Assembly: GCA_013204545.1 (NCBI GenBank)
Contig: JABMNN010000120.1
Location: 1-64,000, forward strand
Length of the DNA: 64,000 nt
Origin: Chloroflexota bacterium
GTDB lineage: Bacteria > Chloroflexota > Dehalococcoidia > Lucifugimonadales > Lucifugimonadaceae
Direction: 5' to 3'
Part shown: positions 1-64,000 of the stretch, piece after piece
How positions within the stretch are numbered: position 1 is the stretch's first letter
Layout of the letters: each line of letters begins with the position of its first letter
The notes under the pieces: model-generated
Database searches by the model: none
What the model was told of the DNA's origin: nothing
What the model saw: the letters and a program-made list of their open reading frames with translations, nothing else
Position numbers and translations under genes: made by a program

Positions 1-501
1 TGCTTGCGCCCCCCCCCCCACAACTCACCAATTCGTGCGACGTAGGTCAACAATCCACATCACTAGCGAGCTCTGCGCGCTCGATAAGTTGAGAAACTAG
101 ATCGAGTGTGTGCGATCAAATGCTCTAGTCATCTCATCTTCTATCTTGGCGCGACAGAGGTTCTCCGGTGCTGGTGTTCACCACATGTAAATGTTGGTGA
201 CTGACCCCACGTGCGAGTGCGAGTAGGCTCTACCAAGCGAACTTAGATTTCGTTGATTTTCCGTGTAATGGCAAATTGGTCAACCGGGTAGATTCCCCCA
301 TTCGCAACTTGTTGAATGTCACCAATGAATATCGACAGTTTGGTTCCATGTATCGATTAGCGGAACTGCCAAGTGTGAAATTCAGTGTCGAGACTGTCCG
401 ATTCGAATTGAATGGACATTTGGCGAAAATTACGTCGAGTCGCTTCGTGCCCAAACTACAGGTATCCGAAGGGCTCGAAGCGAATTTCAGATTGATCCAA
501 A
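1..501. other. Left-edge stretch without a recognised gene
   Basis: The stretch starts with a run of 11 C (9-19), which may be a genuine homopolymer or an assembly-edge artefact. From about 201 to 521 the + strand is open in one frame without a stop, but no convincing start codon or ribosome site is visible and I do not recognise the translated product. It contains a phrase ending in the residues GLEANFRLIQNG. It may be the tail of another decayed gene, because the next 500 bases are clearly degenerate coding sequence. I see no RNA gene or terminator here. Confidence 0.4.
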
Positions 502-1029
502 ATGGATGTCGATCATCTTGAAATCCGCTCGCTGGTGAAGATTATCGGCAATCGTAGGATGTCTGGCAGTTACCGGGCTGTTTAAGACGAATCTGTGGCC
601 ATCGAATTACGAACACTTGGGGTAGACGATCTATCGAAATAGGAACAATTATCTATCGTGGATCGACTGGGAGAAAATGTTGATGAACTCGAAAATATCA
701 TTCAGATTGAAATTGGGAAGCGCTCGATCTGTTCCTAGGAGTTGAAGATCGATGCCGCTGACATGCTATGTATGCCTTGATGAATCTTGACTGACTGATC
801 ATCAGGAAGCTATTCCAACCAAAATGATTGTAAAAGTGACATCTAACGGAAACTCGAACGAGGGTCTGGACCATCTTGGGATTCCGTGAAACTCGTAACC
901 ACACTTGAAGCTAACAAGAGTACAGCGCCCGTGATTGGTGAAAATTCGCGTGAGAGCCTCTGGACAGTTGGCTACTCTAATTCCGAAATTGATGGATTGG
1001 TGGCGTCGAGTGTCATTGGAATCGAATAG
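502..1029 (+). pseudogene. Decayed CaiB/BaiF-family CoA-transferase (C-terminal remnant)
   Basis: Read in one frame from 502, this stretch is broken by stop codons at about 583, 640, 736, 778, 781 and 796, yet it keeps the order of CaiB/BaiF (formyl-CoA transferase-like) motifs. Near 550 it has a GNRR...SYRAV segment, like the family's GNR...APYxxF. At 688-777 it has NVDELENII...ELKIDAADMLCMP, like the family's region ending in AAGVPCGP. At 958-1029 it has GENSRES, then GYSNSEIDGLVASSVI, which closely follows the family's C-terminal GEHTxExL..LGYSxxEIxxLxxxGVI. A short +1 frame piece (803-887, MIVKV) also fits. Compared with a ~400-residue enzyme it is internally deleted and lacks the N-terminal half with the catalytic Asp. 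It would have moved CoA between carboxylic acids. The call rests on motif recall, not an alignment. Confidence 0.68.
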
Positions 1030-1079
1030 AATTCATCGGCGTTGTTATAGCGCCTGATTGATACTGCAAATTTTTCTGT

Positions 1080-4000
1080 GTGCAACGTTCGTTGGGCACA
1101 ATTGATTGGTATATTCCGAGCTTGCAGATTTTCCGCCGACGATTGCGTGCTGATTTTTACCAGATGTTTGCCCTAATGGTGGGCGTACTGGTGATGACGG
1201 CGATCCTTGCCGGTACTCCAATGTACCTGAACTCGATTGAATCGCTTGGTCTACGATCAACATTGGTGACTCTGTCGGCTTCGAATAGAAATATGCAGGT
1301 TGTGGTTGACGAATTACCACTAACCAATCTCTCGGTTATTTCGGCCACCAATCGTGTCGACATCGCACTTAGAGAACTCGGTGAATTGGTTGTCAATGTT
1401 GGTCAGGAGTCACACACCCGGCGGCATCTGTGGGGATCAACAGAGGATTCGATAATCGGTGGACAAGACGCTGATATTGCTGTTTTGCAGCGCTTCGACG
1501 GATTTCTGGATGAGGTTGTCATCGTCAAGGGGCGTGCTCCACAGTCGACGGTTGTTCAGGAAGAAAATCATCTTGCATCCGAAGTTGTTGTGCCTGTGGA
1601 ACGGGCAGAGCTGCTGGGAATCGGAATTGGCAGCGAGATTTGGCTAACTGCTAGTCCTGCCGATCCACCGTACTTGATGGTGAAAATCGTGGGTCTGTTC
1701 CAGCCGAAAGATGTAGGGGCAGAGTTTTGGCTGGGACTTGGGCCTGAGGTTATTCAGCCTGGGCGACCTAGTCCGACGGCACGACATATCTTGCCGTTGT
1801 TCTTTACTCGAGATGGTTTGTTCGGATCGGTGACCGGCAGCGCAGCTTCGGTCGGCACAAATCGCTGGTTGATTCAGCTCGACGCCGGTTTACTGGAGCG
1901 ACAGAGTCCAGCGTTTACTGCAGGGCAGGTCAATGCAGTTGGGCACGAACTTCGACGTGGATTGCCAGAGTCAAAAGCAATATCAGCGCTAGAAAATCCG
2001 CTTAAATCACTCGGACAGAAGATCAACTTCGCTCGTATTCCTACTTTGATGATGGGAGGAGCACTTCTGATCGCTGCTGTGTACTACTCGATCATGGCGG
2101 CAGGTGCTCTGACTGCACTTCGTCGTGTCGACACTGCTCGTATGTGGGCGCGCGGATCGGCTCGTCGGCAGGTGGCGATCATGTTTTTCTCTGAATCGTT
2201 GCTGTTGGTTGTTTTGCCAGCTCTTATCGCTCCGTTCGTGGCGTTCGGCGCGATAAGCATGATTGGTCTCATGCCTGAGTACGAGGCGATCACTTTAGGT
2301 TCGCGCATGCCGGTATATCTCACGTGGCAGGCTTTCACATGGTCGCTAGCTGGTGCGGCTGTTGTGGTCGCTTATATGCAGTGGATTGTGTGGAAGGGGG
2401 GAGGTCGAACGATTGGATCGGAACAGATTTCGAGTCGACGAGTGGAAGGTAAACCGTTCTTTCAGCGTCAATATTTCGATTTGTTGTTCTTCATTTTTGG
2501 TGGCGTGATTCTCTGGGATTTATCGACGGAATCTTCAGTGGCAACCGTTAAAGAAGGTGGTGAGCAAATCGTTACGGTTAATCCACTGCTGGTTTTCGCC
2601 CCTGCAATTTTTCTTGGCGTCGCCGTGATGCTTTCGTTGAGGGTGTTGCCACCTGTTGCGCGAATAATCTCGAATGGATTAACTCGACGTGGGCCTGCGT
2701 GGGCGCATCTGATTTCTGCATTGTTTGCAAGGGTCCCACTAACTTACGCTTGGCCAACTGCGATTCTCGGCATGGCGGCAGGAACTGCGATGCTATCGGC
2801 CACTGTTGCAGCGACGTTGCAACAAGGGTCTGTTGATCAGTCGGGCTACGAGGTTGGTGCAGATATTCGTTTATTTCCTGTTGATTTGAGCAGCGGATCG
2901 CGTACTGCGGTGCTTGATCGGGTTCGTGGCGCCGAGGGTGTTTTGGCTGTTTCAGGAGGACTACGAACTACCGGAGAGATTCGAATCGGCGGGCAAGGTG
3001 CGCCGTTAAAGTTCCTTGCAATTGAACCAGTTGAATTTGCTGAGATCGGTGTATTCCGAAGTGACTTCGCAGAGACCGACTTAGTAGATTTGGTGGGGAG
3101 ACTGGATTCCACATCTGAGATCGATCCGCTGGTGATTCCGGAGTCGGCTACACGAATTGGTTATCGAATGCGGGCCGACGTGATCGAACAACGAATACGG
3201 GCCAGCGTGAGGCTGATCGACGCTAAAGGGGTCTCTCACACGATCGATTTAGGACCTGTATCCAGTCTCGACTGGCAGGTTCGAATGGGAGAGATACCTA
3301 GTGTTGCGGCGAGACCAGTTGAGGTTGCAGGGCTAACATTTTTCGAATTGACTCCAGATGAACTGGGTACACCTGTGAACATTCAGGTCGACGATCTGAT
3401 GTATGAGTTGGCGGAGTCGTCACAACCGATTGTTATTGATGAATTTGACACTGACCTAAGTCTCTGGAATCCGCTTGCCTCGTCTCAAGGTATTGATACC
3501 GATACGAGCCGACTTGCATATAACCGTATCGTTGATGGTGAATCTCGTTTAGATAGTGGGCTTCAGATCGATCTCGGAATCGGAACTGATCTGGGTGTTC
3601 GAGGCATTGTTCGCTCAAACTCAGCGACCGTGCCGATACTGTTTAGTCAGACAGCTCTCGGGGCGAATAATTTGGCTGTGGGCGATACAACGGTTGTTCA
3701 CGTATTTGGGCGTTCGATACCGGTCGAAATTGTTGGAGCAAGCGACTACTTCCCGACGTTAAATCCTGACCTAGGTGGATTCGCTGTTGTGGATATCACT
3801 CAGCTCTGGGGGCACCTTGCGTTGAGCAGTGCCAATTCTGCCGGCGTGGCAGCAGAGATGTTCATTGGGTTGGACGACGCGGCTGAAGCTTCGACCATCG
3901 AAACGATATCTTCGATAGTCGGAGGTCTGCATAGCGTCGTTGATCGAGAGGAGATTCAACGATCCTCAGTTGTGACCCCATTGGCTGTAGCAGGTTGGAG

Positions 4001-4424
4001 CGGAGCTTCTGTAGTCACTGCGGTTCTCGCAGTTGTTCTTGCTGTTCTGGGTTTCCTGACGTTCGCACCTATGCGACCCGCAGGCGACCAATTCAACCTC
4101 GCTGTATTGCGATCACTTGGCGTACGAAAACGCGGGCTAGTGGTTATCAGCGTTATCGAACAGTTGGTGGTACTCGTAGTGGGGATAGCGGCTGGAGTGG
4201 GCGCTGGGATGGCGATGGCGCGTATTGCTGTCGGCACTGCCTCACAGACTGATTCGAATGTGAACTTGTTACCGCCCATAGTGTTCTCTACAGACTGGAA
4301 CTACGTAGGTGTCCTGATTGGTGCTCTGCTGGTTGTTTCGGTTTTACTCGTGATATTTGATTCGATCGCCGTTCGACGAATTAGTGTGGCAAACATTGTG
4401 CGAATTTCAGGGAAGAGCGGCTGA
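1080..4424 (+). CDS. Giant FtsX/MacB-like ABC permease, first copy
   Basis: This 1114-residue integral membrane protein has about ten predicted membrane segments: one at residues 29-50, a group at about 320-580, and three at about 974-1096. Two very large outside-facing regions (about 51-318 and 580-973) separate them. The topology and the hydrophobic C-terminal triplet fit the FtsX/MacB permease class, which works mechanically with an ATPase rather than forming a simple channel. The start is GTG at 1080; no clear Shine-Dalgarno sequence precedes it, and an ATG at 1164 would fall inside the first membrane segment. The next gene starts two bases after this stop and is a paralogue: both carry a DYFPTL phrase before the last membrane group. 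ABC ATPases lie downstream in the same operon. The substrate is unknown; a lipid or lipoprotein is an inference from the family. Confidence 0.85.
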   Translation: MQRSLGTIDWYIPSLQIFRRRLRADFYQMFALMVGVLVMTAILAGTPMYLNSIESLGLRSTLVTLSASNRNMQVVVDELPLTNLSVISATNRVDIALRELGELVVNVGQESHTRRHLWGSTEDSIIGGQDADIAVLQRFDGFLDEVVIVKGRAPQSTVVQEENHLASEVVVPVERAELLGIGIGSEIWLTASPADPPYLMVKIVGLFQPKDVGAEFWLGLGPEVIQPGRPSPTARHILPLFFTRDGLFGSVTGSAASVGTNRWLIQLDAGLLERQSPAFTAGQVNAVGHELRRGLPESKAISALENPLKSLGQKINFARIPTLMMGGALLIAAVYYSIMAAGALTALRRVDTARMWARGSARRQVAIMFFSESLLLVVLPALIAPFVAFGAISMIGLMPEYEAITLGSRMPVYLTWQAFTWSLAGAAVVVAYMQWIVWKGGGRTIGSEQISSRRVEGKPFFQRQYFDLLFFIFGGVILWDLSTESSVATVKEGGEQIVTVNPLLVFAPAIFLGVAVMLSLRVLPPVARIISNGLTRRGPAWAHLISALFARVPLTYAWPTAILGMAAGTAMLSATVAATLQQGSVDQSGYEVGADIRLFPVDLSSGSRTAVLDRVRGAEGVLAVSGGLRTTGEIRIGGQGAPLKFLAIEPVEFAEIGVFRSDFAETDLVDLVGRLDSTSEIDPLVIPESATRIGYRMRADVIEQRIRASVRLIDAKGVSHTIDLGPVSSLDWQVRMGEIPSVAARPVEVAGLTFFELTPDELGTPVNIQVDDLMYELAESSQPIVIDEFDTDLSLWNPLASSQGIDTDTSRLAYNRIVDGESRLDSGLQIDLGIGTDLGVRGIVRSNSATVPILFSQTALGANNLAVGDTTVVHVFGRSIPVEIVGASDYFPTLNPDLGGFAVVDITQLWGHLALSSANSAGVAAEMFIGLDDAAEASTIETISSIVGGLHSVVDREEIQRSSVVTPLAVAGWSGASVVTAVLAVVLAVLGFLTFAPMRPAGDQFNLAVLRSLGVRKRGLVVISVIEQLVVLVVGIAAGVGAGMAMARIAVGTASQTDSNVNLLPPIVFSTDWNYVGVLIGALLVVSVLLVIFDSIAVRRISVANIVRISGKSG

Positions 4425-4425
4425 T

Positions 4426-7400
4426 ATGTGGCCAAGAGCATTCCTTGAATTCGTAGGTCGGCGAACTCGATCGCACTGGCCTATGCTGGCCATCGTTTCG
4501 ATTGGGGTAGTTTCCGCGGTTGTGACTATAGCGGCAAGCGTCATCTACTTCGACTCGCTCGGCGATATCGCTCTGAAGCGGGAGATATCTAGTGATGGCG
4601 CAGCCAACCATGACATCGTTGTTACGGGGCGAAAAACGGATATCGACGCGGCCGGCAATAGTGAGATTCTTGAGCTTGTTGATTCAGCCGTTAATGAGGC
4701 GGTTTCGTCTGTCATCACTGATGTGACTATTGCGTATGGTTCGCCAACTCTTCTCGTTGAACCGCCAGCCAACGACACCGAAGTAGGTAACTCATGGCGC
4801 GCTGTTCTGGTGAGTGCGCCGAAATTGCAAGTGAATTCTGTGTTGACTGCTGGATCATGGCCATCACCAGATGTTGAAAGAACCCAAGTGGGGCAATTGC
4901 TTGTTGATGTTGCCGTAAATGAGATTTCCGCAGAAAAGTTTGGGGTAGCTATTGGCGATACCGTAGTGGTTTCACCCTTCTGGGATGATGTGAATGATTC
5001 ACTTGAGGTTCGAATCACGGGTACGTACGCACGTGGAGACACAGTCCCTGAGTTTTGGTCAGATCTGGATGAGCAATTCGGTCTCGACGATGCCGATTTG
5101 AACTTCCTTCCATTCGTTCCGGATGCCAAGGTGTTTGAATCGGTCATTGGTCCTTATCTACCAGGAATGACGGTCAAATATTTCTGGCGATTTCATGTTG
5201 ATTCATCTCGCGTAACCGCGTCGGGCGCCAACAAATTGCTGTTGGGGTTTGAAGAGATCAAAGCTCAGCTTCAACCGCAGATCAGCAGTTACGTGCAAGA
5301 TATTCCGCTTCAGGATGTGCTGGCTCGAAATCAGCAGCAGACATTCTTCAGTCGATTGCCCATGACCGTAGTATTCTCGGTAATCGCAGCGGTAGTTCTC
5401 TATTTCGTCGGCACGATGTCGATTTTGATGGTTGAGACTCAGCGGGACGATATAGCCCGGTTGCGAACCCGTGCAGCGACTGCGAGGCAAGTGATCGGTG
5501 CGTTCGTTATCGAGGGCGCCGTTGTAGCTTTGCTCGCTATCTTATTGGCTCCACCGCTTGCCGCTCTTTTAGTGAAGTGGCTAGGTGTAATTCCGTTGTT
5601 CAGTGGATTGAACGGGGGAGACCCGCTGCCAGCGAGCCTTGGGCAGACGGCTTACGTGGTCTCGGTGCTGACCGGTCTTGCTGGGTTCCTTGCGATGGTC
5701 ATTCCAGCTTCAATGGCTGCAAAGCGAACGGTCGTGAGCAGCGTTCGTGAGTCAACTCGACCCACAGCGCAGGGTGCTATGCAGAAGTACTACCTCGATG
5801 TTGCGCTGTTCGGATTGTTACTGGCGTTTGCATCCCAGCTGACAAGCGAGGGTTCGTTCGTAGATGTGCCGGGTGTTGGAGCGGCTCAGGTGGATAAAAT
5901 CAATGTGGCCATGCCAGCTTTGGTTCTGGCGTTCGGTGGATTTGTTGCACTGAGGGCGTTCCCTGCTCTGGTTGAGGTGGTTGCCCGATTGACTTCATTG
6001 CCGAAAATTTCAGGCATTGTTTCGCCGGCCATCACACTGGTACTTTGGCAAATGGCTCGAAATCCCAGACACTACTCTCGCCTGTCATTATTGATGATTC
6101 TTACAGCCGGGTTGGGCGTGTTTGCATCAAGTTTCGCGGGGACGCTTGATGTAAGTGCTGCAGACAGGGCGCGGTATCAATCGGGGTCAGATTTACGTTT
6201 GAACGGTGTTTCATACACGAACCGGGTGCAGGCTGGTGAAATATTCCGTCGGATTACTGGTACGCCGGGCGTGGAATCGGCAGCCCCGGCGTTCAGGGCG
6301 GTTGGTATCGATCTAACAGCCGACGTAGGCAGCACGTTTACGTTTCTAGGTGTCGATCCCGAACCGATGGCCGGGATAGCTTGGTCGAGAGATGATTTTT
6401 CAGAAATATCACTGACCGACCAAATGGATCTACTGACCGACTCGAGAACTGGGATTCTTGTTCCGGCAGAAGCACGGTGGATAAGTTTGAAAGTACGCCC
6501 GACGGTGCGGCGCGCTGACTCCCGAATTGTAGCTCGTTTGAGTGATTCGACGGGACGATTATTTACCTTGAACTTGGGTTCACTGTTACCACGACCGTCT
6601 GCAGGGCGACCGTTCGTTTGTGAAGTCGCTCAGGTTCACCTTCCGCCAACTTGGTGCACGATAGCGGGGTCACTTGACTCAATCGATGACACCGGTGTGA
6701 CTCCAGTTCCGCCACTACGAATTGAGTTCATTGGTGTGGGACTGCCTAACGTCGAGCGAGGGCGATTCAGCCGGACAGCGCCACCATTTCTCGATGCCGG
6801 TTCGGTTGAGATTGATGAACTGGCGATCATTCTGGAGAACGGCGAAAAACACGTGATCGAAGAGTTCAATCAGGACTCATCGTGGATGACAGTTGAGCCC
6901 GGACTCAATCAGTACGGAGCGAGAATCGAACCACTGCTGGCATTGCCAGAGTCCAGCGAGGGTGATGAAAACGCGGAGTCTCAGGATATGGGCATCGCCG
7001 TAATGACTTGGAATCCAGTGGTTGTTACGCAGTTGCGGGGGGTGACCATGGGCTCGGAAAACGCTCCGATTCCAGTAATTGCCAGCACAGGATTTATGGA
7101 GCGCGGTGGCTACAACATTGGTGAGCGAATTAACGTTGATGTTCAGGGCAATCGTGTTCCGGTTCGACTCGCTGGGGTCACCGACTACTTTCCGACGCTT
7201 GATCCAGAATTTTCCACTTTTATCGTTGCCGATATTAGATCGACGTGGATGGCATTAAACGCTAGTAAAATGCGTAATGCTGAGCAGGCGAACGAAGTGT
7301 GGATCGAGACGGGCGATACTGCTCCTTCGGATGTTGCTAACGAGATCAGACGTCGCAGTGTTGTTCCGCCTTCGTTAATCGCCCAAGATCAACTACTGCG

Positions 7401-7857
7401 TGATGCTGCCGTTGATCCGTTGATTTCGGCAGGTTGGCGTGCATTGCTGGCGATTGCTTTTGCCACTGTTCTGGCAGCGAGTGCAGTTGGATTCCTAGTT
7501 TATTCGCAGGTGACTTTCGCTTCGCGCATGACGGAGTATGCGGTTGTGCGGACCCTCGGACTTACAACTCGGCAGGTACTAGGTCTGGTGACTCTTGAGT
7601 TGTTGATGGTGCTTGTTCCGGCGGTGCTAGTCGGTGGATTGCTGGGTATGCGCATGGGAGCGACGATTATTCCGTTCCTTGTTACCTCGGGTGAAGGCGT
7701 TCGTGTTGTTCCACCCGTCATGCTCAATGTTGATTGGCAATCAGTCGGAGTTTTGGTCGGAATTCTTGGCGCTATATTCCTCGCGATTTCGATTGGATTA
7801 ATCTCGTCTGTGCGCAAAATATCCCCCCCGAGGGTGATGCGGATGGGCCAGAACTAG
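4426..7857 (+). CDS. Giant FtsX/MacB-like ABC permease, second copy
   Basis: This 1143-residue paralogue of the preceding protein has the same plan: one N-terminal membrane segment (about residues 20-45), a middle group around 330-560, a long extracytoplasmic region, and a C-terminal group of three. ATG at 4426 is chosen because it follows the upstream stop by one base and has GGAAGAG about ten bases upstream. The frame is open further back to 4357, but that would overlap the first gene. Shared landmarks with the first copy are DYFPTLDPEF, matching DYFPTLNPDL, and a following membrane triplet. The large outside region has beta-rich sequence and Glu/Asp patches resembling jelly-roll inserts in other permeases, which is a weak impression only. 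The pair could form a heterodimer powered by one of the two downstream ATPases. Confidence 0.86.
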   Translation: MWPRAFLEFVGRRTRSHWPMLAIVSIGVVSAVVTIAASVIYFDSLGDIALKREISSDGAANHDIVVTGRKTDIDAAGNSEILELVDSAVNEAVSSVITDVTIAYGSPTLLVEPPANDTEVGNSWRAVLVSAPKLQVNSVLTAGSWPSPDVERTQVGQLLVDVAVNEISAEKFGVAIGDTVVVSPFWDDVNDSLEVRITGTYARGDTVPEFWSDLDEQFGLDDADLNFLPFVPDAKVFESVIGPYLPGMTVKYFWRFHVDSSRVTASGANKLLLGFEEIKAQLQPQISSYVQDIPLQDVLARNQQQTFFSRLPMTVVFSVIAAVVLYFVGTMSILMVETQRDDIARLRTRAATARQVIGAFVIEGAVVALLAILLAPPLAALLVKWLGVIPLFSGLNGGDPLPASLGQTAYVVSVLTGLAGFLAMVIPASMAAKRTVVSSVRESTRPTAQGAMQKYYLDVALFGLLLAFASQLTSEGSFVDVPGVGAAQVDKINVAMPALVLAFGGFVALRAFPALVEVVARLTSLPKISGIVSPAITLVLWQMARNPRHYSRLSLLMILTAGLGVFASSFAGTLDVSAADRARYQSGSDLRLNGVSYTNRVQAGEIFRRITGTPGVESAAPAFRAVGIDLTADVGSTFTFLGVDPEPMAGIAWSRDDFSEISLTDQMDLLTDSRTGILVPAEARWISLKVRPTVRRADSRIVARLSDSTGRLFTLNLGSLLPRPSAGRPFVCEVAQVHLPPTWCTIAGSLDSIDDTGVTPVPPLRIEFIGVGLPNVERGRFSRTAPPFLDAGSVEIDELAIILENGEKHVIEEFNQDSSWMTVEPGLNQYGARIEPLLALPESSEGDENAESQDMGIAVMTWNPVVVTQLRGVTMGSENAPIPVIASTGFMERGGYNIGERINVDVQGNRVPVRLAGVTDYFPTLDPEFSTFIVADIRSTWMALNASKMRNAEQANEVWIETGDTAPSDVANEIRRRSVVPPSLIAQDQLLRDAAVDPLISAGWRALLAIAFATVLAASAVGFLVYSQVTFASRMTEYAVVRTLGLTTRQVLGLVTLELLMVLVPAVLVGGLLGMRMGATIIPFLVTSGEGVRVVPPVMLNVDWQSVGVLVGILGAIFLAISIGLISSVRKISPPRVMRMGQN

Positions 7858-7917
7858 CGAATTCTGTATTGAGTCGGCGAGAGGTTCGTCGATATTACTG
7901 ATCTAAGATTCATTCTT

Positions 7918-8853
7918 ATGGAAGCACTACTTTCGGTTGAAAACCTAACCAAGGAGTACAAAGGCGTTGTTGCGCTAAACAACGTCAGCTTCGAGGTCTC
8001 TGACGGCATTACCGGGATTCTTGGCGAGAATGGTGCGGGCAAAAGCACGGCGATAAAGATTGTCCTTGGACTTCTTCAACCGACATCTGGCAGTGCAAAG
8101 ATTCTGGGTGTGACTGCATCGGAAAATATTGACATCCGCTCTCGGCTTGGTTACATGCCGGAGCATGACTGTCTGCCTTCGAACGTGACTGCTGCTGAGT
8201 TCCTGACCCATATGGCAGAGTTGAGCGGACTTCCACCTTCACACGCACGATCACGTGCTGCTGATACGTTGAGGCATGCCGGACTATTTGAAGAGCGGTA
8301 TAGAGCGATGGGCGGATACTCGACTGGTATGAAGCAACGGGTGAAGTTGGCTCAGGCTTTGGTGCACGACCCGGCAATTGTGTTACTAGACGAACCGACT
8401 GCTGGGCTGGATCCGGCAGGTAGAGAAGAGATGTTAGATCTTGTTCGTAAAACGCATCGTGAGTTCGGCATTAGCATTTTGTTTTCGTCTCACTTGATGG
8501 CTGACGTTGAACGCACTTGCGACCGGATTATCGTTCTCAGAGGTGGGCAGGTGATTCAATCCGGCGAGGTGAAGAGTTTCACTGAAGAGACAGAGACCGT
8601 ATATATCGAAGTCGACACTAACAAGGATAGCTTCATTGTTGCACTCGAGCAGCGTAGTGTCGCGGTGACCGATGCTGGTCTAGGAATATATGTTGAGGGT
8701 TCTGATGAATCGGTCTACGATCACGTTAGGGATGCTTTGGTCGAGGCTGAAGCGCCGCTACGACGGATGGGACCGCGCCGGCGTGCATTAACCGAGTTGT
8801 TCGCACGTGATGGTGATGATTTCACTGACTTGCCGGGTGGGTTGGAATCATGA
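7918..8853 (+). CDS. ABC transporter ATP-binding protein (CcmA/ABC-2 type), first copy
   Basis: A 311-residue nucleotide-binding subunit. Walker A is GENGAGKS (residues 36-43). The signature is YSTGMKQR (134-141), the form common in ABC-2 exporters instead of LSGGQ. Walker B with the catalytic Glu is IVLLDEP (154-160), and the switch His is in FSSH (189-192). About 90 residues after the ATPase core form a regulatory tail typical of drug/polysaccharide/Nod-type ABC-2 ATPases. The gene begins with ATG 60 bases after the permease gene and overlaps the next gene by four bases, so translation is coupled. Its natural partner is the six-helix permease just downstream; it might also drive the FtsX-like pair, since those have no dedicated MacB/LolD-type ATPase in the window. 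Confidence 0.93.
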   Translation: MEALLSVENLTKEYKGVVALNNVSFEVSDGITGILGENGAGKSTAIKIVLGLLQPTSGSAKILGVTASENIDIRSRLGYMPEHDCLPSNVTAAEFLTHMAELSGLPPSHARSRAADTLRHAGLFEERYRAMGGYSTGMKQRVKLAQALVHDPAIVLLDEPTAGLDPAGREEMLDLVRKTHREFGISILFSSHLMADVERTCDRIIVLRGGQVIQSGEVKSFTEETETVYIEVDTNKDSFIVALEQRSVAVTDAGLGIYVEGSDESVYDHVRDALVEAEAPLRRMGPRRRALTELFARDGDDFTDLPGGLES

Positions 8854-9791
8854 CGAGTTCCAAAAACACTTCCTCGACTGCGAGTGTTCAGGCTCGCGAA
8901 GGCACGGTCTTCGACATTGGCTACCAGCACTACGACGGACCCAGAGAGGGTCGGAACCGTGCGCGATTGTCGGTTTTCAAAGACGGGTTGAAGATATCGC
9001 TGGGGCTAGGTCGTGGAGTTCGTGCGAAGATTCTGCCGTGGCTTTTTATTGGTTCTCTGATGTTGGTCGGCGCTGGGCTGGCAATGGCAGCAATCACGAT
9101 CGACCGGATTGCCGGTGAGGGCACTGCCCATACCGTTGGTCTGCCTACGCATTCAGACTACTACGGCATCGCTTCGATCATCATGTTTATTTTCGCGGCG
9201 ATCAGCGCACCCGAATTGTTGTGTCCGGACCGTCGTGACGGGGTGATAAATCTCTATCTCGTACGACCGCTTACGGGGTCGGATTACATCGTTTCTCGAT
9301 GGCTGGCATTCATGTCGGTCATGTTGTTAATCGCATGGTTGCCGCAGATTATTCTGATGGCTGGATTGACACTTGGTGCATCTGATCCTGCCGACTATTT
9401 GAAAGATAACTGGCTGGACATTCCGAAATTCTTAGGAGCTGGCGCAGCGATTGCGACGTACTCAGGAACAATTGCGCTGTTGGTATCGGGATTTACAACT
9501 CGACGGGCATACGCTTCGGTCTTCATGGTCGGATTGTTTACGGTATCGGCTCCATTCACGTTTGGGCTCGCTCAGGAGCTTGGCGGCACAGCCGGTAAGT
9601 GGCTTTCAATGTTTAATTTGAGCAATATTCCCATGCATGTAAATGATGCCATTTTCGGTACTACCAGCGGAGTGACGATGGATGCCCCTGCTTCCGCATT
9701 CGACACGTGGATTCTAGTAAGTTGGTTCTTTTTGTGGACACTGGGTCCAGCGGCGTTGCTGTGGTTCCGCTATCGGAAGTTGACACCATGA
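8850..9791 (+). CDS. ABC-2 type transporter permease subunit, first copy
   Basis: This 313-residue membrane protein has a soluble N-terminal segment of about 60 residues followed by some six hydrophobic segments: around residues 67-88, 104-122, 148-172, 195-213, 221-242 and 285-305. It includes a short motif FDIGYQHYDGPREG near the N-terminus, seen in ABC-2 permeases of this kind. It starts ATG within the ATGA overlap with the ATPase stop and ends in an ATGA overlap with the next ATPase, so genes 7918-10744 are tightly coupled. It should form the membrane part of an exporter with one of the flanking ATPases. The substrate cannot be told from the sequence. Confidence 0.85.
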   Translation: MTSSKNTSSTASVQAREGTVFDIGYQHYDGPREGRNRARLSVFKDGLKISLGLGRGVRAKILPWLFIGSLMLVGAGLAMAAITIDRIAGEGTAHTVGLPTHSDYYGIASIIMFIFAAISAPELLCPDRRDGVINLYLVRPLTGSDYIVSRWLAFMSVMLLIAWLPQIILMAGLTLGASDPADYLKDNWLDIPKFLGAGAAIATYSGTIALLVSGFTTRRAYASVFMVGLFTVSAPFTFGLAQELGGTAGKWLSMFNLSNIPMHVNDAIFGTTSGVTMDAPASAFDTWILVSWFFLWTLGPAALLWFRYRKLTP

Positions 9792-10744
9792 CTCCTCGTT
9801 CGTCAGCACACGCTTTCGTGGGTAGCTCTGAAGCGGTTATCCGAGTCGAAAACGTATCGCGGTGGTTCGGCAACGTGGTTTCGGTAAGCGACGTTTCATT
9901 CGAGATCAAGCCCGGCATTACTGGATTGCTCGGACCGAACGGCGCAGGCAAGACCACTTTGCTGCGCATGATTACAGGGCTTGCTGCTGTTTCTGATGGG
10001 CGGGTGACTGTCTTTGGGGAGACGGTTCGCAATAACTCATCCCTCTATTCTCGCATCGGAGTTATGTCTGAGCATGAGACTGTTTATCAGTTCATGAAGG
10101 GTAGGGATTTCGTAAAGATGATGGGGCAGTTGCGAGGCGTGAAAGATATCGACAATGCAGTCGACAAAGCAATCAATTTAGTTGATCTATCTGACGCTGC
10201 GTATCGGCCGATGGGTACTTACTCTCGCGGAATGCGGCAACGCATGCGTTTGGCGGCGACGCTGGTTCACGAGCCGGATATTTTGCTTCTGGACGAACCG
10301 CTCAACGGTGCCGATCCTCGGCAACGGGAGCATTTTAAAAACCTTCTATTGAGCTATGCGGCTTCGGGTAAAACAGTTGTCCTTTCATCTCATATCCTTG
10401 AGGAAGTCGAACAGCTTGCGGATACGGTGCTTCTGATCGTGAACGGGAAGTTGGCAGCATCGGGCGATTTTCACGCCATAAGGGCTGCACTCAATGACAG
10501 ACCGTATCACGTTCGAGTGATATCCGATTCACCGCGTGATCTGGCATCTGCTCTGGTTAAGCTGAAGTCGGTTGATGCCGTGAACGTCGATCCCGATGGC
10601 GCTATTGTCGTGCAGAGCAGGAACGTACGTGATTTGCAGATCGAGTTACCTCGACTGGCAAAGGCATTGGCGGTTCGAGTGCGGCGGGTTGAGCCATTAG
10701 ACGATTCGCTCGAAAGCGTATTCGGATACTTGGTGGACCGTTAG
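9788..10744 (+). CDS. ABC transporter ATP-binding protein, second copy
   Basis: A 318-residue ATPase. Walker A is GPNGAGKT (residues 49-56), the signature is YSRGMRQR (145-152), Walker B is ILLLDEP (165-171), and the switch His is in LSSH (199-202). The D-loop reads NGADP instead of the usual GLDP, a modest departure. ATG at 9788 is chosen because it sits in the ATGA overlap with the preceding permease; the frame is open back to 9707 inside that gene. A roughly 20-residue extension before the core is not seen in the first ATPase. It is a diverged paralogue of the 7918-8853 gene and pairs most naturally with the permease starting three bases after its stop. Confidence 0.93.
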   Translation: MTPRSSAHAFVGSSEAVIRVENVSRWFGNVVSVSDVSFEIKPGITGLLGPNGAGKTTLLRMITGLAAVSDGRVTVFGETVRNNSSLYSRIGVMSEHETVYQFMKGRDFVKMMGQLRGVKDIDNAVDKAINLVDLSDAAYRPMGTYSRGMRQRMRLAATLVHEPDILLLDEPLNGADPRQREHFKNLLLSYAASGKTVVLSSHILEEVEQLADTVLLIVNGKLAASGDFHAIRAALNDRPYHVRVISDSPRDLASALVKLKSVDAVNVDPDGAIVVQSRNVRDLQIELPRLAKALAVRVRRVEPLDDSLESVFGYLVDR

Positions 10745-10746
10745 CC

Positions 10747-11457
10747 ATGTGGTTTATTTACAAACTCACGCTTCGTCAGCTTTCCGGCCGTTGGCGATTA
10801 TTGATAACTCTCTTGCTGACAGCATTGCCGGTTGTAATGGGTGTCATACGGTCTCTGGTAGAAGATGGTCCGCCTGATGCTGAATTTCAGACCGGTGTAG
10901 TCGGTATGCTGGTTGGCGTGATTATGCCGTTGGTTGTCCTTGCGATAGCGAGTGCAGCGTTTACGAACGAGATCGAAGATCGCACTCTGGCTAATCTGAC
11001 CCTGACTCCTATTCCTCGCTGGAAAATTATCGTGCCAAAACTACTTGGTGCCATTAGCGTTGCTGCTCCAATGATAGCTACGAGCGCCCTGATTGCCGGG
11101 TACTTCATCTATGAGGGCGATGTAAAAGCAATACTTTCCACAACCGTAGGCGCAGTTGTTGGCGTGGTGTTGTACTCGACAGTATTCACATGGGCCGGAA
11201 TTATGACAACACGTGCAATCGGATTTGGTCTTCTTTATGTGTTTCTCTGGGAAGTTATGCTCTCCGGAATCGTGCCTGGAGTTCGGTTCTTAAGCCTTAA
11301 TCATTATTCGGTTTCAGTGATGCGAGCAATTGACGAACGCCGGTTTACGGGTGAGGACATGCTTAGTTCCGGCGTTGCCGTTGGTGCGTCGTTTGGCGTG
11401 TTGGTGATCTTCTTGCTGTTGTCTATTCGCCGGTTACGGCGGATGGACGTACCCTAA
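10747..11457 (+). CDS. ABC-2 type transporter permease subunit, second copy
   Basis: This 236-residue membrane protein has about six hydrophobic segments (near residues 18-36, 50-72, 97-121, 130-152, 156-175 and 203-226), the size and layout of a short ABC-2 permease. A cytoplasmic loop after the second helix carries FTNEIEDRTLANLTLTPI, matching the ABC-2 pattern of an E-x-x-x-x-T-L-x-x-L loop that contacts the ATPase. It starts two bases after the second ATPase stop and is the last gene of the six-gene unit. The next gene is convergent, 54 bases away. No strong terminator hairpin is visible in that gap. Confidence 0.86.
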   Translation: MWFIYKLTLRQLSGRWRLLITLLLTALPVVMGVIRSLVEDGPPDAEFQTGVVGMLVGVIMPLVVLAIASAAFTNEIEDRTLANLTLTPIPRWKIIVPKLLGAISVAAPMIATSALIAGYFIYEGDVKAILSTTVGAVVGVVLYSTVFTWAGIMTTRAIGFGLLYVFLWEVMLSGIVPGVRFLSLNHYSVSVMRAIDERRFTGEDMLSSGVAVGASFGVLVIFLLLSIRRLRRMDVP

Positions 11458-11511
11458 TCGGTGGTAGAACGCCCGGCGAAGTTGGGATTACCAAAAAGAC
11501 TTTGATGACTG

Positions 11512-12909
11512 TTATTGGCCAGCGAGGTTGCTTTCGATCGGGAGGCTGATTTGGAAACAGGTTTTGCCTGGTTCGGATAATACGGTGATATTTCCACTGT
11601 GCTTGTGAACGATGATGTTGTAGGTGATATCGAGTCCGAGTCCGGTGCCTTTGCCGGGTTCCTTGGTTGTGAAGAACGAATCGAAAATCTTGTGCTGGAT
11701 TTCTTCGGGAATACCCGGTCCGTTATCTTCAAGTTCCACAATTACATCTGTATCCGAACTATAGATTCTTACGGCTAGCTCACCGTATCCATTCATCGCG
11801 TCGATGGCGTTGTCAATGATGTTGGTCCAAACCTGATTTAATTCGCTGCCGTACGCTTGAATCATGGGCACGTTGTCGGCGTATTCCCTATGAACTGTTA
11901 CGCCCTGTTTGAGCTTGCCGCGGAGCATAAGAAGGCTGCTGTCGACTCCCTCGAATACATTGATTGTTTGAACTGGCGCTTGGTCGAGGAACGAGTAGGT
12001 TTTTAGCGAGCCTACGATATTTGAAATTTGACCTGATGCTTGGCCTATTTCGGCGAGTAATCCGTTGACTCCAGCCGACTTGCTGGCGAGTATCGCAACT
12101 GCCGGGGCGGTTTCATTACCATAGGTCTGTACGAGTGAATTGAGTTTAGAAATGTTGAACCCGGCGTTTACGAGATCGGGCCCTAATTGCCAGGCGTCTT
12201 CGATATTTCTAACTTCGAGCCAGTTCTGCAGCTCATATTCAAGATCACTACGGTCAAGTGGATCGATTTCGGGTGGAGCGATGGCTGTTTCGGCTGTTTC
12301 GGCCAATAGGGATGCGAGAGAGTCTTGTTGCTTAGACGATAAGACGAATCCGGCTATGTCGCGCTGAGATTGAGCGTACGACTCTATTAACGAGGCAAGT
12401 TGTGCTGCTCCGCGCTTCACTGCTGCTGCTGGATTATTTAGTTCGTGCGCCACTCCGGCGGTGAGCGTGCCGAGTTGCGCCATGCGTTCGCTTTGGCGAA
12501 GGAGTCCTTCGGTTGAGCGCATACGAGCCACTACGATATCGAACATTGCTCGGGCAAAAGATGAGCTGTTATCAAGAAGGTCATCGAATGTCGCTTTCTT
12601 GATTGCTATCAAAGAAGTGGACGAACCGGCTCTGGCTCCAGCCATACGTGGTGATTCGTCGAGAAGGGCGATTTCACCCACGACGTCCCCGGCAGTGAGG
12701 ATGTTGAGCAGTACTTGACGCTCCTTTGAGACTTTTAAAATTTCTATGTTGCCGGAAGCGATCACGTATGCGATATCACCGTGATCCCCTTCCTCGAAAA
12801 GCATTTCGCCTTTGCCGAGTTGTTGGAGAGTGACTGCATCTGCTAGGTCCTGTAGATCTTTTTCGGGTAGATCTGCGAAGAGCGGGACGTTTTTCAGCTT
12901 GTCTTTCAT
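11512..12909 (-). CDS. Cyclic-nucleotide-binding-domain histidine kinase
   Basis: A 465-residue soluble kinase. Residues 1-130 form a CRP-like cNMP-binding domain with the phosphate-binding-cassette pattern [16 protein letters not shown]. The HisKA box is [12 protein letters not shown] (about 152-163). A long helical insert follows, then the ATPase domain with N box [11 protein letters not shown]1 DNGPGI, F box FDSFFTTK and G2 GTGLGL. There is no membrane segment, so it senses from the cytoplasm. Its ATG overlaps the stop of the upstream flavoprotein gene by one base (TAATG), indicating translational coupling. The partner carries a receiver domain, so phosphotransfer between the two proteins is the obvious inference. 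The ligand of the sensor domain (cAMP, cGMP or none) is not readable here. Confidence 0.92.
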
Positions 12910-14567
12910 TAGACTAAACTCAGGTACTGGTGGACGAAACTGACACTGAGAGCGCCCTGCCCAACAGCAGTGGCGACTCGTTTCACTGTGCCGTGCTGGA
13001 CATCGCCTGCAGCGAATATTCCGGGCACGCTGGTTTCTGTCATATAGGGATCGCGCTCGAGAGGGAAGTTGACTCCGGCGACGGCTATATCGACCCCCGT
13101 AAGGATGAATCCCGCATCGTTTGTAGCAACAAGGTCGGCGACTAGCTCAGAGTGGGGAGCTGCTCCGATGAATATGAACATTGCCGCGGCATGTAGCTTT
13201 TCGATTGCATTGGAATTCTTATTTCGAAGGTCGACGCCTTCAAGCGAGGTTTCGCCGTAGACCTTTGTGACTTCAGAACTGAATAAAACTTCGATGTTTG
13301 GAGTTCCTGCGATCTGGTCGATCAGGTATTTCGACATCGTGGCTTCGAGCGATTCTGCTCGAACGATCATCGTTACTTTGCTGGCGAATTGAGAGAACAG
13401 CATTGCCCCTTGGCCGGCCGAGTTTGCGCCACCAATTACGAACACCGGTTGGTCGCGATAGAACGCTGCCTCGGTGTTAGCTGCTCCATAGTAAATTCCG
13501 GCTCCGGTGAGTCGATCTACGCCTTCGACATCGAGTTTCCGAGTGGTCATTCCTGTTGCTATCACGACCGCGCGACATTGAAGTTCCGCTCCGTTAGATA
13601 GCTCAACTATTTTGTATTGGTATTCAGACCTCACATGAACAGCATCGGCTGCGGTCAGGATTTCAGCGCCGAGGCGCCGAGCTTGTGTGGAGGCGCGGCG
13701 AGCGAGATCGGTTCCGCTGAGGCCATTAGGGAAGCCGAGGTAATTTTCGATTCGTGAGCTAGATCCTGCTTGTCCACCGGTCGCCGCCTTTTCGATCATT
13801 GCAGTGCGCAAGCCTTCCGAAGCTCCGTACACAGCCGCACCGAGTCCTGCAGGTCCTCCGCCAATAATAACAAGATCGTAGAAGGGGTGATCGGCTACGG
13901 TTTGGAGTCCGACTTTCTCCGCGAGGGCGCGTGTGTCGGGTTTAATAAGATGTGTGCCGTCTGGGAAGAACACAATAGGGATGTCGTGACCTTCGCCGTC
14001 GCCGTTGATTTTTTCTACGGCTGCGAGAGCTTTTTCATCACGTTCGATGTCCATCCATTGGTATGGGATTTGGTGGCGAGCGAGGAAGTCTTTTACATCA
14101 TGAGATTGGGACGACCAAAGTGCGCCAGCTACTCGGATGCCGTCGTATTCGACAGGGGCAGTTGCTTCCCAGTCGGCGAGCAGATCGTCGAGAACCGGGT
14201 ATAAATGGGTTTCCGGTGGATCCCACGGCTTCATCAGGTAATGATCGAGTCCGACCGAGTTGATGCAAGATATTGCCGCTTCTGTGTCGGCGTAGGCGGT
14301 AAGTAGGACTTTCTTGGCAGTGGGGTAGATCTTCCGAGCTTCAGCAAGAAATTCGGTACCTGTCATGCCGGGCATGCGTTGATCGGCAAGAAATAGTGCG
14401 ACTAGATCTCCGCGTTCTTCTAAGCGTTTCAGCAGGTCAAGAGCGGCTGCACCCGAACCTGCTTTTACTATTCGGTATTTACCACCGTAGTAACTTCGGA
14501 GGTCACGCTCCACGGCGTTAAGGACTTGCGGTTCGTCGTCAACACATATGATGGTCGATGCGGGCAT
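12909..14567 (-). CDS. Receiver domain fused to thioredoxin-reductase-like FAD/NAD(P) oxidoreductase
   Basis: A 552-residue fusion. Residues 1-130 form a response-regulator receiver: acidic pair D10-D11, phospho-acceptor D62 in LADQRMPGMTG, K113 in MKPW. Residues about 140-225 resemble a thioredoxin/glutaredoxin-like fold, but the redox site is replaced by WSSQSH. From 230 onward is a TrxB-like flavoprotein: FAD motif GGGPAG (236-241), GGQAG, an NAD(P)-site GGANSAGQGA, and a C-terminal GIFAAGDV. The CxxC of true thioredoxin reductases is absent; that region reads GAGIYYGAANTEA. It is thus probably an NAD(P)H-linked flavoprotein under phosphorylation control, not a disulfide reductase. It is first in an operon with the cNMP-binding kinase. 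The electron acceptor is unknown. Confidence 0.9.
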   Translation of the reverse strand: MPASTIICVDDEPQVLNAVERDLRSYYGGKYRIVKAGSGAAALDLLKRLEERGDLVALFLADQRMPGMTGTEFLAEARKIYPTAKKVLLTAYADTEAAISCINSVGLDHYLMKPWDPPETHLYPVLDDLLADWEATAPVEYDGIRVAGALWSSQSHDVKDFLARHQIPYQWMDIERDEKALAAVEKINGDGEGHDIPIVFFPDGTHLIKPDTRALAEKVGLQTVADHPFYDLVIIGGGPAGLGAAVYGASEGLRTAMIEKAATGGQAGSSSRIENYLGFPNGLSGTDLARRASTQARRLGAEILTAADAVHVRSEYQYKIVELSNGAELQCRAVVIATGMTTRKLDVEGVDRLTGAGIYYGAANTEAAFYRDQPVFVIGGANSAGQGAMLFSQFASKVTMIVRAESLEATMSKYLIDQIAGTPNIEVLFSSEVTKVYGETSLEGVDLRNKNSNAIEKLHAAAMFIFIGAAPHSELVADLVATNDAGFILTGVDIAVAGVNFPLERDPYMTETSVPGIFAAGDVQHGTVKRVATAVGQGALSVSFVHQYLSLV

Positions 14568-14860
14568 TAAGTGAACTTACCTGACTGCGTACTATGAGAC
14601 CGTTGTTGAGCTAGTGGTTGGTTGAATTACTCCGGCTGCGGAGGTCGGCACGGACGTCGGATCAATGATTTTTGTATTGTATGAGAAACAGAAATGTGCG
14701 ACGTCTGGAAGTTAAGTTCTGTACTTGTGTTAAGAATTATGAAACACGCTGCATTTACCCACGCAAACCTGTATGCGGTTTGGGTTTGAACTTTCGGGAT
14801 TGCACTTTTGACCGGTCATTGAGCTTAGAACATTGTTTGTCCATACGCGTACTAATCAGT
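14568..14860. other. Intergenic gap, probable promoter of the flavoprotein-kinase operon
   Basis: These 293 bases separate two minus-strand genes, so they should hold the end of the phosphoesterase transcript and the promoter of the operon starting at 14567. A perfect 10-bp palindrome, TGACCGGTCA, lies at 14809-14818 and could be an operator. No terminator with a U-run was found. An open stretch on the plus strand shows no recognisable protein and is not called. Confidence 0.3.
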
Positions 14861-15694
14861 TTAGAGGGCGTGATATCTATGTTCGATACCAGTATTGCTT
14901 ACTTCTACTACTCGGAAGCCAGATGGATCGTTTCCGAGCGGGTATCCGACTGGTCCTGATGCAACGACTTCTATTCCGTTCTCTGTAGCGTAGTTATTTC
15001 GATGCCAGTGCCCAGCGAAGTTAGCTTTTATTCCGTGATCGGCAGCAATTTCGAGCAGAGGTGTACGGTATTTTTTCTTGATAGACCACGGATTGTCAGC
15101 TTCATCGGCCGATACTACGAAGAGCGGGTGATGACTGAAAAGAACGATCCGATTGGCATTCTGTTGACCAGCAATTATCGCTTCAGCTTCAACGAACGCT
15201 AGCTGAGCTTTGGCTTCCTCAGCCATGGTCTTCGGTGAAGTAAGCACTGTGGAATTGATTACGATAAATCGAACATCTTGATGAGAAAATGCGTAGTAAT
15301 CGGGTCCGAAATTCTTTCGATACTGATCGATGTATTTTTGTTCGGGAGTGTTGTGATCGAATGCAACATCGTGATTGCCTGGCACCCAATGGAGGGCGAT
15401 TGAATCGTCGAGTTTGTCAGAAATTCGTATGACTTCGTCTAGCTGCTCCTCGTCATCGACATCATTGATCATGTCACCGCATATGACCACGAAGGCAGGT
15501 TTCAACCAGTTGGTGTGTTCGATTGCGCGGGTGAAAAGAGCGGTTTCGGGCGCAAAGCCAGTAATTAATTCCGCTTTGCGTATGATTAATCCGCGCTCAG
15601 CGAAGGCGGCAATTTCTTCATCAGGTTTGCCGCTAGACGCCGCAAACAGACCGAACTGTGGATCGGCTAGTTGAACGAAAGTGAAGTCACTCAT
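14861..15694 (-). CDS. Calcineurin-like metallophosphoesterase (CSTP1/CPPED1-like)
   Basis: A 277-residue enzyme with all five metallophosphoesterase blocks in order: LADPQFG near the N-terminus (D metal ligand), GDMIND (residues about 72-77), GNHDVAFD (about 106-113), FSHHPLF, and GHWHRNN near 225. The DPQFG form of block I is characteristic of the CSTP1/CPPED1 branch, whose members act as protein or small-molecule phosphatases. There is no signal peptide, so it is cytoplasmic. ATG at 15694 is the first start. It stands alone on the minus strand, with 293 bases before the flavoprotein gene. Substrate unknown. Confidence 0.88.
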   Translation of the reverse strand: MSDFTFVQLADPQFGLFAASSGKPDEEIAAFAERGLIIRKAELITGFAPETALFTRAIEHTNWLKPAFVVICGDMINDVDDEEQLDEVIRISDKLDDSIALHWVPGNHDVAFDHNTPEQKYIDQYRKNFGPDYYAFSHQDVRFIVINSTVLTSPKTMAEEAKAQLAFVEAEAIIAGQQNANRIVLFSHHPLFVVSADEADNPWSIKKKYRTPLLEIAADHGIKANFAGHWHRNNYATENGIEVVASGPVGYPLGNDPSGFRVVEVSNTGIEHRYHAL

Positions 15695-15878
15695 CTGAAG
15701 AACTTGTTACCTCTTCGTACGAAATTCCAAAGTTATGGGAACCGTAGAACAATCGAATTACAGCCCATCTAACGAGCTGAAACCCGTTGCAGTGCAGGAT
15801 ACATTCTTGGCGCACAATATATAACGCTCAGCGCATGTATTAGGTCAGATGCGAGTTAATTTACTAAGGCGCGCGCAG

Positions 15879-16463
15879 TTAGCCATTTCGACCAAGAAGT
15901 CCGAGCAGGTGGGTTTGCGGGTTGCTAGTGCTACGTTTTGTTGGTGTTTTGAATGCACTACGGTATGCCTCATTATCGGCGATTTCCTGACCAAGCGGCA
16001 TGCACATTTTCACAAGGTATTCGTCGAGCATAGCATCTTGATTTGATCCGACTGCGATGTCCCAGCCGTGGATGAGCGTGTCGAGGAACAGTTCCTTTGC
16101 GTAGTCGGCTCCGCTGACTGGGCCTGATGAGATCTGGCAAGTTCGAGTCATAGCGTCAGGTTCAGCAAGTATCGCTTTTACATCGTTGGCTGTTCGTGTG
16201 TAGACGCCAGCGGGGTCGTCTCCAACTAGGTCGCCTTCGAATTCGTTGCCGACTTCGGCGATTGTTCGACCGCTGAACAGAGCGATCATCCAGACGTTTT
16301 CGTAGACGATGTGGTTTACCACAGCTTTCACATCCCAATCGGAGCAGGGGGTGTCGTTGCCCCATGCGTCATCAGGTACGTTTTTGACGAAATTGATGGA
16401 CGAATCGAGTGAGCGTATGTAGCAATCGGAAATTACGTTGGGGTCCATTGCGGAGTCTGACAT
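15879..16463 (-). CDS. TIGR03086-type DinB/maleylpyruvate-isomerase-like metal-binding protein
   Basis: A 194-residue four-helix protein. The helix after SDWDVKAVVNHIVYEN supplies the first His of the DinB-like metal site, and LFLDTLIHGWDIAVG supplies a second His/Asp pair near residue 135. This is the pattern of the TIGR03086 group within the mycothiol-dependent maleylpyruvate isomerase N-terminal/DinB superfamily. Such proteins are predicted thiol-dependent transferases, but few have known reactions. It has ATG at 16463 and its own transcription unit, divergent from the bicupin gene about 260 bases away. No other mycothiol gene is seen in the window, so the cofactor is open. Confidence 0.82.
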   Translation of the reverse strand: MSDSAMDPNVISDCYIRSLDSSINFVKNVPDDAWGNDTPCSDWDVKAVVNHIVYENVWMIALFSGRTIAEVGNEFEGDLVGDDPAGVYTRTANDVKAILAEPDAMTRTCQISSGPVSGADYAKELFLDTLIHGWDIAVGSNQDAMLDEYLVKMCMPLGQEIADNEAYRSAFKTPTKRSTSNPQTHLLGLLGRNG

Positions 16464-16720
16464 TGATGTTCCTTAGATCGTTTTGGGAGTGGGTTCGACA
16501 TGTTGATAGGAGCATGCGAAATCAGGTTTATCGGGTTATATCACAGCGTTGGATGCGACTACGTCTCGAACGATTCTGCGTTGGTTGTTGATTAGAATTT
16601 ACCTGCGTTGTTCGGCATTGGTTGGCGTTGTCGGGTTGATGACCTTCTCGTGTTCAACGTGTAGAGTCACGCCTCGAAGCCAAATTACGTTTGCGACCCA
16701 AATATGAACCCGGGATAAAA

Positions 16721-17542
16721 ATGATTCAGACCAACCAAACGCATATCGACTATTCCGAACTTATGGACGAGATCGGTCAACCTCCCGAGGTGCTTGCAAA
16801 GCTGAAGGAGGATGGCGATTACACAGGTTTGACGAAATCGGTGAAGACGATTCTCGATGGACGTAATCGGGCCGCTGCTATTTCGTCGCCAGCTGGTGCG
16901 CCTTCGGATCCTCATTTGCATGCAGATTTTCATGAGTGGTGGATCGTCATGAAGGGCGAGGTTTCTTACGATATCGGTGAGTACGAGCAGGTTGTTGCGA
17001 GTTTTGGCGACATCGTGATTGCTCCGTGCGGATATCGCCACGACATTAAGCCGTGGAAGGGCGATCAGTGCGTGCGTATGGTCGTTGGTATGAACGATTC
17101 CAATCACGATTTGAAGGGATTGCCTCACCCGCGTACGTTGCCGATTCCCGACGATTGGCAGCCGCCAAATATGATTCACACTCGGTTGGAGTGGATGATC
17201 GAACGGCACGGCTTAGAAGAGAACTGGGGCGAAGAGGTTGTGCTTGATCAGCGCAATAGGGTGAACATCATTCACACTCTGCCAGGGTCGGCTAACAGGC
17301 CGCACTGGCACCCGGATATGGATGAGTGGTGGTTCGTTGCTAAGGGCGAGATCGAGTGGCAGGTTGGGAACGATGATGCGTTTGTGGCAAAGCGTGGCGA
17401 TCTTGTGTTTGTCGAGGCGGGTAGGGCGCATTCGATTCGAACGGTTGGCGATGATAGTTCGATTCGGTACGCGGTGACATCACCTGATGTTATTCATTAC
17501 TTTTTGGACGACCCTGACGCACCGAGGCCGCCTAAGGACTAA
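16721..17542 (+). CDS. Bicupin (two-cupin-domain) protein, dioxygenase-like
   Basis: A 273-residue protein with two complete cupin domains. In the first, the metal ligands are H65, H67 and E72 (in PHLHADFHE) with H107 in GYRHD; in the second, H195, H197 and E202 (in PHWHPDMDE) with H237 in GRAHS. The two halves are clearly related to each other (EWWxVxKGE in both), so an internal duplication produced it. Keeping both His3-Glu sites suggests a metalloenzyme of the gentisate/hydroxyanthranilate dioxygenase kind or a sugar isomerase-like protein; the exact reaction is not readable. I chose ATG at 16721 (GGGATAAAA just upstream) over TTG at 16691, which would add ten unconserved-looking residues. 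It is monocistronic and convergent with the next gene. Confidence 0.85.
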   Translation: MIQTNQTHIDYSELMDEIGQPPEVLAKLKEDGDYTGLTKSVKTILDGRNRAAAISSPAGAPSDPHLHADFHEWWIVMKGEVSYDIGEYEQVVASFGDIVIAPCGYRHDIKPWKGDQCVRMVVGMNDSNHDLKGLPHPRTLPIPDDWQPPNMIHTRLEWMIERHGLEENWGEEVVLDQRNRVNIIHTLPGSANRPHWHPDMDEWWFVAKGEIEWQVGNDDAFVAKRGDLVFVEAGRAHSIRTVGDDSSIRYAVTSPDVIHYFLDDPDAPRPPKD

Positions 17543-17707
17543 AGGCATTAGGGGGCGACGATCGGTTCGATGTTGGTGGATATTGGGATGCACTCATCTT
17601 CACACAGACCCTCTCCATTGGAGCGCTCACCTCGTTGAAACCTCGGCAATAACTCTCACGTCACGAGCTCCAAAATCGCAAGGAGTTTTCTGTGTTTTAA
17701 CTGCTAC

Positions 17708-18994
17708 TTACCAGAGTTGTATGGAGTCTTTAAAGAGTTGGGTTAGTTCTTCGGCTCCGGTTGGGCGTGGGGCGAGTTTGGTTACTCGGTGTTGGGGGAG
17801 CGTGCCTTCTACTAGCGCGGGGACATCATCGACGGTGTAGCCGACGCCGCCGAGTCCGTTGGGGACTCCGATTTGCTTCAGGATGTATATGAGGCGTTCT
17901 GCTACAAGGTCGCCGGCGTCTTCGGGTCCTGCTCCGGTTACATCGGCTCCTAGAAGTTGTGCGGCGCGCATGTGTCGCTGTGGGTTGGATGAAGCGGTGT
18001 AGCGGAAAACGGCCGGGGCGTTCAGGATTACTGCCATTCCGTGTGGAACGATCGCTTTTCCTTCTGGATAACCTTTAGGTCGGTAGGATTTCACGAGTCC
18101 TGAAACCGGGTACGACATGCCGTGAGGAAGATGGACTCCGGCGTTTCCGAAGCCCACTCCAGCGAATGTAGCTGCCATTGCCATATTGTTTCGGGCGTCC
18201 ATATCTTCGGAATCGAGAACTGCGGGGAGAATGCTTTTCCCAACCATTTCGAGTGCCGCCAGCGCCCAGACATCGCTGATCGGATTTGATCCCTGATAGG
18301 CGGGTCGGTATGCGGGCGATGATGGTGCTTCGCGCTGTGAAAAGGGCATGGCGGTGTACGACTCGATGCCGTGACAGAGCACGTCGAATCCGCTACAGGC
18401 TGCGACCATTTTGGGTAGTGAACGGGTGTTTTCAGGATCGACTAAGCCAACATCGGGTCGAAGCGAGCGATGGGCGATTCCGGTCTTTGCTCCAAGCTCT
18501 TCGTAGTCAAATATGGCGACTCCTGTTGTTTCGCTTCCGGTTCCGGCTGTTGTGGGGACTGCAACAAGTGGTTTGAGATCGCCGGGAACAGGTGTGCCTT
18601 TTCCAATCGGGGCATTTACGTATTCGAGAAAATCGGCGGGGTAGGTTGAGTAAAGATTTGCCGCTTTGGCCGTATCGATGCTGGAGCCGCCACCCACTGG
18701 GAGGAAGCCGTCAAAATTACCGTCTACGGCGAACTGGATAGCTTCTTTCAGAGAGGAATCGGTTGGTTCGATGCTGACTTGATCGAAGATGGCGAAATCA
18801 ATATTTGCCTTCTTTAGCGAGTCGATTGCAACACGTACAGCTTGGCTAGATGCCAGTCGCTGATCGGTTACAACTAGTACTCGTGTGGCTCCGAGACGAG
18901 CCAATTCATAACCTGCTTCGCTCGTAATTCCGGGGCCGAATTTAATCGACGAGGTATCAATAGAGAAGGCAGTTTCAGTAGTGGTGCTTGTCAT
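17708..18994 (-). CDS. Hydroxyacid-oxoacid transhydrogenase (HOT, iron-type alcohol dehydrogenase family)
   Basis: A 428-residue group III alcohol dehydrogenase that follows the HOT/ADHFE1 branch closely. Motifs include SIEPTDSSLKEAI (about residue 75), the nucleotide motif GGGSSIDTAKAANLY (about 100), PTTAGTGSETTGVAIFDYE (two short neighbouring blocks), RPAYQGSNPISD, and metal-site histidines in CHGIESY and GVHLPHGMSYP. HOT couples oxidation of 4-hydroxybutyrate to succinate semialdehyde with reduction of 2-oxoglutarate to 2-hydroxyglutarate. The family match is strong over the full length. It lies divergent from a GguC-type gene, 166 bases apart, so the two may share control in hydroxy-/oxo-acid catabolism, which is an inference. 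Confidence 0.9.
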   Translation of the reverse strand: MTSTTTETAFSIDTSSIKFGPGITSEAGYELARLGATRVLVVTDQRLASSQAVRVAIDSLKKANIDFAIFDQVSIEPTDSSLKEAIQFAVDGNFDGFLPVGGGSSIDTAKAANLYSTYPADFLEYVNAPIGKGTPVPGDLKPLVAVPTTAGTGSETTGVAIFDYEELGAKTGIAHRSLRPDVGLVDPENTRSLPKMVAACSGFDVLCHGIESYTAMPFSQREAPSSPAYRPAYQGSNPISDVWALAALEMVGKSILPAVLDSEDMDARNNMAMAATFAGVGFGNAGVHLPHGMSYPVSGLVKSYRPKGYPEGKAIVPHGMAVILNAPAVFRYTASSNPQRHMRAAQLLGADVTGAGPEDAGDLVAERLIYILKQIGVPNGLGGVGYTVDDVPALVEGTLPQHRVTKLAPRPTGAEELTQLFKDSIQLW

Positions 18995-19160
18995 GTGTTG
19001 GAAGTGGAATCAGGAACAGATAGTAGGTGGTTTATTCTTGGGTCGAAACTGAAGGATATCGGAATAACCCATATGACCAAAACCATCAAATGGCGTACTA
19101 TCTGGATTACATGTTTCCAGTCCATCGAGTCTAATTCGAGAAGTGAGTTAAGAGAGCAGT

Positions 19161-20204
19161 ATGCGTGTAGTTCAGTTTGTTATTCCGGGTGCAGGACGTC
19201 GAGTCGGGTTTGTTGAAGATGACGATGTTGTAGATGTGACATCGTCAAACGGATCGTTGAGATCTGTGTTTGATGTTTTCGAGGCATCACAGGTTTCCGG
19301 CATATCGTTCGAAAAAATATTGGTGGATGCGGTGACATCCGACTCTTCGCGTTTGGACTACGCCGAGTTGCTAGCTGCCACCGTTGACGGTGATTCTGCT
19401 TATCTGATTGTGCCGTTCGATCACCCTGATAAGCACCGCTTATTGGTTTCGGGAACTGGTCTTACCCACACCGGAAGCATGAAATCTCGGAACCAGATGC
19501 ATTCGGGCGACGAGACTCCGACTGAAGAACCTGCAACTGACTCAGCGAAGATGTTTCAGATGGGAATTGAGGGCGGCAAACCCAAACCGGGTGAGCGCGG
19601 AGTATCACCGGAGTGGTTCTATAAGGGGAACGGAACGATTGTGAGGGGGCCAGGCGAGGGACTTGAGATTCCAGCTTTTGCATTGGATGGCGGTGAAGAG
19701 CCAGAGCTTGGCGGATGCTACTTCATCGACAAGAGTGGTGTGCCGAATCGAGTCGGATTTGCCCTAGGCAACGAATGGGCTGATCACGAGACTGAACGGA
19801 TAAATTATCTCTACTTAGCACCTTCGAAATTGCGATCATGTGCGCTTGGCCCAGAGTTGGTAACAGACTTCACATTTGATGAATTGACTCTAGAATGCAC
19901 CGTTGTACGAGATGGAAAGAAGATTTACGAAAGTGGTCCGCTGTACTCAGGTGAGGAGTATATGTCGCACACGCTGGCGAACTGTGAGGATCACCATTTT
20001 AAGTATCCATTACATCGATTGCCCGGTGATGCTCACATCCACTTCTTTGGGACGAGCCAGTTGAGCTACAGTACGCGTGATTGGAAATTCAAGCCGGGTG
20101 ACGTGATAACGATATCGGCCGAGGGTTTTAGTGCGCCTTTGTCTAATCCCGTAATTGGTGGCGACCCTGTAGAAGGTCGAGCTATTCGGATAGTGAAAGC
20201 GTAG
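19161..20204 (+). CDS. GguC/AraD1-family FAH-fold hydrolyase
   Basis: A 347-residue protein. The N-terminus begins RVVQF and the FAH-type catalytic core lies in about residues 140-345. It includes SGTGLTHTGS (about 97), an acidic metal triad consistent with GEE/ELGGCYF, and the C-terminal FFGTSQLSYS and KPGDVITISAEGF blocks of the GguC family. This branch includes 2-keto-3-deoxy-sugar-acid dehydratases of pentose catabolism (AraD1-like) and is often beside sugar transport genes; no sugar transporter is seen here. ATG at 19161 has GAGAG about ten bases upstream. The gene stands alone on the plus strand, divergent from the HOT gene. Substrate not established. Confidence 0.85.
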   Translation: MRVVQFVIPGAGRRVGFVEDDDVVDVTSSNGSLRSVFDVFEASQVSGISFEKILVDAVTSDSSRLDYAELLAATVDGDSAYLIVPFDHPDKHRLLVSGTGLTHTGSMKSRNQMHSGDETPTEEPATDSAKMFQMGIEGGKPKPGERGVSPEWFYKGNGTIVRGPGEGLEIPAFALDGGEEPELGGCYFIDKSGVPNRVGFALGNEWADHETERINYLYLAPSKLRSCALGPELVTDFTFDELTLECTVVRDGKKIYESGPLYSGEEYMSHTLANCEDHHFKYPLHRLPGDAHIHFFGTSQLSYSTRDWKFKPGDVITISAEGFSAPLSNPVIGGDPVEGRAIRIVKA

Positions 20205-20314
20205 AAAAACGTATTTAGAGTAGAAAAGCAGAATTATTGCAATTGTTGAATGATTTAGTACACAATTAGAGCAGTGATAAACACGACGCTTCTGAATTCA
20301 CAGATGTGGCTCTT

Positions 20315-22174
20315 ATGGCGACTCAGTATGAAAATTTAGGTGAATCGCACAATACAGATGAGGTAGTGTTTTCTGCTCGCGAGCTAGCCGTTTTGAACGA
20401 AATTGCGACTGTGGTGAGCAGTGCGACAGATATGAGTGACGTCTACTCTTCGTTCTCTGCACTAGTCGCTGATGTGATTGATTGGGACGGAATCATCGTC
20501 AATACCCCATGCGACGATGGTAAAAAGTTTCTGATTCGAGTGCGCGAAGGCGAGATGCCTGTTGGTCGAACCCCCGGAAATTCCTTTGAAATCGAAGGTT
20601 CCTTGTTTGGCGAGGTGAAAAAATACCGTACGACACAGATCGTATCGGTGAGTGAAGATCAAACCGCAGAGTGGGCTTTGCGAATCCCTGGTATTCGAAG
20701 TTCGTTACTTTCTGGCTACCGTTCGTTTATGGCCACTCCACTACTTTCACAAGGAAACATGGTGGGGGTGATTTATGTTCAATCGCTGAAGCCAGACGCG
20801 TTCACTGCACACGATCAGATGGTGATAGAGCGAATCGCAATGTTCGTTGGGCCAACGATCGGGCGATTTGAGGCCTACGAACGATTAAGGCGTGAAGAGC
20901 TCAATAACCAGAGTCTTTTACGTATTGGGCATCTACTTCTGGGCGCTGCGCACTTCGGAGATGTGATTGAACAGTTTGTAGAGGAGCTAAAAGCGGTTGT
21001 CGACGTTGATCGACTATCTATCGCCGTCATTCAGTCGGACGAGCAAACACTAAAAGACCGGTGGGTATTCGGAATTCCTATTACGGGATATGGCCCCAAC
21101 ACCGTTTATCCGATTGATTCGCTGGCATCGGCAGGACTGGACATCACATCACACGGATATATTTTCGACGTTGGTGATATTACTAATCCAGACTCTGTGC
21201 TAACGGGGGGAATGCGCGCAAACTATGAAGCAGGTCTCCGCTCGGCAATGTTCGCCGGGCTTCACACACAGGGGCGATTGGTGGGTACGATCAATGTGAA
21301 GTCTGTTAGGGATGATGCTTACATGCTTCACCACCTCGTTTATTTTGAGCAACTGGCCGGACACATAGCTGCCTCACTTGATCGATCCCTTGTGCGCGAG
21401 GCCGAGATCGAGATGAGCCAAACAATGCAAGAGCGACGAAGGGCAGAGCAAGAAGCTTTACGCGTGATGGACGTTATTCATGCAAAAGAGCGTTTGCTTA
21501 CATCAGCTTCACATGAACTCAGGACGCCGTTGACTGGAATACTGGCGTTCGTGGATCTCTTGGCGAGGAATCGTAGCGGGAATTTGGTGGAAAAAGAGAT
21601 TCGTTATTTGTCTATAGTGCGACGTAATGCTGAAGATCTCTCGGCGAAGGTAAATTCGCTGATTGCCCATGCTGAGCGCGACGCTGGCGAACTCAATATC
21701 ACACTGGAAGTATTTGATTTGGCCGTTATGCTACGGGACGTAGTGACGGACACTGTTCCCAAATTAGCGCAGTCTGGTCAATCAGTAGAGATTTCGGTAT
21801 CCGACAGCCTTGAGATAGTTGGAGATCGGCGACAATTATTGGTTGCGGTTACGCATTTGATCGACAATGCATCGCGTTACGCCCCGAAAGAATCGACGAT
21901 TTTGCTTGAAGGTGAGCAAATATCTACAAATATTGAGATTTCGGTGTCGGATCAGGGCACCGGTGTGCCTACGGCGCACGCTTCGGATATTTTTGATCCA
22001 TTTGAACGTGGCGAACTGACCGGGATGGCCAGCAGTCCGGGAGCTGGCTTGGGCCTCACATATGTCAGAGCTGTAGCAGTCGGACATGGCGGAGATGTCA
22101 CGTATGGCAGAACTTCCGATGGCGGAGCAAAATTCACGATCAGCATCCCTGAGAGAGCCAGCACTCAGTTCTAG
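20315..22174 (+). CDS. Soluble sensor histidine kinase with two GAF domains
   Basis: A 619-residue kinase. Two GAF domains occupy about residues 20-190 and 205-365, each with the family's exposed strand GVIYVQS / GTINVKS. A short coiled coil (about 370-395, Glu/Arg rich) leads to the HisKA domain with SASHELRTPLTG and the ATPase domain with N box LIDNASRYAP, G1 DQGTGVP and G2 GAGLGL. No membrane segment is present. ATG at 20315 is preferred over an in-frame GTG at 20306; neither has a good ribosome site. No response regulator adjoins it, so it is an orphan kinase. The GAF ligand is unknown. Confidence 0.9.
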   Translation: MATQYENLGESHNTDEVVFSARELAVLNEIATVVSSATDMSDVYSSFSALVADVIDWDGIIVNTPCDDGKKFLIRVREGEMPVGRTPGNSFEIEGSLFGEVKKYRTTQIVSVSEDQTAEWALRIPGIRSSLLSGYRSFMATPLLSQGNMVGVIYVQSLKPDAFTAHDQMVIERIAMFVGPTIGRFEAYERLRREELNNQSLLRIGHLLLGAAHFGDVIEQFVEELKAVVDVDRLSIAVIQSDEQTLKDRWVFGIPITGYGPNTVYPIDSLASAGLDITSHGYIFDVGDITNPDSVLTGGMRANYEAGLRSAMFAGLHTQGRLVGTINVKSVRDDAYMLHHLVYFEQLAGHIAASLDRSLVREAEIEMSQTMQERRRAEQEALRVMDVIHAKERLLTSASHELRTPLTGILAFVDLLARNRSGNLVEKEIRYLSIVRRNAEDLSAKVNSLIAHAERDAGELNITLEVFDLAVMLRDVVTDTVPKLAQSGQSVEISVSDSLEIVGDRRQLLVAVTHLIDNASRYAPKESTILLEGEQISTNIEISVSDQGTGVPTAHASDIFDPFERGELTGMASSPGAGLGLTYVRAVAVGHGGDVTYGRTSDGGAKFTISIPERASTQF

Positions 22175-22592
22175 AAGAACTACGATGCGGTTAGCGTTCT
22201 GTTTGCGTGCTCGACTTCTGGTTTGGGTTGACGACGCGAACTGCGACGAGGTTTATTTTGCGTCCGGTCGGCTGGGACTGCCGACTCGAAGGAATACATC
22301 AACATGGTAGGCAGGAGGACTGGTTAACTGAGCTTGGATAATCGATACAAATGGTGAAATTTTGGGAAGTCTACGATTCCACAGAACTCCCGACACGGCT
22401 GTGATCATAGGACATCCGTCTACATCGCATCAACCCCACCTATTAGCCACCATACGCAGCATGCAGCGCTCCGTGCGCGTGCAGGCTGCGTATGGTGGTG
22501 CTCGATTTGCCGATGTGCTGGGAACAAATCAAGATTGTCCAACGCCACTGGAATGTACATAAACATTTTACATTCGCGAATAGAGGAACCAT
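22175..22592. other. Intergenic region with two hairpins
   Basis: These 418 bases follow the double-GAF kinase and precede a tiny membrane-protein gene. They hold a 6-bp GTCGGC/GCCGAC hairpin (22267-22285) and the long palindrome described separately (22447-22498). Neither ends in a U-run, so a classical terminator is not evident. No protein-coding sequence was recognised. Confidence 0.4.
22447..22498. repeat. Long imperfect hairpin with perfect 14-bp outer arms
   Basis: The outer arms CCACCATACGCAGC (22447-22460) and GCTGCGTATGGTGG (22485-22498) are perfect reverse complements. The 24-base interior can fold further, since TGCA-GCGC faces GCGC-GTGCA. No U-run follows. It lies between the kinase stop and the small membrane-protein gene. 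It could be a palindromic mobile repeat, a structured RNA element or a protein-binding site; I did not notice a second copy in the window. Confidence 0.6.
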
Positions 22593-22754
22593 ATGAACAA
22601 CAGCCAGACTCGAATGCTCACCGCGGCAATTGGATTACTCGCTGGAGCTATTGCAGGTCTGTCCGACAGCCTCAGCGTTAACATGAGCATTATCATCATT
22701 TTGCTCACAGGTGCGATGCTGATCGGTGAATGGTTCAGATCATTTAGCTCGTAA
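22593..22754 (+). CDS. Small 53-residue membrane protein
   Basis: The gene starts ATG with a good ribosome site (GAGGA, seven bases upstream) and runs 53 codons to TAA. The product has one or two hydrophobic stretches: residues about 10-22 (AAIGLLAGAIAGL) and 30-46 (NMSIIIILLTGAMLIGE). A short basic N-terminus with Arg7 and an Arg50 near the end fit a small hairpin-type or single-pass membrane protein. It is too short for most gene-finder cut-offs. Function unknown. The strong ribosome site and clean hydrophobic pattern are the main reasons for calling it. Confidence 0.65.
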   Translation: MNNSQTRMLTAAIGLLAGAIAGLSDSLSVNMSIIIILLTGAMLIGEWFRSFSS

Positions 22755-22929
22755 GATTACTTACAAAATCCACCGCATAGAATTCAGCAGCTAGGCAACA
22801 GATTCCTGCAAATAGAAGGCGAGATGGGCCGGTCGAAACTAGCCAATGCCGCCTCAAATAAATTCGATTGGCGTAAAACCTTAAAAACAAAAGCCCGACA
22901 CGAAGTCGAACTTGAGTTTGAGTGCAATG

Positions 22930-23005
22930 TGGAGCGGGGGACGAGATTCGAACTCGCGACATTCTGCTTGGAAGGCAGATGCTCTACCAGCTGAGCTACC
23001 CCCGC
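22930..23005 (-). tRNA. tRNA-Gly (anticodon TCC)
   Basis: On the minus strand the 76 bases fold as a full cloverleaf. The acceptor stem GCGGGGG pairs with CCCCCGC, the D arm begins TAGCTCAGCTGGTAGAGC, the anticodon loop is CTTCCAA with anticodon TCC, and the T arm is GCGAGTTCGAATCTCGT. CCA is encoded at the 3' end after discriminator T. tRNA 3' ends are common integration targets, and a direct repeat lies about 185 bases away, but the repeat is not a copy of the tRNA end. Confidence 0.97.
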
Positions 23006-23189
23006 AGAGTTGAGTTGGAAACAGTCTTAACTGGACTCTATTATAACAAATTCGGGGTAGGAAAGTTTAAAGGCAGACAGTCTTAAAGCATCAATTTTTA
23101 AGATCCATGGACTACTTGCCTAACAAAAAGTGACGTTCGAGAGATCTTCGGTATGAGGTGTCGAAGAAGCGCTACTGTTCTGTCGAACC

Positions 23190-23244
23190 TCAGCGCTCAG
23201 CACAAAACATAGTCGGCCTAAATATATGACAGAACTCTTGATTA
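23190..23244 (+). repeat. Left copy of a ~54-bp dispersed direct repeat
   Basis: This stretch matches 33099-33152 at 42 of 54 positions without gaps, with a core CCTAAATA-Y-ATGACAGAAC near its right half. It overlaps the stop codon of the minus-strand gene that ends at 23242. Both copies have the same orientation and bound a ~9.9-kb block carrying two paralogous membrane-protein genes. It may be an old duplication scar, a pair of attachment-like sites, or related promoter/leader sequences (each contains ATGACAGAA after an A/T-rich box). Confidence 0.6.
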
Positions 23245-24081
23245 CTGCTTAGGATTATCGTCATGGGTTGAGCCGAATATTCCGTCTACGGCGATGCTTA
23301 TTACCAAGGTGAGCAGTGAGATTATCAATTTACCTCGGTTGACGATTTGACGCGACGTTGTTGAAACATAATCCTGAGTGTCGTTCCCGAGTATTTTCGC
23401 TTGACTCACTAGGTTGCTAATTGAACGCCTCACAAATGAGTTCATTAACGGCATCGTTACCACACCGATTAACATGATGATTTGCCAGACTCGCCCGATG
23501 ATGGCTACGGTATTTGCCGCTATTTCGATCTTAATGATATTTTCAGCAATGATTTCTGAAAGTTGAGGAGATGTAGATATGACTGGCGACGAAGTCGGAA
23601 TTGGTGTTGTTACGATGCCGAGTATCGGTGATGGAGTTTCAGCTCTGATCTGGGTGCGTTCAACGTTCTTAGGTTTTAGGGCACGCTGGACGAATCGCCG
23701 CCTAAGTGTTTTTGCTGGTGAGAGAGCTACAACCAGAACTGGAACTGAGCCATCGTTCATTCCTTGCACAGTGACATCGAACTCATTAAGTCCAAATGCT
23801 AGGTCGCGTAGAGCTTGCTTTGGTGTCACGTCACTAGGGAAAGCTATGCCTAGCGTTGTTTGCGTCCCACTAATGTATGTCGAAACAATCTCAATGGTTG
23901 AGTTTTCTGAGATACGTCTAATTAACAACCTGGCATTACCAGTGAATCCCGTGATGATCAGGTTTCCAATGTTCGAAGGATCAGGTTGGTTCACTTGTGG
24001 TGTGTTTTGATCGACCAAATATGCCATTCCAGCTTCGTTAGGGAATCTTGATTGTGATGAAATTTGCCACCAATTAGACAA
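23242..24081 (-). CDS. Hypothetical membrane protein with an ACT-like N-terminal region
   Basis: A 279-residue protein of unknown function. Residues about 37-115 alternate strands and helices, with a phrase DVTPKQALRDLAFGLNEFDV that lines up in pattern with the start of the next protein in the operon (DISPEEFGIDIAPVFGANFEV). A Pro/Thr/Ser-rich linker follows (about 140-170), then two hydrophobic segments (about 195-220 and 250-270). TTG at 24081 is the longest start; ATG at 24027 (MAYLVDQ) is an alternative. It lies seven bases after the large membrane-protein gene, so the two are co-transcribed and probably work together. No known family is recognised. Confidence 0.72.
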   Translation of the reverse strand: MSNWWQISSQSRFPNEAGMAYLVDQNTPQVNQPDPSNIGNLIITGFTGNARLLIRRISENSTIEIVSTYISGTQTTLGIAFPSDVTPKQALRDLAFGLNEFDVTVQGMNDGSVPVLVVALSPAKTLRRRFVQRALKPKNVERTQIRAETPSPILGIVTTPIPTSSPVISTSPQLSEIIAENIIKIEIAANTVAIIGRVWQIIMLIGVVTMPLMNSFVRRSISNLVSQAKILGNDTQDYVSTTSRQIVNRGKLIISLLTLVISIAVDGIFGSTHDDNPKQ

Positions 24082-24088
24082 AGCAGGA

Positions 24089-27000
24089 TTAGCGCGATTG
24101 TAGGCTTGCTAGATACTTTCCAAGCTTATCCCAACGGCGTCGAGTTCCCTGAGTGTAATGCTTCGTAAATTGCAATACCCAGAGAGGTTTCCATAGTACA
24201 AAGACTAATCCGATCATCGTCATTGTCGTAAATATTGATCCGATGAAATAGCTTGATGGGATTCCCTGTACTAGTTCAATGGTGTGTGTGCCTGCTGGTA
24301 CGTTGACAACGATCATCCGTTCGTAATCTTTGATTTCTACCTTTTCACCGTCTAGTAGAGTCGTTTTCCAGTGAGGGGCGTAGGTTGTGCTGATTAGTGC
24401 TCGGGTCGCTGGGCCTGTATTTTCTATTTCAAGTTTTAATCGTTGCGAGCTGTTTTCGATGATTTTGGTTGGTAGGGGTGTAAGACCCGAAGTGAGACTA
24501 AGATCCGGAATTGCTTTGCGTAATTCCGCTTCGATGGCAGTTGTTGTGAACCTATCAGGCCAGCTGAACACCATGTTATAGAACGCTGCACCCACCACGA
24601 ATGTCGGGCCATTATCCCCATCGACTCGCGAAAGCAGAGGGACGCTGAAACCGCCTTCAGTTTCTATGTTGAGTAGAGTAGTCGCCGATGTGTCATCAAC
24701 AAATAGACCTTCCCAAACTTCAACATCTTGGAGAAGTCCTGAGAATTCTTCAATCTTCTCGCCAGAGTTTGTTACTACGGAGAAGCTATCGGGGAACCTT
24801 ATGTGAGATGTATTTAAGTCCGCTTTCCAGACGCCATTATCATTTCCGAGAAGCACTAAGACTACGCCGCCTGATTCACGGAATTTCACTAGTCGCTCCT
24901 GCATGCCGTCGTCCATGTTTGCGTCGCTTTCGGCGAGAACAACGAGACTGTTTTCCTGGAGCACCGTTTCAGACAATTCGGAGTAATCACCCGAACGGCT
25001 CTGACTTGCCCACGGGAGTACGACCGCGGCAGCAATATGAGCGCGACCGACGACTATGGCATTTCGATCCAACCTGCTTACTATCGAATTCTCGTCGGTT
25101 CTGACCCAAGGGGTAATACCTGAATTGGTGGGGTCGTTGAATTCCAGCGGAGCGAATCCTGATTCTTCTAGAGCGGCTATAGCGCGCACATTCTCTTCAT
25201 GCACGTAGGCTCCTGCTGTCCACCATTGCTCGAGCATACGATCGACGTACTTTGTATGCCCTACATTGAGCATGTGGTTGAGCAATCCAATTTGTTCCCA
25301 GTGTGACGTTCCTTGAAGGAACCAACCTGTTGTTGAATCTCTCCCCGAGTTATAGGAGAAGAACGCTGGCTCAGGTCTTCCGACTAGGTCAGCCACCCTT
25401 CCTTCTGGTGCGGCTTGTGCGATCGCTTCAGACGCTGAGACCCATATTTGTTGATCGGACTGGCGAACCAATGATGTGTAGTACGGCTTTGAGTCTTGAA
25501 CGAGCAGGTAAATAGGCAGAAGTAGAACGAGGATCGTCGCTGAAGCACCGAGAACTGGAAACTGAATTGATTGCCGGCGAGACCAGTTCACGAGAAGGGT
25601 TATTACCGTACCGGCAAGTAGAGCGATGGGTAGGGCTCCGGCGAGCAGGAATCGCTCGAAGAAAACGAATTTATCTAGGAAAGGAACCGTTGTTATCACT
25701 GGGTTGTTCATACCAAATGCCATGAATATGCATATAGCGCTTGCTCCAGCCAGAACAATTGAAGTTTCTCTGCGCCTAGTGGCTACGAATCCAATGAGTC
25801 CAAAAACGACCAACCCGAGTCCAATGTAAACATCTTGGGGTACTTGCTTTTGACCGGGGCTGAATAGTTCAAATGAGCGTGATGTCAGGAAGCGTGTTTC
25901 ACCATCGTGAGGAAGTGGGAGGTTATTGAAATCCAATGATGTCTGTGATGAAAACAGCCATGCGCTAGTCAATCCGATGCCGATGGCAATCGCTCCTATA
26001 GCGAGTCCAGCCGCCATCCTGCGATTTTTGTGAACCAAGGCTAAAAGAATCAGTGCCCCTGAGATGCTCGACATGAACATCACCGCAAAAAGCTGGTGGG
26101 TTGAGATGGCGATGGCAGAAATTACCGCTACGTAGACGAATCGTCTCCGGGAAGGTGATTGAGTTAGGTCTAGCAGAACTCGAAGGAAAATTGGTTGAAG
26201 TGCGAACACTAAGGTTGCTGGCAGAGCACCTCCCATAAAAACCGTTCGAATCACAAACGGTGAGAGCGGATATAGGATCCCCGCCGCGATGGCGCCCGGA
26301 GTACCAATTCGGGATCGAAACAACAGAACGACACTTATTGTTGAAAAAACAAAACAGAGAGTTGTGAATGCCTGGTATGCGAATGTGATGTTTACGAGGT
26401 AGGCCAGAGGCGCCATGACGATGGTGACCATTGGTCCGTAATACTGAACCAGTGGAGTACCTTGATACCAAGAAGGCGCCCATAGTGGGAATAGATGACC
26501 AAGCTTCCATTCATTTGCGACAAATTGCACTCGAAATAGGTGAGCGAACGCATCGGTTGTATTTGGGAATGCTCCCGATCCGTACAGTTGTCTCAATAAC
26601 AGCTGGTACACGCTTGCGACGGCCGCAAGAGTTGCCATGGCGATCATGAATCTGTTTCTAAGCCAAACATCGATTCGCTGTGCTAAATCCAGTGAGTAGA
26701 AGTTTGGTGTGTAGCTCTTGAGTACCTGAATATTCGCAGATGCGAGTCTGAATTTCTTTTTGGGCGTCGGATCAATTGTTTGTTCGGGCTCTGTCTGAGA
26801 AACAATTTTTGATTCGGGACTAGGCCGCTGCGTTTGGATCTCTGCTGTTGGAATGTTCGATGCTGAGACAGGCACCACGCTGAGGCGTCGTTTACCACTT
26901 TTGTTGACGGCAATGGGTTGTACTTCGAAATTCGCCCCGAACACTGGGGCGATATCGATGCCGAATTCTTCTGGAGAAATATCCGCCGATATCTCGACCA

Positions 27001-27163
27001 TAAACGCGGCTTTATGTTCGGATACCAAGAATGTCTTTGACGAAATTACGCCATTAGCGCGTTCGATCGATCCACTGACTGTGTCAAGCAATGAGCTGAC
27101 CGAGAGATCAACGGTAAACGCTGACCAGTCGATATAAATCGTGACCCGGGAATCGCTATTCAT
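24089..27163 (-). CDS. Large PTPS-related/YfhO-like membrane protein with N-terminal sensor-like domain
   Basis: A 1024-residue protein. Residues 1-95 form a small alternating domain, followed by a charged Pro/Gln linker (about 100-150), then roughly a dozen membrane segments (about 175-560) and a long outside C-terminal region (about 575-980) closing with one more membrane segment. Motifs early in the membrane part, DAFAHLFRVQF and PLWAPSWYQGTPLVQYYGP, are those of the 6-pyruvoyl-tetrahydropterin-synthase-related membrane family (Pfam PTPS_related). That family is GT-C-like despite its name and resembles YfhO. Such proteins likely move a sugar from a polyprenyl carrier to an outside acceptor. 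It is operonic with the following hypothetical gene and paralogous to the gene at 29971-33072. Substrate unknown. Confidence 0.85.
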   Translation of the reverse strand: MNSDSRVTIYIDWSAFTVDLSVSSLLDTVSGSIERANGVISSKTFLVSEHKAAFMVEISADISPEEFGIDIAPVFGANFEVQPIAVNKSGKRRLSVVPVSASNIPTAEIQTQRPSPESKIVSQTEPEQTIDPTPKKKFRLASANIQVLKSYTPNFYSLDLAQRIDVWLRNRFMIAMATLAAVASVYQLLLRQLYGSGAFPNTTDAFAHLFRVQFVANEWKLGHLFPLWAPSWYQGTPLVQYYGPMVTIVMAPLAYLVNITFAYQAFTTLCFVFSTISVVLLFRSRIGTPGAIAAGILYPLSPFVIRTVFMGGALPATLVFALQPIFLRVLLDLTQSPSRRRFVYVAVISAIAISTHQLFAVMFMSSISGALILLALVHKNRRMAAGLAIGAIAIGIGLTSAWLFSSQTSLDFNNLPLPHDGETRFLTSRSFELFSPGQKQVPQDVYIGLGLVVFGLIGFVATRRRETSIVLAGASAICIFMAFGMNNPVITTVPFLDKFVFFERFLLAGALPIALLAGTVITLLVNWSRRQSIQFPVLGASATILVLLLPIYLLVQDSKPYYTSLVRQSDQQIWVSASEAIAQAAPEGRVADLVGRPEPAFFSYNSGRDSTTGWFLQGTSHWEQIGLLNHMLNVGHTKYVDRMLEQWWTAGAYVHEENVRAIAALEESGFAPLEFNDPTNSGITPWVRTDENSIVSRLDRNAIVVGRAHIAAAVVLPWASQSRSGDYSELSETVLQENSLVVLAESDANMDDGMQERLVKFRESGGVVLVLLGNDNGVWKADLNTSHIRFPDSFSVVTNSGEKIEEFSGLLQDVEVWEGLFVDDTSATTLLNIETEGGFSVPLLSRVDGDNGPTFVVGAAFYNMVFSWPDRFTTTAIEAELRKAIPDLSLTSGLTPLPTKIIENSSQRLKLEIENTGPATRALISTTYAPHWKTTLLDGEKVEIKDYERMIVVNVPAGTHTIELVQGIPSSYFIGSIFTTMTMIGLVFVLWKPLWVLQFTKHYTQGTRRRWDKLGKYLASLQSR

Positions 27164-27325
27164 TGGACCTCGGAAACAGCGTTGAATTCACCTGACGGGA
27201 AGTGTGTCACTTGATGCCAAATTGGATTGAACTGTTTGGCGTGCACAGCCATGGTTGATTGAATTTAATTTACATCGTATTGAATAATGAACGCATGCAG
27301 ACTAGGACACGAGGTTATGTTGATG

Positions 27326-29812
27326 TTAAGGGGTTACGGCTTTGACTTCGAAATTATCGAAGGTGGATGATGGGGCCAAGCGTGAGAATAGTCCCGCCTT
27401 GCTCTCTTCTAGAAGATCAGTTTGACCAGAGACCTGAAGTAGGTCGACACCATCTACAAAAGCGGTAATTTCGTCATCGATTACTAATACTGATAGATTC
27501 CGTTCGGTGCCGGGTGCGCCCCAGACGAAGCGTTGTTCCTGCAACACTTGGAAGTGCCAATCGACCAGCTTGCCCAACACAATATTGAAGCCGTCGTACC
27601 AGAACATGTACCAGTTAGACTCGTTTTTGTATCGGTACACGATGCCGACCCTACCACCAAAATATTCGATATCGGTAGAAACAAATTGGTTTCCACTCAC
27701 GGCGGGAATGGCAGTACGAAAATCTGCATTAAATCCAAATGTCTCGCGCGATTTGTCATTTTCTATTATCCAGTTTCCTGAGTATTCGACCCAACCGGTT
27801 GAGGGACTGAGGTCTGGAGAATGGGATGGTAGGTTGACCGTTGTAGGCGATGATTCTGTAAATGAATCTAAAACTACTGGAGTGAAGGTCACTCCACCTG
27901 GATTTGGTTGTATTTCAGAGGCATCTACCGACAGATTATCGAACTGAGCAGCTTGTAAATTGCGGTTGAACATTCCGGCGAATGTTGACGCTGGGAGTTC
28001 CGAAACATCAAAAGAACCAATGAATTTACCGCCTAACTGGACACTCGCTTGATTGTCTTTGACCCAAACGTCGAGCTTCATCGAATTACCCGATTTTATG
28101 TTGACTGGGAAGCGGTCAATTTCAGTAAATTTTCGTTCCACTACTTTCCCGAAAATCAGATTGCCCAGGCCGTCATACCAGACCATCGCCCAGTTACGTT
28201 CATCTCTGTATCGGAAAGTAATTCCGATTCGGCCTGATTGCCAAACGAATTCTGAGGAAATAAGACTGTCTTCTACTCCGGTATCTATGACAGCCCTTTG
28301 ATCGGTTCGTTCGCCAGTGACTTCGGTCAGGTGGTCAAAATCAGAAATCCAACGCCCTTGATTCACAATCCATTTTCTGAATAATGGAGCGATATCGGGC
28401 TCGTGCACTGAGTTCCATTGGCTAGGCACATCGGAAAAACTGTCGAACAATTCGAGATCTGGTGGCGTGGCTGGTGGAACCGCCGCATTAGGTGGTTGCG
28501 AAGGGGATGGAAGGGAGTCAATGACAGGAAGAGCAGGTGATTCAGAAACCACAAATTCGGAGAAGGTATTGCTGTTGCCGTGTCTATTGAACAATCCGGC
28601 ACGGGTTTCACCAACAAGTATGTTGGATACGATCACTGCTTTAGGTAGATCGTCGTAGTCGGCGTATATGCGTACACCGTAGCCGTTGAGACGAACACGA
28701 ATGGAGTGAGAAGTTCCGGGAGGACCCCAATCAAAAGGCGTGACATCCCATACTTTGAATCCTTCTGGAGAAAAGGAAATGGTCGCTAGGGAGTGACCAT
28801 CGTAAAAGGTCATCCACCAGTTCGATTCGTTTCCGTAGCGGTAGACGACTCCGGCCAGACCGCTGTGCCATGTGAGATTGGTGTAGATATCGGCATCAAC
28901 TTCGCCGTGATCGATTGTGGCACGTAGATCACTAGAATTGCCACCGGTTGAAGCGATGACGTCACTTCCGTTGACTGTCCACACTCCAGCGTGTGTCGAC
29001 CAACTTGCGGCTGCCGATTTGTCGGGGCTGTGGGAGGCCAAAGCGACAGATGAAGTAAGTTCGTCAAAGGCGTCGAACAGAACCGCAACATCTATCAATG
29101 GTGAAGTTATCGATGGCGGGGTTACGGGTGGACCCAACGCTTTGACTTCAAAACTACTGAAAGCGTCGTTGTCGTTCCGCTGAACTATTGCACCCACGCT
29201 TCTAGAAAACTCAAGATCAGTGTCGATCACGTGAATTTTCACCTTGCCGACGACTGCTTCTATATTAGAACCATCGACAGAGACTTCGATCGTTTTTGTT
29301 TCGAATCGTTCCCATTTTATATTTTTCTTTTTCAGAGTCTGTGTGACGCCGTCGAGAGTCTTGCGTAATTCAAACTCTTTGCCGTCGTAGACAGCCGAAA
29401 AGTAGTTCTTGTCATCATCGTGCCGAAAAATGAGACCAGCATCCGAAGCACCGAGCCAAGTTACGTCTATAGCCACTTCGTAATTGGATGCGCTGGGATT
29501 GATTGTCGTGAAATATGGGGCAGAGTACCCAAGGGTGTCGAAGGCATTACCTTTTTCAACATGCCAGTCCCCTGTGACCACGCGCCAGCCCCCACCAACT
29601 TCGTCGATTTTTGGTTGATGAACACCTAGGCTGCTCGAAGGTCCTGCAAACTTGTCCTGTACGACGATAGCTGATTTTGGGGGCTTCGGATCACCGCCTT
29701 TTGACAGGGCGGTAGATTGAAATGTATTCAGCAACCCGAAAACAATCAGCAGGGCAATCAGAATCTTGCCGGTTGACACTGTCTTGACTAAGTTGAACGA
29801 TCGGTTTGACAC
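27326..29812 (-). CDS. Secreted protein with four lectin-like beta-sandwich repeats
   Basis: The protein has a signal sequence or N-terminal anchor (KTVSTGKILIALLIVFGLL) and then four tandem domains of about 180-190 residues. Each starts with a V(L)FDSF-like strand, includes a W..N.G.W block, and carries a (W)HSGxxGxxYRYxNExNWWMxxYDG-like centre, with GLFNR/GLFSR near its end. This layout matches LamG/DUF1080 (3-keto-disaccharide hydrolase-like) concanavalin-type folds, usually carbohydrate-binding. Pro-rich linkers separate domains 2 and 3. I prefer GTG at 29812 (AAGG upstream), which puts the signal at the N-terminus; GTG at 29884 would add 24 residues. It sits between two giant membrane proteins, so a role in binding the same surface glycan is inferred. 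Confidence 0.82.
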   Translation of the reverse strand: MSNRSFNLVKTVSTGKILIALLIVFGLLNTFQSTALSKGGDPKPPKSAIVVQDKFAGPSSSLGVHQPKIDEVGGGWRVVTGDWHVEKGNAFDTLGYSAPYFTTINPSASNYEVAIDVTWLGASDAGLIFRHDDDKNYFSAVYDGKEFELRKTLDGVTQTLKKKNIKWERFETKTIEVSVDGSNIEAVVGKVKIHVIDTDLEFSRSVGAIVQRNDNDAFSSFEVKALGPPVTPPSITSPLIDVAVLFDAFDELTSSVALASHSPDKSAAASWSTHAGVWTVNGSDVIASTGGNSSDLRATIDHGEVDADIYTNLTWHSGLAGVVYRYGNESNWWMTFYDGHSLATISFSPEGFKVWDVTPFDWGPPGTSHSIRVRLNGYGVRIYADYDDLPKAVIVSNILVGETRAGLFNRHGNSNTFSEFVVSESPALPVIDSLPSPSQPPNAAVPPATPPDLELFDSFSDVPSQWNSVHEPDIAPLFRKWIVNQGRWISDFDHLTEVTGERTDQRAVIDTGVEDSLISSEFVWQSGRIGITFRYRDERNWAMVWYDGLGNLIFGKVVERKFTEIDRFPVNIKSGNSMKLDVWVKDNQASVQLGGKFIGSFDVSELPASTFAGMFNRNLQAAQFDNLSVDASEIQPNPGGVTFTPVVLDSFTESSPTTVNLPSHSPDLSPSTGWVEYSGNWIIENDKSRETFGFNADFRTAIPAVSGNQFVSTDIEYFGGRVGIVYRYKNESNWYMFWYDGFNIVLGKLVDWHFQVLQEQRFVWGAPGTERNLSVLVIDDEITAFVDGVDLLQVSGQTDLLEESKAGLFSRLAPSSTFDNFEVKAVTP

Positions 29813-29970
29813 GTTAAAACCTTGAGTATAGAAAATTTTAAGTTCGATTGTCGAGTTTGCTATGAAACGATACGAACTCTTCACGCAAACAGTTTTGCAG
29901 TATTCATCGGTTTTCGAACTTATCTTCAGTCTGATTTTGGTCTATTTCATCGCGTACTTTGAGATCTTTT

Positions 29971-32900
29971 ATGGGTCATCGCTACAATACGAATCCAATG
30001 ACAGTACTAAACAAAATTGTGGTTCGGTTCGGACCTAAATCGCTTGTGAGTAAGCGATTGTGGTTGGCCGTCATTATCCCGCTAGGAATGATCCTTCTGG
30101 CGTGGGTAACTGTGGGTGATCTTGCCACTCATCCAGACAATATTCCTGGGATTGACACTTATTGGCACATCACATTGATTGATGAAGCTACGGATAGGTT
30201 TCTGGCTGGCGAACCAATGGGGCCGATTTCTGAAACGATAAATGCTGGTCTGCCGTATTTATACGATACCGGCTCGGTGTATCCCGAATTTGTTTACTGG
30301 GTTTCGATATTGGTTGCATTGGCTTCAGGCGGTGCGGGGGCAGCCTACGGGCTATTGATGTTTGGTGCGATTGCCATCGCTCAGATGGCATTTTACTACG
30401 GGTTTAGATCACGACTTGGATCTCCTGGGGCACTAATCGGTTCATTCGCATTTGCGTATGCCCCTTTCTCTTTGACAGCTGTAGCACCTGAAGGAAGATA
30501 TCCGGCTCTACTTGCTGTATCGACCACCCCTCTGGTTCTCGCTGGAGTTATGTCACTAATTGATCGTCCAACAAGAACTATCTGGCTTGTGACAGTGGGG
30601 GCAGTACTTCTTTCAGTTGCTTTCCATCCGATGGTTTTTTACATTGCAGCTGTTCCTATTGGACTTATTGGTTTTATTTTCTCACTTGATCTGAAAGTCG
30701 GACCTAAACGATTAGCATTTGCGATGTCTGCGATTGTGATTGGGGTTCTTGTAGCCTGGATTTTATTGCCCGATGGGATCTCTGATATGACTAATATCGG
30801 AGGGCAGATAACGGCGGTCTCTGGCGATGTGGGAGGGCGGGCTGCTGCTGGCACCGCATCGGACATCGTTCCGTTTTCGATTCGCTGGAATTCCTTCGAT
30901 ACATCGCTCCGTTTGAGCAACCTGAACTATGCGGGCCTAGGTTTGGTTCTTGCCTCGCTATTAACGCTTGTGCTCGTTAGACGGCGGATGGTTGTTATTT
31001 TTGGGTTGGGCACACTGCTTGCCTATGTTCTCGCGACAGGATCATTGACACCGCTATGGGATCAAATTCCGCTCGCTGCAAGACTCGAACCTAGGAGATT
31101 TCTATTCCCTGCATACCTAGGGGCAGGCCTAGTAATTGCGTCGGGGGTTTCGTTCTGGATTTACCAGTATCAGTTGAACAGAACGAGACGAAATCTCGCA
31201 ATTTACGGTTCTCTTATTGTTGTAGTTTGCGGACTGCTTTTATTTGATGTGATTCCGATGGTTCGTCGAATTGCTCCTATCGACCATGATCAATACCAAG
31301 AATGGACAAGTCGAATAAATGAAAGTGGAGCAGATATAGATGGAAGGCTGTTTTGGAATTCTGGTAGCGGATTTGCAACCTATTACTTTGGTGGCCGAGA
31401 GACAGGATTAGAGGTCGTAGGGCGGTTAGGTACCGTTGATGCGAACCTCCGGAGTGGATATGAGGAGAGTGCCTTGAGCGAATTAGCTCTATTTAACGTT
31501 CGATCTGTGATGACCGACGAGGGGGCGTTCAGAACTTTGCCTCCGGCTCTTGAAAAATATGGATTTCATGAGATTGGTCGTTGGGCTACTCGAGTGCTGC
31601 TGGCATCGGAATTTCCCGGCTCAACCTTTATGAATCAAACAGTCGATGTTGGATTGGTTGGTTCAGCGTCACTTCCATATTGGTCAAAGATTTTTCCGAA
31701 TTCTGTTCCCATTTCCTCACCAGTTGATGTGCGAACAGAAGTCTTAAATTCGATGAAAATCATCGTCTTGTCTGGCTACTCAATTTCGGACGTTGAGAGA
31801 AACGAAAATACTCTACGCGATTTCGTCAATCGGGGCGGGATTCTGATTATTGAAGAGCCAAATAGATCAGGAAATAATCTATTTGGGATCAGCCATACAC
31901 TTGAGGACGTGCCGCGAAACTTCTCGGTGCCTTCTGAAGACGGAACCATTGATGTGATTCCGTTCGAGATCGGTGGGCTAACGTTCAGAGGAGTTTCTTA
32001 TGAAGAATCTGGTGAATTAACGGTGTCTGGAACCACTTCTGACGGAGAGACGGTCCGATTGGTACAGAAGAGTCGAATCGGAGACGGAGCAATCTACTGG
32101 GTGTGTTGCAACATAGGTAACCATATTGTCGAGGCCAATGATCGAGCACTAGGCAAGATTGTGTATGAGTATTTTGAATCAGAAGTAGGTGGGTTCCGGA
32201 GCATATGGCCGACCGAATTTGATGCGACGGTTATACGCTCAGGTCCTTCGGACTTCGATATCACGTACTCGGCGGACGAGAACACTCCTCTCCTGATTTC
32301 ACTGGCAGGATTGAGTCGGCGAGTAATGGAGTTGGAGACCGGAGAAAAGATCGATCTTGTTCCATTCGGACCGATAATATCAACAGTATTACCCGCAGGG
32401 TCGCACACTGTCTCACTGTCAACTCAGAGTCAACTGGTATCGATACCCGCGACAGTAATTTGGCTGTTTGGGTTAGGGTCGGCTGGACTCGTACTATCCG
32501 CTGGGTGGCAACCATTGACACGCGTCGGCGGCACGTACGCTGGTGTTGTAATCGAATCAACGCGGTTCATGTTACGATCCTTAGTCCGCTTGGCCGTTCC
32601 ACTGTGGGGTGGTGTGATTGAGTTCTCAGGTGGATCACTGAATGCTGACTCGCCTCGGATCGCTGAGTCCTTTGATGTTTATATTAACGATAAGGGAATC
32701 CTTGAACGGTATCGTTCGTCGAATGCTGAATTGAAACTCGCGTCGGTGTTTGTATTTGTAAAATCGGGTAAATCCGAGCAATTGTCATTCTCTGTCGGAG
32801 ACCTACGTTTGAGCGATGGTGATGGAAATGTTTTCGAGCCGTTCACGGGGACAGGAGAGAAAGTAGAACAGACTCCTGAATTCGAGCTTCTTTCGATTCT

Positions 32901-33072
32901 TGGCAAGCGACAGAACAGACTGCAAGGTGAATTTAGGTTGCAATCTGGTGAATCGGTATCTGGGCACGTGCTGTTCGAATTTGGTGGTTCAGATCACGTC
33001 GGCTATTTGTATATATATGGTGATCCTGAAAAACGAATTGAATTCTCTAAGCTTGACGATTCGGCAATTTGA
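29971..33072 (+). CDS. Large PTPS-related/YfhO-like membrane protein, second copy
   Basis: A 1033-residue membrane protein. A first membrane segment (about residues 30-50) is followed by an outside loop with GIDTYWHITLIDEATDRFL (in two blocks, DTYWH as the acidic motif) and PYLYDTGSVYPEF, then about ten more segments to near 430. The outside region ends in one segment (about 830-850) and a C-terminal beta-rich domain (about 900-1033, resembling DUF4352/telokin-like domains). It shares the PTPS-related plan with the 24089-27163 gene but lacks that protein's N-terminal domain. ATG at 29971 is chosen; TTG at 29959 would add four residues. It is divergent from the lectin-repeat gene, with a short shared promoter gap. 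Probably a GT-C-type glycosyltransferase; substrate unknown. Confidence 0.82.
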   Translation: MGHRYNTNPMTVLNKIVVRFGPKSLVSKRLWLAVIIPLGMILLAWVTVGDLATHPDNIPGIDTYWHITLIDEATDRFLAGEPMGPISETINAGLPYLYDTGSVYPEFVYWVSILVALASGGAGAAYGLLMFGAIAIAQMAFYYGFRSRLGSPGALIGSFAFAYAPFSLTAVAPEGRYPALLAVSTTPLVLAGVMSLIDRPTRTIWLVTVGAVLLSVAFHPMVFYIAAVPIGLIGFIFSLDLKVGPKRLAFAMSAIVIGVLVAWILLPDGISDMTNIGGQITAVSGDVGGRAAAGTASDIVPFSIRWNSFDTSLRLSNLNYAGLGLVLASLLTLVLVRRRMVVIFGLGTLLAYVLATGSLTPLWDQIPLAARLEPRRFLFPAYLGAGLVIASGVSFWIYQYQLNRTRRNLAIYGSLIVVVCGLLLFDVIPMVRRIAPIDHDQYQEWTSRINESGADIDGRLFWNSGSGFATYYFGGRETGLEVVGRLGTVDANLRSGYEESALSELALFNVRSVMTDEGAFRTLPPALEKYGFHEIGRWATRVLLASEFPGSTFMNQTVDVGLVGSASLPYWSKIFPNSVPISSPVDVRTEVLNSMKIIVLSGYSISDVERNENTLRDFVNRGGILIIEEPNRSGNNLFGISHTLEDVPRNFSVPSEDGTIDVIPFEIGGLTFRGVSYEESGELTVSGTTSDGETVRLVQKSRIGDGAIYWVCCNIGNHIVEANDRALGKIVYEYFESEVGGFRSIWPTEFDATVIRSGPSDFDITYSADENTPLLISLAGLSRRVMELETGEKIDLVPFGPIISTVLPAGSHTVSLSTQSQLVSIPATVIWLFGLGSAGLVLSAGWQPLTRVGGTYAGVVIESTRFMLRSLVRLAVPLWGGVIEFSGGSLNADSPRIAESFDVYINDKGILERYRSSNAELKLASVFVFVKSGKSEQLSFSVGDLRLSDGDGNVFEPFTGTGEKVEQTPEFELLSILGKRQNRLQGEFRLQSGESVSGHVLFEFGGSDHVGYLYIYGDPEKRIEFSKLDDSAI

Positions 33073-33098
33073 ACAAATGTAATCAGTTCGAGCTTAAC

Positions 33099-33152
33099 TT
33101 AGCGATCATCACAAAATTCAGCCGACCTAAATACATGACAGAACCATTAATT
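33099..33152 (+). repeat. Right copy of the ~54-bp dispersed direct repeat
   Basis: Same orientation as 23190-23244, 42 of 54 bases identical. It begins 26 bases after the stop of the second giant membrane protein. The region from here to 33306 otherwise shows no recognised gene; it should hold the promoter of the lipoprotein gene at 33307. Confidence 0.6.
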
Positions 33153-33306
33153 CGAACGGTAGCAAAATGTTGAGGTCGCCCGCGACGAACGTGGAAGATG
33201 CGATGAGTCCTAAAAATTCCGATGGTTACGAATACGGCATTTCTAGCGGCAGCGTCGGTAATAAGAACCGATATTTGCATGTTACGATTCGTCTGCATCG
33301 ACCATC

Positions 33307-34545
33307 ATGGAGCGACCGTTGTTTAACCCCGTACGGTTGATTTTACTTGGAATAATTTTCTTGCTTGCCGCGTGTGGCGGGTCGGGTTCAGAGCTGCTCG
33401 ATCCGAATTTAGAAACTGGAGTAAAGAGCACGATAAGTGCTCAAGCCTCTGTGTTTGAAGAGAGAGACGATCCAGTGGGCACGCCTTCCACATCTGTTTT
33501 CTGTCAAAACTGCGAACTTATTGACGTTTTGCGGATCGTGGATGGTGAAACTATCGAAACAGAACTCGGTCGTATCCGATTGTTCGGAGCAGATGCACCA
33601 GGGTTTGATGAGGAATGTGGCACGGACGCCTTTGCGTTCATCAGTTCGATCGTAAGTCGAAAGGTGGGTATTAAGTACGGACCTCCACTCCGTGATGAAT
33701 ACAGTACAAGCAGGGCATACGTTTACGATTCAATTGGAAACAGTCTTGATCTTCAGCTAATTGCGAATGGGCTTGCCACGGTCAGAAGACGGGGTGCCCA
33801 GCAGTTACCTGGCCCTTATCAATCTGCCCTCATTGCCGTTGAGAACAAAGCCAAAAACAGCAGCACCGGATGTCTCTGGAAGAATTTTATCCCCTTATCA
33901 ATCGAACCAACTGGCCCCGAATTAACTGCGACTGCTGCCGTTGAGTTAACTCAATCCGCTGCAATTCTAGAAGAAATGTCCACATCGATACCTGTGGTTG
34001 CTAGTGCCACTACCGGACCGACTTCCTCGCCATTACCAGCGACTCCAGAGACGTTGCCTACTGTGACGCCTGTGTCACCATCCGCAACATCGGTGCCACC
34101 GACGCCCCTTCCTATCCCTCCGACGGCTACTCCAGTCCCTCCCACCCCGACCCCATTGCCGACCGCAACACCGGAACCTACAGCTACTGTCGTCCCAACG
34201 AACACCCCGACGATCACTCCAACGCCCACCCATACACCGACAGTGACACCGATACCAACGCCAAGGATTACGATATCGACCGGGACCACTCCCAGTGGAG
34301 CGGTGAGCGGCGCCACACATTTAACTAACGCTCGAGTGATATTCGACGAGCCAGTTGGTGTGATTAGTGCGAAGGTGAAATGGACAACCGGCGGTGAGTT
34401 CGAGCTCGTTACTGTTATCCAGGTCACTGGTGAGATTATTGCCTCTCACGTCTACTTAGTTCCGGGCGTTTACTTGGTCGAGATCAGGGCGAATACCGAT
34501 CAGGGCGATACTGCAACAGCGTCGATTAATGCGCTAGTGAACTAG
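33307..34545 (+). CDS. Lipoprotein with staphylococcal-nuclease-like domain, Pro/Thr linker and C-terminal beta domain
   Basis: A 412-residue lipoprotein. The signal peptide ends in a lipobox LLAAC (lipid-attached C23). Residues about 70-190 form an SNase fold: RIVDGETIE, RIRLFGADAP, SRAYVYD and LDLQLIANGLATV follow thermonuclease order. The Arg of RLFG (R91) and of SRAY (R136) match the catalytic Arg pair, but the Glu that should follow DAP is Gly99, so activity is doubtful. Residues about 240-330 are an extended Pro/Thr-rich linker, typical of Chloroflexota surface proteins. The last ~80 residues look like a PKD/CARDB-type beta-sandwich. It is likely anchored outside the membrane, with a role in binding or degrading nucleic acid. 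A short hairpin lies after the stop. Confidence 0.82.
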   Translation: MERPLFNPVRLILLGIIFLLAACGGSGSELLDPNLETGVKSTISAQASVFEERDDPVGTPSTSVFCQNCELIDVLRIVDGETIETELGRIRLFGADAPGFDEECGTDAFAFISSIVSRKVGIKYGPPLRDEYSTSRAYVYDSIGNSLDLQLIANGLATVRRRGAQQLPGPYQSALIAVENKAKNSSTGCLWKNFIPLSIEPTGPELTATAAVELTQSAAILEEMSTSIPVVASATTGPTSSPLPATPETLPTVTPVSPSATSVPPTPLPIPPTATPVPPTPTPLPTATPEPTATVVPTNTPTITPTPTHTPTVTPIPTPRITISTGTTPSGAVSGATHLTNARVIFDEPVGVISAKVKWTTGGEFELVTVIQVTGEIIASHVYLVPGVYLVEIRANTDQGDTATASINALVN

Positions 34546-34555
34546 GGTCAATCCG

Positions 34556-34570
34556 AGCCGCACGGCTTTT
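34556..34570 (+). terminator. Short hairpin plus T-run after the lipoprotein gene
   Basis: AGCC-GCAC-GGCT followed by TTT lies ten bases after the lipoprotein stop. The stem is only four to five base pairs, so this is a weak intrinsic terminator at best. Its position and T-run are the support. Confidence 0.35.
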
Positions 34571-34722
34571 ACTGTGGAACTGTTCAATTGCTTACTTGAT
34601 ACCGACGGGACCGAATTAGGGACCCCCAAAAGTGATCCATGTTCAGCAGCAGTACATGATCGCTACAGTTATCTTCAGCACAATAGGGTTGCGATTCAAA
34701 CCGCCTGTTATCCAGCAGCTAG

Positions 34723-37026
34723 CTAGCGCTTTCCTAATTTGCCGTGGTACTCGGCTTCTTCAATGTCGCCGCGGGTTTCGTAGATATCCGCAAGGAACTG
34801 ATGGGCGAGTGTTGCACCTTCCGAATCAGGTTCTTTTTCTATTGCCGTAATCAGTGCTTCAATCGCTTCGTCTTCAAAGCCCGTTTCATACAAAGAACGA
34901 CCCTTGGCGAACCATGCCTTAGACCATGGCTTGGTCGTGGCTTCAGTTGCAATCGCTCGATCTGCGTATTCGATTGCCAGTTCATGAAGTCCCAAACTGG
35001 ACATTGCTGTTGCAGCGGTCCCAAACAGTCCTGGAAAATACGGATATAGCTCAACCAATCGAATATATCGGTCTGCCATCTCTTGGGCATATTCGTGGTA
35101 TCCCCATTCGGTCATCATCGTGGCTGCTCTGCTAAGACCCAACTGAACATCCAATTCAAACGGATCACGATGTTCATAATCTATAAGTATTTGACGACCT
35201 TGAAGCACCATCCTTACGGCATCTTCCTCATTACCAAGCGCCTTCTGTTCGTTCGCAACTTGTATGTATTGCTTGAACAGGGGGACTGTGAATGACTCTC
35301 TCTCCGGGGCTTGGGCTTGCGAGTCCTGCCATCCGTAAGTCCGTGTGAGAATATCTGGGTGGTCATAAGTGGTGGCGAGGAGTCGGCTTGCGGCGGTGCG
35401 TCGCACGTCCCAACTAATAAACAAGGTTAAAAACATCGCTGAAACTAGAATTGCAGCGACCAACATAGACCCAATGAAAACCGGACGAGAAGTTGTAACC
35501 GCTGTGGAAGACTGTTTCGATGGTAGTTCAACTTCGCCACTCGGTACAGATCGCCTTACCACTTCATGTAATGCAATAACAGCTCCGACTAAAGCGAACA
35601 TCATTGCCATGTCGGACACTCTTGAAACCCCAGTTTGAACCTCGACTAATTTTCCTACGAGCGATGGCAATATCGCTAAAACTAAGATCGAAGTCTTATT
35701 AGTGCCATGAAGCATTCGTCTGGCGACAACTACGGTTCGGAATCCGGCAAGAAGAACCAACAACGTGATAGCTGTCAGGCTGATTAGGCCGAGATAACCG
35801 AGTTCGACAAGTGTGTTCAGGGTGAGATTGTGGGCATGTTCGACCTTCGTAAGAGCAGACTGGGGTTCTCCGACTTGAGGAAAGGCGTATACGAATAGAT
35901 CTGGCCCAACACCGAACAAGGGACGGAGTGCTGAATTGATAGTTGGTTCATCGACTGGCATGTCCCATCTGGTTGACAAGTCTAACGTTGATCGCCAAAT
36001 AGAGAATCGACCAGAGAGACCACCGGCGATGTCTGTTGAAACAGCAGAAGAATCTCGATCTAATTGCCCAGATATGCTTATTGCACGCACGAGTCCGATG
36101 TTTCCCTTCGGAGACGGTAGCGTGGTTATTATTACCGCGATAATTGTGGCTATGAACGTGACTGCAACTGCCTTCAAAACATCACGGCGCTTGAGTAGAA
36201 GTGATGCGATCACGAAGAAGACAATAATTCCAACCGCAGCACCAATATAAGGACCCCGACTACCAGTAGACCAAATTCCTGCGAGTTGGCATCCGAGGGC
36301 GAGCGTGATGGCTGCCATCCACGAAGGAGAACGCTTTGACCTGATGTGCCATATAGCCATAGTCGCAGGTATTGACATGACCATGTACGCACTAAAGTTA
36401 AGCGTGTTGCCAAAGCTTGCAATCGGGCGGAGCTGATCGGCGTTACCGCCAATTGGGTCCCAACCAAAGTGCTGAGCCAATCCGTATGTTGCAGCAACCG
36501 TTCCCGATGAGACAAGAACGTATGCCAAAAATTCCAAATGACGGAGGGTGCGAAATCTGAATGCAACACTGAACAGCAGAACAGTCATCGAAAGGCTGTC
36601 GTATAAGTTGTACCCGGAGCGGGCATCATCTCCGCCAAAAAAACTTATGATTGGAAGCAGCGATAAGAGTGTGGAAGCTGTCTGGACGATGCTGAAAATG
36701 ACAACTGCGACGATGGTCCATCTGGCTGCGCTTGAACCAGCCCAGCGTGATAGATCCCAAGATATATCTTCTCGGCGTGTTCCATCTTTTTGGAACATGG
36801 AGCTGACAATTTGCCACAACGAAAGCGACGCAACGCTACCGGCAGCAAAATGAAGAAGTACAAGCCGGAGCTCGCCGAAAACTGATACTACCTTGAAGTA
36901 ACTGAATAGCAGCGGGATAAATAAAAGCGCACCAAGTGTGATCCAAAGGATCACACGGTCAAGACGGCTGTCGACTGCCGTTGGTGCGGCTTGGATCACC
37001 GTTGATTTTCGGTCTCTGGATGTCAT
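34723..37026 (-). CDS. O-antigen polymerase/ligase-like membrane protein with C-terminal TPRs
   Basis: A 767-residue protein. About twelve membrane segments (residues about 25-500) include the Wzy_C-type loop with EHAHNLTLNTLVELGYLG, the HN...E.G..G motif of O-antigen polymerases and WaaL ligases. After a last membrane segment near 515 comes a soluble part (about 545-767) of helix pairs that read as tetratricopeptide repeats, for example SLYETGFEDEAIEALITAI. It would join undecaprenyl-linked glycan units to each other or to a surface acceptor on the outer face of the membrane. A similar protein with TPRs is at 40772-42763. It is the first gene of the polysaccharide locus from the left, with the sugar-transferase gene 165 bases upstream on the same strand. 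Confidence 0.85.
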   Translation of the reverse strand: MTSRDRKSTVIQAAPTAVDSRLDRVILWITLGALLFIPLLFSYFKVVSVFGELRLVLLHFAAGSVASLSLWQIVSSMFQKDGTRREDISWDLSRWAGSSAARWTIVAVVIFSIVQTASTLLSLLPIISFFGGDDARSGYNLYDSLSMTVLLFSVAFRFRTLRHLEFLAYVLVSSGTVAATYGLAQHFGWDPIGGNADQLRPIASFGNTLNFSAYMVMSIPATMAIWHIRSKRSPSWMAAITLALGCQLAGIWSTGSRGPYIGAAVGIIVFFVIASLLLKRRDVLKAVAVTFIATIIAVIITTLPSPKGNIGLVRAISISGQLDRDSSAVSTDIAGGLSGRFSIWRSTLDLSTRWDMPVDEPTINSALRPLFGVGPDLFVYAFPQVGEPQSALTKVEHAHNLTLNTLVELGYLGLISLTAITLLVLLAGFRTVVVARRMLHGTNKTSILVLAILPSLVGKLVEVQTGVSRVSDMAMMFALVGAVIALHEVVRRSVPSGEVELPSKQSSTAVTTSRPVFIGSMLVAAILVSAMFLTLFISWDVRRTAASRLLATTYDHPDILTRTYGWQDSQAQAPERESFTVPLFKQYIQVANEQKALGNEEDAVRMVLQGRQILIDYEHRDPFELDVQLGLSRAATMMTEWGYHEYAQEMADRYIRLVELYPYFPGLFGTAATAMSSLGLHELAIEYADRAIATEATTKPWSKAWFAKGRSLYETGFEDEAIEALITAIEKEPDSEGATLAHQFLADIYETRGDIEEAEYHGKLGKR

Positions 37027-37191
37027 TCGATAATTCTAGAATCAGGATGTGATTGGCAAGTTTAACGAATCCCCAACATTTAACTGAGTAGTTACTTGCT
37101 GCGTCTGAGGATGCAATTCCGATTCTGATTGTGACCAGTTGCGAACGAAGAGTCGGTGGATTTTGGTGATCACTCACATCGGTTGGATTAA

Positions 37192-37785
37192 CTAATTTGG
37201 TCGGCGAACGATTGCCGTGAGAGTGAGGGATATCAGCTTCAAATCTACCCAGAATGTACGTTCTTGAACGTATTTCATTCGCAGCTCCATTTTCCGATCC
37301 CAGACTTTGGCAAAGTAAAGCTTGTCCGGATCATCGCCTTCGAGAAGTGTTCCGAGATCTCTAAATTCGATAGACGCGTAGTCTGTAATTCCAGGGCGGA
37401 CATCCAGAATTACGTGCTGCTCAGGTGAGTAGTGCTTGATGTAATCGGGAGTTTCAGGGCGAGGTCCGACCAGACTCATCTCGCCTTTGACCACGTTCCA
37501 GAGCTGGGGAAGTTCGTCTATCTTGAACTTTCTCATCCACCTGCCGACTGTCGTGACACGCGGGTCATCGTCTCCGGAATGATGTGAAGTTGGTCCGTCG
37601 GCAATACGCATGCTTCTGAACTTCCGCACTATGAATGGTTTATTGAATCTACCAGCGCGTGTTGGTGAGTAGAGGATAGGGAGCCCTAATGTGATCAATA
37701 TCACGAATGCAGTCACCAACAGAATCGGAGAAAATATGATTAGGCCTATGATGCTCGCCATAAGATCAAATGTGCGTTTTGCCAA
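37192..37785 (-). CDS. Initiating sugar-1-phosphate transferase (monotopic phosphoglycosyl transferase)
   Basis: A 197-residue protein of the bacterial sugar transferase family (PglC/WcaJ catalytic core). One N-terminal re-entrant hydrophobic segment (about residues 8-34) is followed by KFRSM, then DELPQLWNVVKGEMSLVGPRP, the core of the active site (read as two adjoining blocks). These enzymes start a repeat unit by putting a sugar phosphate on undecaprenyl phosphate at the inner membrane face. At about 200 residues it is the short PglC/WbaP-core form. TTG at 37785 has AAGGAAGAG immediately upstream, a strong ribosome site. It is divergent from the epimerase gene at 37865, with a perfect palindrome between them. 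Confidence 0.92.
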   Translation of the reverse strand: MAKRTFDLMASIIGLIIFSPILLVTAFVILITLGLPILYSPTRAGRFNKPFIVRKFRSMRIADGPTSHHSGDDDPRVTTVGRWMRKFKIDELPQLWNVVKGEMSLVGPRPETPDYIKHYSPEQHVILDVRPGITDYASIEFRDLGTLLEGDDPDKLYFAKVWDRKMELRMKYVQERTFWVDLKLISLTLTAIVRRPN

Positions 37786-37801
37786 TCTCTTCCTTTCAAA
37801 T

Positions 37802-37848
37802 AGCTAAACTGATCTTGTCCGACCGATTCGGACAAGATCAGTTTAGCT
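37802..37848. promoter_or_regulatory. Perfect 21-bp-arm inverted repeat between divergent genes
   Basis: The left arm (37802-37822) begins AGCTAAACTGATC and ends GTCCGA. The right arm (37828-37848) is its exact reverse complement, and the spacer is CCGAT. It lies exactly 16 bases from each flanking start codon (37785 on the minus strand, 37865 on the plus strand). The whole divergent gap is only 79 bases, so any promoters must overlap this element or lie inside the genes. As RNA it would be a very stable hairpin in either leader. It could be an operator, attenuator or a mobile palindrome. It lacks a terminator U-run. Confidence 0.8.
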
Positions 37849-37864
37849 CCTCGATGGCCAATAC

Positions 37865-38785
37865 ATGATTACAACCCTCCCCCCACGCTTCAAACACGCA
37901 TTCGTTACCGGGGGCACAGGCATGGTCGGCGCATCTCTGTGCAATCGACTTTCCGCGATGGGCGTCCGTGTCACAGCGTTTTCACGAAATTCGCAAAGCA
38001 AATTTTTGCATGATTCTGTTGATCTTGTAACTGGCGATATAACGGATAGTGACGCGGTTTTGAAGGCCGCTGAAGATGCCGATATAGTTTTCCACGTTGC
38101 TGCGGCTGTCCATGGTTCAGAGTCTACGTTCGAGGGTTTTAGGCTGATTAATGTCACCGGTACTGAAAACGTCATCAATGCTGTTGAGACACTCGGTATA
38201 CGGATGATTTATGTGTCGTCGGTGAATGTCGATGGATTCAATCGAGGACAACTCGCCGATCCATACGCTCACACTAAAGCTATGGCTGAAGAGTTGGTTC
38301 TGGAGGCCATCGAACGTGGGGTTGATGCAGTAGTCATTCGCCCTGCTACGGTGTTCGGCTCGGAATCAGGGCGATCGGGACTGGTGGTAGATCGGATTCT
38401 TTCGGGTTCATTAAAGGTGTTACCGGCTCCGTCTCGAAAGATAAGTCCGGTGTGGGTTGAAGATCTGGCAATCGCCTTGACGAGCGCTGCCCAAGTCGGA
38501 GTATCAGGGCGAATTTATACGGTTGCAGGACCGACTGTCTCGACCGGAGAATTTGCCAGATCGATTTCGGAAAGCGTCGGCATCCGATCATTCTTTGTTC
38601 CAGTACCAGCCTGGTTGATAACGATTCCACTCCAAATCGCATGGTGGACGAAAGCGATAACGCGGTGGATCCCACCAGTGTCGGTTGAAGCTGTACGCTC
38701 AGGGTCGGTACACGACGGAGGAGTGGCGGCGGCCGAATTGGGTTTTTCGTACACGCCAATAGTCGAGATATTTAGAAAACCTTAG
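37865..38785 (+). CDS. NAD-dependent epimerase/dehydratase family protein
   Basis: A 306-residue short-chain dehydrogenase of the extended type. The nucleotide motif is TGGTGMVGASL (residues about 16-26), and the active site is YVSSVNVDG with the Y-x-x-x-K of DPYAHTKAMAEE (near residue 140). It continues with VIRPATVFG. This layout is shared by UDP-sugar 4-epimerases and by 3-beta-HSD-like reductases; the exact substrate is not readable. It is the only plus-strand gene in this part of the locus. It is divergent from the sugar-transferase gene, and its stop overlaps that of the next (convergent) gene by 14 bases. A role in making a nucleotide sugar for the glycan is likely. Confidence 0.85.
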   Translation: MITTLPPRFKHAFVTGGTGMVGASLCNRLSAMGVRVTAFSRNSQSKFLHDSVDLVTGDITDSDAVLKAAEDADIVFHVAAAVHGSESTFEGFRLINVTGTENVINAVETLGIRMIYVSSVNVDGFNRGQLADPYAHTKAMAEELVLEAIERGVDAVVIRPATVFGSESGRSGLVVDRILSGSLKVLPAPSRKISPVWVEDLAIALTSAAQVGVSGRIYTVAGPTVSTGEFARSISESVGIRSFFVPVPAWLITIPLQIAWWTKAITRWIPPVSVEAVRSGSVHDGGVAAAELGFSYTPIVEIFRKP

Positions 38786-40700
38786 GCGAGACGTTACCTA
38801 CTGGCTTGTTGAGGTCACTGATTACGTAATCTGGAACGTGTTCTTGGATGCCTAATTTGATCTGGTCATTGGTCAGTGAACGAACCTTACTAATGAATTC
38901 ATCCAGATTTTCGAGTGTGACTGATCCCGGACCGGAGTTGCGTAAAAGGAATAATTTTTTGTGGCTTGTGGAGTCGAGTTCTTCTGCTGATGAAGCCAAG
39001 ATTTCGGTCATTTTCTCGCCCGGTTTCAGCCCTGAATATTCGACCATAATATCTTTGTCTGGCACCATACCTGATAGTTCAATCATTGATCGAGCGAGCG
39101 AGTCAATGTTCACTGGCTCGCCCATATCGAGAATGTAAATCTCGCGATTCTTTCCTACTGAGGCTGCCGTCAAAATAAGTCCAGCTGCTTCGACCGCCGT
39201 CATGAAGTAGCGTTCTGCTGAAGGATCGGTGACTGTTACAGGGCCACCTGACTCAATCTGTTGCTGGAATATAGGCACAACACTCGCATTGCTGCCCAAA
39301 ACGTTGCCGAAACGGACTGCCGCGAAGTGAGTCGACTCGTGTGCTCCCAGTTCTCGAATCGCAAGCTCGGCCATCCGTTTGGTGGCGCCCATGACGCTGG
39401 TAGGAGCGACTGCCTTATCCGTCGAGACGAGTATAAACGTCGACGCACCGAATTCAGAAGCCGCTCTAGCGACGTTAAGAACGCCAGATACGTTGTTGAT
39501 TACTGCATCAGCTGGTGCAACTTCCATCAAATTTACGTGCTTGTGCGCTGCCGCGTGTAGAACTACGTCAGGTCTGTGTTCCCTTGTAACGTTATTGACA
39601 GAAATCTGATCGGTGACATCCGCTATGCGGGCGACGAGCTCAATGCCGTTGTAATTCATATTTCGAATTACGGCTCGGAGTTCGTACTCGAGAAGTACCA
39701 GTGAGTTTTCCGCTCGATCAATTAAAACTAATTTGCGCGGGGCGAACGTCAAGACACGCCGAGCTAATTCGGAACCAATTGTTCCCGCGCCGCCGGTAAT
39801 CATCACCGATTTATCGGCGAAAGTATTTCTCAGTGTCTCTTCATCGAGATGAGTTTCGGGGCGACCAAGCAGGTCGGACACATCGACTCTGCGTAGCTTT
39901 GAGATCGAAATGTTGCCCTCAAGTAGTTCATCGGTGCCTGGCAGCAGCCTGAACTCAACGTGCGACTCTCGACAGATATTTACGATTCTCGAACGCTGCT
40001 CGGTGGTTGCTGCTGGGATCGCTATAACGATCATCTCGGCCTTGTATTTTATTACAACTTCGGGGAGGTCATTGATCGAACCCACTATGGGTACTCCGAT
40101 CAAGCTGAGCCCGATCTTGGCGGGGTCGTCGTCGACGATCGCAACCGGATTGATATGGAACTCAGGTGTCGAGTTCACCTGCGCACAAAATGCAGCTGCA
40201 GCGTTACCGGCGCCCACAATTACAACCCTTCGAGTTAGTGCTCTGTCGCTGCTTTTTGTACGTAATCTCTCGCGACCTACTCTCACTAGTATCCGCAAGC
40301 CACCGGCAAGGAATATATGTACGCCCCACTCGATCAGAGGAACGCTTCGAGGGATACCTTCTAAGTCTGTATTAATCGTCAACAAAAAAACGATGAATAC
40401 GATGCTGGATACCGTTGTCGCTTTAGCTACGCCAAGCAAATCAGGAACAGAGACATACCGCCAGAGACCGGTGTGTGACTTGAAGTAGATGAGCGCGACC
40501 ACTCGTAGCCCTATCAGTACAGGGACCCATCTCCAATACGAAACATACGAGATGCGACCCTCATCAAGGTCGAGTCTAAGTAAGAGCGCGACATAAAGCG
40601 AGACCAACGGAAGCAGGCTGTGAAGCAAAATGCTTATCAGCAACCGGCGTCGCCGTGGGATTTTTGGAACTGCTCGCTGGATTACTGTACTGATGGGCAT
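38772..40700 (-). CDS. PglF/WbpM/CapD-type membrane nucleotide-sugar 4,6-dehydratase
   Basis: A 642-residue protein. Four membrane segments lie in about the first 130 residues. Next is a first Rossmann domain starting VGAGNAAAAF (about 157), then the catalytic SDR domain with VMITGGAGTIGSELARR (about 300), VVLHAAAHKHVNLME, and VSTDKAVAPTSVMGATKRM. In the last motif Met stands in for the usual catalytic Tyr, as in the PglF/WbpM subgroup. These enzymes make UDP-4-keto-6-deoxy-GlcNAc, the precursor of bacillosamine, QuiNAc or FucNAc. Its minus-strand stop overlaps the epimerase stop. Confidence 0.93.
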   Translation of the reverse strand: MPISTVIQRAVPKIPRRRRLLISILLHSLLPLVSLYVALLLRLDLDEGRISYVSYWRWVPVLIGLRVVALIYFKSHTGLWRYVSVPDLLGVAKATTVSSIVFIVFLLTINTDLEGIPRSVPLIEWGVHIFLAGGLRILVRVGRERLRTKSSDRALTRRVVIVGAGNAAAAFCAQVNSTPEFHINPVAIVDDDPAKIGLSLIGVPIVGSINDLPEVVIKYKAEMIVIAIPAATTEQRSRIVNICRESHVEFRLLPGTDELLEGNISISKLRRVDVSDLLGRPETHLDEETLRNTFADKSVMITGGAGTIGSELARRVLTFAPRKLVLIDRAENSLVLLEYELRAVIRNMNYNGIELVARIADVTDQISVNNVTREHRPDVVLHAAAHKHVNLMEVAPADAVINNVSGVLNVARAASEFGASTFILVSTDKAVAPTSVMGATKRMAELAIRELGAHESTHFAAVRFGNVLGSNASVVPIFQQQIESGGPVTVTDPSAERYFMTAVEAAGLILTAASVGKNREIYILDMGEPVNIDSLARSMIELSGMVPDKDIMVEYSGLKPGEKMTEILASSAEELDSTSHKKLFLLRNSGPGSVTLENLDEFISKVRSLTNDQIKLGIQEHVPDYVISDLNKPVGNVSPKVF

Positions 40701-40771
40701 TGGTTATGGGGTAAATTCGATTCGACGTTGGCTTACGACATTCAGAGTACTTGACCCCCCCGCTTTCGGAT

Positions 40772-42763
40772 TCACTTAGATAGAAAGTCGCTCAGCGTTT
40801 TTAGACGTTCCCTGGCTAGTGAATCAGAGGGACCGAGGATTGTTAGTCGTTCATATAGATCAAGCGTTGTCTGTCGTAGTTCGGGCCGGCCTGCGTTTCC
40901 TAATTCCCATGCAGCGAACGCGAGATCGTAAATATCGTCTATTGCGATCGGATTTATTTCGTGAGCTCTCAGCTCGTACTCATATGCTCTAGTCAATGCT
41001 GCGGTTCGAACATTTTCGTCAGAGGTCGACTTAGCGCGCCCAAATTCAATGTCAGCCAAACCATGCAAATAGAACGGGTTGTCAGGAGCCAAGATGACAG
41101 CGGATTCAAGGCGCTTAATTGCATCGTTGACTGGAACGATGTGAGGCCTGTTGAGAAACGATGCGGTTTGATTGGCAATCAAATAACTGGCGCCTTTTTC
41201 CCACGCCAGAAGTACGAAAACAGCGGCAATGATGACCAGTCCTGAATACATAGCGTATGTAACGATGGGTGAGGAAGATGGCGAAAAATTACGACTGGGT
41301 GCGTCGGGCGCTGGCACGATGAGTAACGTGAGCAATCCGCCAATTATCAGCCAGAACACAAGAGTCCCCCCAGGTGTTGGGGAGCCGACCGATTGTTCGA
41401 TAAATCGACCAGTTAGAGCCATGGCAATTGCGATTACGATCCAAGTTGAAGTGTTGTCGGTTTCGGATCTATGTCGACGGATCAAAACTATTACACCGTA
41501 AAGCAGTGATGTCCACAGACTTACCCACGCCAAGAACCCCAGAAAACCTTGCTCTGCCAACCTATTTATTGGATCGCTATGAGCCGCAGTTAGCCTTCGG
41601 GTGAAGGTCACGTTATCCGAATAATAGGTGCCGGCGTAACGGAAAGAATCTGGGCCGTAGCCGAACAGCCATCGGATGATTTTTGGAGCTTTTTTAGCAA
41701 ATGGCACTGGCTCACGACTTACTGCCATGTCTGAGGACATGCTCCAGTATTGAAGTCTGATGTTTACAGAGTTAGATTTTCCTAGGGTGCTCGTTATGGT
41801 TGGAGTTGGAGTTGATGTGGTATCGGCGAAGGTAATTAGGAGAGAACTCAGGCCGCCAATGGAAGTGAATATGACGAGAACTATCACTGGTGCGATACTG
41901 ATTTTTGAGCGCCGTAATATTACTACGAGAATCACCGCGATAATTCCACCAATCAGAGTACCGAGCAACGGTCCACGGCTGAGGGTGGCGATCAAACTGG
42001 CTGAAATCAGGAAAGAGGATACGGCTATCGCTGCCAGCCACACCTTTTGTAATTCGGTACCGCTGACGTGATAGCGCTCGAAAAGTACACCGATAGTGAT
42101 AGGCGTAAGTACGACCAGCATCGCACCGAAGAAGATGGGGTTACCGTTTGTTCCGGTGACGCGATCACCCTGAGTGGAGGAAATATCGAGCGGTGACAAA
42201 CCCAGATGCTGCAAGAAACCGATAAGGCTGGCAAGGACACCAATTACGGCCAACGCTCGCCATAATACGGGACGGCGGGATGATTCTCGGGTGGAGATGA
42301 AAGCGCTGATCATTAGAACGACATACATCAGAGCGGAGAATTCGCCAGATTCGAAACCTGATGGAGTACGCCCCCACCAGCTCTGATGAGGGACGATTGA
42401 AAACAGAGTCGATATTAAAGAGACGATAACGACTGCTGCCACTGAGCTGAGAATCAACGTTGCGGGCTTCGACTCACGTATCGGACTGAGTGCTGATTTG
42501 AGACCTAATCCATCGCTACTGGAATACCTGATCAACACTCGAGAGAGAAGTACTCCTGCCTGCAGTGAGCCAAAGATCCTCAACATTGAAGTTTTTGGGA
42601 CCGAGGTTATATCGATGAAGCTGCTCTCTGGCAGAACGATAAGCGGAACGACGAAGATGGCGAGGATAAGAATCAAGCGCTGGGTTGCACCCAGATACAG
42701 ATCGAGGTTTTCTGGCGATTTCCACGTGGTGCTCTGAGAATGGTTGCTTCGTACTCGGGCCAT
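40772..42763 (-). CDS. O-antigen polymerase/ligase-like membrane protein with C-terminal TPR-like tail
   Basis: A 663-residue protein with about twelve membrane segments (residues about 27-470). The Wzy_C-type loop is AHSDPINRLAEQGFLGFLAW (two neighbouring blocks; the Asp replaces the usual Asn). The TPR-like tail (about 545-663) includes DNPFYLHGLADIEFGRA. It resembles the 34723-37026 protein in plan and is probably a paralogue. Either could be the polymerase and the other the ligase. It sits 71 bases upstream of the dehydratase gene on the same strand. Confidence 0.85.
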   Translation of the reverse strand: MARVRSNHSQSTTWKSPENLDLYLGATQRLILILAIFVVPLIVLPESSFIDITSVPKTSMLRIFGSLQAGVLLSRVLIRYSSSDGLGLKSALSPIRESKPATLILSSVAAVVIVSLISTLFSIVPHQSWWGRTPSGFESGEFSALMYVVLMISAFISTRESSRRPVLWRALAVIGVLASLIGFLQHLGLSPLDISSTQGDRVTGTNGNPIFFGAMLVVLTPITIGVLFERYHVSGTELQKVWLAAIAVSSFLISASLIATLSRGPLLGTLIGGIIAVILVVILRRSKISIAPVIVLVIFTSIGGLSSLLITFADTTSTPTPTITSTLGKSNSVNIRLQYWSMSSDMAVSREPVPFAKKAPKIIRWLFGYGPDSFRYAGTYYSDNVTFTRRLTAAHSDPINRLAEQGFLGFLAWVSLWTSLLYGVIVLIRRHRSETDNTSTWIVIAIAMALTGRFIEQSVGSPTPGGTLVFWLIIGGLLTLLIVPAPDAPSRNFSPSSSPIVTYAMYSGLVIIAAVFVLLAWEKGASYLIANQTASFLNRPHIVPVNDAIKRLESAVILAPDNPFYLHGLADIEFGRAKSTSDENVRTAALTRAYEYELRAHEINPIAIDDIYDLAFAAWELGNAGRPELRQTTLDLYERLTILGPSDSLARERLKTLSDFLSK

Positions 42764-43181
42764 CGAATTAATCTCGTTTTTCGCGATTACTGAGCACCAG
42801 TTGAGTTAGTGGACAGTTTTCGATTGTTTCAGAATAATGATTTTCCGATCTCATGTGCAGTGTGACCAGATAGTTCGATTATTCGATTGAAAGGCGAAGT
42901 GATCCTTAGATCGCATTTGTACTAATCGTGGTCGGTCGGTTTGATGATTTCGAGATGGGGTCCAGAAATCCGATTTCTCCCGGAGCGCTTTGTTCTTGTT
43001 GAGTCGTGATGAAAAAAAATATGCTTTGGTTCGAGTTTTTCAGGGAAGTATGTTAAAGGAAATTCAATTTTGGCGGAACTTATGTGTTCAACTGCACCGA
43101 CGCCAGTTTGTGAATCGGCGAAAACTTCAATACAGAGCGTCCGTTTCGTCAACTGACCGAATTTACAAATCGCCGTGGAAA
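42764..43181. other. Intergenic gap inside the polysaccharide locus
   Basis: These 418 bases separate two minus-strand genes. They should hold the promoter of the polymerase gene starting at 42763 and the end of the glycosyltransferase transcript. Small open frames on both strands have no recognisable product. I see no hairpin with a U-run. The stretch is A/T-richer than the flanking genes, with an A8 run near 43012-43019. Confidence 0.35.
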
Positions 43182-44432
43182 TTACTCAGATTTTAAAATA
43201 GCGCGTTTAAGTACTTCGAGGTAGACGCCTGAAGTGGTGTCCCAAGAAACGTTGTTTTTTATGTATTCGCTGCTTGATTTACTGATTTCCCTAAGCCGTT
43301 TGGGATTATCCGCCAGTTCGGTGATACCCGCTGCCATTGCGTGTGCATTATCACCTTCGACGGTGATTCCCGCTCCTGATTGATCGACTAACTCTTCGGC
43401 TTCCCCGGCGACGTTTGAAATTACAGGGAGTCCGGCTGCCATGTATTCGTAGATTTTGGTTGGTACTACCGTTTGGAACACCGGTGACATACGAAGTGAA
43501 ACGATGCCGATGTTTGAAGCATGTAGCAGACCTGGAATTTGGTTGCGGTCAACTTGTCCAGTACAAAGCACATTGGCAACCTTCTTTGTTTTGACAAGAT
43601 CTCGAATTTTTTGCTCTTCAGCTCCAGATCCCGCGATTACGAACGCGAAGCGATTGAAGTGCTGTTGTTCCAGAATTTGTGCAGCTTCGACTACCGTCTC
43701 GAGTCCGTGGGCGTTGCCGATGGTTCCAATGTAGGAGACAACAAATTTGCCTTCAATATGTTCTTCGATTGCTGGCGACAGCCGTGTATTTGATGTTCGG
43801 AATTGATCGATATCGACTGCTGTGCGAATCACGTGGACATCATCTGGATCAACGGGATGATTTTCGATTATTGAATCCCTGATTCCATCAGTAACGGCGA
43901 CGATTTGATCCGCCCTTTTATAGAGAAAACTCGTTGCGGCTCCGATCACTTTGTATGCCAGCGCATCTTCAGAAGTTTGATCTGTCGCCGTTAAACCTTC
44001 CGGCCAGAGATCTCGCACGTCGAGTACGAATTTAGCTTTTGTTACAGATCGTAGAAAGTAGGCTGTGAGCGGCCCGAACGGTTGCGGAATCGTACCGACT
44101 ACGACGTCGAACGGCTTCATGAAAATCGCCCGTATAGCGGCGATTATAGGAAACGAGCTGAACGCCAGGAATCGGTTGAGTGAACCTCTATTCGGCCGCA
44201 TGAAATAACTAACTCTGCAAACTCGAACTTGGTCATCCCATTCTGTGTACGAGATTCGCAGTGAGCGGAGTTTGTGTCCCGGGTAAACCTTGCCTTTGGG
44301 ATGATTCGGTACTCCCACTAAAATCGTGACATCGTGACCGGCTTTGGCCCAACGCTGAGTCAGGTTTCGGACTCGAGCTGGCTGGGCACCAGGTTCAGGG
44401 TGGTAGAAGTTGGAAATAAATAGAATTCGCAC
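43182..44432 (-). CDS. Glycosyltransferase family 4 (WbuB-like)
   Basis: A 416-residue GT-B enzyme. The N-terminal half begins RILFISNFYHPEPGAQPARVRNL, an acceptor-domain pattern seen in WbuB-like fucosamine transferases (quoted here in two short blocks: ISNFYHPEPGAQPA and RVRNLTQRW). The donor domain carries VSYIGTIGNAHGLETVVEAA (split the same way) and the EYMAAGLPVI loop before the E-x7-E-like site. GTG at 44432 follows the upstream gene stop by four bases. It probably adds a retaining-linked sugar (for example FucNAc-type) to the lipid-linked intermediate. It is operonic with the C5-epimerase-like gene. Confidence 0.9.
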   Translation of the reverse strand: MRILFISNFYHPEPGAQPARVRNLTQRWAKAGHDVTILVGVPNHPKGKVYPGHKLRSLRISYTEWDDQVRVCRVSYFMRPNRGSLNRFLAFSSFPIIAAIRAIFMKPFDVVVGTIPQPFGPLTAYFLRSVTKAKFVLDVRDLWPEGLTATDQTSEDALAYKVIGAATSFLYKRADQIVAVTDGIRDSIIENHPVDPDDVHVIRTAVDIDQFRTSNTRLSPAIEEHIEGKFVVSYIGTIGNAHGLETVVEAAQILEQQHFNRFAFVIAGSGAEEQKIRDLVKTKKVANVLCTGQVDRNQIPGLLHASNIGIVSLRMSPVFQTVVPTKIYEYMAAGLPVISNVAGEAEELVDQSGAGITVEGDNAHAMAAGITELADNPKRLREISKSSSEYIKNNVSWDTTSGVYLEVLKRAILKSE

Positions 44433-44436
44433 GGGA

Positions 44437-45417
44437 TTAAAAGCGTAGTAGCTTGAAAATTGCCTTGCCGACTTTAGCGCGTATTCGATTGATTCGACTG
44501 CCGGTGTAGGCGTCCCAATCTTGCGAGGTTTGGCGGAAGGATTCGATGTTAGTCAGCTGCCACATTATCTGCAACTGGACGATGTGAAGTCGATGGTAGA
44601 ACGTGCTTGTGATCATCTTCAAGATGCCGTTCGACGATTGATCGTAGAGCGACCAGTACCCGAGATCGAAGTGTGGAAGATTTCTTTCGAGAGTGGAGAT
44701 GCACTTGTCCCAGAGGTCACTCGCCGCTGAATCACCAGTTGCGAACACCAGATCACGCACTCCCCACATCGCCCACATATATCCATTGAGGATGTGCGTC
44801 GGCTTGGTAACGATATATTCCTCGATCCAGAGATCGTCGCCTTCGCTGTAAAGAACGCCGCCATCAGCGACGCTTTTAGTCAGCGACTCGAACGCTAGCT
44901 TGGCCGCTTCGAGATATTTCGTGTCTTGGGTGGCAGTGTGGCATCGGAGTAGAGCTGATATTCCCTGTCCCTGAGCGAGCCCTGAATACCAGGGTGCGCG
45001 AAGCGTTTCGGCGTACTCAAAATCGAATTTGTGGAGCCAGACTGGAACGTCTCCAGTATTGGGTTCGAGGTGTTCTACAAGCCAATCGGACGCGTTTTTC
45101 AACTTCGTTAGTCGTGATTCATCCTGAGTTTCGAGCCAGAGCGTGTGGTTGCCGAGGGCGTACTGAGCAATGGCGATCGGGTTGTATTGGGGACCGATGA
45201 TTCCTCGGTAGTCGAGCATTGGCACACCGTTTGCGTCGAGAAGGCTGTCGTAATTCGCCTTCTGTACAAACCGCATGTAGTACGGCCCCAGTTGATCGAC
45301 CTTCAATGACGGCTCGACCGTTGGCGCGTCGTGCCAGAATGTCAGTTGGCTAGAAGACGATGTCATATAAGCCGAGTACAAACGACGCCAATATTTGATT
45401 CGAGTTGAAACAGACAA
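44437..45417 (-). CDS. D-glucuronyl C5-epimerase C-terminal-like protein
   Basis: A 326-residue protein matching the C-terminal (alpha/alpha barrel) domain of glucuronyl C5-epimerases. It has WYSGLAQGQGISALLR (about 130-146), YLEAAKLAFESL, then LWIEEYIVTKPTHILNGYMWA (two blocks) and a following D-L-x-F pattern, as in Glce. Eukaryotic homologues convert glucuronate to iduronate in heparan; bacterial members sit in capsule loci, where the target uronate is unknown. No signal peptide is visible. TTG at 45417 is the longest start; ATG at 45366 is an alternative. It lies next to the ManNAcA-pathway genes, so it could act on that uronate, which is an inference. Confidence 0.82.
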   Translation of the reverse strand: MSVSTRIKYWRRLYSAYMTSSSSQLTFWHDAPTVEPSLKVDQLGPYYMRFVQKANYDSLLDANGVPMLDYRGIIGPQYNPIAIAQYALGNHTLWLETQDESRLTKLKNASDWLVEHLEPNTGDVPVWLHKFDFEYAETLRAPWYSGLAQGQGISALLRCHTATQDTKYLEAAKLAFESLTKSVADGGVLYSEGDDLWIEEYIVTKPTHILNGYMWAMWGVRDLVFATGDSAASDLWDKCISTLERNLPHFDLGYWSLYDQSSNGILKMITSTFYHRLHIVQLQIMWQLTNIESFRQTSQDWDAYTGSRINRIRAKVGKAIFKLLRF

Positions 45418-45470
45418 GCTAGCTTGATTTATTTACAGAGGGTTGAGCAACTGACTAGTTTGCCGGCTGA

Positions 45471-46736
45471 TTATTTAGATGTGCCGACGCCGAGGCGTAC
45501 GACTTTGAAGCCGGCTTGTTCCCAGTCGGTGACCGGGAGCGAGTTTCGGGTGTCGACAATGACGGGGAATTTCATTAATTTAGCTGTGGTCACAGGATCG
45601 AGTGATTCGAACTGCGTGTGAGCGGTCAGGATGATGGCTAGATCGGCATGACGGACGGTATCTTCGTAGGATTCCAGCGGGTACTTGAAATTGGTCGTCA
45701 GCGGATCGTGGACAGCGACGGTTGCACCGGCTGCGATGAGCAGATCGACGATCTCGACGGTCGGGGTGGCCCGAGCGTCACCAACGCCGCCTTTATACGC
45801 AGCACCGAGCACGGCGACCTTCGGACTATTCGTTCCTTCGAGTAGGCCAAGGACTTGTTGAACTGTTCGTGCTGGCTGTTCTGCGTTGATCCTGCGGGCC
45901 TGATGAATCGTTGGTGGCAGTTCATCGAGGTTCGCACTGAGCATCCACGGAGCGACCGGAATGCAGTAACCGCCAACGCCGGGGCCGGGCTGATGAATAT
46001 TCACACGTGGGTGCTTGTTGGCGAGTTCGATAACGTCCCAAACGTTCGCTCCGAGATCTTCGGAAATGATTGCGAGTTCGTTTGCCAGACCAATGTTTAC
46101 GTCTCTGTAAATGTTCTCGCTCAGCTTTACGAGTTCCGCTGTTAGGGCGTCGGTTTCGATAACGTCTCCGGTAACAAAATATCGATAGAACTTTGCCGCA
46201 GCCGCGGATGAATGTGCTGACGAACCGCCAACAACTCGATCGTTTTCCACAAGTTCTCTCAAAATTGTCCCTGGGAGGACGCGCTCAGGGCAGTGAGCTA
46301 CAAAGAAATCTTTTTCCGGAGTTAGCTCAGAATTATTCGTGAGTGCTTTGGTGAACGCACCGCGAGTTGTGCCGGGTGGAACCGTTGATTCGAGGATTAC
46401 CAGATTGCCGCGGCGAATATGAGGCCCAATAGACTCGGCAGCTGCTACGACGTGATCGAGCACCGGTTGGTTGTCTGAGTCGAGCGGTGTGGGAACCGAA
46501 ACAATGTATGTATCAGCGGTTTCGGGGGTGAGACTCGCACTGTAGGTGTTCGTGTCGATACACGAAATTAGCAACTCAGATAAACCCGGTTCAATAAGAT
46601 GATTGATACCTTTGTTAAGATCTTCGACCAGTTGCGCTGTGATGTCGACTCCGACAACTTGAAGCCCACTTTTGGCAATTGTCAAAGCCGTAGGCAGCCC
46701 AATGTGACCCTGCCCAACTACACACACATCAGTCAT
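45471..46736 (-). CDS. Nucleotide-sugar dehydrogenase, UDP-ManNAc dehydrogenase type
   Basis: A 421-residue enzyme when started at ATG 46736. The NAD motif is GQGHIGLPTAL (residues about 8-18). It then has ESTVPPGTT (about 122) and CPERVLPG (about 152). The catalytic Cys is in PGVGGYCIPVAPW (about 255), and the UDP-binding C-terminal domain follows. It oxidises UDP-ManNAc to UDP-ManNAcA, the product implied by the adjoining WecB. An AGGAG lies 13 bases upstream of the ATG. The frame is open 60 bases further back, but that would run into WecB. The start overlaps the WecB stop by eight bases. Confidence 0.93.
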   Translation of the reverse strand: MTDVCVVGQGHIGLPTALTIAKSGLQVVGVDITAQLVEDLNKGINHLIEPGLSELLISCIDTNTYSASLTPETADTYIVSVPTPLDSDNQPVLDHVVAAAESIGPHIRRGNLVILESTVPPGTTRGAFTKALTNNSELTPEKDFFVAHCPERVLPGTILRELVENDRVVGGSSAHSSAAAAKFYRYFVTGDVIETDALTAELVKLSENIYRDVNIGLANELAIISEDLGANVWDVIELANKHPRVNIHQPGPGVGGYCIPVAPWMLSANLDELPPTIHQARRINAEQPARTVQQVLGLLEGTNSPKVAVLGAAYKGGVGDARATPTVEIVDLLIAAGATVAVHDPLTTNFKYPLESYEDTVRHADLAIILTAHTQFESLDPVTTAKLMKFPVIVDTRNSLPVTDWEQAGFKVVRLGVGTSK

Positions 46737-47862
46737 TTTTGTTTGGTATCTCCTGGAGGACATCGGCGATGCGCCGAGATGCTTCACCATCTCCATAAGG
46801 GTTATCTGCTTGGATCATTTTCGTATACATCGCAGGATCGGTCAGCAGTTCGTTCACACTTTTCACAATAACATCTTCGTCGACCCCGACAAGTTTTGCA
46901 CAACCTGCATCTACTCCTTCTGGTCGCTCGGTCACACTTCGCATCACAAGAATCGGCTTATTAAGACTGGGAACTTCTTCCTGAATTCCGCCCGAATCGG
47001 TAAGGACGATAAAGCTATGAGCGAGCAGCCATACAAATTCTAAGTAGGGAAGCGGTTCGACTAAATGAATTCGCTGTACATTTTTGAGTATCCGGAACAC
47101 TGGTTCGCGAACGTTAGGGTTTAAATGAACCGGGTAGACGATTTGGACATCCGTATTTTCTTCAGTGATCCGTCTCAATGCACGACATATAGATTCGAAG
47201 TCTTCTCCAAAGCTTTCACGCCGATGCCCGGTAACGACTATCGTTTTCACGCCATCAGCGATGGCGCTGCCGATATCTTCTGGTAGAGATTCAGGAGCAG
47301 GTATTCCAGATACTTTTTCCGCCATGGAAAGAATCGCATCGACAGCGGTATTGCCGGTGACGGTGATGCGATCTGGCGTAACTCCGGCCGCAAGCAAATT
47401 CTTTTCTGATCCTGCGGTGGGAGCCATGCAGTAGTCAGCGATCTGATCGATGATGGCTCGGTTGCCTTCTTCTGGGAACGGATTGAATCGGTCCCACGTG
47501 CGTAGACCAGCTTCAACATGAACCACTGGAATTCGGTGATAGTAGGCAGCTAGTGCGCCAATCATCGCCGTTGTGGTATCCCCCTGAACTATTACCGCAT
47601 CTGGCTTGTGAGATTCAAAGACTTTCCCAAGAGCGGTGAGCGCGGCTGCACTGAGATCAGTGAGAGATTGATTTACGGTCATCAGACCAAGATCGATCTC
47701 GGGGGTAATACCAAACGAACCAAATGCCTGATCTAGCATTTGCCGGTGCTGACCTGTTGAACAGACGATCACGTCGATGTTTCGACGTTTTCGACATTCG
47801 AGTATAACCGGAGAAAGCTTGATGACTTCGGGCCGAGTACCAAGTACGAATAATGCTAGCAC
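46729..47862 (-). CDS. UDP-N-acetylglucosamine 2-epimerase
   Basis: A 377-residue WecB. Motifs are GTRPEVIKLSPV near the N-terminus, VQGDTTTAMIGALAAY (about 95), VHVEAGLRT (about 115), TGHRRES (about 212) and DSGGIQEE (about 290). It converts UDP-GlcNAc to UDP-ManNAc. GTG at 47862 shares one base with the stop of the bidomain gene (TAGTG), and the stop overlaps the dehydrogenase start, so the three genes are translationally chained. Full family length. Confidence 0.95.
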   Translation of the reverse strand: MLALFVLGTRPEVIKLSPVILECRKRRNIDVIVCSTGQHRQMLDQAFGSFGITPEIDLGLMTVNQSLTDLSAAALTALGKVFESHKPDAVIVQGDTTTAMIGALAAYYHRIPVVHVEAGLRTWDRFNPFPEEGNRAIIDQIADYCMAPTAGSEKNLLAAGVTPDRITVTGNTAVDAILSMAEKVSGIPAPESLPEDIGSAIADGVKTIVVTGHRRESFGEDFESICRALRRITEENTDVQIVYPVHLNPNVREPVFRILKNVQRIHLVEPLPYLEFVWLLAHSFIVLTDSGGIQEEVPSLNKPILVMRSVTERPEGVDAGCAKLVGVDEDVIVKSVNELLTDPAMYTKMIQADNPYGDGEASRRIADVLQEIPNKND

Positions 47863-50072
47863 TACGAACTACCCGTTGAGGGCGCCGGAGACATTTCAAG
47901 CGAGTCATTGTTGAGGACGATGGGCTGACCCGTGTGGATCGATTCGACGACAGCTAGGGTTGCGAGAGTGGTCGCAGCGAGCTGCTCGAACGGGATCGGT
48001 GATGGTGACCCGTTTCTCACGGCGTTGCCCAACGCTTGGAGCATTTGAGTGTGGCCCTTATCGAGCTTGCCGGATTTCTTATCGTGGCTTGATCCGGACC
48101 ATGTTTCGAGGGATTTGAAATCGTTCAGCTCAGCGCTCTTACCGCCCCCGAGCACTTCCAGTTTTTCTTTTGGCTGGTTTTTGGCACCTAACGCTGAATA
48201 GAGGATCGTACCCCGTGAGCCGTCTGCGAAATCGACCATGATGTGAGCGTTGTCATCGGCGAGCACGGTTTTGCCGTTGGGGACGAGAGATGTTGCAAAT
48301 ACTTTGGTTGGTTTAGCGCCGCTGAGGTATTGCATGAGATCGATGAAATGGCAGACCTCACCGATTATTCGACCCCCGCCTTTGACTGGATCGTGAACCC
48401 AGTGATCGGCGTCTATCCACCCGGCATTTACTCGGTAAAACATCGAGAGAGGGGTTGTTCGATTCGAGAAATAGTTCTCGATATCAGATATGAGCGGGGC
48501 GTATCGGCGGTTGAACCCGACATTCAATACTGCACTAGAAGATTTCACTGCTTCGGCGACTTGGTGTAATGCTTCCAGCGTCGTAGCCAACGGCTTTTCG
48601 ACATGAACGGCCTTGTTAGCAGAGAGCGATTCGATCGCTATTTTCGCAGCGAGATCATGTCGTGTTGCCGACACGATTAGGTCGATACTGCTGTCAGATA
48701 TGAGCGCGCCGTAATCACTTGAAGCGGTTTGAGCACCAATCTTTTTTGCGAGATCTTTGGCGGAGAGTCCACGTGCGCTGGCAACAGCGATAACCGTCGA
48801 ATTGTCGACCGATTTAAGAGCAAGAACAAGGGTTTCACTCATGAAGTTTCCGGCACCGATGAGTCCGATTTTGAGTGTCCCAGAACCGGTTTTCTTCGAA
48901 GCAGATGATGCGGTCGAAACGACTCTGGATGGCGTCGTTACCTCCGCAGGATATTTGATGAGAACGCCAAGGAACGGCTCCGTCGACTTGCCGCCGGTAA
49001 CTAGTTCGTACGCGTTTACAGCCTTTGAGATTTCGAACTCGTGGGTTACCAACTCAGTTGGATTTATTCCGCCACTGGCCGTCAAGCGCAGGAACTCCTG
49101 CATGTTCCGCTGTTCGGTCCAGCGCACCCACGGCAATGGGTAATCGAGTCCGTACTCTTCGTAAGATTCGTCGTATCGACCGGGACCGTACGAACGTGAA
49201 ATTCGGAAATCGATTTCTTTGGGATAGAAGACTCGGCGAGGAATTTCCATGCCGACATCCCCGACTGCGGAAACTCGACCACGTTCACGGACTATCTCGC
49301 CAGCCATTTCAACTGGCTTACTGTCTCTGGTGGCCGCAGTAATTATCACAGCGTCGAGACCGTGACCTGAACTAAACGAATAGGCAAGTTCCGAAACGTT
49401 GTCAGATCCAATTACGACCCCGAGATCCATGCCGAACTTCTGGGATGCTTCGACCCGAGCCTTGCTGATATCGATTCCCATTACAGGGAAACCGTACGCC
49501 TTTAGGATTTGGACAGTTATTTGGCCGATTAGCCCGAGCCCAATCACGCCAACGCTTTCGCCAGGTGTGAGTTCGGCCCGTCGAATGCCCTGCATTGCGA
49601 TCGCACCAATTGTTGCGAAGCTCGCCGATTTCGAATCGACCCCTTCAGGAACGATAGCGACCAGGTTTTTAGGGACGGATATTACTTCGGCGTGAGAGGC
49701 GAATCCAGCTCCGGCGCACGCTACGAGCATTCCGGGTTGGATTTCGGTGACACCTTCGCCTACTGCAATCACTCGCCCCGCACTGCTGTATCCCAGCGGT
49801 TGCGGTTCATCGAGGCGGTCACGTACCTTGCGGTAAGTGTTAAGAAGTCCATAATTTTTTACCTGCTTGAACACCTGTTGAACAAGATCGGGTCGAGAGC
49901 GTGCTTTGCCCAGTAGGGAGCTTTTGGCGAAATCGACTCCGGCTTTTTCGGTTCCTGCGCTTACCAGTGAGTGAAGATTTTGTACGACCACTTGGCCCGG
50001 CACAGCATTTGGCGCCGGAACTTCTTCGACGGTGATCTGGCCGGATCGATTGTTTTGTACTACTTGGAGCAT
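47862..50072 (-). CDS. Bidomain oxidoreductase: zinc-type alcohol dehydrogenase fused to Gfo/Idh/MocA
   Basis: A 736-residue fusion. Residues 1-350 are a medium-chain dehydrogenase with the NAD motif GLGLIGQITV (about 175). The usual zinc-site pattern is weak, so zinc use is unclear. Residues about 400-736 are a Gfo/Idh/MocA domain with GLIGAGNFMSE (about 402) and EKPLAT (about 495). This bidomain form is common in capsule loci next to WecB-type genes. It is thought to oxidise or transform a nucleotide-sugar or a linked sugar; the reaction is unproven. ATG at 50072. It is first of the minus-strand chain through WecC, and divergent from the polymerase gene at 50327. Confidence 0.9.
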   Translation of the reverse strand: MLQVVQNNRSGQITVEEVPAPNAVPGQVVVQNLHSLVSAGTEKAGVDFAKSSLLGKARSRPDLVQQVFKQVKNYGLLNTYRKVRDRLDEPQPLGYSSAGRVIAVGEGVTEIQPGMLVACAGAGFASHAEVISVPKNLVAIVPEGVDSKSASFATIGAIAMQGIRRAELTPGESVGVIGLGLIGQITVQILKAYGFPVMGIDISKARVEASQKFGMDLGVVIGSDNVSELAYSFSSGHGLDAVIITAATRDSKPVEMAGEIVRERGRVSAVGDVGMEIPRRVFYPKEIDFRISRSYGPGRYDESYEEYGLDYPLPWVRWTEQRNMQEFLRLTASGGINPTELVTHEFEISKAVNAYELVTGGKSTEPFLGVLIKYPAEVTTPSRVVSTASSASKKTGSGTLKIGLIGAGNFMSETLVLALKSVDNSTVIAVASARGLSAKDLAKKIGAQTASSDYGALISDSSIDLIVSATRHDLAAKIAIESLSANKAVHVEKPLATTLEALHQVAEAVKSSSAVLNVGFNRRYAPLISDIENYFSNRTTPLSMFYRVNAGWIDADHWVHDPVKGGGRIIGEVCHFIDLMQYLSGAKPTKVFATSLVPNGKTVLADDNAHIMVDFADGSRGTILYSALGAKNQPKEKLEVLGGGKSAELNDFKSLETWSGSSHDKKSGKLDKGHTQMLQALGNAVRNGSPSPIPFEQLAATTLATLAVVESIHTGQPIVLNNDSLEMSPAPSTGSS

Positions 50073-50312
50073 CGAGTCGTTTGATGAAATATGTGAACAG
50101 CGCTGAAACTTGAATCACGATAGAAATTATTAGCTGGAAAACTACAATTCATATTGAACTGATCCCCAGAACGATTCAAGGTTTTCAGCAACAGTGATTA
50201 TCGATTAGGAAGTGTCACGAAAGATTTGAACTCAAGTTTCTAAAGAACGTTTTCATGTAGTACCTGCTTAAAAACGTAGTCAGAGGTGATCTATTTCGGT
50301 GTTGGGGTGGGT

Positions 50313-50327
50313 TAGCCTTTTAGGCTA
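50313..50327 (+). promoter_or_regulatory. Hairpin covering the ribosome site of the 50327 gene
   Basis: TAGCCT-TTT-AGGCTA is a perfect 6-bp stem with a 3-base loop. Its right arm contains the AGG ribosome site and its last base is the A of the ATG at 50327. Folding in RNA would hide the ribosome site. It may simply limit translation or respond to conditions; a three-base loop is tight, so the true loop may open one pair. Confidence 0.5.
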
Positions 50328-51889
50328 TGGAAAGAGCGCTGTCATATTTGAAACTTGAGTGGTTCGCCGATCATTTCGGATCGGATCAGATCAGTTTGCC
50401 CTTGATCGGCAAAATCGCCGCGGTTGGCATTCTGCTGGCCGTGATTTCCGACATTCCTACATCGTGGGATGTCGCGTACTTTTTCGCAAGAATTCTGGTC
50501 GTAGTGGCGATAATTGCGGTCGTATTACTGCCGGTTCGTGCGGCATTGACGTTGTTTTTGATATTGCTTGTCGTCGGCAGGGATTTTGATACCGAGGCGA
50601 CGGCATCGATATGGCAGTTGGATGTCGGTCCAATTCGACCTAGCTGGATAGTGTTTTCGTTGCTGGCTGCTCAGTTATTCAAGCTTCGTGATTCGATCAT
50701 AGTTCCGAGATATCTGATATACGCAATTGGCTGGTTTGCGATAGTCCCATTAGTAACGGGACTTCTTTACGGTGGGATTACGGATGATCACGCAATTCAG
50801 CAATGGGTGATCGATCTGAAATTCCCGATGATGCTGTTTGGAGTTTTGATACTTTTCATCGTTTACTTGCGAGCGAACCCTTCTCGAATCGGAAATGTGA
50901 CAGCTGCGTTCGTTGGCGCACTGATTGCGCGTCATTTGCTTGATTTGTTCGATTTCTTTGCAGGATTTGGGCCCGAGCTTGACGCTGGGATCAGCAGGGT
51001 GAGTGAGGATTCAGCGAAGGCAGGCGTGGCGTTCTTCCTCTTTTTGGGATTGATTCTTGTAGCGAACAGTCGAGACAAGATTCTCTGGGGATTGCTAATT
51101 GCGATTCCTGCCTTAACTTTGATCGCTGCGTATGGGACGAGGATGATTTGGATCGAATTCGTGGCAAGCATTCCGATCCTCGTAGCGGTAGTTCGGATCA
51201 GACGGGCGTTGATTGTTCTGGCTGCGACAGTAGTAGTAATCGCTGCAGGAAGCGGAGCGTTGTATATCGTAAACAAGGCTTCCGCTGAACGTGTTTATGA
51301 TCGGTTCCAGTACATTACGGAAGGTCGTTCAGAGGCAGATTTTCCTGTTGAAGTTGAGTACAACCTAATATCCAGAATTGACCCGATTAGATACGCTGAA
51401 TTTCTCAACGTATTAGACTCGATGAACGATCAAAAATCGTGGCTGTGGGGTAGCGGCTACGGCGGCTACTATAACGACAATAAGGTTGATTTCCCTCCAG
51501 ATCTAAAATCAACTTTCCAGCAGCATAGTTTGGATTCGGGCAAGTTCTACAGGACACATAACTTCTTCACGCACTTCTTCCATAAATACGGATTGATCGG
51601 GCTCGTGCTGACGAGCATGTTGTGGGTAATTCCCGGCTACGCGTTGATACGAGTGTTGAGAGACCGTAATGGCGAGAGCGGTCGTAGCGATGAAATGTTG
51701 CATTTGACCATGTTGGCATTGTCGGTGCTGCTGCTCACATCGATGATTGAAATGACCTGGTCTGGCAAAGGATTCTTTATAAACGGCGTGTTAATATCGC
51801 TCTCGGTCGGCTACGTGGTTCGCCAGAGCAGATATGTAGGTTCTTCCTGGCTGAAAGAAGTCTCGATTTTACGCAAATCGAATTATTAG
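50327..51889 (+). CDS. O-antigen polymerase-like membrane protein (third in the locus)
   Basis: A 520-residue membrane protein with about eleven segments and a large outside loop (about residues 310-400). The Wzy-type motif THNFFTHFFHKYGLIGLVL (two blocks: THNFFTHFFH and KYGLIG) marks it as an O-antigen polymerase/ligase family member. It lacks the TPR tail of the other two. ATG at 50327 follows AGG by about four bases. It is monocistronic and convergent with the SGNH gene, 34 bases apart. Together with the TPR-bearing pair, the locus has three candidates for polymerase and ligase. Confidence 0.85.
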   Translation: MERALSYLKLEWFADHFGSDQISLPLIGKIAAVGILLAVISDIPTSWDVAYFFARILVVVAIIAVVLLPVRAALTLFLILLVVGRDFDTEATASIWQLDVGPIRPSWIVFSLLAAQLFKLRDSIIVPRYLIYAIGWFAIVPLVTGLLYGGITDDHAIQQWVIDLKFPMMLFGVLILFIVYLRANPSRIGNVTAAFVGALIARHLLDLFDFFAGFGPELDAGISRVSEDSAKAGVAFFLFLGLILVANSRDKILWGLLIAIPALTLIAAYGTRMIWIEFVASIPILVAVVRIRRALIVLAATVVVIAAGSGALYIVNKASAERVYDRFQYITEGRSEADFPVEVEYNLISRIDPIRYAEFLNVLDSMNDQKSWLWGSGYGGYYNDNKVDFPPDLKSTFQQHSLDSGKFYRTHNFFTHFFHKYGLIGLVLTSMLWVIPGYALIRVLRDRNGESGRSDEMLHLTMLALSVLLLTSMIEMTWSGKGFFINGVLISLSVGYVVRQSRYVGSSWLKEVSILRKSNY

Positions 51890-51923
51890 ACGGCTGCGAA
51901 TTAGTGGTTTTGAACTGGTGGGG

Positions 51924-52946
51924 TCAGTTGATTTGAGTCGACAAATAGCCCGCCAGTGCTAACGAATAACTTTCCGCACCAACGGCGTTGGTGTGTCCGT
52001 AGTCGTAGAAGCACTCTCGCCAATCGCTGCATCGAGAATCGACTATTTCAACCTCGATAATTTCCTGACCAAATTCGGCCTTAATTCGGTCACGCCACTC
52101 TCGATCGTACGATGCATAGTTTTCGGCGACGAGCTTTCGGAATCCTTCGTTTATTGGCGGTGACATTAGGATCACGTTCAGGTCATCTGATTTCGCTAGA
52201 TTAACGAGCTGGATCATTGCGTTGATCTGGTACTCGGAAATTTCGAAATTGCGGAATCCGAACGCCCTGAGTTGATTAATTTCTTGTGTCTCGAATACCC
52301 GAATCAGGTCGCTGCCGATAAGTCCGACTTTGCCGTTCGCGTCGACCTCTATCGGTCGGACAGTTAATCGAATTCCGTCACGTATCGTGCTCGACAGTAT
52401 GTCCCTGATTACGAATCTTTTGTCCCATATTCGGATGAAACTGCCGAGGGTGTAGTCGATCTTGTCGTTAACGTTTGGTGTGCTCATCCTGTCTGTCAAA
52501 CTTGCTAAACGTCGGAATCGTATATTGCCAGCTGCTTCATCAGCGATTGCCGACCAGTTGTAGTGAAATTCTCCAACTTCGATTAGGAGTAGATCAGCGC
52601 TAGAAAAGTAGTCACGTTGGGACTTATAAAGATGGAGATAATCCTGTGGAGTCGCAGCATCGAACGCCAGATTAGCGACGCTGCCTTTGTTAAGTCTCAG
52701 TTCTTTTTCTATTACCAATGGAACAATGGATTTCTGAAATCGGCTACTTCCGATCGCAATCACCGCAGGCTCAGAACTGCGTTGGTTGGCTGCATCGAAT
52801 ACACGCTCTCCAGTTCTCGACTCCTGTACTGCAGGCAGGTTCCAAAACGCTGGAGTGTACAAGGCAACCTCAAGTAAAAGCAGAAGTACGATAGCCCACG
52901 GGAGCGCCCGGTTGGGTTGGATGAATATTTTAGTGAATATTCTCAT
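51924..52946 (-). CDS. Membrane-anchored SGNH/AlgX-like O-acyltransferase partner
   Basis: A 340-residue protein with one N-terminal membrane segment (about residues 14-33). An outside SGNH-like domain follows: VIAIGSSRFQ (about 62) supplies the catalytic Ser block (GSSR), and YDYGHTNAVGAESY (about 312) supplies the Asp/His block (D-x-G-H-x-N). This is the arrangement of AlgJ/AlgX/DltD-type proteins that pass an acyl group from a partner MBOAT to a glycan. It starts two bases after the MBOAT stop, so the pair is coupled. Confidence 0.82.
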   Translation of the reverse strand: MRIFTKIFIQPNRALPWAIVLLLLLEVALYTPAFWNLPAVQESRTGERVFDAANQRSSEPAVIAIGSSRFQKSIVPLVIEKELRLNKGSVANLAFDAATPQDYLHLYKSQRDYFSSADLLLIEVGEFHYNWSAIADEAAGNIRFRRLASLTDRMSTPNVNDKIDYTLGSFIRIWDKRFVIRDILSSTIRDGIRLTVRPIEVDANGKVGLIGSDLIRVFETQEINQLRAFGFRNFEISEYQINAMIQLVNLAKSDDLNVILMSPPINEGFRKLVAENYASYDREWRDRIKAEFGQEIIEVEIVDSRCSDWRECFYDYGHTNAVGAESYSLALAGYLSTQIN

Positions 52947-52948
52947 CT

Positions 52949-54367
52949 CTAAAACCTGAAATAGATGAATGATTGTTGTTCACTCATGAATGCCAGTACT
53001 ACTACGAGCGCGCCGGCATACGCGGTGCCACGAACGGGAGCAGGGATTTTGGCCCATATTGCCGTGGCTGAGACTGTGCGAGTAGCGACCCACCATTCGA
53101 CAATGTGTAGTGCGAACAAAGCAGCGATGACTGCCAACCATTTGGCCTCAGACGTCCATGCAGCAAGTCCGCTCGGCGTTAACGCTGACTTGTACATATC
53201 AAGCGATGTCGCAAGGTCCGGCGCCCTGAAGGGAATCCAAGCCAGAACCGTTAGCGCAAAAAACACTCCGATACCAACATATTTATATGCTGATGATCGG
53301 TACTTTGCTGGCACTGGCATTGCCTCACGCAGCGTATTTGATGGGACGAATCGGTGGACCGCAAGATAGATGCCGTGAATCAGACCCCACAAGACGAATG
53401 TCCAACCGGCACCGTGCCAAAGACCGGCAACCGCCATTACTACAACGACGTTAGTTAGCTCTCTCGCTCTGCCGTGCCGACTCCCTCCGAGAGGAATGTA
53501 AAGATAGTCGCGAAACCAGTTCGACAACGTGATGTGCCACCGTGCCCAGAACTCGTTAGGGTTGCCTGAAAGATACGGAGTGCGGAAGTTTTGACTGAGC
53601 TTGACGCCAAGCATTCTGGCGAGACCTAGCGCTATATCGACATATCCGGAGAAGTCGAAGTAGATTTGGAATGCGAATAGTGCCGCAGCGATCCAGGCTT
53701 CGGGCTGTGAGAAAGTTTCAGCTCCGAACCTCAGATCGACTCGCGCCGCTATGAAGTCGGCGATCACGACTTTCTTGATGAGTCCTTGCAGTACCTGTAG
53801 GCCACCAAATTTGAAATCGTCCCAGCTACTTCCTTTGAGTGCGCGGAGTTGAGGGAGGTAGTCCTTCGCTCGCATGACAGGTCCTGCGATGAGCTGTGCG
53901 AAGAATGTAACGAAGACGACGTATTCAAGAAGCGATCGGGCAGGATCTGTCCGTCCCTTGTGAAGATCTATGAGGTACCCGATGATTTGGAACGTGTAGA
54001 ACGAAATACCGAGCGGCAGAACCGTTGAGAGATATTGCGGTCGATCGTTAAATACTGATGAACCAAAGACAGACTGCAGGCTCTGATAAATGAAATCATC
54101 GTATTTAAGGTAGGCCAGGTTTGCGAGAAGCAAACCCACGCTAATATAGATCGGCCACCTCGCTCCACCCTCTTTGATACGGAGCGAAACTGCATAGCTG
54201 ACACCAAGCGTCACGAGCAGCAGTGTGAAATCTAATAAGCCGGATGCTGCGTAGAAACCGAGAGAAGTTAGTGCAAGAATCTGGAGTCTGAACCGCTCGC
54301 CAAATACATAAAACGCTGTAGCCATTCCGAGGAAAAGTAGAGCGAATTCGGGTGATTGAAATAACAA
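52949..54367 (-). CDS. MBOAT-family O-acyltransferase (AlgI-like)
   Basis: A 472-residue membrane protein with about eleven segments. MBOAT landmarks are YFDFSGYVDIALGLARMLG (about 230, two blocks), FWARWHITLSNWFRDYLYIPLGG (about 270, two blocks) and the conserved His in GLWHGAGWTF (about 315). It should carry acetyl or another acyl group across the membrane and hand it to the SGNH partner, as in alginate acetylation. TTG at 54367. It is divergent from gmd. Confidence 0.92.
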   Translation of the reverse strand: MLFQSPEFALLFLGMATAFYVFGERFRLQILALTSLGFYAASGLLDFTLLLVTLGVSYAVSLRIKEGGARWPIYISVGLLLANLAYLKYDDFIYQSLQSVFGSSVFNDRPQYLSTVLPLGISFYTFQIIGYLIDLHKGRTDPARSLLEYVVFVTFFAQLIAGPVMRAKDYLPQLRALKGSSWDDFKFGGLQVLQGLIKKVVIADFIAARVDLRFGAETFSQPEAWIAAALFAFQIYFDFSGYVDIALGLARMLGVKLSQNFRTPYLSGNPNEFWARWHITLSNWFRDYLYIPLGGSRHGRARELTNVVVVMAVAGLWHGAGWTFVLWGLIHGIYLAVHRFVPSNTLREAMPVPAKYRSSAYKYVGIGVFFALTVLAWIPFRAPDLATSLDMYKSALTPSGLAAWTSEAKWLAVIAALFALHIVEWWVATRTVSATAIWAKIPAPVRGTAYAGALVVVLAFMSEQQSFIYFRF

Positions 54368-54681
54368 TGCGAAGTTTCGATTAGATGGAACGGAAATTAG
54401 TTGCGATTGGACAAGGAATGCACAATGCCGGCAAATTTTTTAAGGATTCTTTTTATAGGTTGAACTAGTGTTGCTTAATGTGAGTTGCGGTTTCACATGT
54501 GAATTATCGTCGGTTTGAAGTACTTGTGTTCCCAAGCTGTTCAAATAGCTGGCAACCCAGACGAACTAGTTGCAAGTTTAGATTGAGTGTTTAGAAATGT
54601 TATTGTGATCGGGTGAGTCGTAAAGTTCTTATAGCGAGATCTTCAGTACGTCTCGCACGGATTTAGGTAAGAAAAGATCTG
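54368..54681. promoter_or_regulatory. Divergent promoter region between MBOAT and gmd
   Basis: This 314-base gap separates two divergent units, so it holds promoters for both. A perfect 12-bp palindrome, TTCACATGTGAA, lies at 54492-54503 and could be an operator. Before gmd a clear purine-rich ribosome site (GGTAAGAAAAGA) precedes the ATG at 54682. No gene or terminator hairpin was seen. Confidence 0.4.
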
Positions 54682-55677
54682 ATGAAAAAAGCTCTTATTA
54701 CTGGCGTTAGTGGTCAGGATGGTTCGTACCTAGCGGAACTTCTTCTTGAGAAGGACTACGAGGTATGGGGAGTAGTTCGGCGTAGTTCGTCGTTTAATAC
54801 GGCGCGTATTGATCACTTGCGAGATGATTTTCACAACGGCCAGTTGACCTTGGTTTACGGGAACCTTGCTGATGGCGGACGAATGTCGTCGATTGTCAAC
54901 GAGTTCGAACCGGACGAGGTGTACAACCTTGGGGCGCAAAGCCATGTGCGGGTGAGTTTCGATGAGCCGGAGTACAGCGCGAACGTAAACGCGCTGGGCA
55001 CTCTCCGCCTGCTGGAAGCGGTTCGGCACATGAAGAATCCGGCAAAGTTCTATCAGGCTTCAAGCAGTGAAATGTTCGGCAAGGTTGCCGAGATTCCACA
55101 GTCGGAAACGACTCCGTTTCACCCACGAAGTCCATACGCGGTAGCCAAGGTTTACAGCCACTGGCAGACGCTCAATTACCGTGAGGCGTACGACATGTTC
55201 GGCTGTAGCGGCATTCTTTTTAATCACGAATCTCCTCGTCGAGGCGAGTCGTTCGTCACGCGCAAAATCACTCGCGGCGCGACTCGAATCAAACTTGGCC
55301 TACAGGACAAGCTCTTCTTGGGGAACCTAGATTCCAAGCGAGACTGGGGCTACGCCAAGGAATACGTTGAAGCGATGTGGATGATGCTTCAGCAGGACAA
55401 GCCGGACGACTACGTTATTGCCACAGGCGAGACTCACAGTATTCGAGAATTTCTTGACACAGTATTTGAAAGTCTCGATATGGATTGGAACGATCACGTC
55501 GAGATCGATCCCCTGTACTTCCGGCCTGCCGAGGTCGACGTGCTTCTGGGTGATCCTTCAAAGGCCAAAGAACAACTTGGTTGGGGAGCGAAAACGACGT
55601 TTAGCGATCTTGTGAAGCTGATGACTGAAGCCGATATGGAATTGGCTAAAAAAGAACTGGCGATCGCAAGTATTTAG
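54682..55677 (+). CDS. GDP-mannose 4,6-dehydratase
   Basis: A 331-residue enzyme with the Gmd pattern: NAD motif [16 protein letters not shown] (residues 7-22), [13 protein letters not shown] (about 122), the Y-x-x-x-K in YAVAKVY (about 151-157), and [18 protein letters not shown] (about 175). It makes GDP-4-keto-6-deoxymannose, a precursor of fucose, rhamnose or perosamine. No GDP-fucose synthase is in the window. It is close in sequence to the gene at 57199, an ancient duplicate. It is first of the plus-strand set that runs to 60576, with the flippase 80 bases downstream. Confidence 0.94.
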
Positions 55678-55757
55678 CACTCTGTGTTTCAGCGGGCGTT
55701 TTGAATTGTCGAACTTTCGTTTGCGACACACTGGTACGACACACGGATTAGTGAATT

Positions 55758-57053
55758 TTGACTGAAAGTCGGATAGTGGGTTACTTGAGCAGGCGTCGAA
55801 CGTTGCTCAAGACTTTCCTTTCGCTGACCAGTGCCCATGCGGCGATGGCGGCGTTTTCGTTCGCCACGACTATCCTGCTCGCGAACAGTCTGGGTGCAGA
55901 GGTGTTTGGGCAGTACTCGTACGCCGTGGCGATCGGCGGATACGTATTTACCATCGCAGCCGTTGGCATGGAGCAGACTCAGGTTCGGGATCTCGTTCAA
56001 ACCCCAGAACGTTCCGATGAGTTTGTTTCTGGTGGATTCATCCTCACAGCAATCATGCTGCTTGTTGCCTCGTTCGTACTGTTAGCAACGAACGTGGTGG
56101 TGCCCGAAGATAACCGTCTCAGCATCGTTGGAGTAGTTCTGGCTGTTGTGCTTGGTGCCAAAGCTCTGGATCTACGTCCTTTCTACGACGCTACCGACCG
56201 GATGAAGCTTCATGTTTCATTTCTGACCATCGAGCGATTCATTTACTTGGCTGCGGTGTGGCTTGTGTTCTTGTTTTTGCGGTCGGATTTGAGCATTCGT
56301 ACACTGGCGATATTGCTAACCGGATCAACGGTAATTGGACTTGGGATGCAGTTCCTTTGGGCGTCGAAGCGAGTGCGAATCGGGATTAATCGAGCAGCGA
56401 TAAGACGGTCAGGACAAATATTCCGCTCGAACCTGTGGATTTGGGGCGCGCTGCTTGCGACTCTTTCGTTCGGTGGACTCAGCAAGATCGTGCTCCGGAA
56501 CGTTTCAGGTGACGCCGAACTTGGCGGGTACGCGGTGGCGTGGCAGATTGTAACCGTGGGTTCGCTGCTGATGAGTCAGGTGGGACAGATCGGTAACCCG
56601 CGGCTTGCGAGATCGGTAGTCGGCGATATCAACGTCGCCGAAAGAAATCGTTTCATGTTCCGATATTTCGTTATTTCCGCGGGTGTCGGTGCTGCAGTGG
56701 GACTCCCTGCGATTTTGTTCCCAACGGCCATTCTGAGTTTGTTCCGGGAGGAATACGTTTCGGTTGCACCGGCGATGCGAATACTTGGCGGATACGTTAT
56801 TGCCATCGGAATATCGCAGGTAGCGACGCAGTATTTGGTCGCAGTGCGGAAAGAAGCGACTTATCTCGTGATAATCATCGCGAGCGGGCTACTCGGGCCG
56901 GTTTTGTTCTGGGCGTTCATTCCGGAATGGGAAAGTACAGGAGCCGCAGCAGCGGTGCTCATTTCTCACAGCATTGGCATTCTGTTGTTGGTGGGAGCCG
57001 TTTACAAACACATTCGAACCAGTGGTAGCAGCGACGCGAAACGCTCCCAATGA
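55758..57053 (+). CDS. Polysaccharide flippase (Wzx-like, MATE/PST superfamily)
   Basis: A 431-residue membrane protein with about twelve segments and no large loops. It begins with a basic stretch (SRRRTLLKTFLSL) and then GAEVFGQYSYAVAIGGY, the pattern of Wzx/PST flippases that move undecaprenyl-linked repeat units outward. TTG at 55758 is the longest start; GTG at 55776 is an alternative, and neither has a strong ribosome site. It lies between the two Gmd-like genes, consistent with a role in this locus. Confidence 0.87.
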   Translation: MTESRIVGYLSRRRTLLKTFLSLTSAHAAMAAFSFATTILLANSLGAEVFGQYSYAVAIGGYVFTIAAVGMEQTQVRDLVQTPERSDEFVSGGFILTAIMLLVASFVLLATNVVVPEDNRLSIVGVVLAVVLGAKALDLRPFYDATDRMKLHVSFLTIERFIYLAAVWLVFLFLRSDLSIRTLAILLTGSTVIGLGMQFLWASKRVRIGINRAAIRRSGQIFRSNLWIWGALLATLSFGGLSKIVLRNVSGDAELGGYAVAWQIVTVGSLLMSQVGQIGNPRLARSVVGDINVAERNRFMFRYFVISAGVGAAVGLPAILFPTAILSLFREEYVSVAPAMRILGGYVIAIGISQVATQYLVAVRKEATYLVIIIASGLLGPVLFWAFIPEWESTGAAAAVLISHSIGILLLVGAVYKHIRTSGSSDAKRSQ

Positions 57054-57198
57054 CGTATCGAGATTAGCGATGCGTTCGTTGGGGTAAAGACGTACATTTG
57101 AATGCACTGCTTTTAGATTGCGTCGAAGTTCATTAGCGCAGACTTGAAGCTCGTTCCGGATGTAACCGACTTGTTTATAACCCAGTGTCAGAAATACC

Positions 57199-58215
57199 TT
57201 GCCTAAGGCGCTAATTACCGGCGTAACCGGGCAGGATGGATCGTATCTCGCTGAGCTCCTGTTGGAGAAAGATTACGACGTTTGGGGACTGGTACGAGCC
57301 GGATCAACTACGACAACGGCACGAATCGATCATCTGCTGGACGAGTCGAGAGGCGATGTGCTGCAGCTGGTTGAGGGCGATCTCACCGATGATGAACGTT
57401 TAACTAGCCTAATTCACGATTTGCAGCCTGACGAGATTTACAATTTCGCCGCTCAAGCCTTCATACCGGTCGCCTACGAGCGACCCGCCTACACAGCCGA
57501 TGTGAACGGCACCGGTGTGCTGAGGCTGCTGCATGCGATTAGGACTATGGAAAATCCTGCTCGCCTATATCAGGCTTCATCGTGCGAAATGTTCGGACAG
57601 GTGACCGAGGTTCCTCAGAACGAAAACACGGAATTCAGGCCAAGGAACCCGTATGCCACAGCAAAACTGCTGGCGTACTGGTCGATTCACGACTTCCGAG
57701 AGACGTACGGAACCTTCGCCTGTAATGGCATTTGCTTCAATCACGATTCTCCCAGGCGAAGCCCGAACTTCGTTACACGGAAAATAACGTTGGCAGCAGC
57801 GCGAATTAAATTGGGACAGCAAGAGAAGTTGATGCTCGGGAACATAGAGGCGCGTAAAGACTGGGGATACGCCGGAGATTACGTCGAGGCAGCATGGATG
57901 ATGTTGCAGCGGGACACCCCGGACGATTTTGTACTATCGTCGGGTGAATCACACAGCGTTAGCGAATTCCTCGACGAGGTGTTCGGGCATTTGGATTTGG
58001 ACTGGCATGACTACGTTGAGATAGATCCTCACTTCTACCGGCCAGTAGAAAATACGCATCTTGAGGGTGATTCGTCGAAAGCCGCCCGAATACTGGGCTG
58101 GCAACGAAAGCACTCGTTCAAAGATATTGCGAAAATGATGACAGAATCTGATCTGAAGCTTGTTTCGAGCGGAGCAATCGACGGACCAGAACTTTTGAGG
58201 ACACCAATTGGCTAA
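57199..58215 (+). CDS. GDP-mannose 4,6-dehydratase-like protein, second copy
   Basis: A 338-residue Gmd-like enzyme. It keeps [25 protein letters not shown], the Y-x-x-x-K in YATAKLL, and CFNHDSPRRSPNFVTRK. Compared with the first copy it has HE to HD, RRGE to RRSP, and a changed substrate loop (QAFIPVAYERP where the first has [11 protein letters not shown]). It may act on a different GDP-sugar or do a different step. TTG at 57199; it overlaps the next gene by eight bases, so the two are coupled to a methyltransferase and a glycosyltransferase. Confidence 0.9.
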   Translation: MPKALITGVTGQDGSYLAELLLEKDYDVWGLVRAGSTTTTARIDHLLDESRGDVLQLVEGDLTDDERLTSLIHDLQPDEIYNFAAQAFIPVAYERPAYTADVNGTGVLRLLHAIRTMENPARLYQASSCEMFGQVTEVPQNENTEFRPRNPYATAKLLAYWSIHDFRETYGTFACNGICFNHDSPRRSPNFVTRKITLAAARIKLGQQEKLMLGNIEARKDWGYAGDYVEAAWMMLQRDTPDDFVLSSGESHSVSEFLDEVFGHLDLDWHDYVEIDPHFYRPVENTHLEGDSSKAARILGWQRKHSFKDIAKMMTESDLKLVSSGAIDGPELLRTPIG

Positions 58216-59464
58216 CGGACTTTGCCGTATCGACGGCGACCCACTTTTGGACTGTATCGATCTTGGGGATCAGTACATTTCCGACTTCGTAGCTAAGGAA
58301 GATATTTTCGCGGGAGATAAAGCTCCGCTACGAGTGGGGATTGGCCCGACGAGCGGACTCGTTCAGCTTCACGAAAGTTTTCCGCCTGAAAAGATGTTCA
58401 GACGGTACTGGTATCGCTCTGGCATTAATGAATCAATGCGGCGCGAACTGAAATCGGTTGTTGAATCGGCTTCCAGTTTTTTGAATTTGAAGGCCGGCGA
58501 TACCGTTCTCGATATTGCGAGCAACGATGGCACGCTGCTATCGAACTACGATAGTTCGTTGAACCGAGTGGGTATTGACCCTTCGAATGTCGCTGGAGAA
58601 TCTCCAACATATGACGAACTCGGGATAGATCTGGTCAACGATTTTTTCAGTGCTGCTAATTTCGAGAGTGTCACAAGCGCGAAGGCGAAGATCGTCACCG
58701 CAATAGCGATGTTCTATGCCCTCGAAAACCCCAACGGTTTCTTGACGGATGTACGACAAGTTATCGATGAAACTGGGGTATTGGTTCTCCAGCTGGCTTA
58801 TACGCCATTGTCGCTCGAACAGAACGAGTTCGGGAATTTCACTCACGAACACCTTTGCTACTACGACTTCCGAAACCTGAACGATGTTCTCGATCGCGCG
58901 GGTTTCGAGGTGTTCGATGTTGAACTTAATGCCGTGAACGGTGGGAGCATCAGGGTTTACGCGACGGTGAAGGGCGGAACTCGTAGATTGCCTTCCCCGC
59001 TCAATCTAATAAGCATCGGCAAGACTCGAAAAGAAGCGATAGTTCAATACGAAAAGAGTCTGGGACTCCAAGGTACACAGCCATATCGTGAGTTCATGGA
59101 ACGTATCGATTCTCTCAAGACTGAGACGGTGAACTGGCTCGAACAGCGTGCAGAAGCTGGCGAAACTGTCATCGGATATGGCGCGAGCACAAAGGGCAAC
59201 GTGCTATTGCAGTACTACGGCATTACTCCGGAACTCCTGCCCTTTATTGCAGAACGCAGCGAAGAGAAGTGGGGGTTGTACACGGCCGGCAGCGGAATCC
59301 CGATCATTTCAGAAGACGAGATGCGTGAACGAAAGCCTGATTACCTGTTCGCACTTCCTTGGTTCTTCATCAGTTCTTTCGTAGATCGGGAGGTCGATTT
59401 GTTGGCGTCTGGTACTCGATTCGTGGTCCCACAGCCTGAACTCAGGATTGTTGGCGGGCAGTGA
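58208..59464 (+). CDS. Sugar C-methyltransferase-like protein with degenerate zinc-finger
   Basis: A 418-residue SAM-dependent methyltransferase of the TylC3/NovU-like class. The SAM motif is LDIASNDGTLL (about residues 99-109), the family motif NFTHEHLCYY is near 215, and the C-terminal domain has YGASTKGNVLLQYYGI (about 320). The family's N-terminal zinc domain uses two C-x-x-C pairs. Here the first reads CRIDG (one Cys) and the second reads GPTSGLVQL, so most ligands are lost; C16 is the only other nearby Cys. It probably methylates carbon 3 or 5 of a keto-deoxysugar made by Gmd. TTG at 58208 overlaps the Gmd stop, and the end overlaps the next gene by four bases. Confidence 0.87.
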   Translation: MANGLCRIDGDPLLDCIDLGDQYISDFVAKEDIFAGDKAPLRVGIGPTSGLVQLHESFPPEKMFRRYWYRSGINESMRRELKSVVESASSFLNLKAGDTVLDIASNDGTLLSNYDSSLNRVGIDPSNVAGESPTYDELGIDLVNDFFSAANFESVTSAKAKIVTAIAMFYALENPNGFLTDVRQVIDETGVLVLQLAYTPLSLEQNEFGNFTHEHLCYYDFRNLNDVLDRAGFEVFDVELNAVNGGSIRVYATVKGGTRRLPSPLNLISIGKTRKEAIVQYEKSLGLQGTQPYREFMERIDSLKTETVNWLEQRAEAGETVIGYGASTKGNVLLQYYGITPELLPFIAERSEEKWGLYTAGSGIPIISEDEMRERKPDYLFALPWFFISSFVDREVDLLASGTRFVVPQPELRIVGGQ

Positions 59465-60576
59465 AAACCGCCCGGGGCGACGTCCACATTCTCGTACTCA
59501 ACTACTTGGTTGGAGACGTGGATGAGATCAGTCATCTGATCGATGACGACGTCTTTTTGTCGGAGTGCCTTTCGGGAATTGATCCTGATATCGAACTCAA
59601 AAGTTCTCCCGGTAGTGCTCGTAACGTGGCATCGAAATTGCCCGTAGATACCTCGTCGCTTGGGATGTTCGGTTGGCTGAAATTTACTTCTAGGATTCAC
59701 CAGATAGTGCGACTATTGACGGCGAAAATCGACCGAGATGTGACCGACGTCGTGTTCCCTGTGTTCGATGAACTAACAGCGTTGTTGTTCACGCTGATTC
59801 ATCCGCGTAAACGCGTCCACTTGATCTTCCACAACAACCTTTCGCTCGAACGGAAACAAAGGCACCAACGGCTTTATCCAATATTGATGAAGGCAGTTGT
59901 GAAACGGGCAGCGAGTGCGATCGTTAGCAGCAAGCATCAGATAGGGCTGCTGAAGGAAATCGATCCCAATGTTGATGAGTCGAAAATCGTCCTGAAGCCA
60001 CATCATATGATCGGCTACGACCGGGTTCGACTGCCGAGGGAATCGCGAGCGAACACAGTGTTGTTTTTGGGGCCGGTTAGCGTCCGGAAACCGGTTGAAC
60101 CGATGATTGATCTGGTTAGCGCCGACAGTAAAAATAAATTCCGATACGTCATGAAGAACATGGTCGGGATAACTGACGAACAGAAGCAATTCCTAAGTGA
60201 ACATCCGAACGTCGATTTCTCGACGGGATTCATGGGCGACGATGATTTCTACAAGGCAATCGGCAGCGCAGCGCTGCTCGTTTCGACCCATAACCGGCTA
60301 TTCGAAGGCAAGCTCAGCGGTCCGATTTCGGATGCGATTGCTTCAGGGACTCCGCTTGTGGTAAGTCGAATGTCGCCACACGATGAGATGTTCGAAGAGT
60401 TCGGCGATATGGGCTATCTGGTCGACTATGACCAGCAAGGCTGGATTGAGCAATTACTCTCGGCCGACTACGACGCTGACTTTCCCGTATTTGAAAAGAA
60501 TCTCGCTGCTTGCAGAGAAGGTTCTTCGATGGAAAATATACGAGTGATTTTCCGATCCCGCTTCGGCGGTTCTTAG
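59461..60576 (+). CDS. Probable GT-B glycosyltransferase
   Basis: A 371-residue protein with a GT-B-like layout. The N-terminal part holds HLIFHNNLSLERKQR (about residue 120). The C-terminal part has NTVLFLGPVSVRKPVEPM and EGKLSGPISDAIASGTPLVVS (two blocks), the donor-domain E...P...A.ASG.P pattern. I cannot assign a family beyond GT4-like. GTG at 59461 overlaps the methyltransferase stop by four bases (GTGA). It is last of the plus-strand unit and converges on the asparagine-synthetase-like gene 23 bases away. Confidence 0.8.
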   Translation: MKTARGDVHILVLNYLVGDVDEISHLIDDDVFLSECLSGIDPDIELKSSPGSARNVASKLPVDTSSLGMFGWLKFTSRIHQIVRLLTAKIDRDVTDVVFPVFDELTALLFTLIHPRKRVHLIFHNNLSLERKQRHQRLYPILMKAVVKRAASAIVSSKHQIGLLKEIDPNVDESKIVLKPHHMIGYDRVRLPRESRANTVLFLGPVSVRKPVEPMIDLVSADSKNKFRYVMKNMVGITDEQKQFLSEHPNVDFSTGFMGDDDFYKAIGSAALLVSTHNRLFEGKLSGPISDAIASGTPLVVSRMSPHDEMFEEFGDMGYLVDYDQQGWIEQLLSADYDADFPVFEKNLAACREGSSMENIRVIFRSRFGGS

Positions 60577-60599
60577 ACCCAGCTTACGAACGTGGCGAT

Positions 60600-62429
60600 C
60601 TACGATCTTTGCGAGTCGCCCATGAAAATGTCTTGCCAGAGGTGCACTTGGTAGAGCCTGAAGAGCAGTCGTTCGTACTTGTCTGATGTGATCTTTGGGC
60701 CGTTTACGAAGTCTTGGAACTGCTGGCTGAAGATCGGCCATTCGAGAATCGGTGAAGTCTTTAGTTCATCGACCATCGTGTGCTTGGTCTCGGGATAGAT
60801 CGGACTGGAGAATCCAAGCTTCTTACGGTTCAGAATTGTTGCGAACCTGCTGAACACACCAAGACGTTTCAGTGGGTACTTGTCTACGCCATCCCATAGC
60901 TTGAAAGTTTCGCCACGACTGAATGCGTAATCGACCAGGCGATAGTCCATGAACGGTGATCTGTTTTCGACCGAGTACTTCATTGCAATTACATCACCGT
61001 AGAGCAAGAGATTTTCGAGTCCTAGATCGTGTCGACTGATTAAGAAACGATTGAACATGTTGCGGTTCTTTTGAATGTTGCCGACCGGCTTCATAGTTAC
61101 ACAGGTTTCACTACTCGGGTAGTTGCTGAACAATTTTTCGTACTGGTAAACCCAGCGCATTACTTTTTTGAGTGGGGAGGGGAGAATCATTCGCAGGAAA
61201 AAGATGGTCGTGAGAGCGAATCCGGACGCACGCCAACGTCGTAGCCAGTGCATTGCTTGTCGTGGATGCCCTTTTAGAAGCGACAGAGAGACGATTAGTG
61301 GGCTGTAGGTGTCGTAACCAGCGAGAAGTTCGTCGGCACCCTGTCCGTCGAGAATCACTTTCACTTTTTCTCCGGCGATTTCATAGAGCTGGTCTACTGG
61401 AACAACGGCTGGTGAAGAGTGTCCACGTCCCAGATGCTTCACGACTCCTCGTAGTCGTTCTAGATACTTTGAACTGTCCCGATTCTGCTCGGTGACATTG
61501 AGCGATAGATCGAGCATTTTCGCTACTTGCTTCGCGTAAGGCAGTTCATCGTCGTTGCCGTGCGCCGAGAATGTGAACGCTTCGATGTCGGTATCGGGTA
61601 CTCGGTATTTATCGGCGGTGGCCGAAATTATGGTGGAGTCGACTCCGCCAGAGAGCAGGAATCCGTAGGGGACGTCGGTTCGGAGCCTGATGCGAACGGC
61701 GTTATCGAATAGCTCTTCGAACTCGGCGAAACTTTCGTCGTTTGTCTTTTCGATCTTTCCTGAAGGGTAGTTCCAGTATCGGGTTAGTTCGACGTTATTC
61801 GCTGAATCTATCATGGCGTAGTGTGCCTTTGGAAAGACCTCGACGCCAGAGAAGAACGTCCGTCCGCCGCCGTCGAAGTTGCCTTCCTTCAAAAACATCT
61901 GAACAAGCTCGAAATCGACCTCGCCGTTCCAGAATTTTGCCATCTGCTGGACTTCGCTTGCGATGTAGGTCGATTCGTCGTTTTGTAGGAAATAAAGAGG
62001 TTTTTGCCCAAACCGATCACGTGAAACTACGGTCGTTCCAGTCGAAGAATCGTAGATCGCTAGCGCCCACATACCGTTGAACTTACTGAAGCATTCGCCG
62101 CCCCATTTGTGGAACGCTTTTAGAACGACTTCGGTATCGGATTCGGTGGTGAATTCGTAGCCGAGTACGACGAGTTCTTCGCGTAGCTCGATGTAGTTGA
62201 AGACCTCGCCATTAAATGTCATGGCAAGGGTTTCGAAGTGGAACGGCTGGTTTGCCTTTTCGTCGAGATCGATGATCGCTAGACGAGTGTGACCAAGATA
62301 AACATGCTCATCGGCGAAGCGTCCCATATTGTCGGGTCCACGGTGCGACGCTGTGCAAGTGGCTGTATCGAAATCCGCATCGGCGAACAGCCTGCGATTG
62401 GGATTTATTACAGCGAAGACACCACACAT
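60600..62429 (-). CDS. Asparagine-synthetase-like glutamine amidotransferase (glycan amidation type)
   Basis: A 609-residue AsnB-type enzyme. The N-terminal glutaminase has nucleophile Cys2 (MCGVFAV), HRGPDNMG and FNGEVFNYIELR. The ATP-binding synthetase part has the pyrophosphate loop LLSGGVDSTI (about 260) and DGQGADELLAGYD (about 365). True asparagine synthetases and sugar-uronate amidases (WbpS-type) look alike. Its place with HisF-, HisH- and amidotransferase-like genes and a ManNAcA pathway points to amidation of a uronic acid carboxyl. ATG at 62429, four bases after the HisF-like stop. Confidence 0.92.
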   Translation of the reverse strand: MCGVFAVINPNRRLFADADFDTATCTASHRGPDNMGRFADEHVYLGHTRLAIIDLDEKANQPFHFETLAMTFNGEVFNYIELREELVVLGYEFTTESDTEVVLKAFHKWGGECFSKFNGMWALAIYDSSTGTTVVSRDRFGQKPLYFLQNDESTYIASEVQQMAKFWNGEVDFELVQMFLKEGNFDGGGRTFFSGVEVFPKAHYAMIDSANNVELTRYWNYPSGKIEKTNDESFAEFEELFDNAVRIRLRTDVPYGFLLSGGVDSTIISATADKYRVPDTDIEAFTFSAHGNDDELPYAKQVAKMLDLSLNVTEQNRDSSKYLERLRGVVKHLGRGHSSPAVVPVDQLYEIAGEKVKVILDGQGADELLAGYDTYSPLIVSLSLLKGHPRQAMHWLRRWRASGFALTTIFFLRMILPSPLKKVMRWVYQYEKLFSNYPSSETCVTMKPVGNIQKNRNMFNRFLISRHDLGLENLLLYGDVIAMKYSVENRSPFMDYRLVDYAFSRGETFKLWDGVDKYPLKRLGVFSRFATILNRKKLGFSSPIYPETKHTMVDELKTSPILEWPIFSQQFQDFVNGPKITSDKYERLLFRLYQVHLWQDIFMGDSQRS

Positions 62430-62433
62430 TCGA

Positions 62434-63213
62434 TTACACCGTAGAACTGGCTGAAGTGATTTCGCGTTTGCGATCGGGCGAAGGGTAATTCACGAGTACG
62501 GCTCGGTATTTGCCCTTGAAAACGAAGATGCTTCCTGCTGCTGCGCCGATAACGCCAAAGTTTTTGACGAGATCGGCGAGGTCGCCGATTTTTCCGGCAC
62601 CACCAAGAATCGTCATAGGAACGTTGAGGACTTCCCTGAATTTTCGCACCATGTCGATATCGTAGCCCTGCATCGTGCCCTCGGCACTGATGTTATTGAT
62701 AACGATTTCGCCAGCTCCGAGCCGTTCCATTTCTTTAGCGAATTCGACCGGGTCGCCGGGTACTTGGCGTGTGCCGTTATAGATCCAGTGGCTGAGTTCG
62801 CCTTTTTTACCTTCAGTTCGGATGTCGATGACGACTACGACGCTCTGGCTGCCGATTTGTTGGGCGATTTCCGAGACGATCTGAGGATTTTCGACCGCAG
62901 CTGAGCTAAGTGATATTTTCTCGACGCCGAGACCTATTATTCGGTTGGCGTGTTCGACCGTCTTGATCCCACCGCCGTAGCAGAGTGGCATGCGACATTC
63001 GGCTGCGAGATTCGCGATGACATCGTAATCGGGTCGCTTGCCGTTGGCGCTGGCATCAATGTCGAGGACGACAAGTTCGTCGATTTCTTTTTCGTTGAAG
63101 ATGCGCACTGTATTGATGGGGTCGCCGACGTACTTACCATCTTTGAACTGAACCGTTTTTACGAGCCCTGAATCACGAATTAGCAGTGACGGGATTACTC
63201 GAGGTCTGAGCAT
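62434..63213 (-). CDS. HisF-like (WbuZ-type) cyclase subunit for sugar amidation
   Basis: A 259-residue TIM-barrel protein. RVIPSLLIRDSG near the start and VVVIDIRTEG (about 130) supply the two key Asp residues of HisF; GDPVEFAKEMERLGAGEI and ILGGAGKIGDL supply phosphate-site strands. It differs from histidine HisF in the same way as WbuZ/HisF2 proteins of O-antigen loci. Those take ammonia from the HisH partner and feed it to the sugar amidotransferase. No other his gene is nearby. It starts three bases after the HisH-like stop. Confidence 0.92.
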   Translation of the reverse strand: MLRPRVIPSLLIRDSGLVKTVQFKDGKYVGDPINTVRIFNEKEIDELVVLDIDASANGKRPDYDVIANLAAECRMPLCYGGGIKTVEHANRIIGLGVEKISLSSAAVENPQIVSEIAQQIGSQSVVVVIDIRTEGKKGELSHWIYNGTRQVPGDPVEFAKEMERLGAGEIVINNISAEGTMQGYDIDMVRKFREVLNVPMTILGGAGKIGDLADLVKNFGVIGAAAGSIFVFKGKYRAVLVNYPSPDRKREITSASSTV

Positions 63214-63216
63214 TTT

Positions 63217-63831
63217 CTAAAGCTCCCCAAAGTTTCTGAGAAGCTGGATGCCTGCGCCGTGACTCTTTTCCGGGTGGAACTGCACACCGTAGATATTTTC
63301 GGAGTTCACGGCACTGGTGAACTGCATGTCATAGTCGGTGGTGGCAATGGTGTCGGATTCGTTGGCGCACTCGAAATAGTAGGAATGCAGGAAGTAGAAC
63401 AGCCAATCTTCGCGGTCGCCAGCGAAAAGTCCCGTCGAAGCCAACGGCTGTGTATCGTTCCAGCCCATGTGCGGTAGCTGGCGGGGCCGGCCAGATGTTT
63501 CAGTAGGGAACTTGCGAACCGTAGCATCGATCCAGCCGAGTCCGGCCATTTCGCCTTCATCGCTGGATTTGGCGAGGATTTGCATCCCGACGCACACACC
63601 GAGTAACGGAGTTTTCTTGTTCACAACGAGATCATAGAGAGTCTCACGCATGCCTGAATCGTTGAGTAGATTCATCGCACCGTCGAACGCACCTACACCC
63701 GGGAGAATGATCTTGTCGGCGTCCGAGAGTTCATCAGCGTTCGAGACGATTTTGTACGGAACCTTCAGGTTCTTGTAGATATTTGCGAACGCGCTGACAT
63801 TGCCGAGTCCGTAATTGATGATCGCTATTAT
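63217..63831 (-). CDS. HisH-like (WbuY-type) glutaminase subunit with a non-standard start
   Basis: A 204-residue glutamine amidotransferase. It has the N-terminal IAIINYGLGNVSAF block, PGVGAFDGAM (about 44-53), the nucleophile Cys80 in LLGVCVGMQ, and the His/Glu pair in YGVQFHPEKS. It hydrolyses glutamine to feed ammonia to the HisF-like subunit. No ATG, GTG or TTG precedes the conserved block in frame; the expected Met position is AUA at 63831-63829, overlapping the upstream gene's stop (TAA, 63830-63828). The first in-frame ATG is codon 53 (63675), which would remove the NYGxGN block. Translation probably starts at AUA by coupling, or the base is an error. Confidence 0.9.
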   Translation of the reverse strand: MIAIINYGLGNVSAFANIYKNLKVPYKIVSNADELSDADKIILPGVGAFDGAMNLLNDSGMRETLYDLVVNKKTPLLGVCVGMQILAKSSDEGEMAGLGWIDATVRKFPTETSGRPRQLPHMGWNDTQPLASTGLFAGDREDWLFYFLHSYYFECANESDTIATTDYDMQFTSAVNSENIYGVQFHPEKSHGAGIQLLRNFGEL

Positions 63832-64000
63832 CGGATCACTCGTTTTTCTAGACCTACCGCCTGCATCACTTTCGTCCCGAGCGTGAACGTACCGATTTGC
63901 GATTTGTAATCACGGTACGACTTCAGCGGCGCGTCCATGTAACCGTGTAACTCGTCGGACGTAATGCCTAGCTTGGTAGCGACGTATTCGAAATCACGCT
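63828..64000 (-). CDS. N-acetyl sugar amidotransferase (WbpG/PseA-type), C-terminal part
   Basis: Only the last 56 codons are in the window, running off its right edge. They read RDFEYVATKLGITSDELHG, PLKSYRDYKSQ and then a stop after EKRVIR. The LGITSDELHGY...APLKSYRDY pattern is that of the C-terminus of WbpG/WbuX/PseA ATP-PPi-type amidotransferases, which convert a sugar acetamido group to an acetamidino group. Together with the HisH- and HisF-like genes it completes the standard three-gene module. The catalytic part lies outside the window. Confidence 0.85.
   Translation of the reverse strand, partial: RDFEYVATKLGITSDELHGYMDAPLKSYRDYKSQIGTFTLGTKVMQAVGLEKRVIR

Follow-up and report, generated by a model that had tools for sequence, protein, structure and literature searches.

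A single-copy perfect palindrome between divergent sugar-transferase and epimerase genes of a Chloroflexota genome, probably a recent product of replication template switching

The window analyzed here, that is, the whole 64-kb stretch of DNA, contains a divergent gene pair separated by a gap of 79 bp (positions 37786 to 37864). Domain scans and orthologue alignments identified a bacterial sugar transferase of 197 amino acids on the reverse strand (PF02397; 37192 to 37785) and an NAD-dependent epimerase/dehydratase of the SDR type, 306 amino acids long, on the forward strand (PF01370; 37865 to 38785). The TTG start of the sugar transferase at 37785 is preceded by the Shine-Dalgarno-like AAGGAAGAG; the epimerase starts with an ATG whose position is kept in congeners, and a Shine-Dalgarno sequence was not evident upstream of it. 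Both starts are credible because AAGGAAGAG precedes the TTG and the first residues of the orthologues align with both of them. The pair is flanked by O-antigen-ligase-type proteins and one Polysacc_synt_2 protein, so that the neighborhood looks, from its domains, like a polysaccharide-synthesis region, and no regulator gene was found among the neighboring proteins scanned for domains. The host genome, a 2.95-Mb draft in 134 contigs, is congeneric with Ca. Lucifugimonas marina JH1073, and we take the genus to be one of the marine SAR202-type Chloroflexota. In the sampled host contigs, TANNNT was enriched exactly 12 nt before ATG (20/512, against ~5 to 11 at adjacent positions), which suggests that a fraction of the transcripts may be leaderless.

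Centered in the divergent gap is a 47-nt palindrome composed of a left arm of 21 bp (AGCTAAACTGATCTTGTCCGA; 37802 to 37822), a spacer of 5 nt (CCGAT; 37823 to 37827), and a right arm of 21 bp (TCGGACAAGATCAGTTTAGCT; 37828 to 37848) that is the exact reverse complement of the left arm. Flanks of 16 nt each separate the left arm from the sugar-transferase start (37786 to 37801) and the right arm from the epimerase start (37849 to 37864), and an identical TTTAGCT faces both starts at equal distance. Direct reading and two scans, in which the arms were 100% complementary, confirmed every element of this geometry as described in the initial annotation. The accompanying remark that no normal promoter space is left is overstated, because 23 of the 210 divergent gaps sampled in the host (~11%) are 79 bp or shorter and the orthologous gaps are just 89 to 94 bp long. 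The runner-up perfect inverted repeat in the window, with loops of up to 15 allowed, has a stem of only 10 bp, and by our own estimate a random 21-bp match is expected at ~1e-5 or less per genome. The palindrome cannot be a product of chance. Moreover, the RNA of either strand is predicted to fold at −36 to −42 kcal/mol, with z-scores of −9.0 and −9.4 for the two strands, values equaled by none of 200 shuffles.

The divergent pair and its start positions are conserved at six congeneric loci among the matches listed (G013, G007, G009, G006, and two in G014), which were found by protein search of genome contigs; the G006 contig ends inside the sugar transferase, of which the first residues are visible. 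No long inverted repeat was present in any of the six orthologous gaps, where the longest perfect stems are 4 to 6 bp, and thus the conserved arm pairing that the initial annotation had considered worth seeking was not found there. Excess fold structure on both strands of five orthologous gaps likewise gave no consistent signal, the sole exception being one strand of L043 (z of about −2). Reverse-strand self-matches of the palindrome were absent from the relatives and occurred in its own genome only, while the same type of match recovered, as a positive control, a tsf-pyrH hairpin in six congeners (judged from match positions). This near-perfect hairpin, located between tsf-like and pyrH-like genes (L137:5108-5147 of G000:C87) and kept in at least six congeners, is itself a candidate for a conserved structured RNA or a processing/attenuation signal.

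The search for further copies suggested in the initial annotation showed the palindrome to be single copy. No second palindromic copy was detected in the host genome with up to two mismatches in the arm core, and none in 75 other genomes of the family. Apart from the gap itself and its reverse strand, BLAST of the gap against the host genome returned only two short matches at chance level. Plasmid BLAST matched nothing but conserved sugar-transferase coding sequence, and the exact matches in a viral pattern scan, eight in all, were to a 16-mer only. The initial annotation had associated absence from relatives combined with a lack of genomic copies with chance or an assembly fold-back, and both absences were indeed found, in the six congeneric gaps and in the host genome. 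Of the two alternatives that it offered for the arms, newness or selection, newness is borne out by the same two absences.

A census of inverted repeats was conducted on 1.87 Mb of host genome stretches (including ~100-bp overlaps between neighboring pieces), with genes called as simple longest open reading frames rather than by a trained gene finder. Eleven inverted repeats with a stem score of at least 20 were recovered, six of them in convergent gaps. Convergent gaps are the expected place for bidirectional terminators, and among those of 30 to 400 bp, 27 of 157 had a perfect stem of at least 10 bp; among divergent gaps in this size range, 1 of 165 did. That single divergent case is the 21-bp palindrome of the window, the runner-up divergent gap having a stem of 9 bp; therefore, the palindrome is not one member of a larger set of long, symmetric operators in divergent gaps. 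Perfect stems of 20 to 24 bp recur in convergent gaps (L109:11780, L113:12843, L128:18153, L170:4963, L098:3622, and L118:8384) and appear long for bidirectional terminators. Like the palindrome, these terminator-like hairpins are perfect and have short loops, but they lie in convergent gaps and are often flanked by A/T runs, whereas the palindrome lies in a divergent gap and has no T run. An intrinsic terminator was accordingly rejected for the palindrome on the basis of a terminator scan, which found no T run, and of its location between two 5' ends. In addition, a 24-bp perfect palindrome of nonterminator type lies between tandem genes at L062:5257-5309 (G000:C88) and is absent from seven congeneric gaps, in which the longest stems are 3 to 9 bp; as a second lineage-limited palindrome, it points to a recurrent process. 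An enolase-superfamily-like gene (called by eye) bears, around its start, a stretch of ~65 to 70 nt (L062:5351-5425 of G000:C88 and L059:14114-14175); this stretch has matches of 76 to 90% at many places in congeneric genomes and is perhaps a dispersed conserved leader.

Several explanations for the palindrome were weighed. A bidirectional operator, at which a dimeric or tetrameric regulator would bind and control both divergent genes jointly, is suggested by the symmetric placement between two starts, by the polysaccharide-synthesis type of both products, and by the status of the palindrome as the sole long one among 165 divergent gaps. However, half-site or gapped palindromic relatives were not above permuted-control rates in 1.87 Mb of genome, the six orthologous gaps lack the palindrome, the neighboring proteins scanned include no regulator, and a perfect half-site of 21 bp exceeds the length that usual operators need. 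The operator proposed in the initial annotation has therefore gained no support from half-sites or conserved pairing, and we consider it unlikely. Its suggestion of mirrored leader hairpins fared no better, since pairing is not conserved in the orthologous gaps. Under that reading, each arm would serve as promoter or leader for one gene and the hairpin would gate expression or translation, in line with the TTTAGCT at equal distance before each start and with the strong predicted fold of either strand. Against it, a promoter scan found no sigma-70-type promoter in the gap, each transcript would have to begin within the opposite gene, or within the 16-nt flank of that gene, to carry a full hairpin leader, and the orthologous gaps hold no comparable structure. 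Neither of the signs of a structured cis-regulatory RNA was seen: an Rfam scan yielded only matches far below gathering scores, and the orthologues gave no consistent fold signal. We regard mirrored promoters or leaders as quite unlikely; an operator or hairpin-leader role is possible but unsupported.

An inserted palindromic mobile element, such as a REP, a MITE, or an insertion-sequence end, would account for the length and perfection of the inverted repeat and for its short loop. Such an element is improbable, however, considering that it has no second copy in the host or the 75 family genomes, shares no sequence with the other sampled host palindromes with stems of at least 15, and shows no target duplication in its flanks. 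Moreover, the gap is 79 bp long, compared with 89 to 94 bp in the orthologues, and therefore sequence was replaced with no gain in length; the simple insertion envisaged in the initial annotation, which would amount to 47 bp, does not fit. An integron attC site was also rejected; attC sites carry R boxes and extrahelical bases, while the ends of the palindrome only loosely resemble R boxes and its hairpin is perfect, with no extrahelical bases. The draft state of the genome, with its 134 contigs, leaves some room for an assembly or amplification artefact, yet the palindrome is located 37.8 kb inside a 138-kb contig and both of its flanks are intact genes. Since the genes on either side stand in an order conserved across the genus and the mirror symmetry stops within the gap, a fold-back during assembly is unlikely, and we regard an artefact as very improbable.

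The palindrome is real, single copy, and not found at the corresponding position in relatives; therefore, it is most likely a recent copying error and not a conserved regulatory device. We propose, at a probability of roughly 55%, that it is a lineage-specific product of replication template switching (a quasipalindrome event) that took place after the split from the sampled congeners. The palindrome agrees with such an origin in being a perfect inverted repeat with a short spacer that is confined to one lineage, the orthologous sites having none. In this scenario, the short divergent gap probably held a weak quasipalindrome beforehand; during replication, the nascent strand would have turned back on itself and used its own arm as the template, and the other side would have been overwritten with the exact reverse complement, resulting in a perfect palindrome. 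The arms would still be undecayed because the event was later than the divergence from the other congeneric species sampled.

As for direction, the left arm may have been the template and the right arm the inverted copy. The left flank and arm are collinear with the gap of G014b (score 36, P = 0.002 against dinucleotide shuffles, or ~2% after correction for six relatives), and a score of 36 or more was reached by 6 of 1,454 real host gap sequences (~0.4%); the right arm had no match in any relative. At the corresponding position, the G014b gap contains an imperfect inverted repeat, AGCTAA...TTAGCT, which is a plausible precursor form. With a motif model built from the six relatives, the left arm was not significant (P = 0.27). 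The left-arm homology is modest and only suggestive of left-to-right copying. Five relatives share a TGCGTTAATC-like element on the sugar-transferase side, ~20 nt from the start (P of about 0.01); since the left arm has no significant match to it, we do not claim that a −10 element was retained. The closest relative's flanking DNA is only 77% identical, and for this reason neither the before-state nor the switch itself is observed. Under the template-switch model, the exactly equal 16-nt flanks and the placement in a divergent gap are unexplained coincidences. A hypothetical side effect of the switch is that the sequence before the sugar transferase would also face the epimerase, mirrored and at an equal distance from the start. 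An extension of the model, in which the sugar-transferase upstream sequence copied inverted onto the epimerase side would form a mirror-symmetric bidirectional promoter/operator co-regulating two surface-polysaccharide genes in one species, is decidedly unlikely.

Conversion of quasipalindromes to perfect palindromes by template-switch mutation has been seen experimentally in E. coli lacZ reporters (PMC7202029). The short spacer is common to those mutations and the palindrome, but the E. coli event was observed in experiments, whereas here the process is deduced from its product. Template switching has also been inferred to create hairpins, including microRNA and rRNA stems (PMC8794818), which resemble the palindrome as new, long, perfect stems present in one lineage and absent from relatives. 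Those hairpins belong to transcribed RNA genes set in dense phylogenies, whereas the palindrome is located in a bacterial intergenic gap and is compared with distant relatives only.

Taken together, the palindrome is real, restricted to one genome, and probably recent, and it is of a known mutational kind. If the template switch is true, a single step apparently gave rise to a long perfect palindrome within a regulatory gap of a bacterium; if the mirrored-promoter reading is true, one replication error could couple two genes. Neither reading alters the understanding of the sugar-transferase or epimerase families. A template-switch origin would also be a warning against taking perfect symmetry in a divergent gap as a sure sign of an operator.
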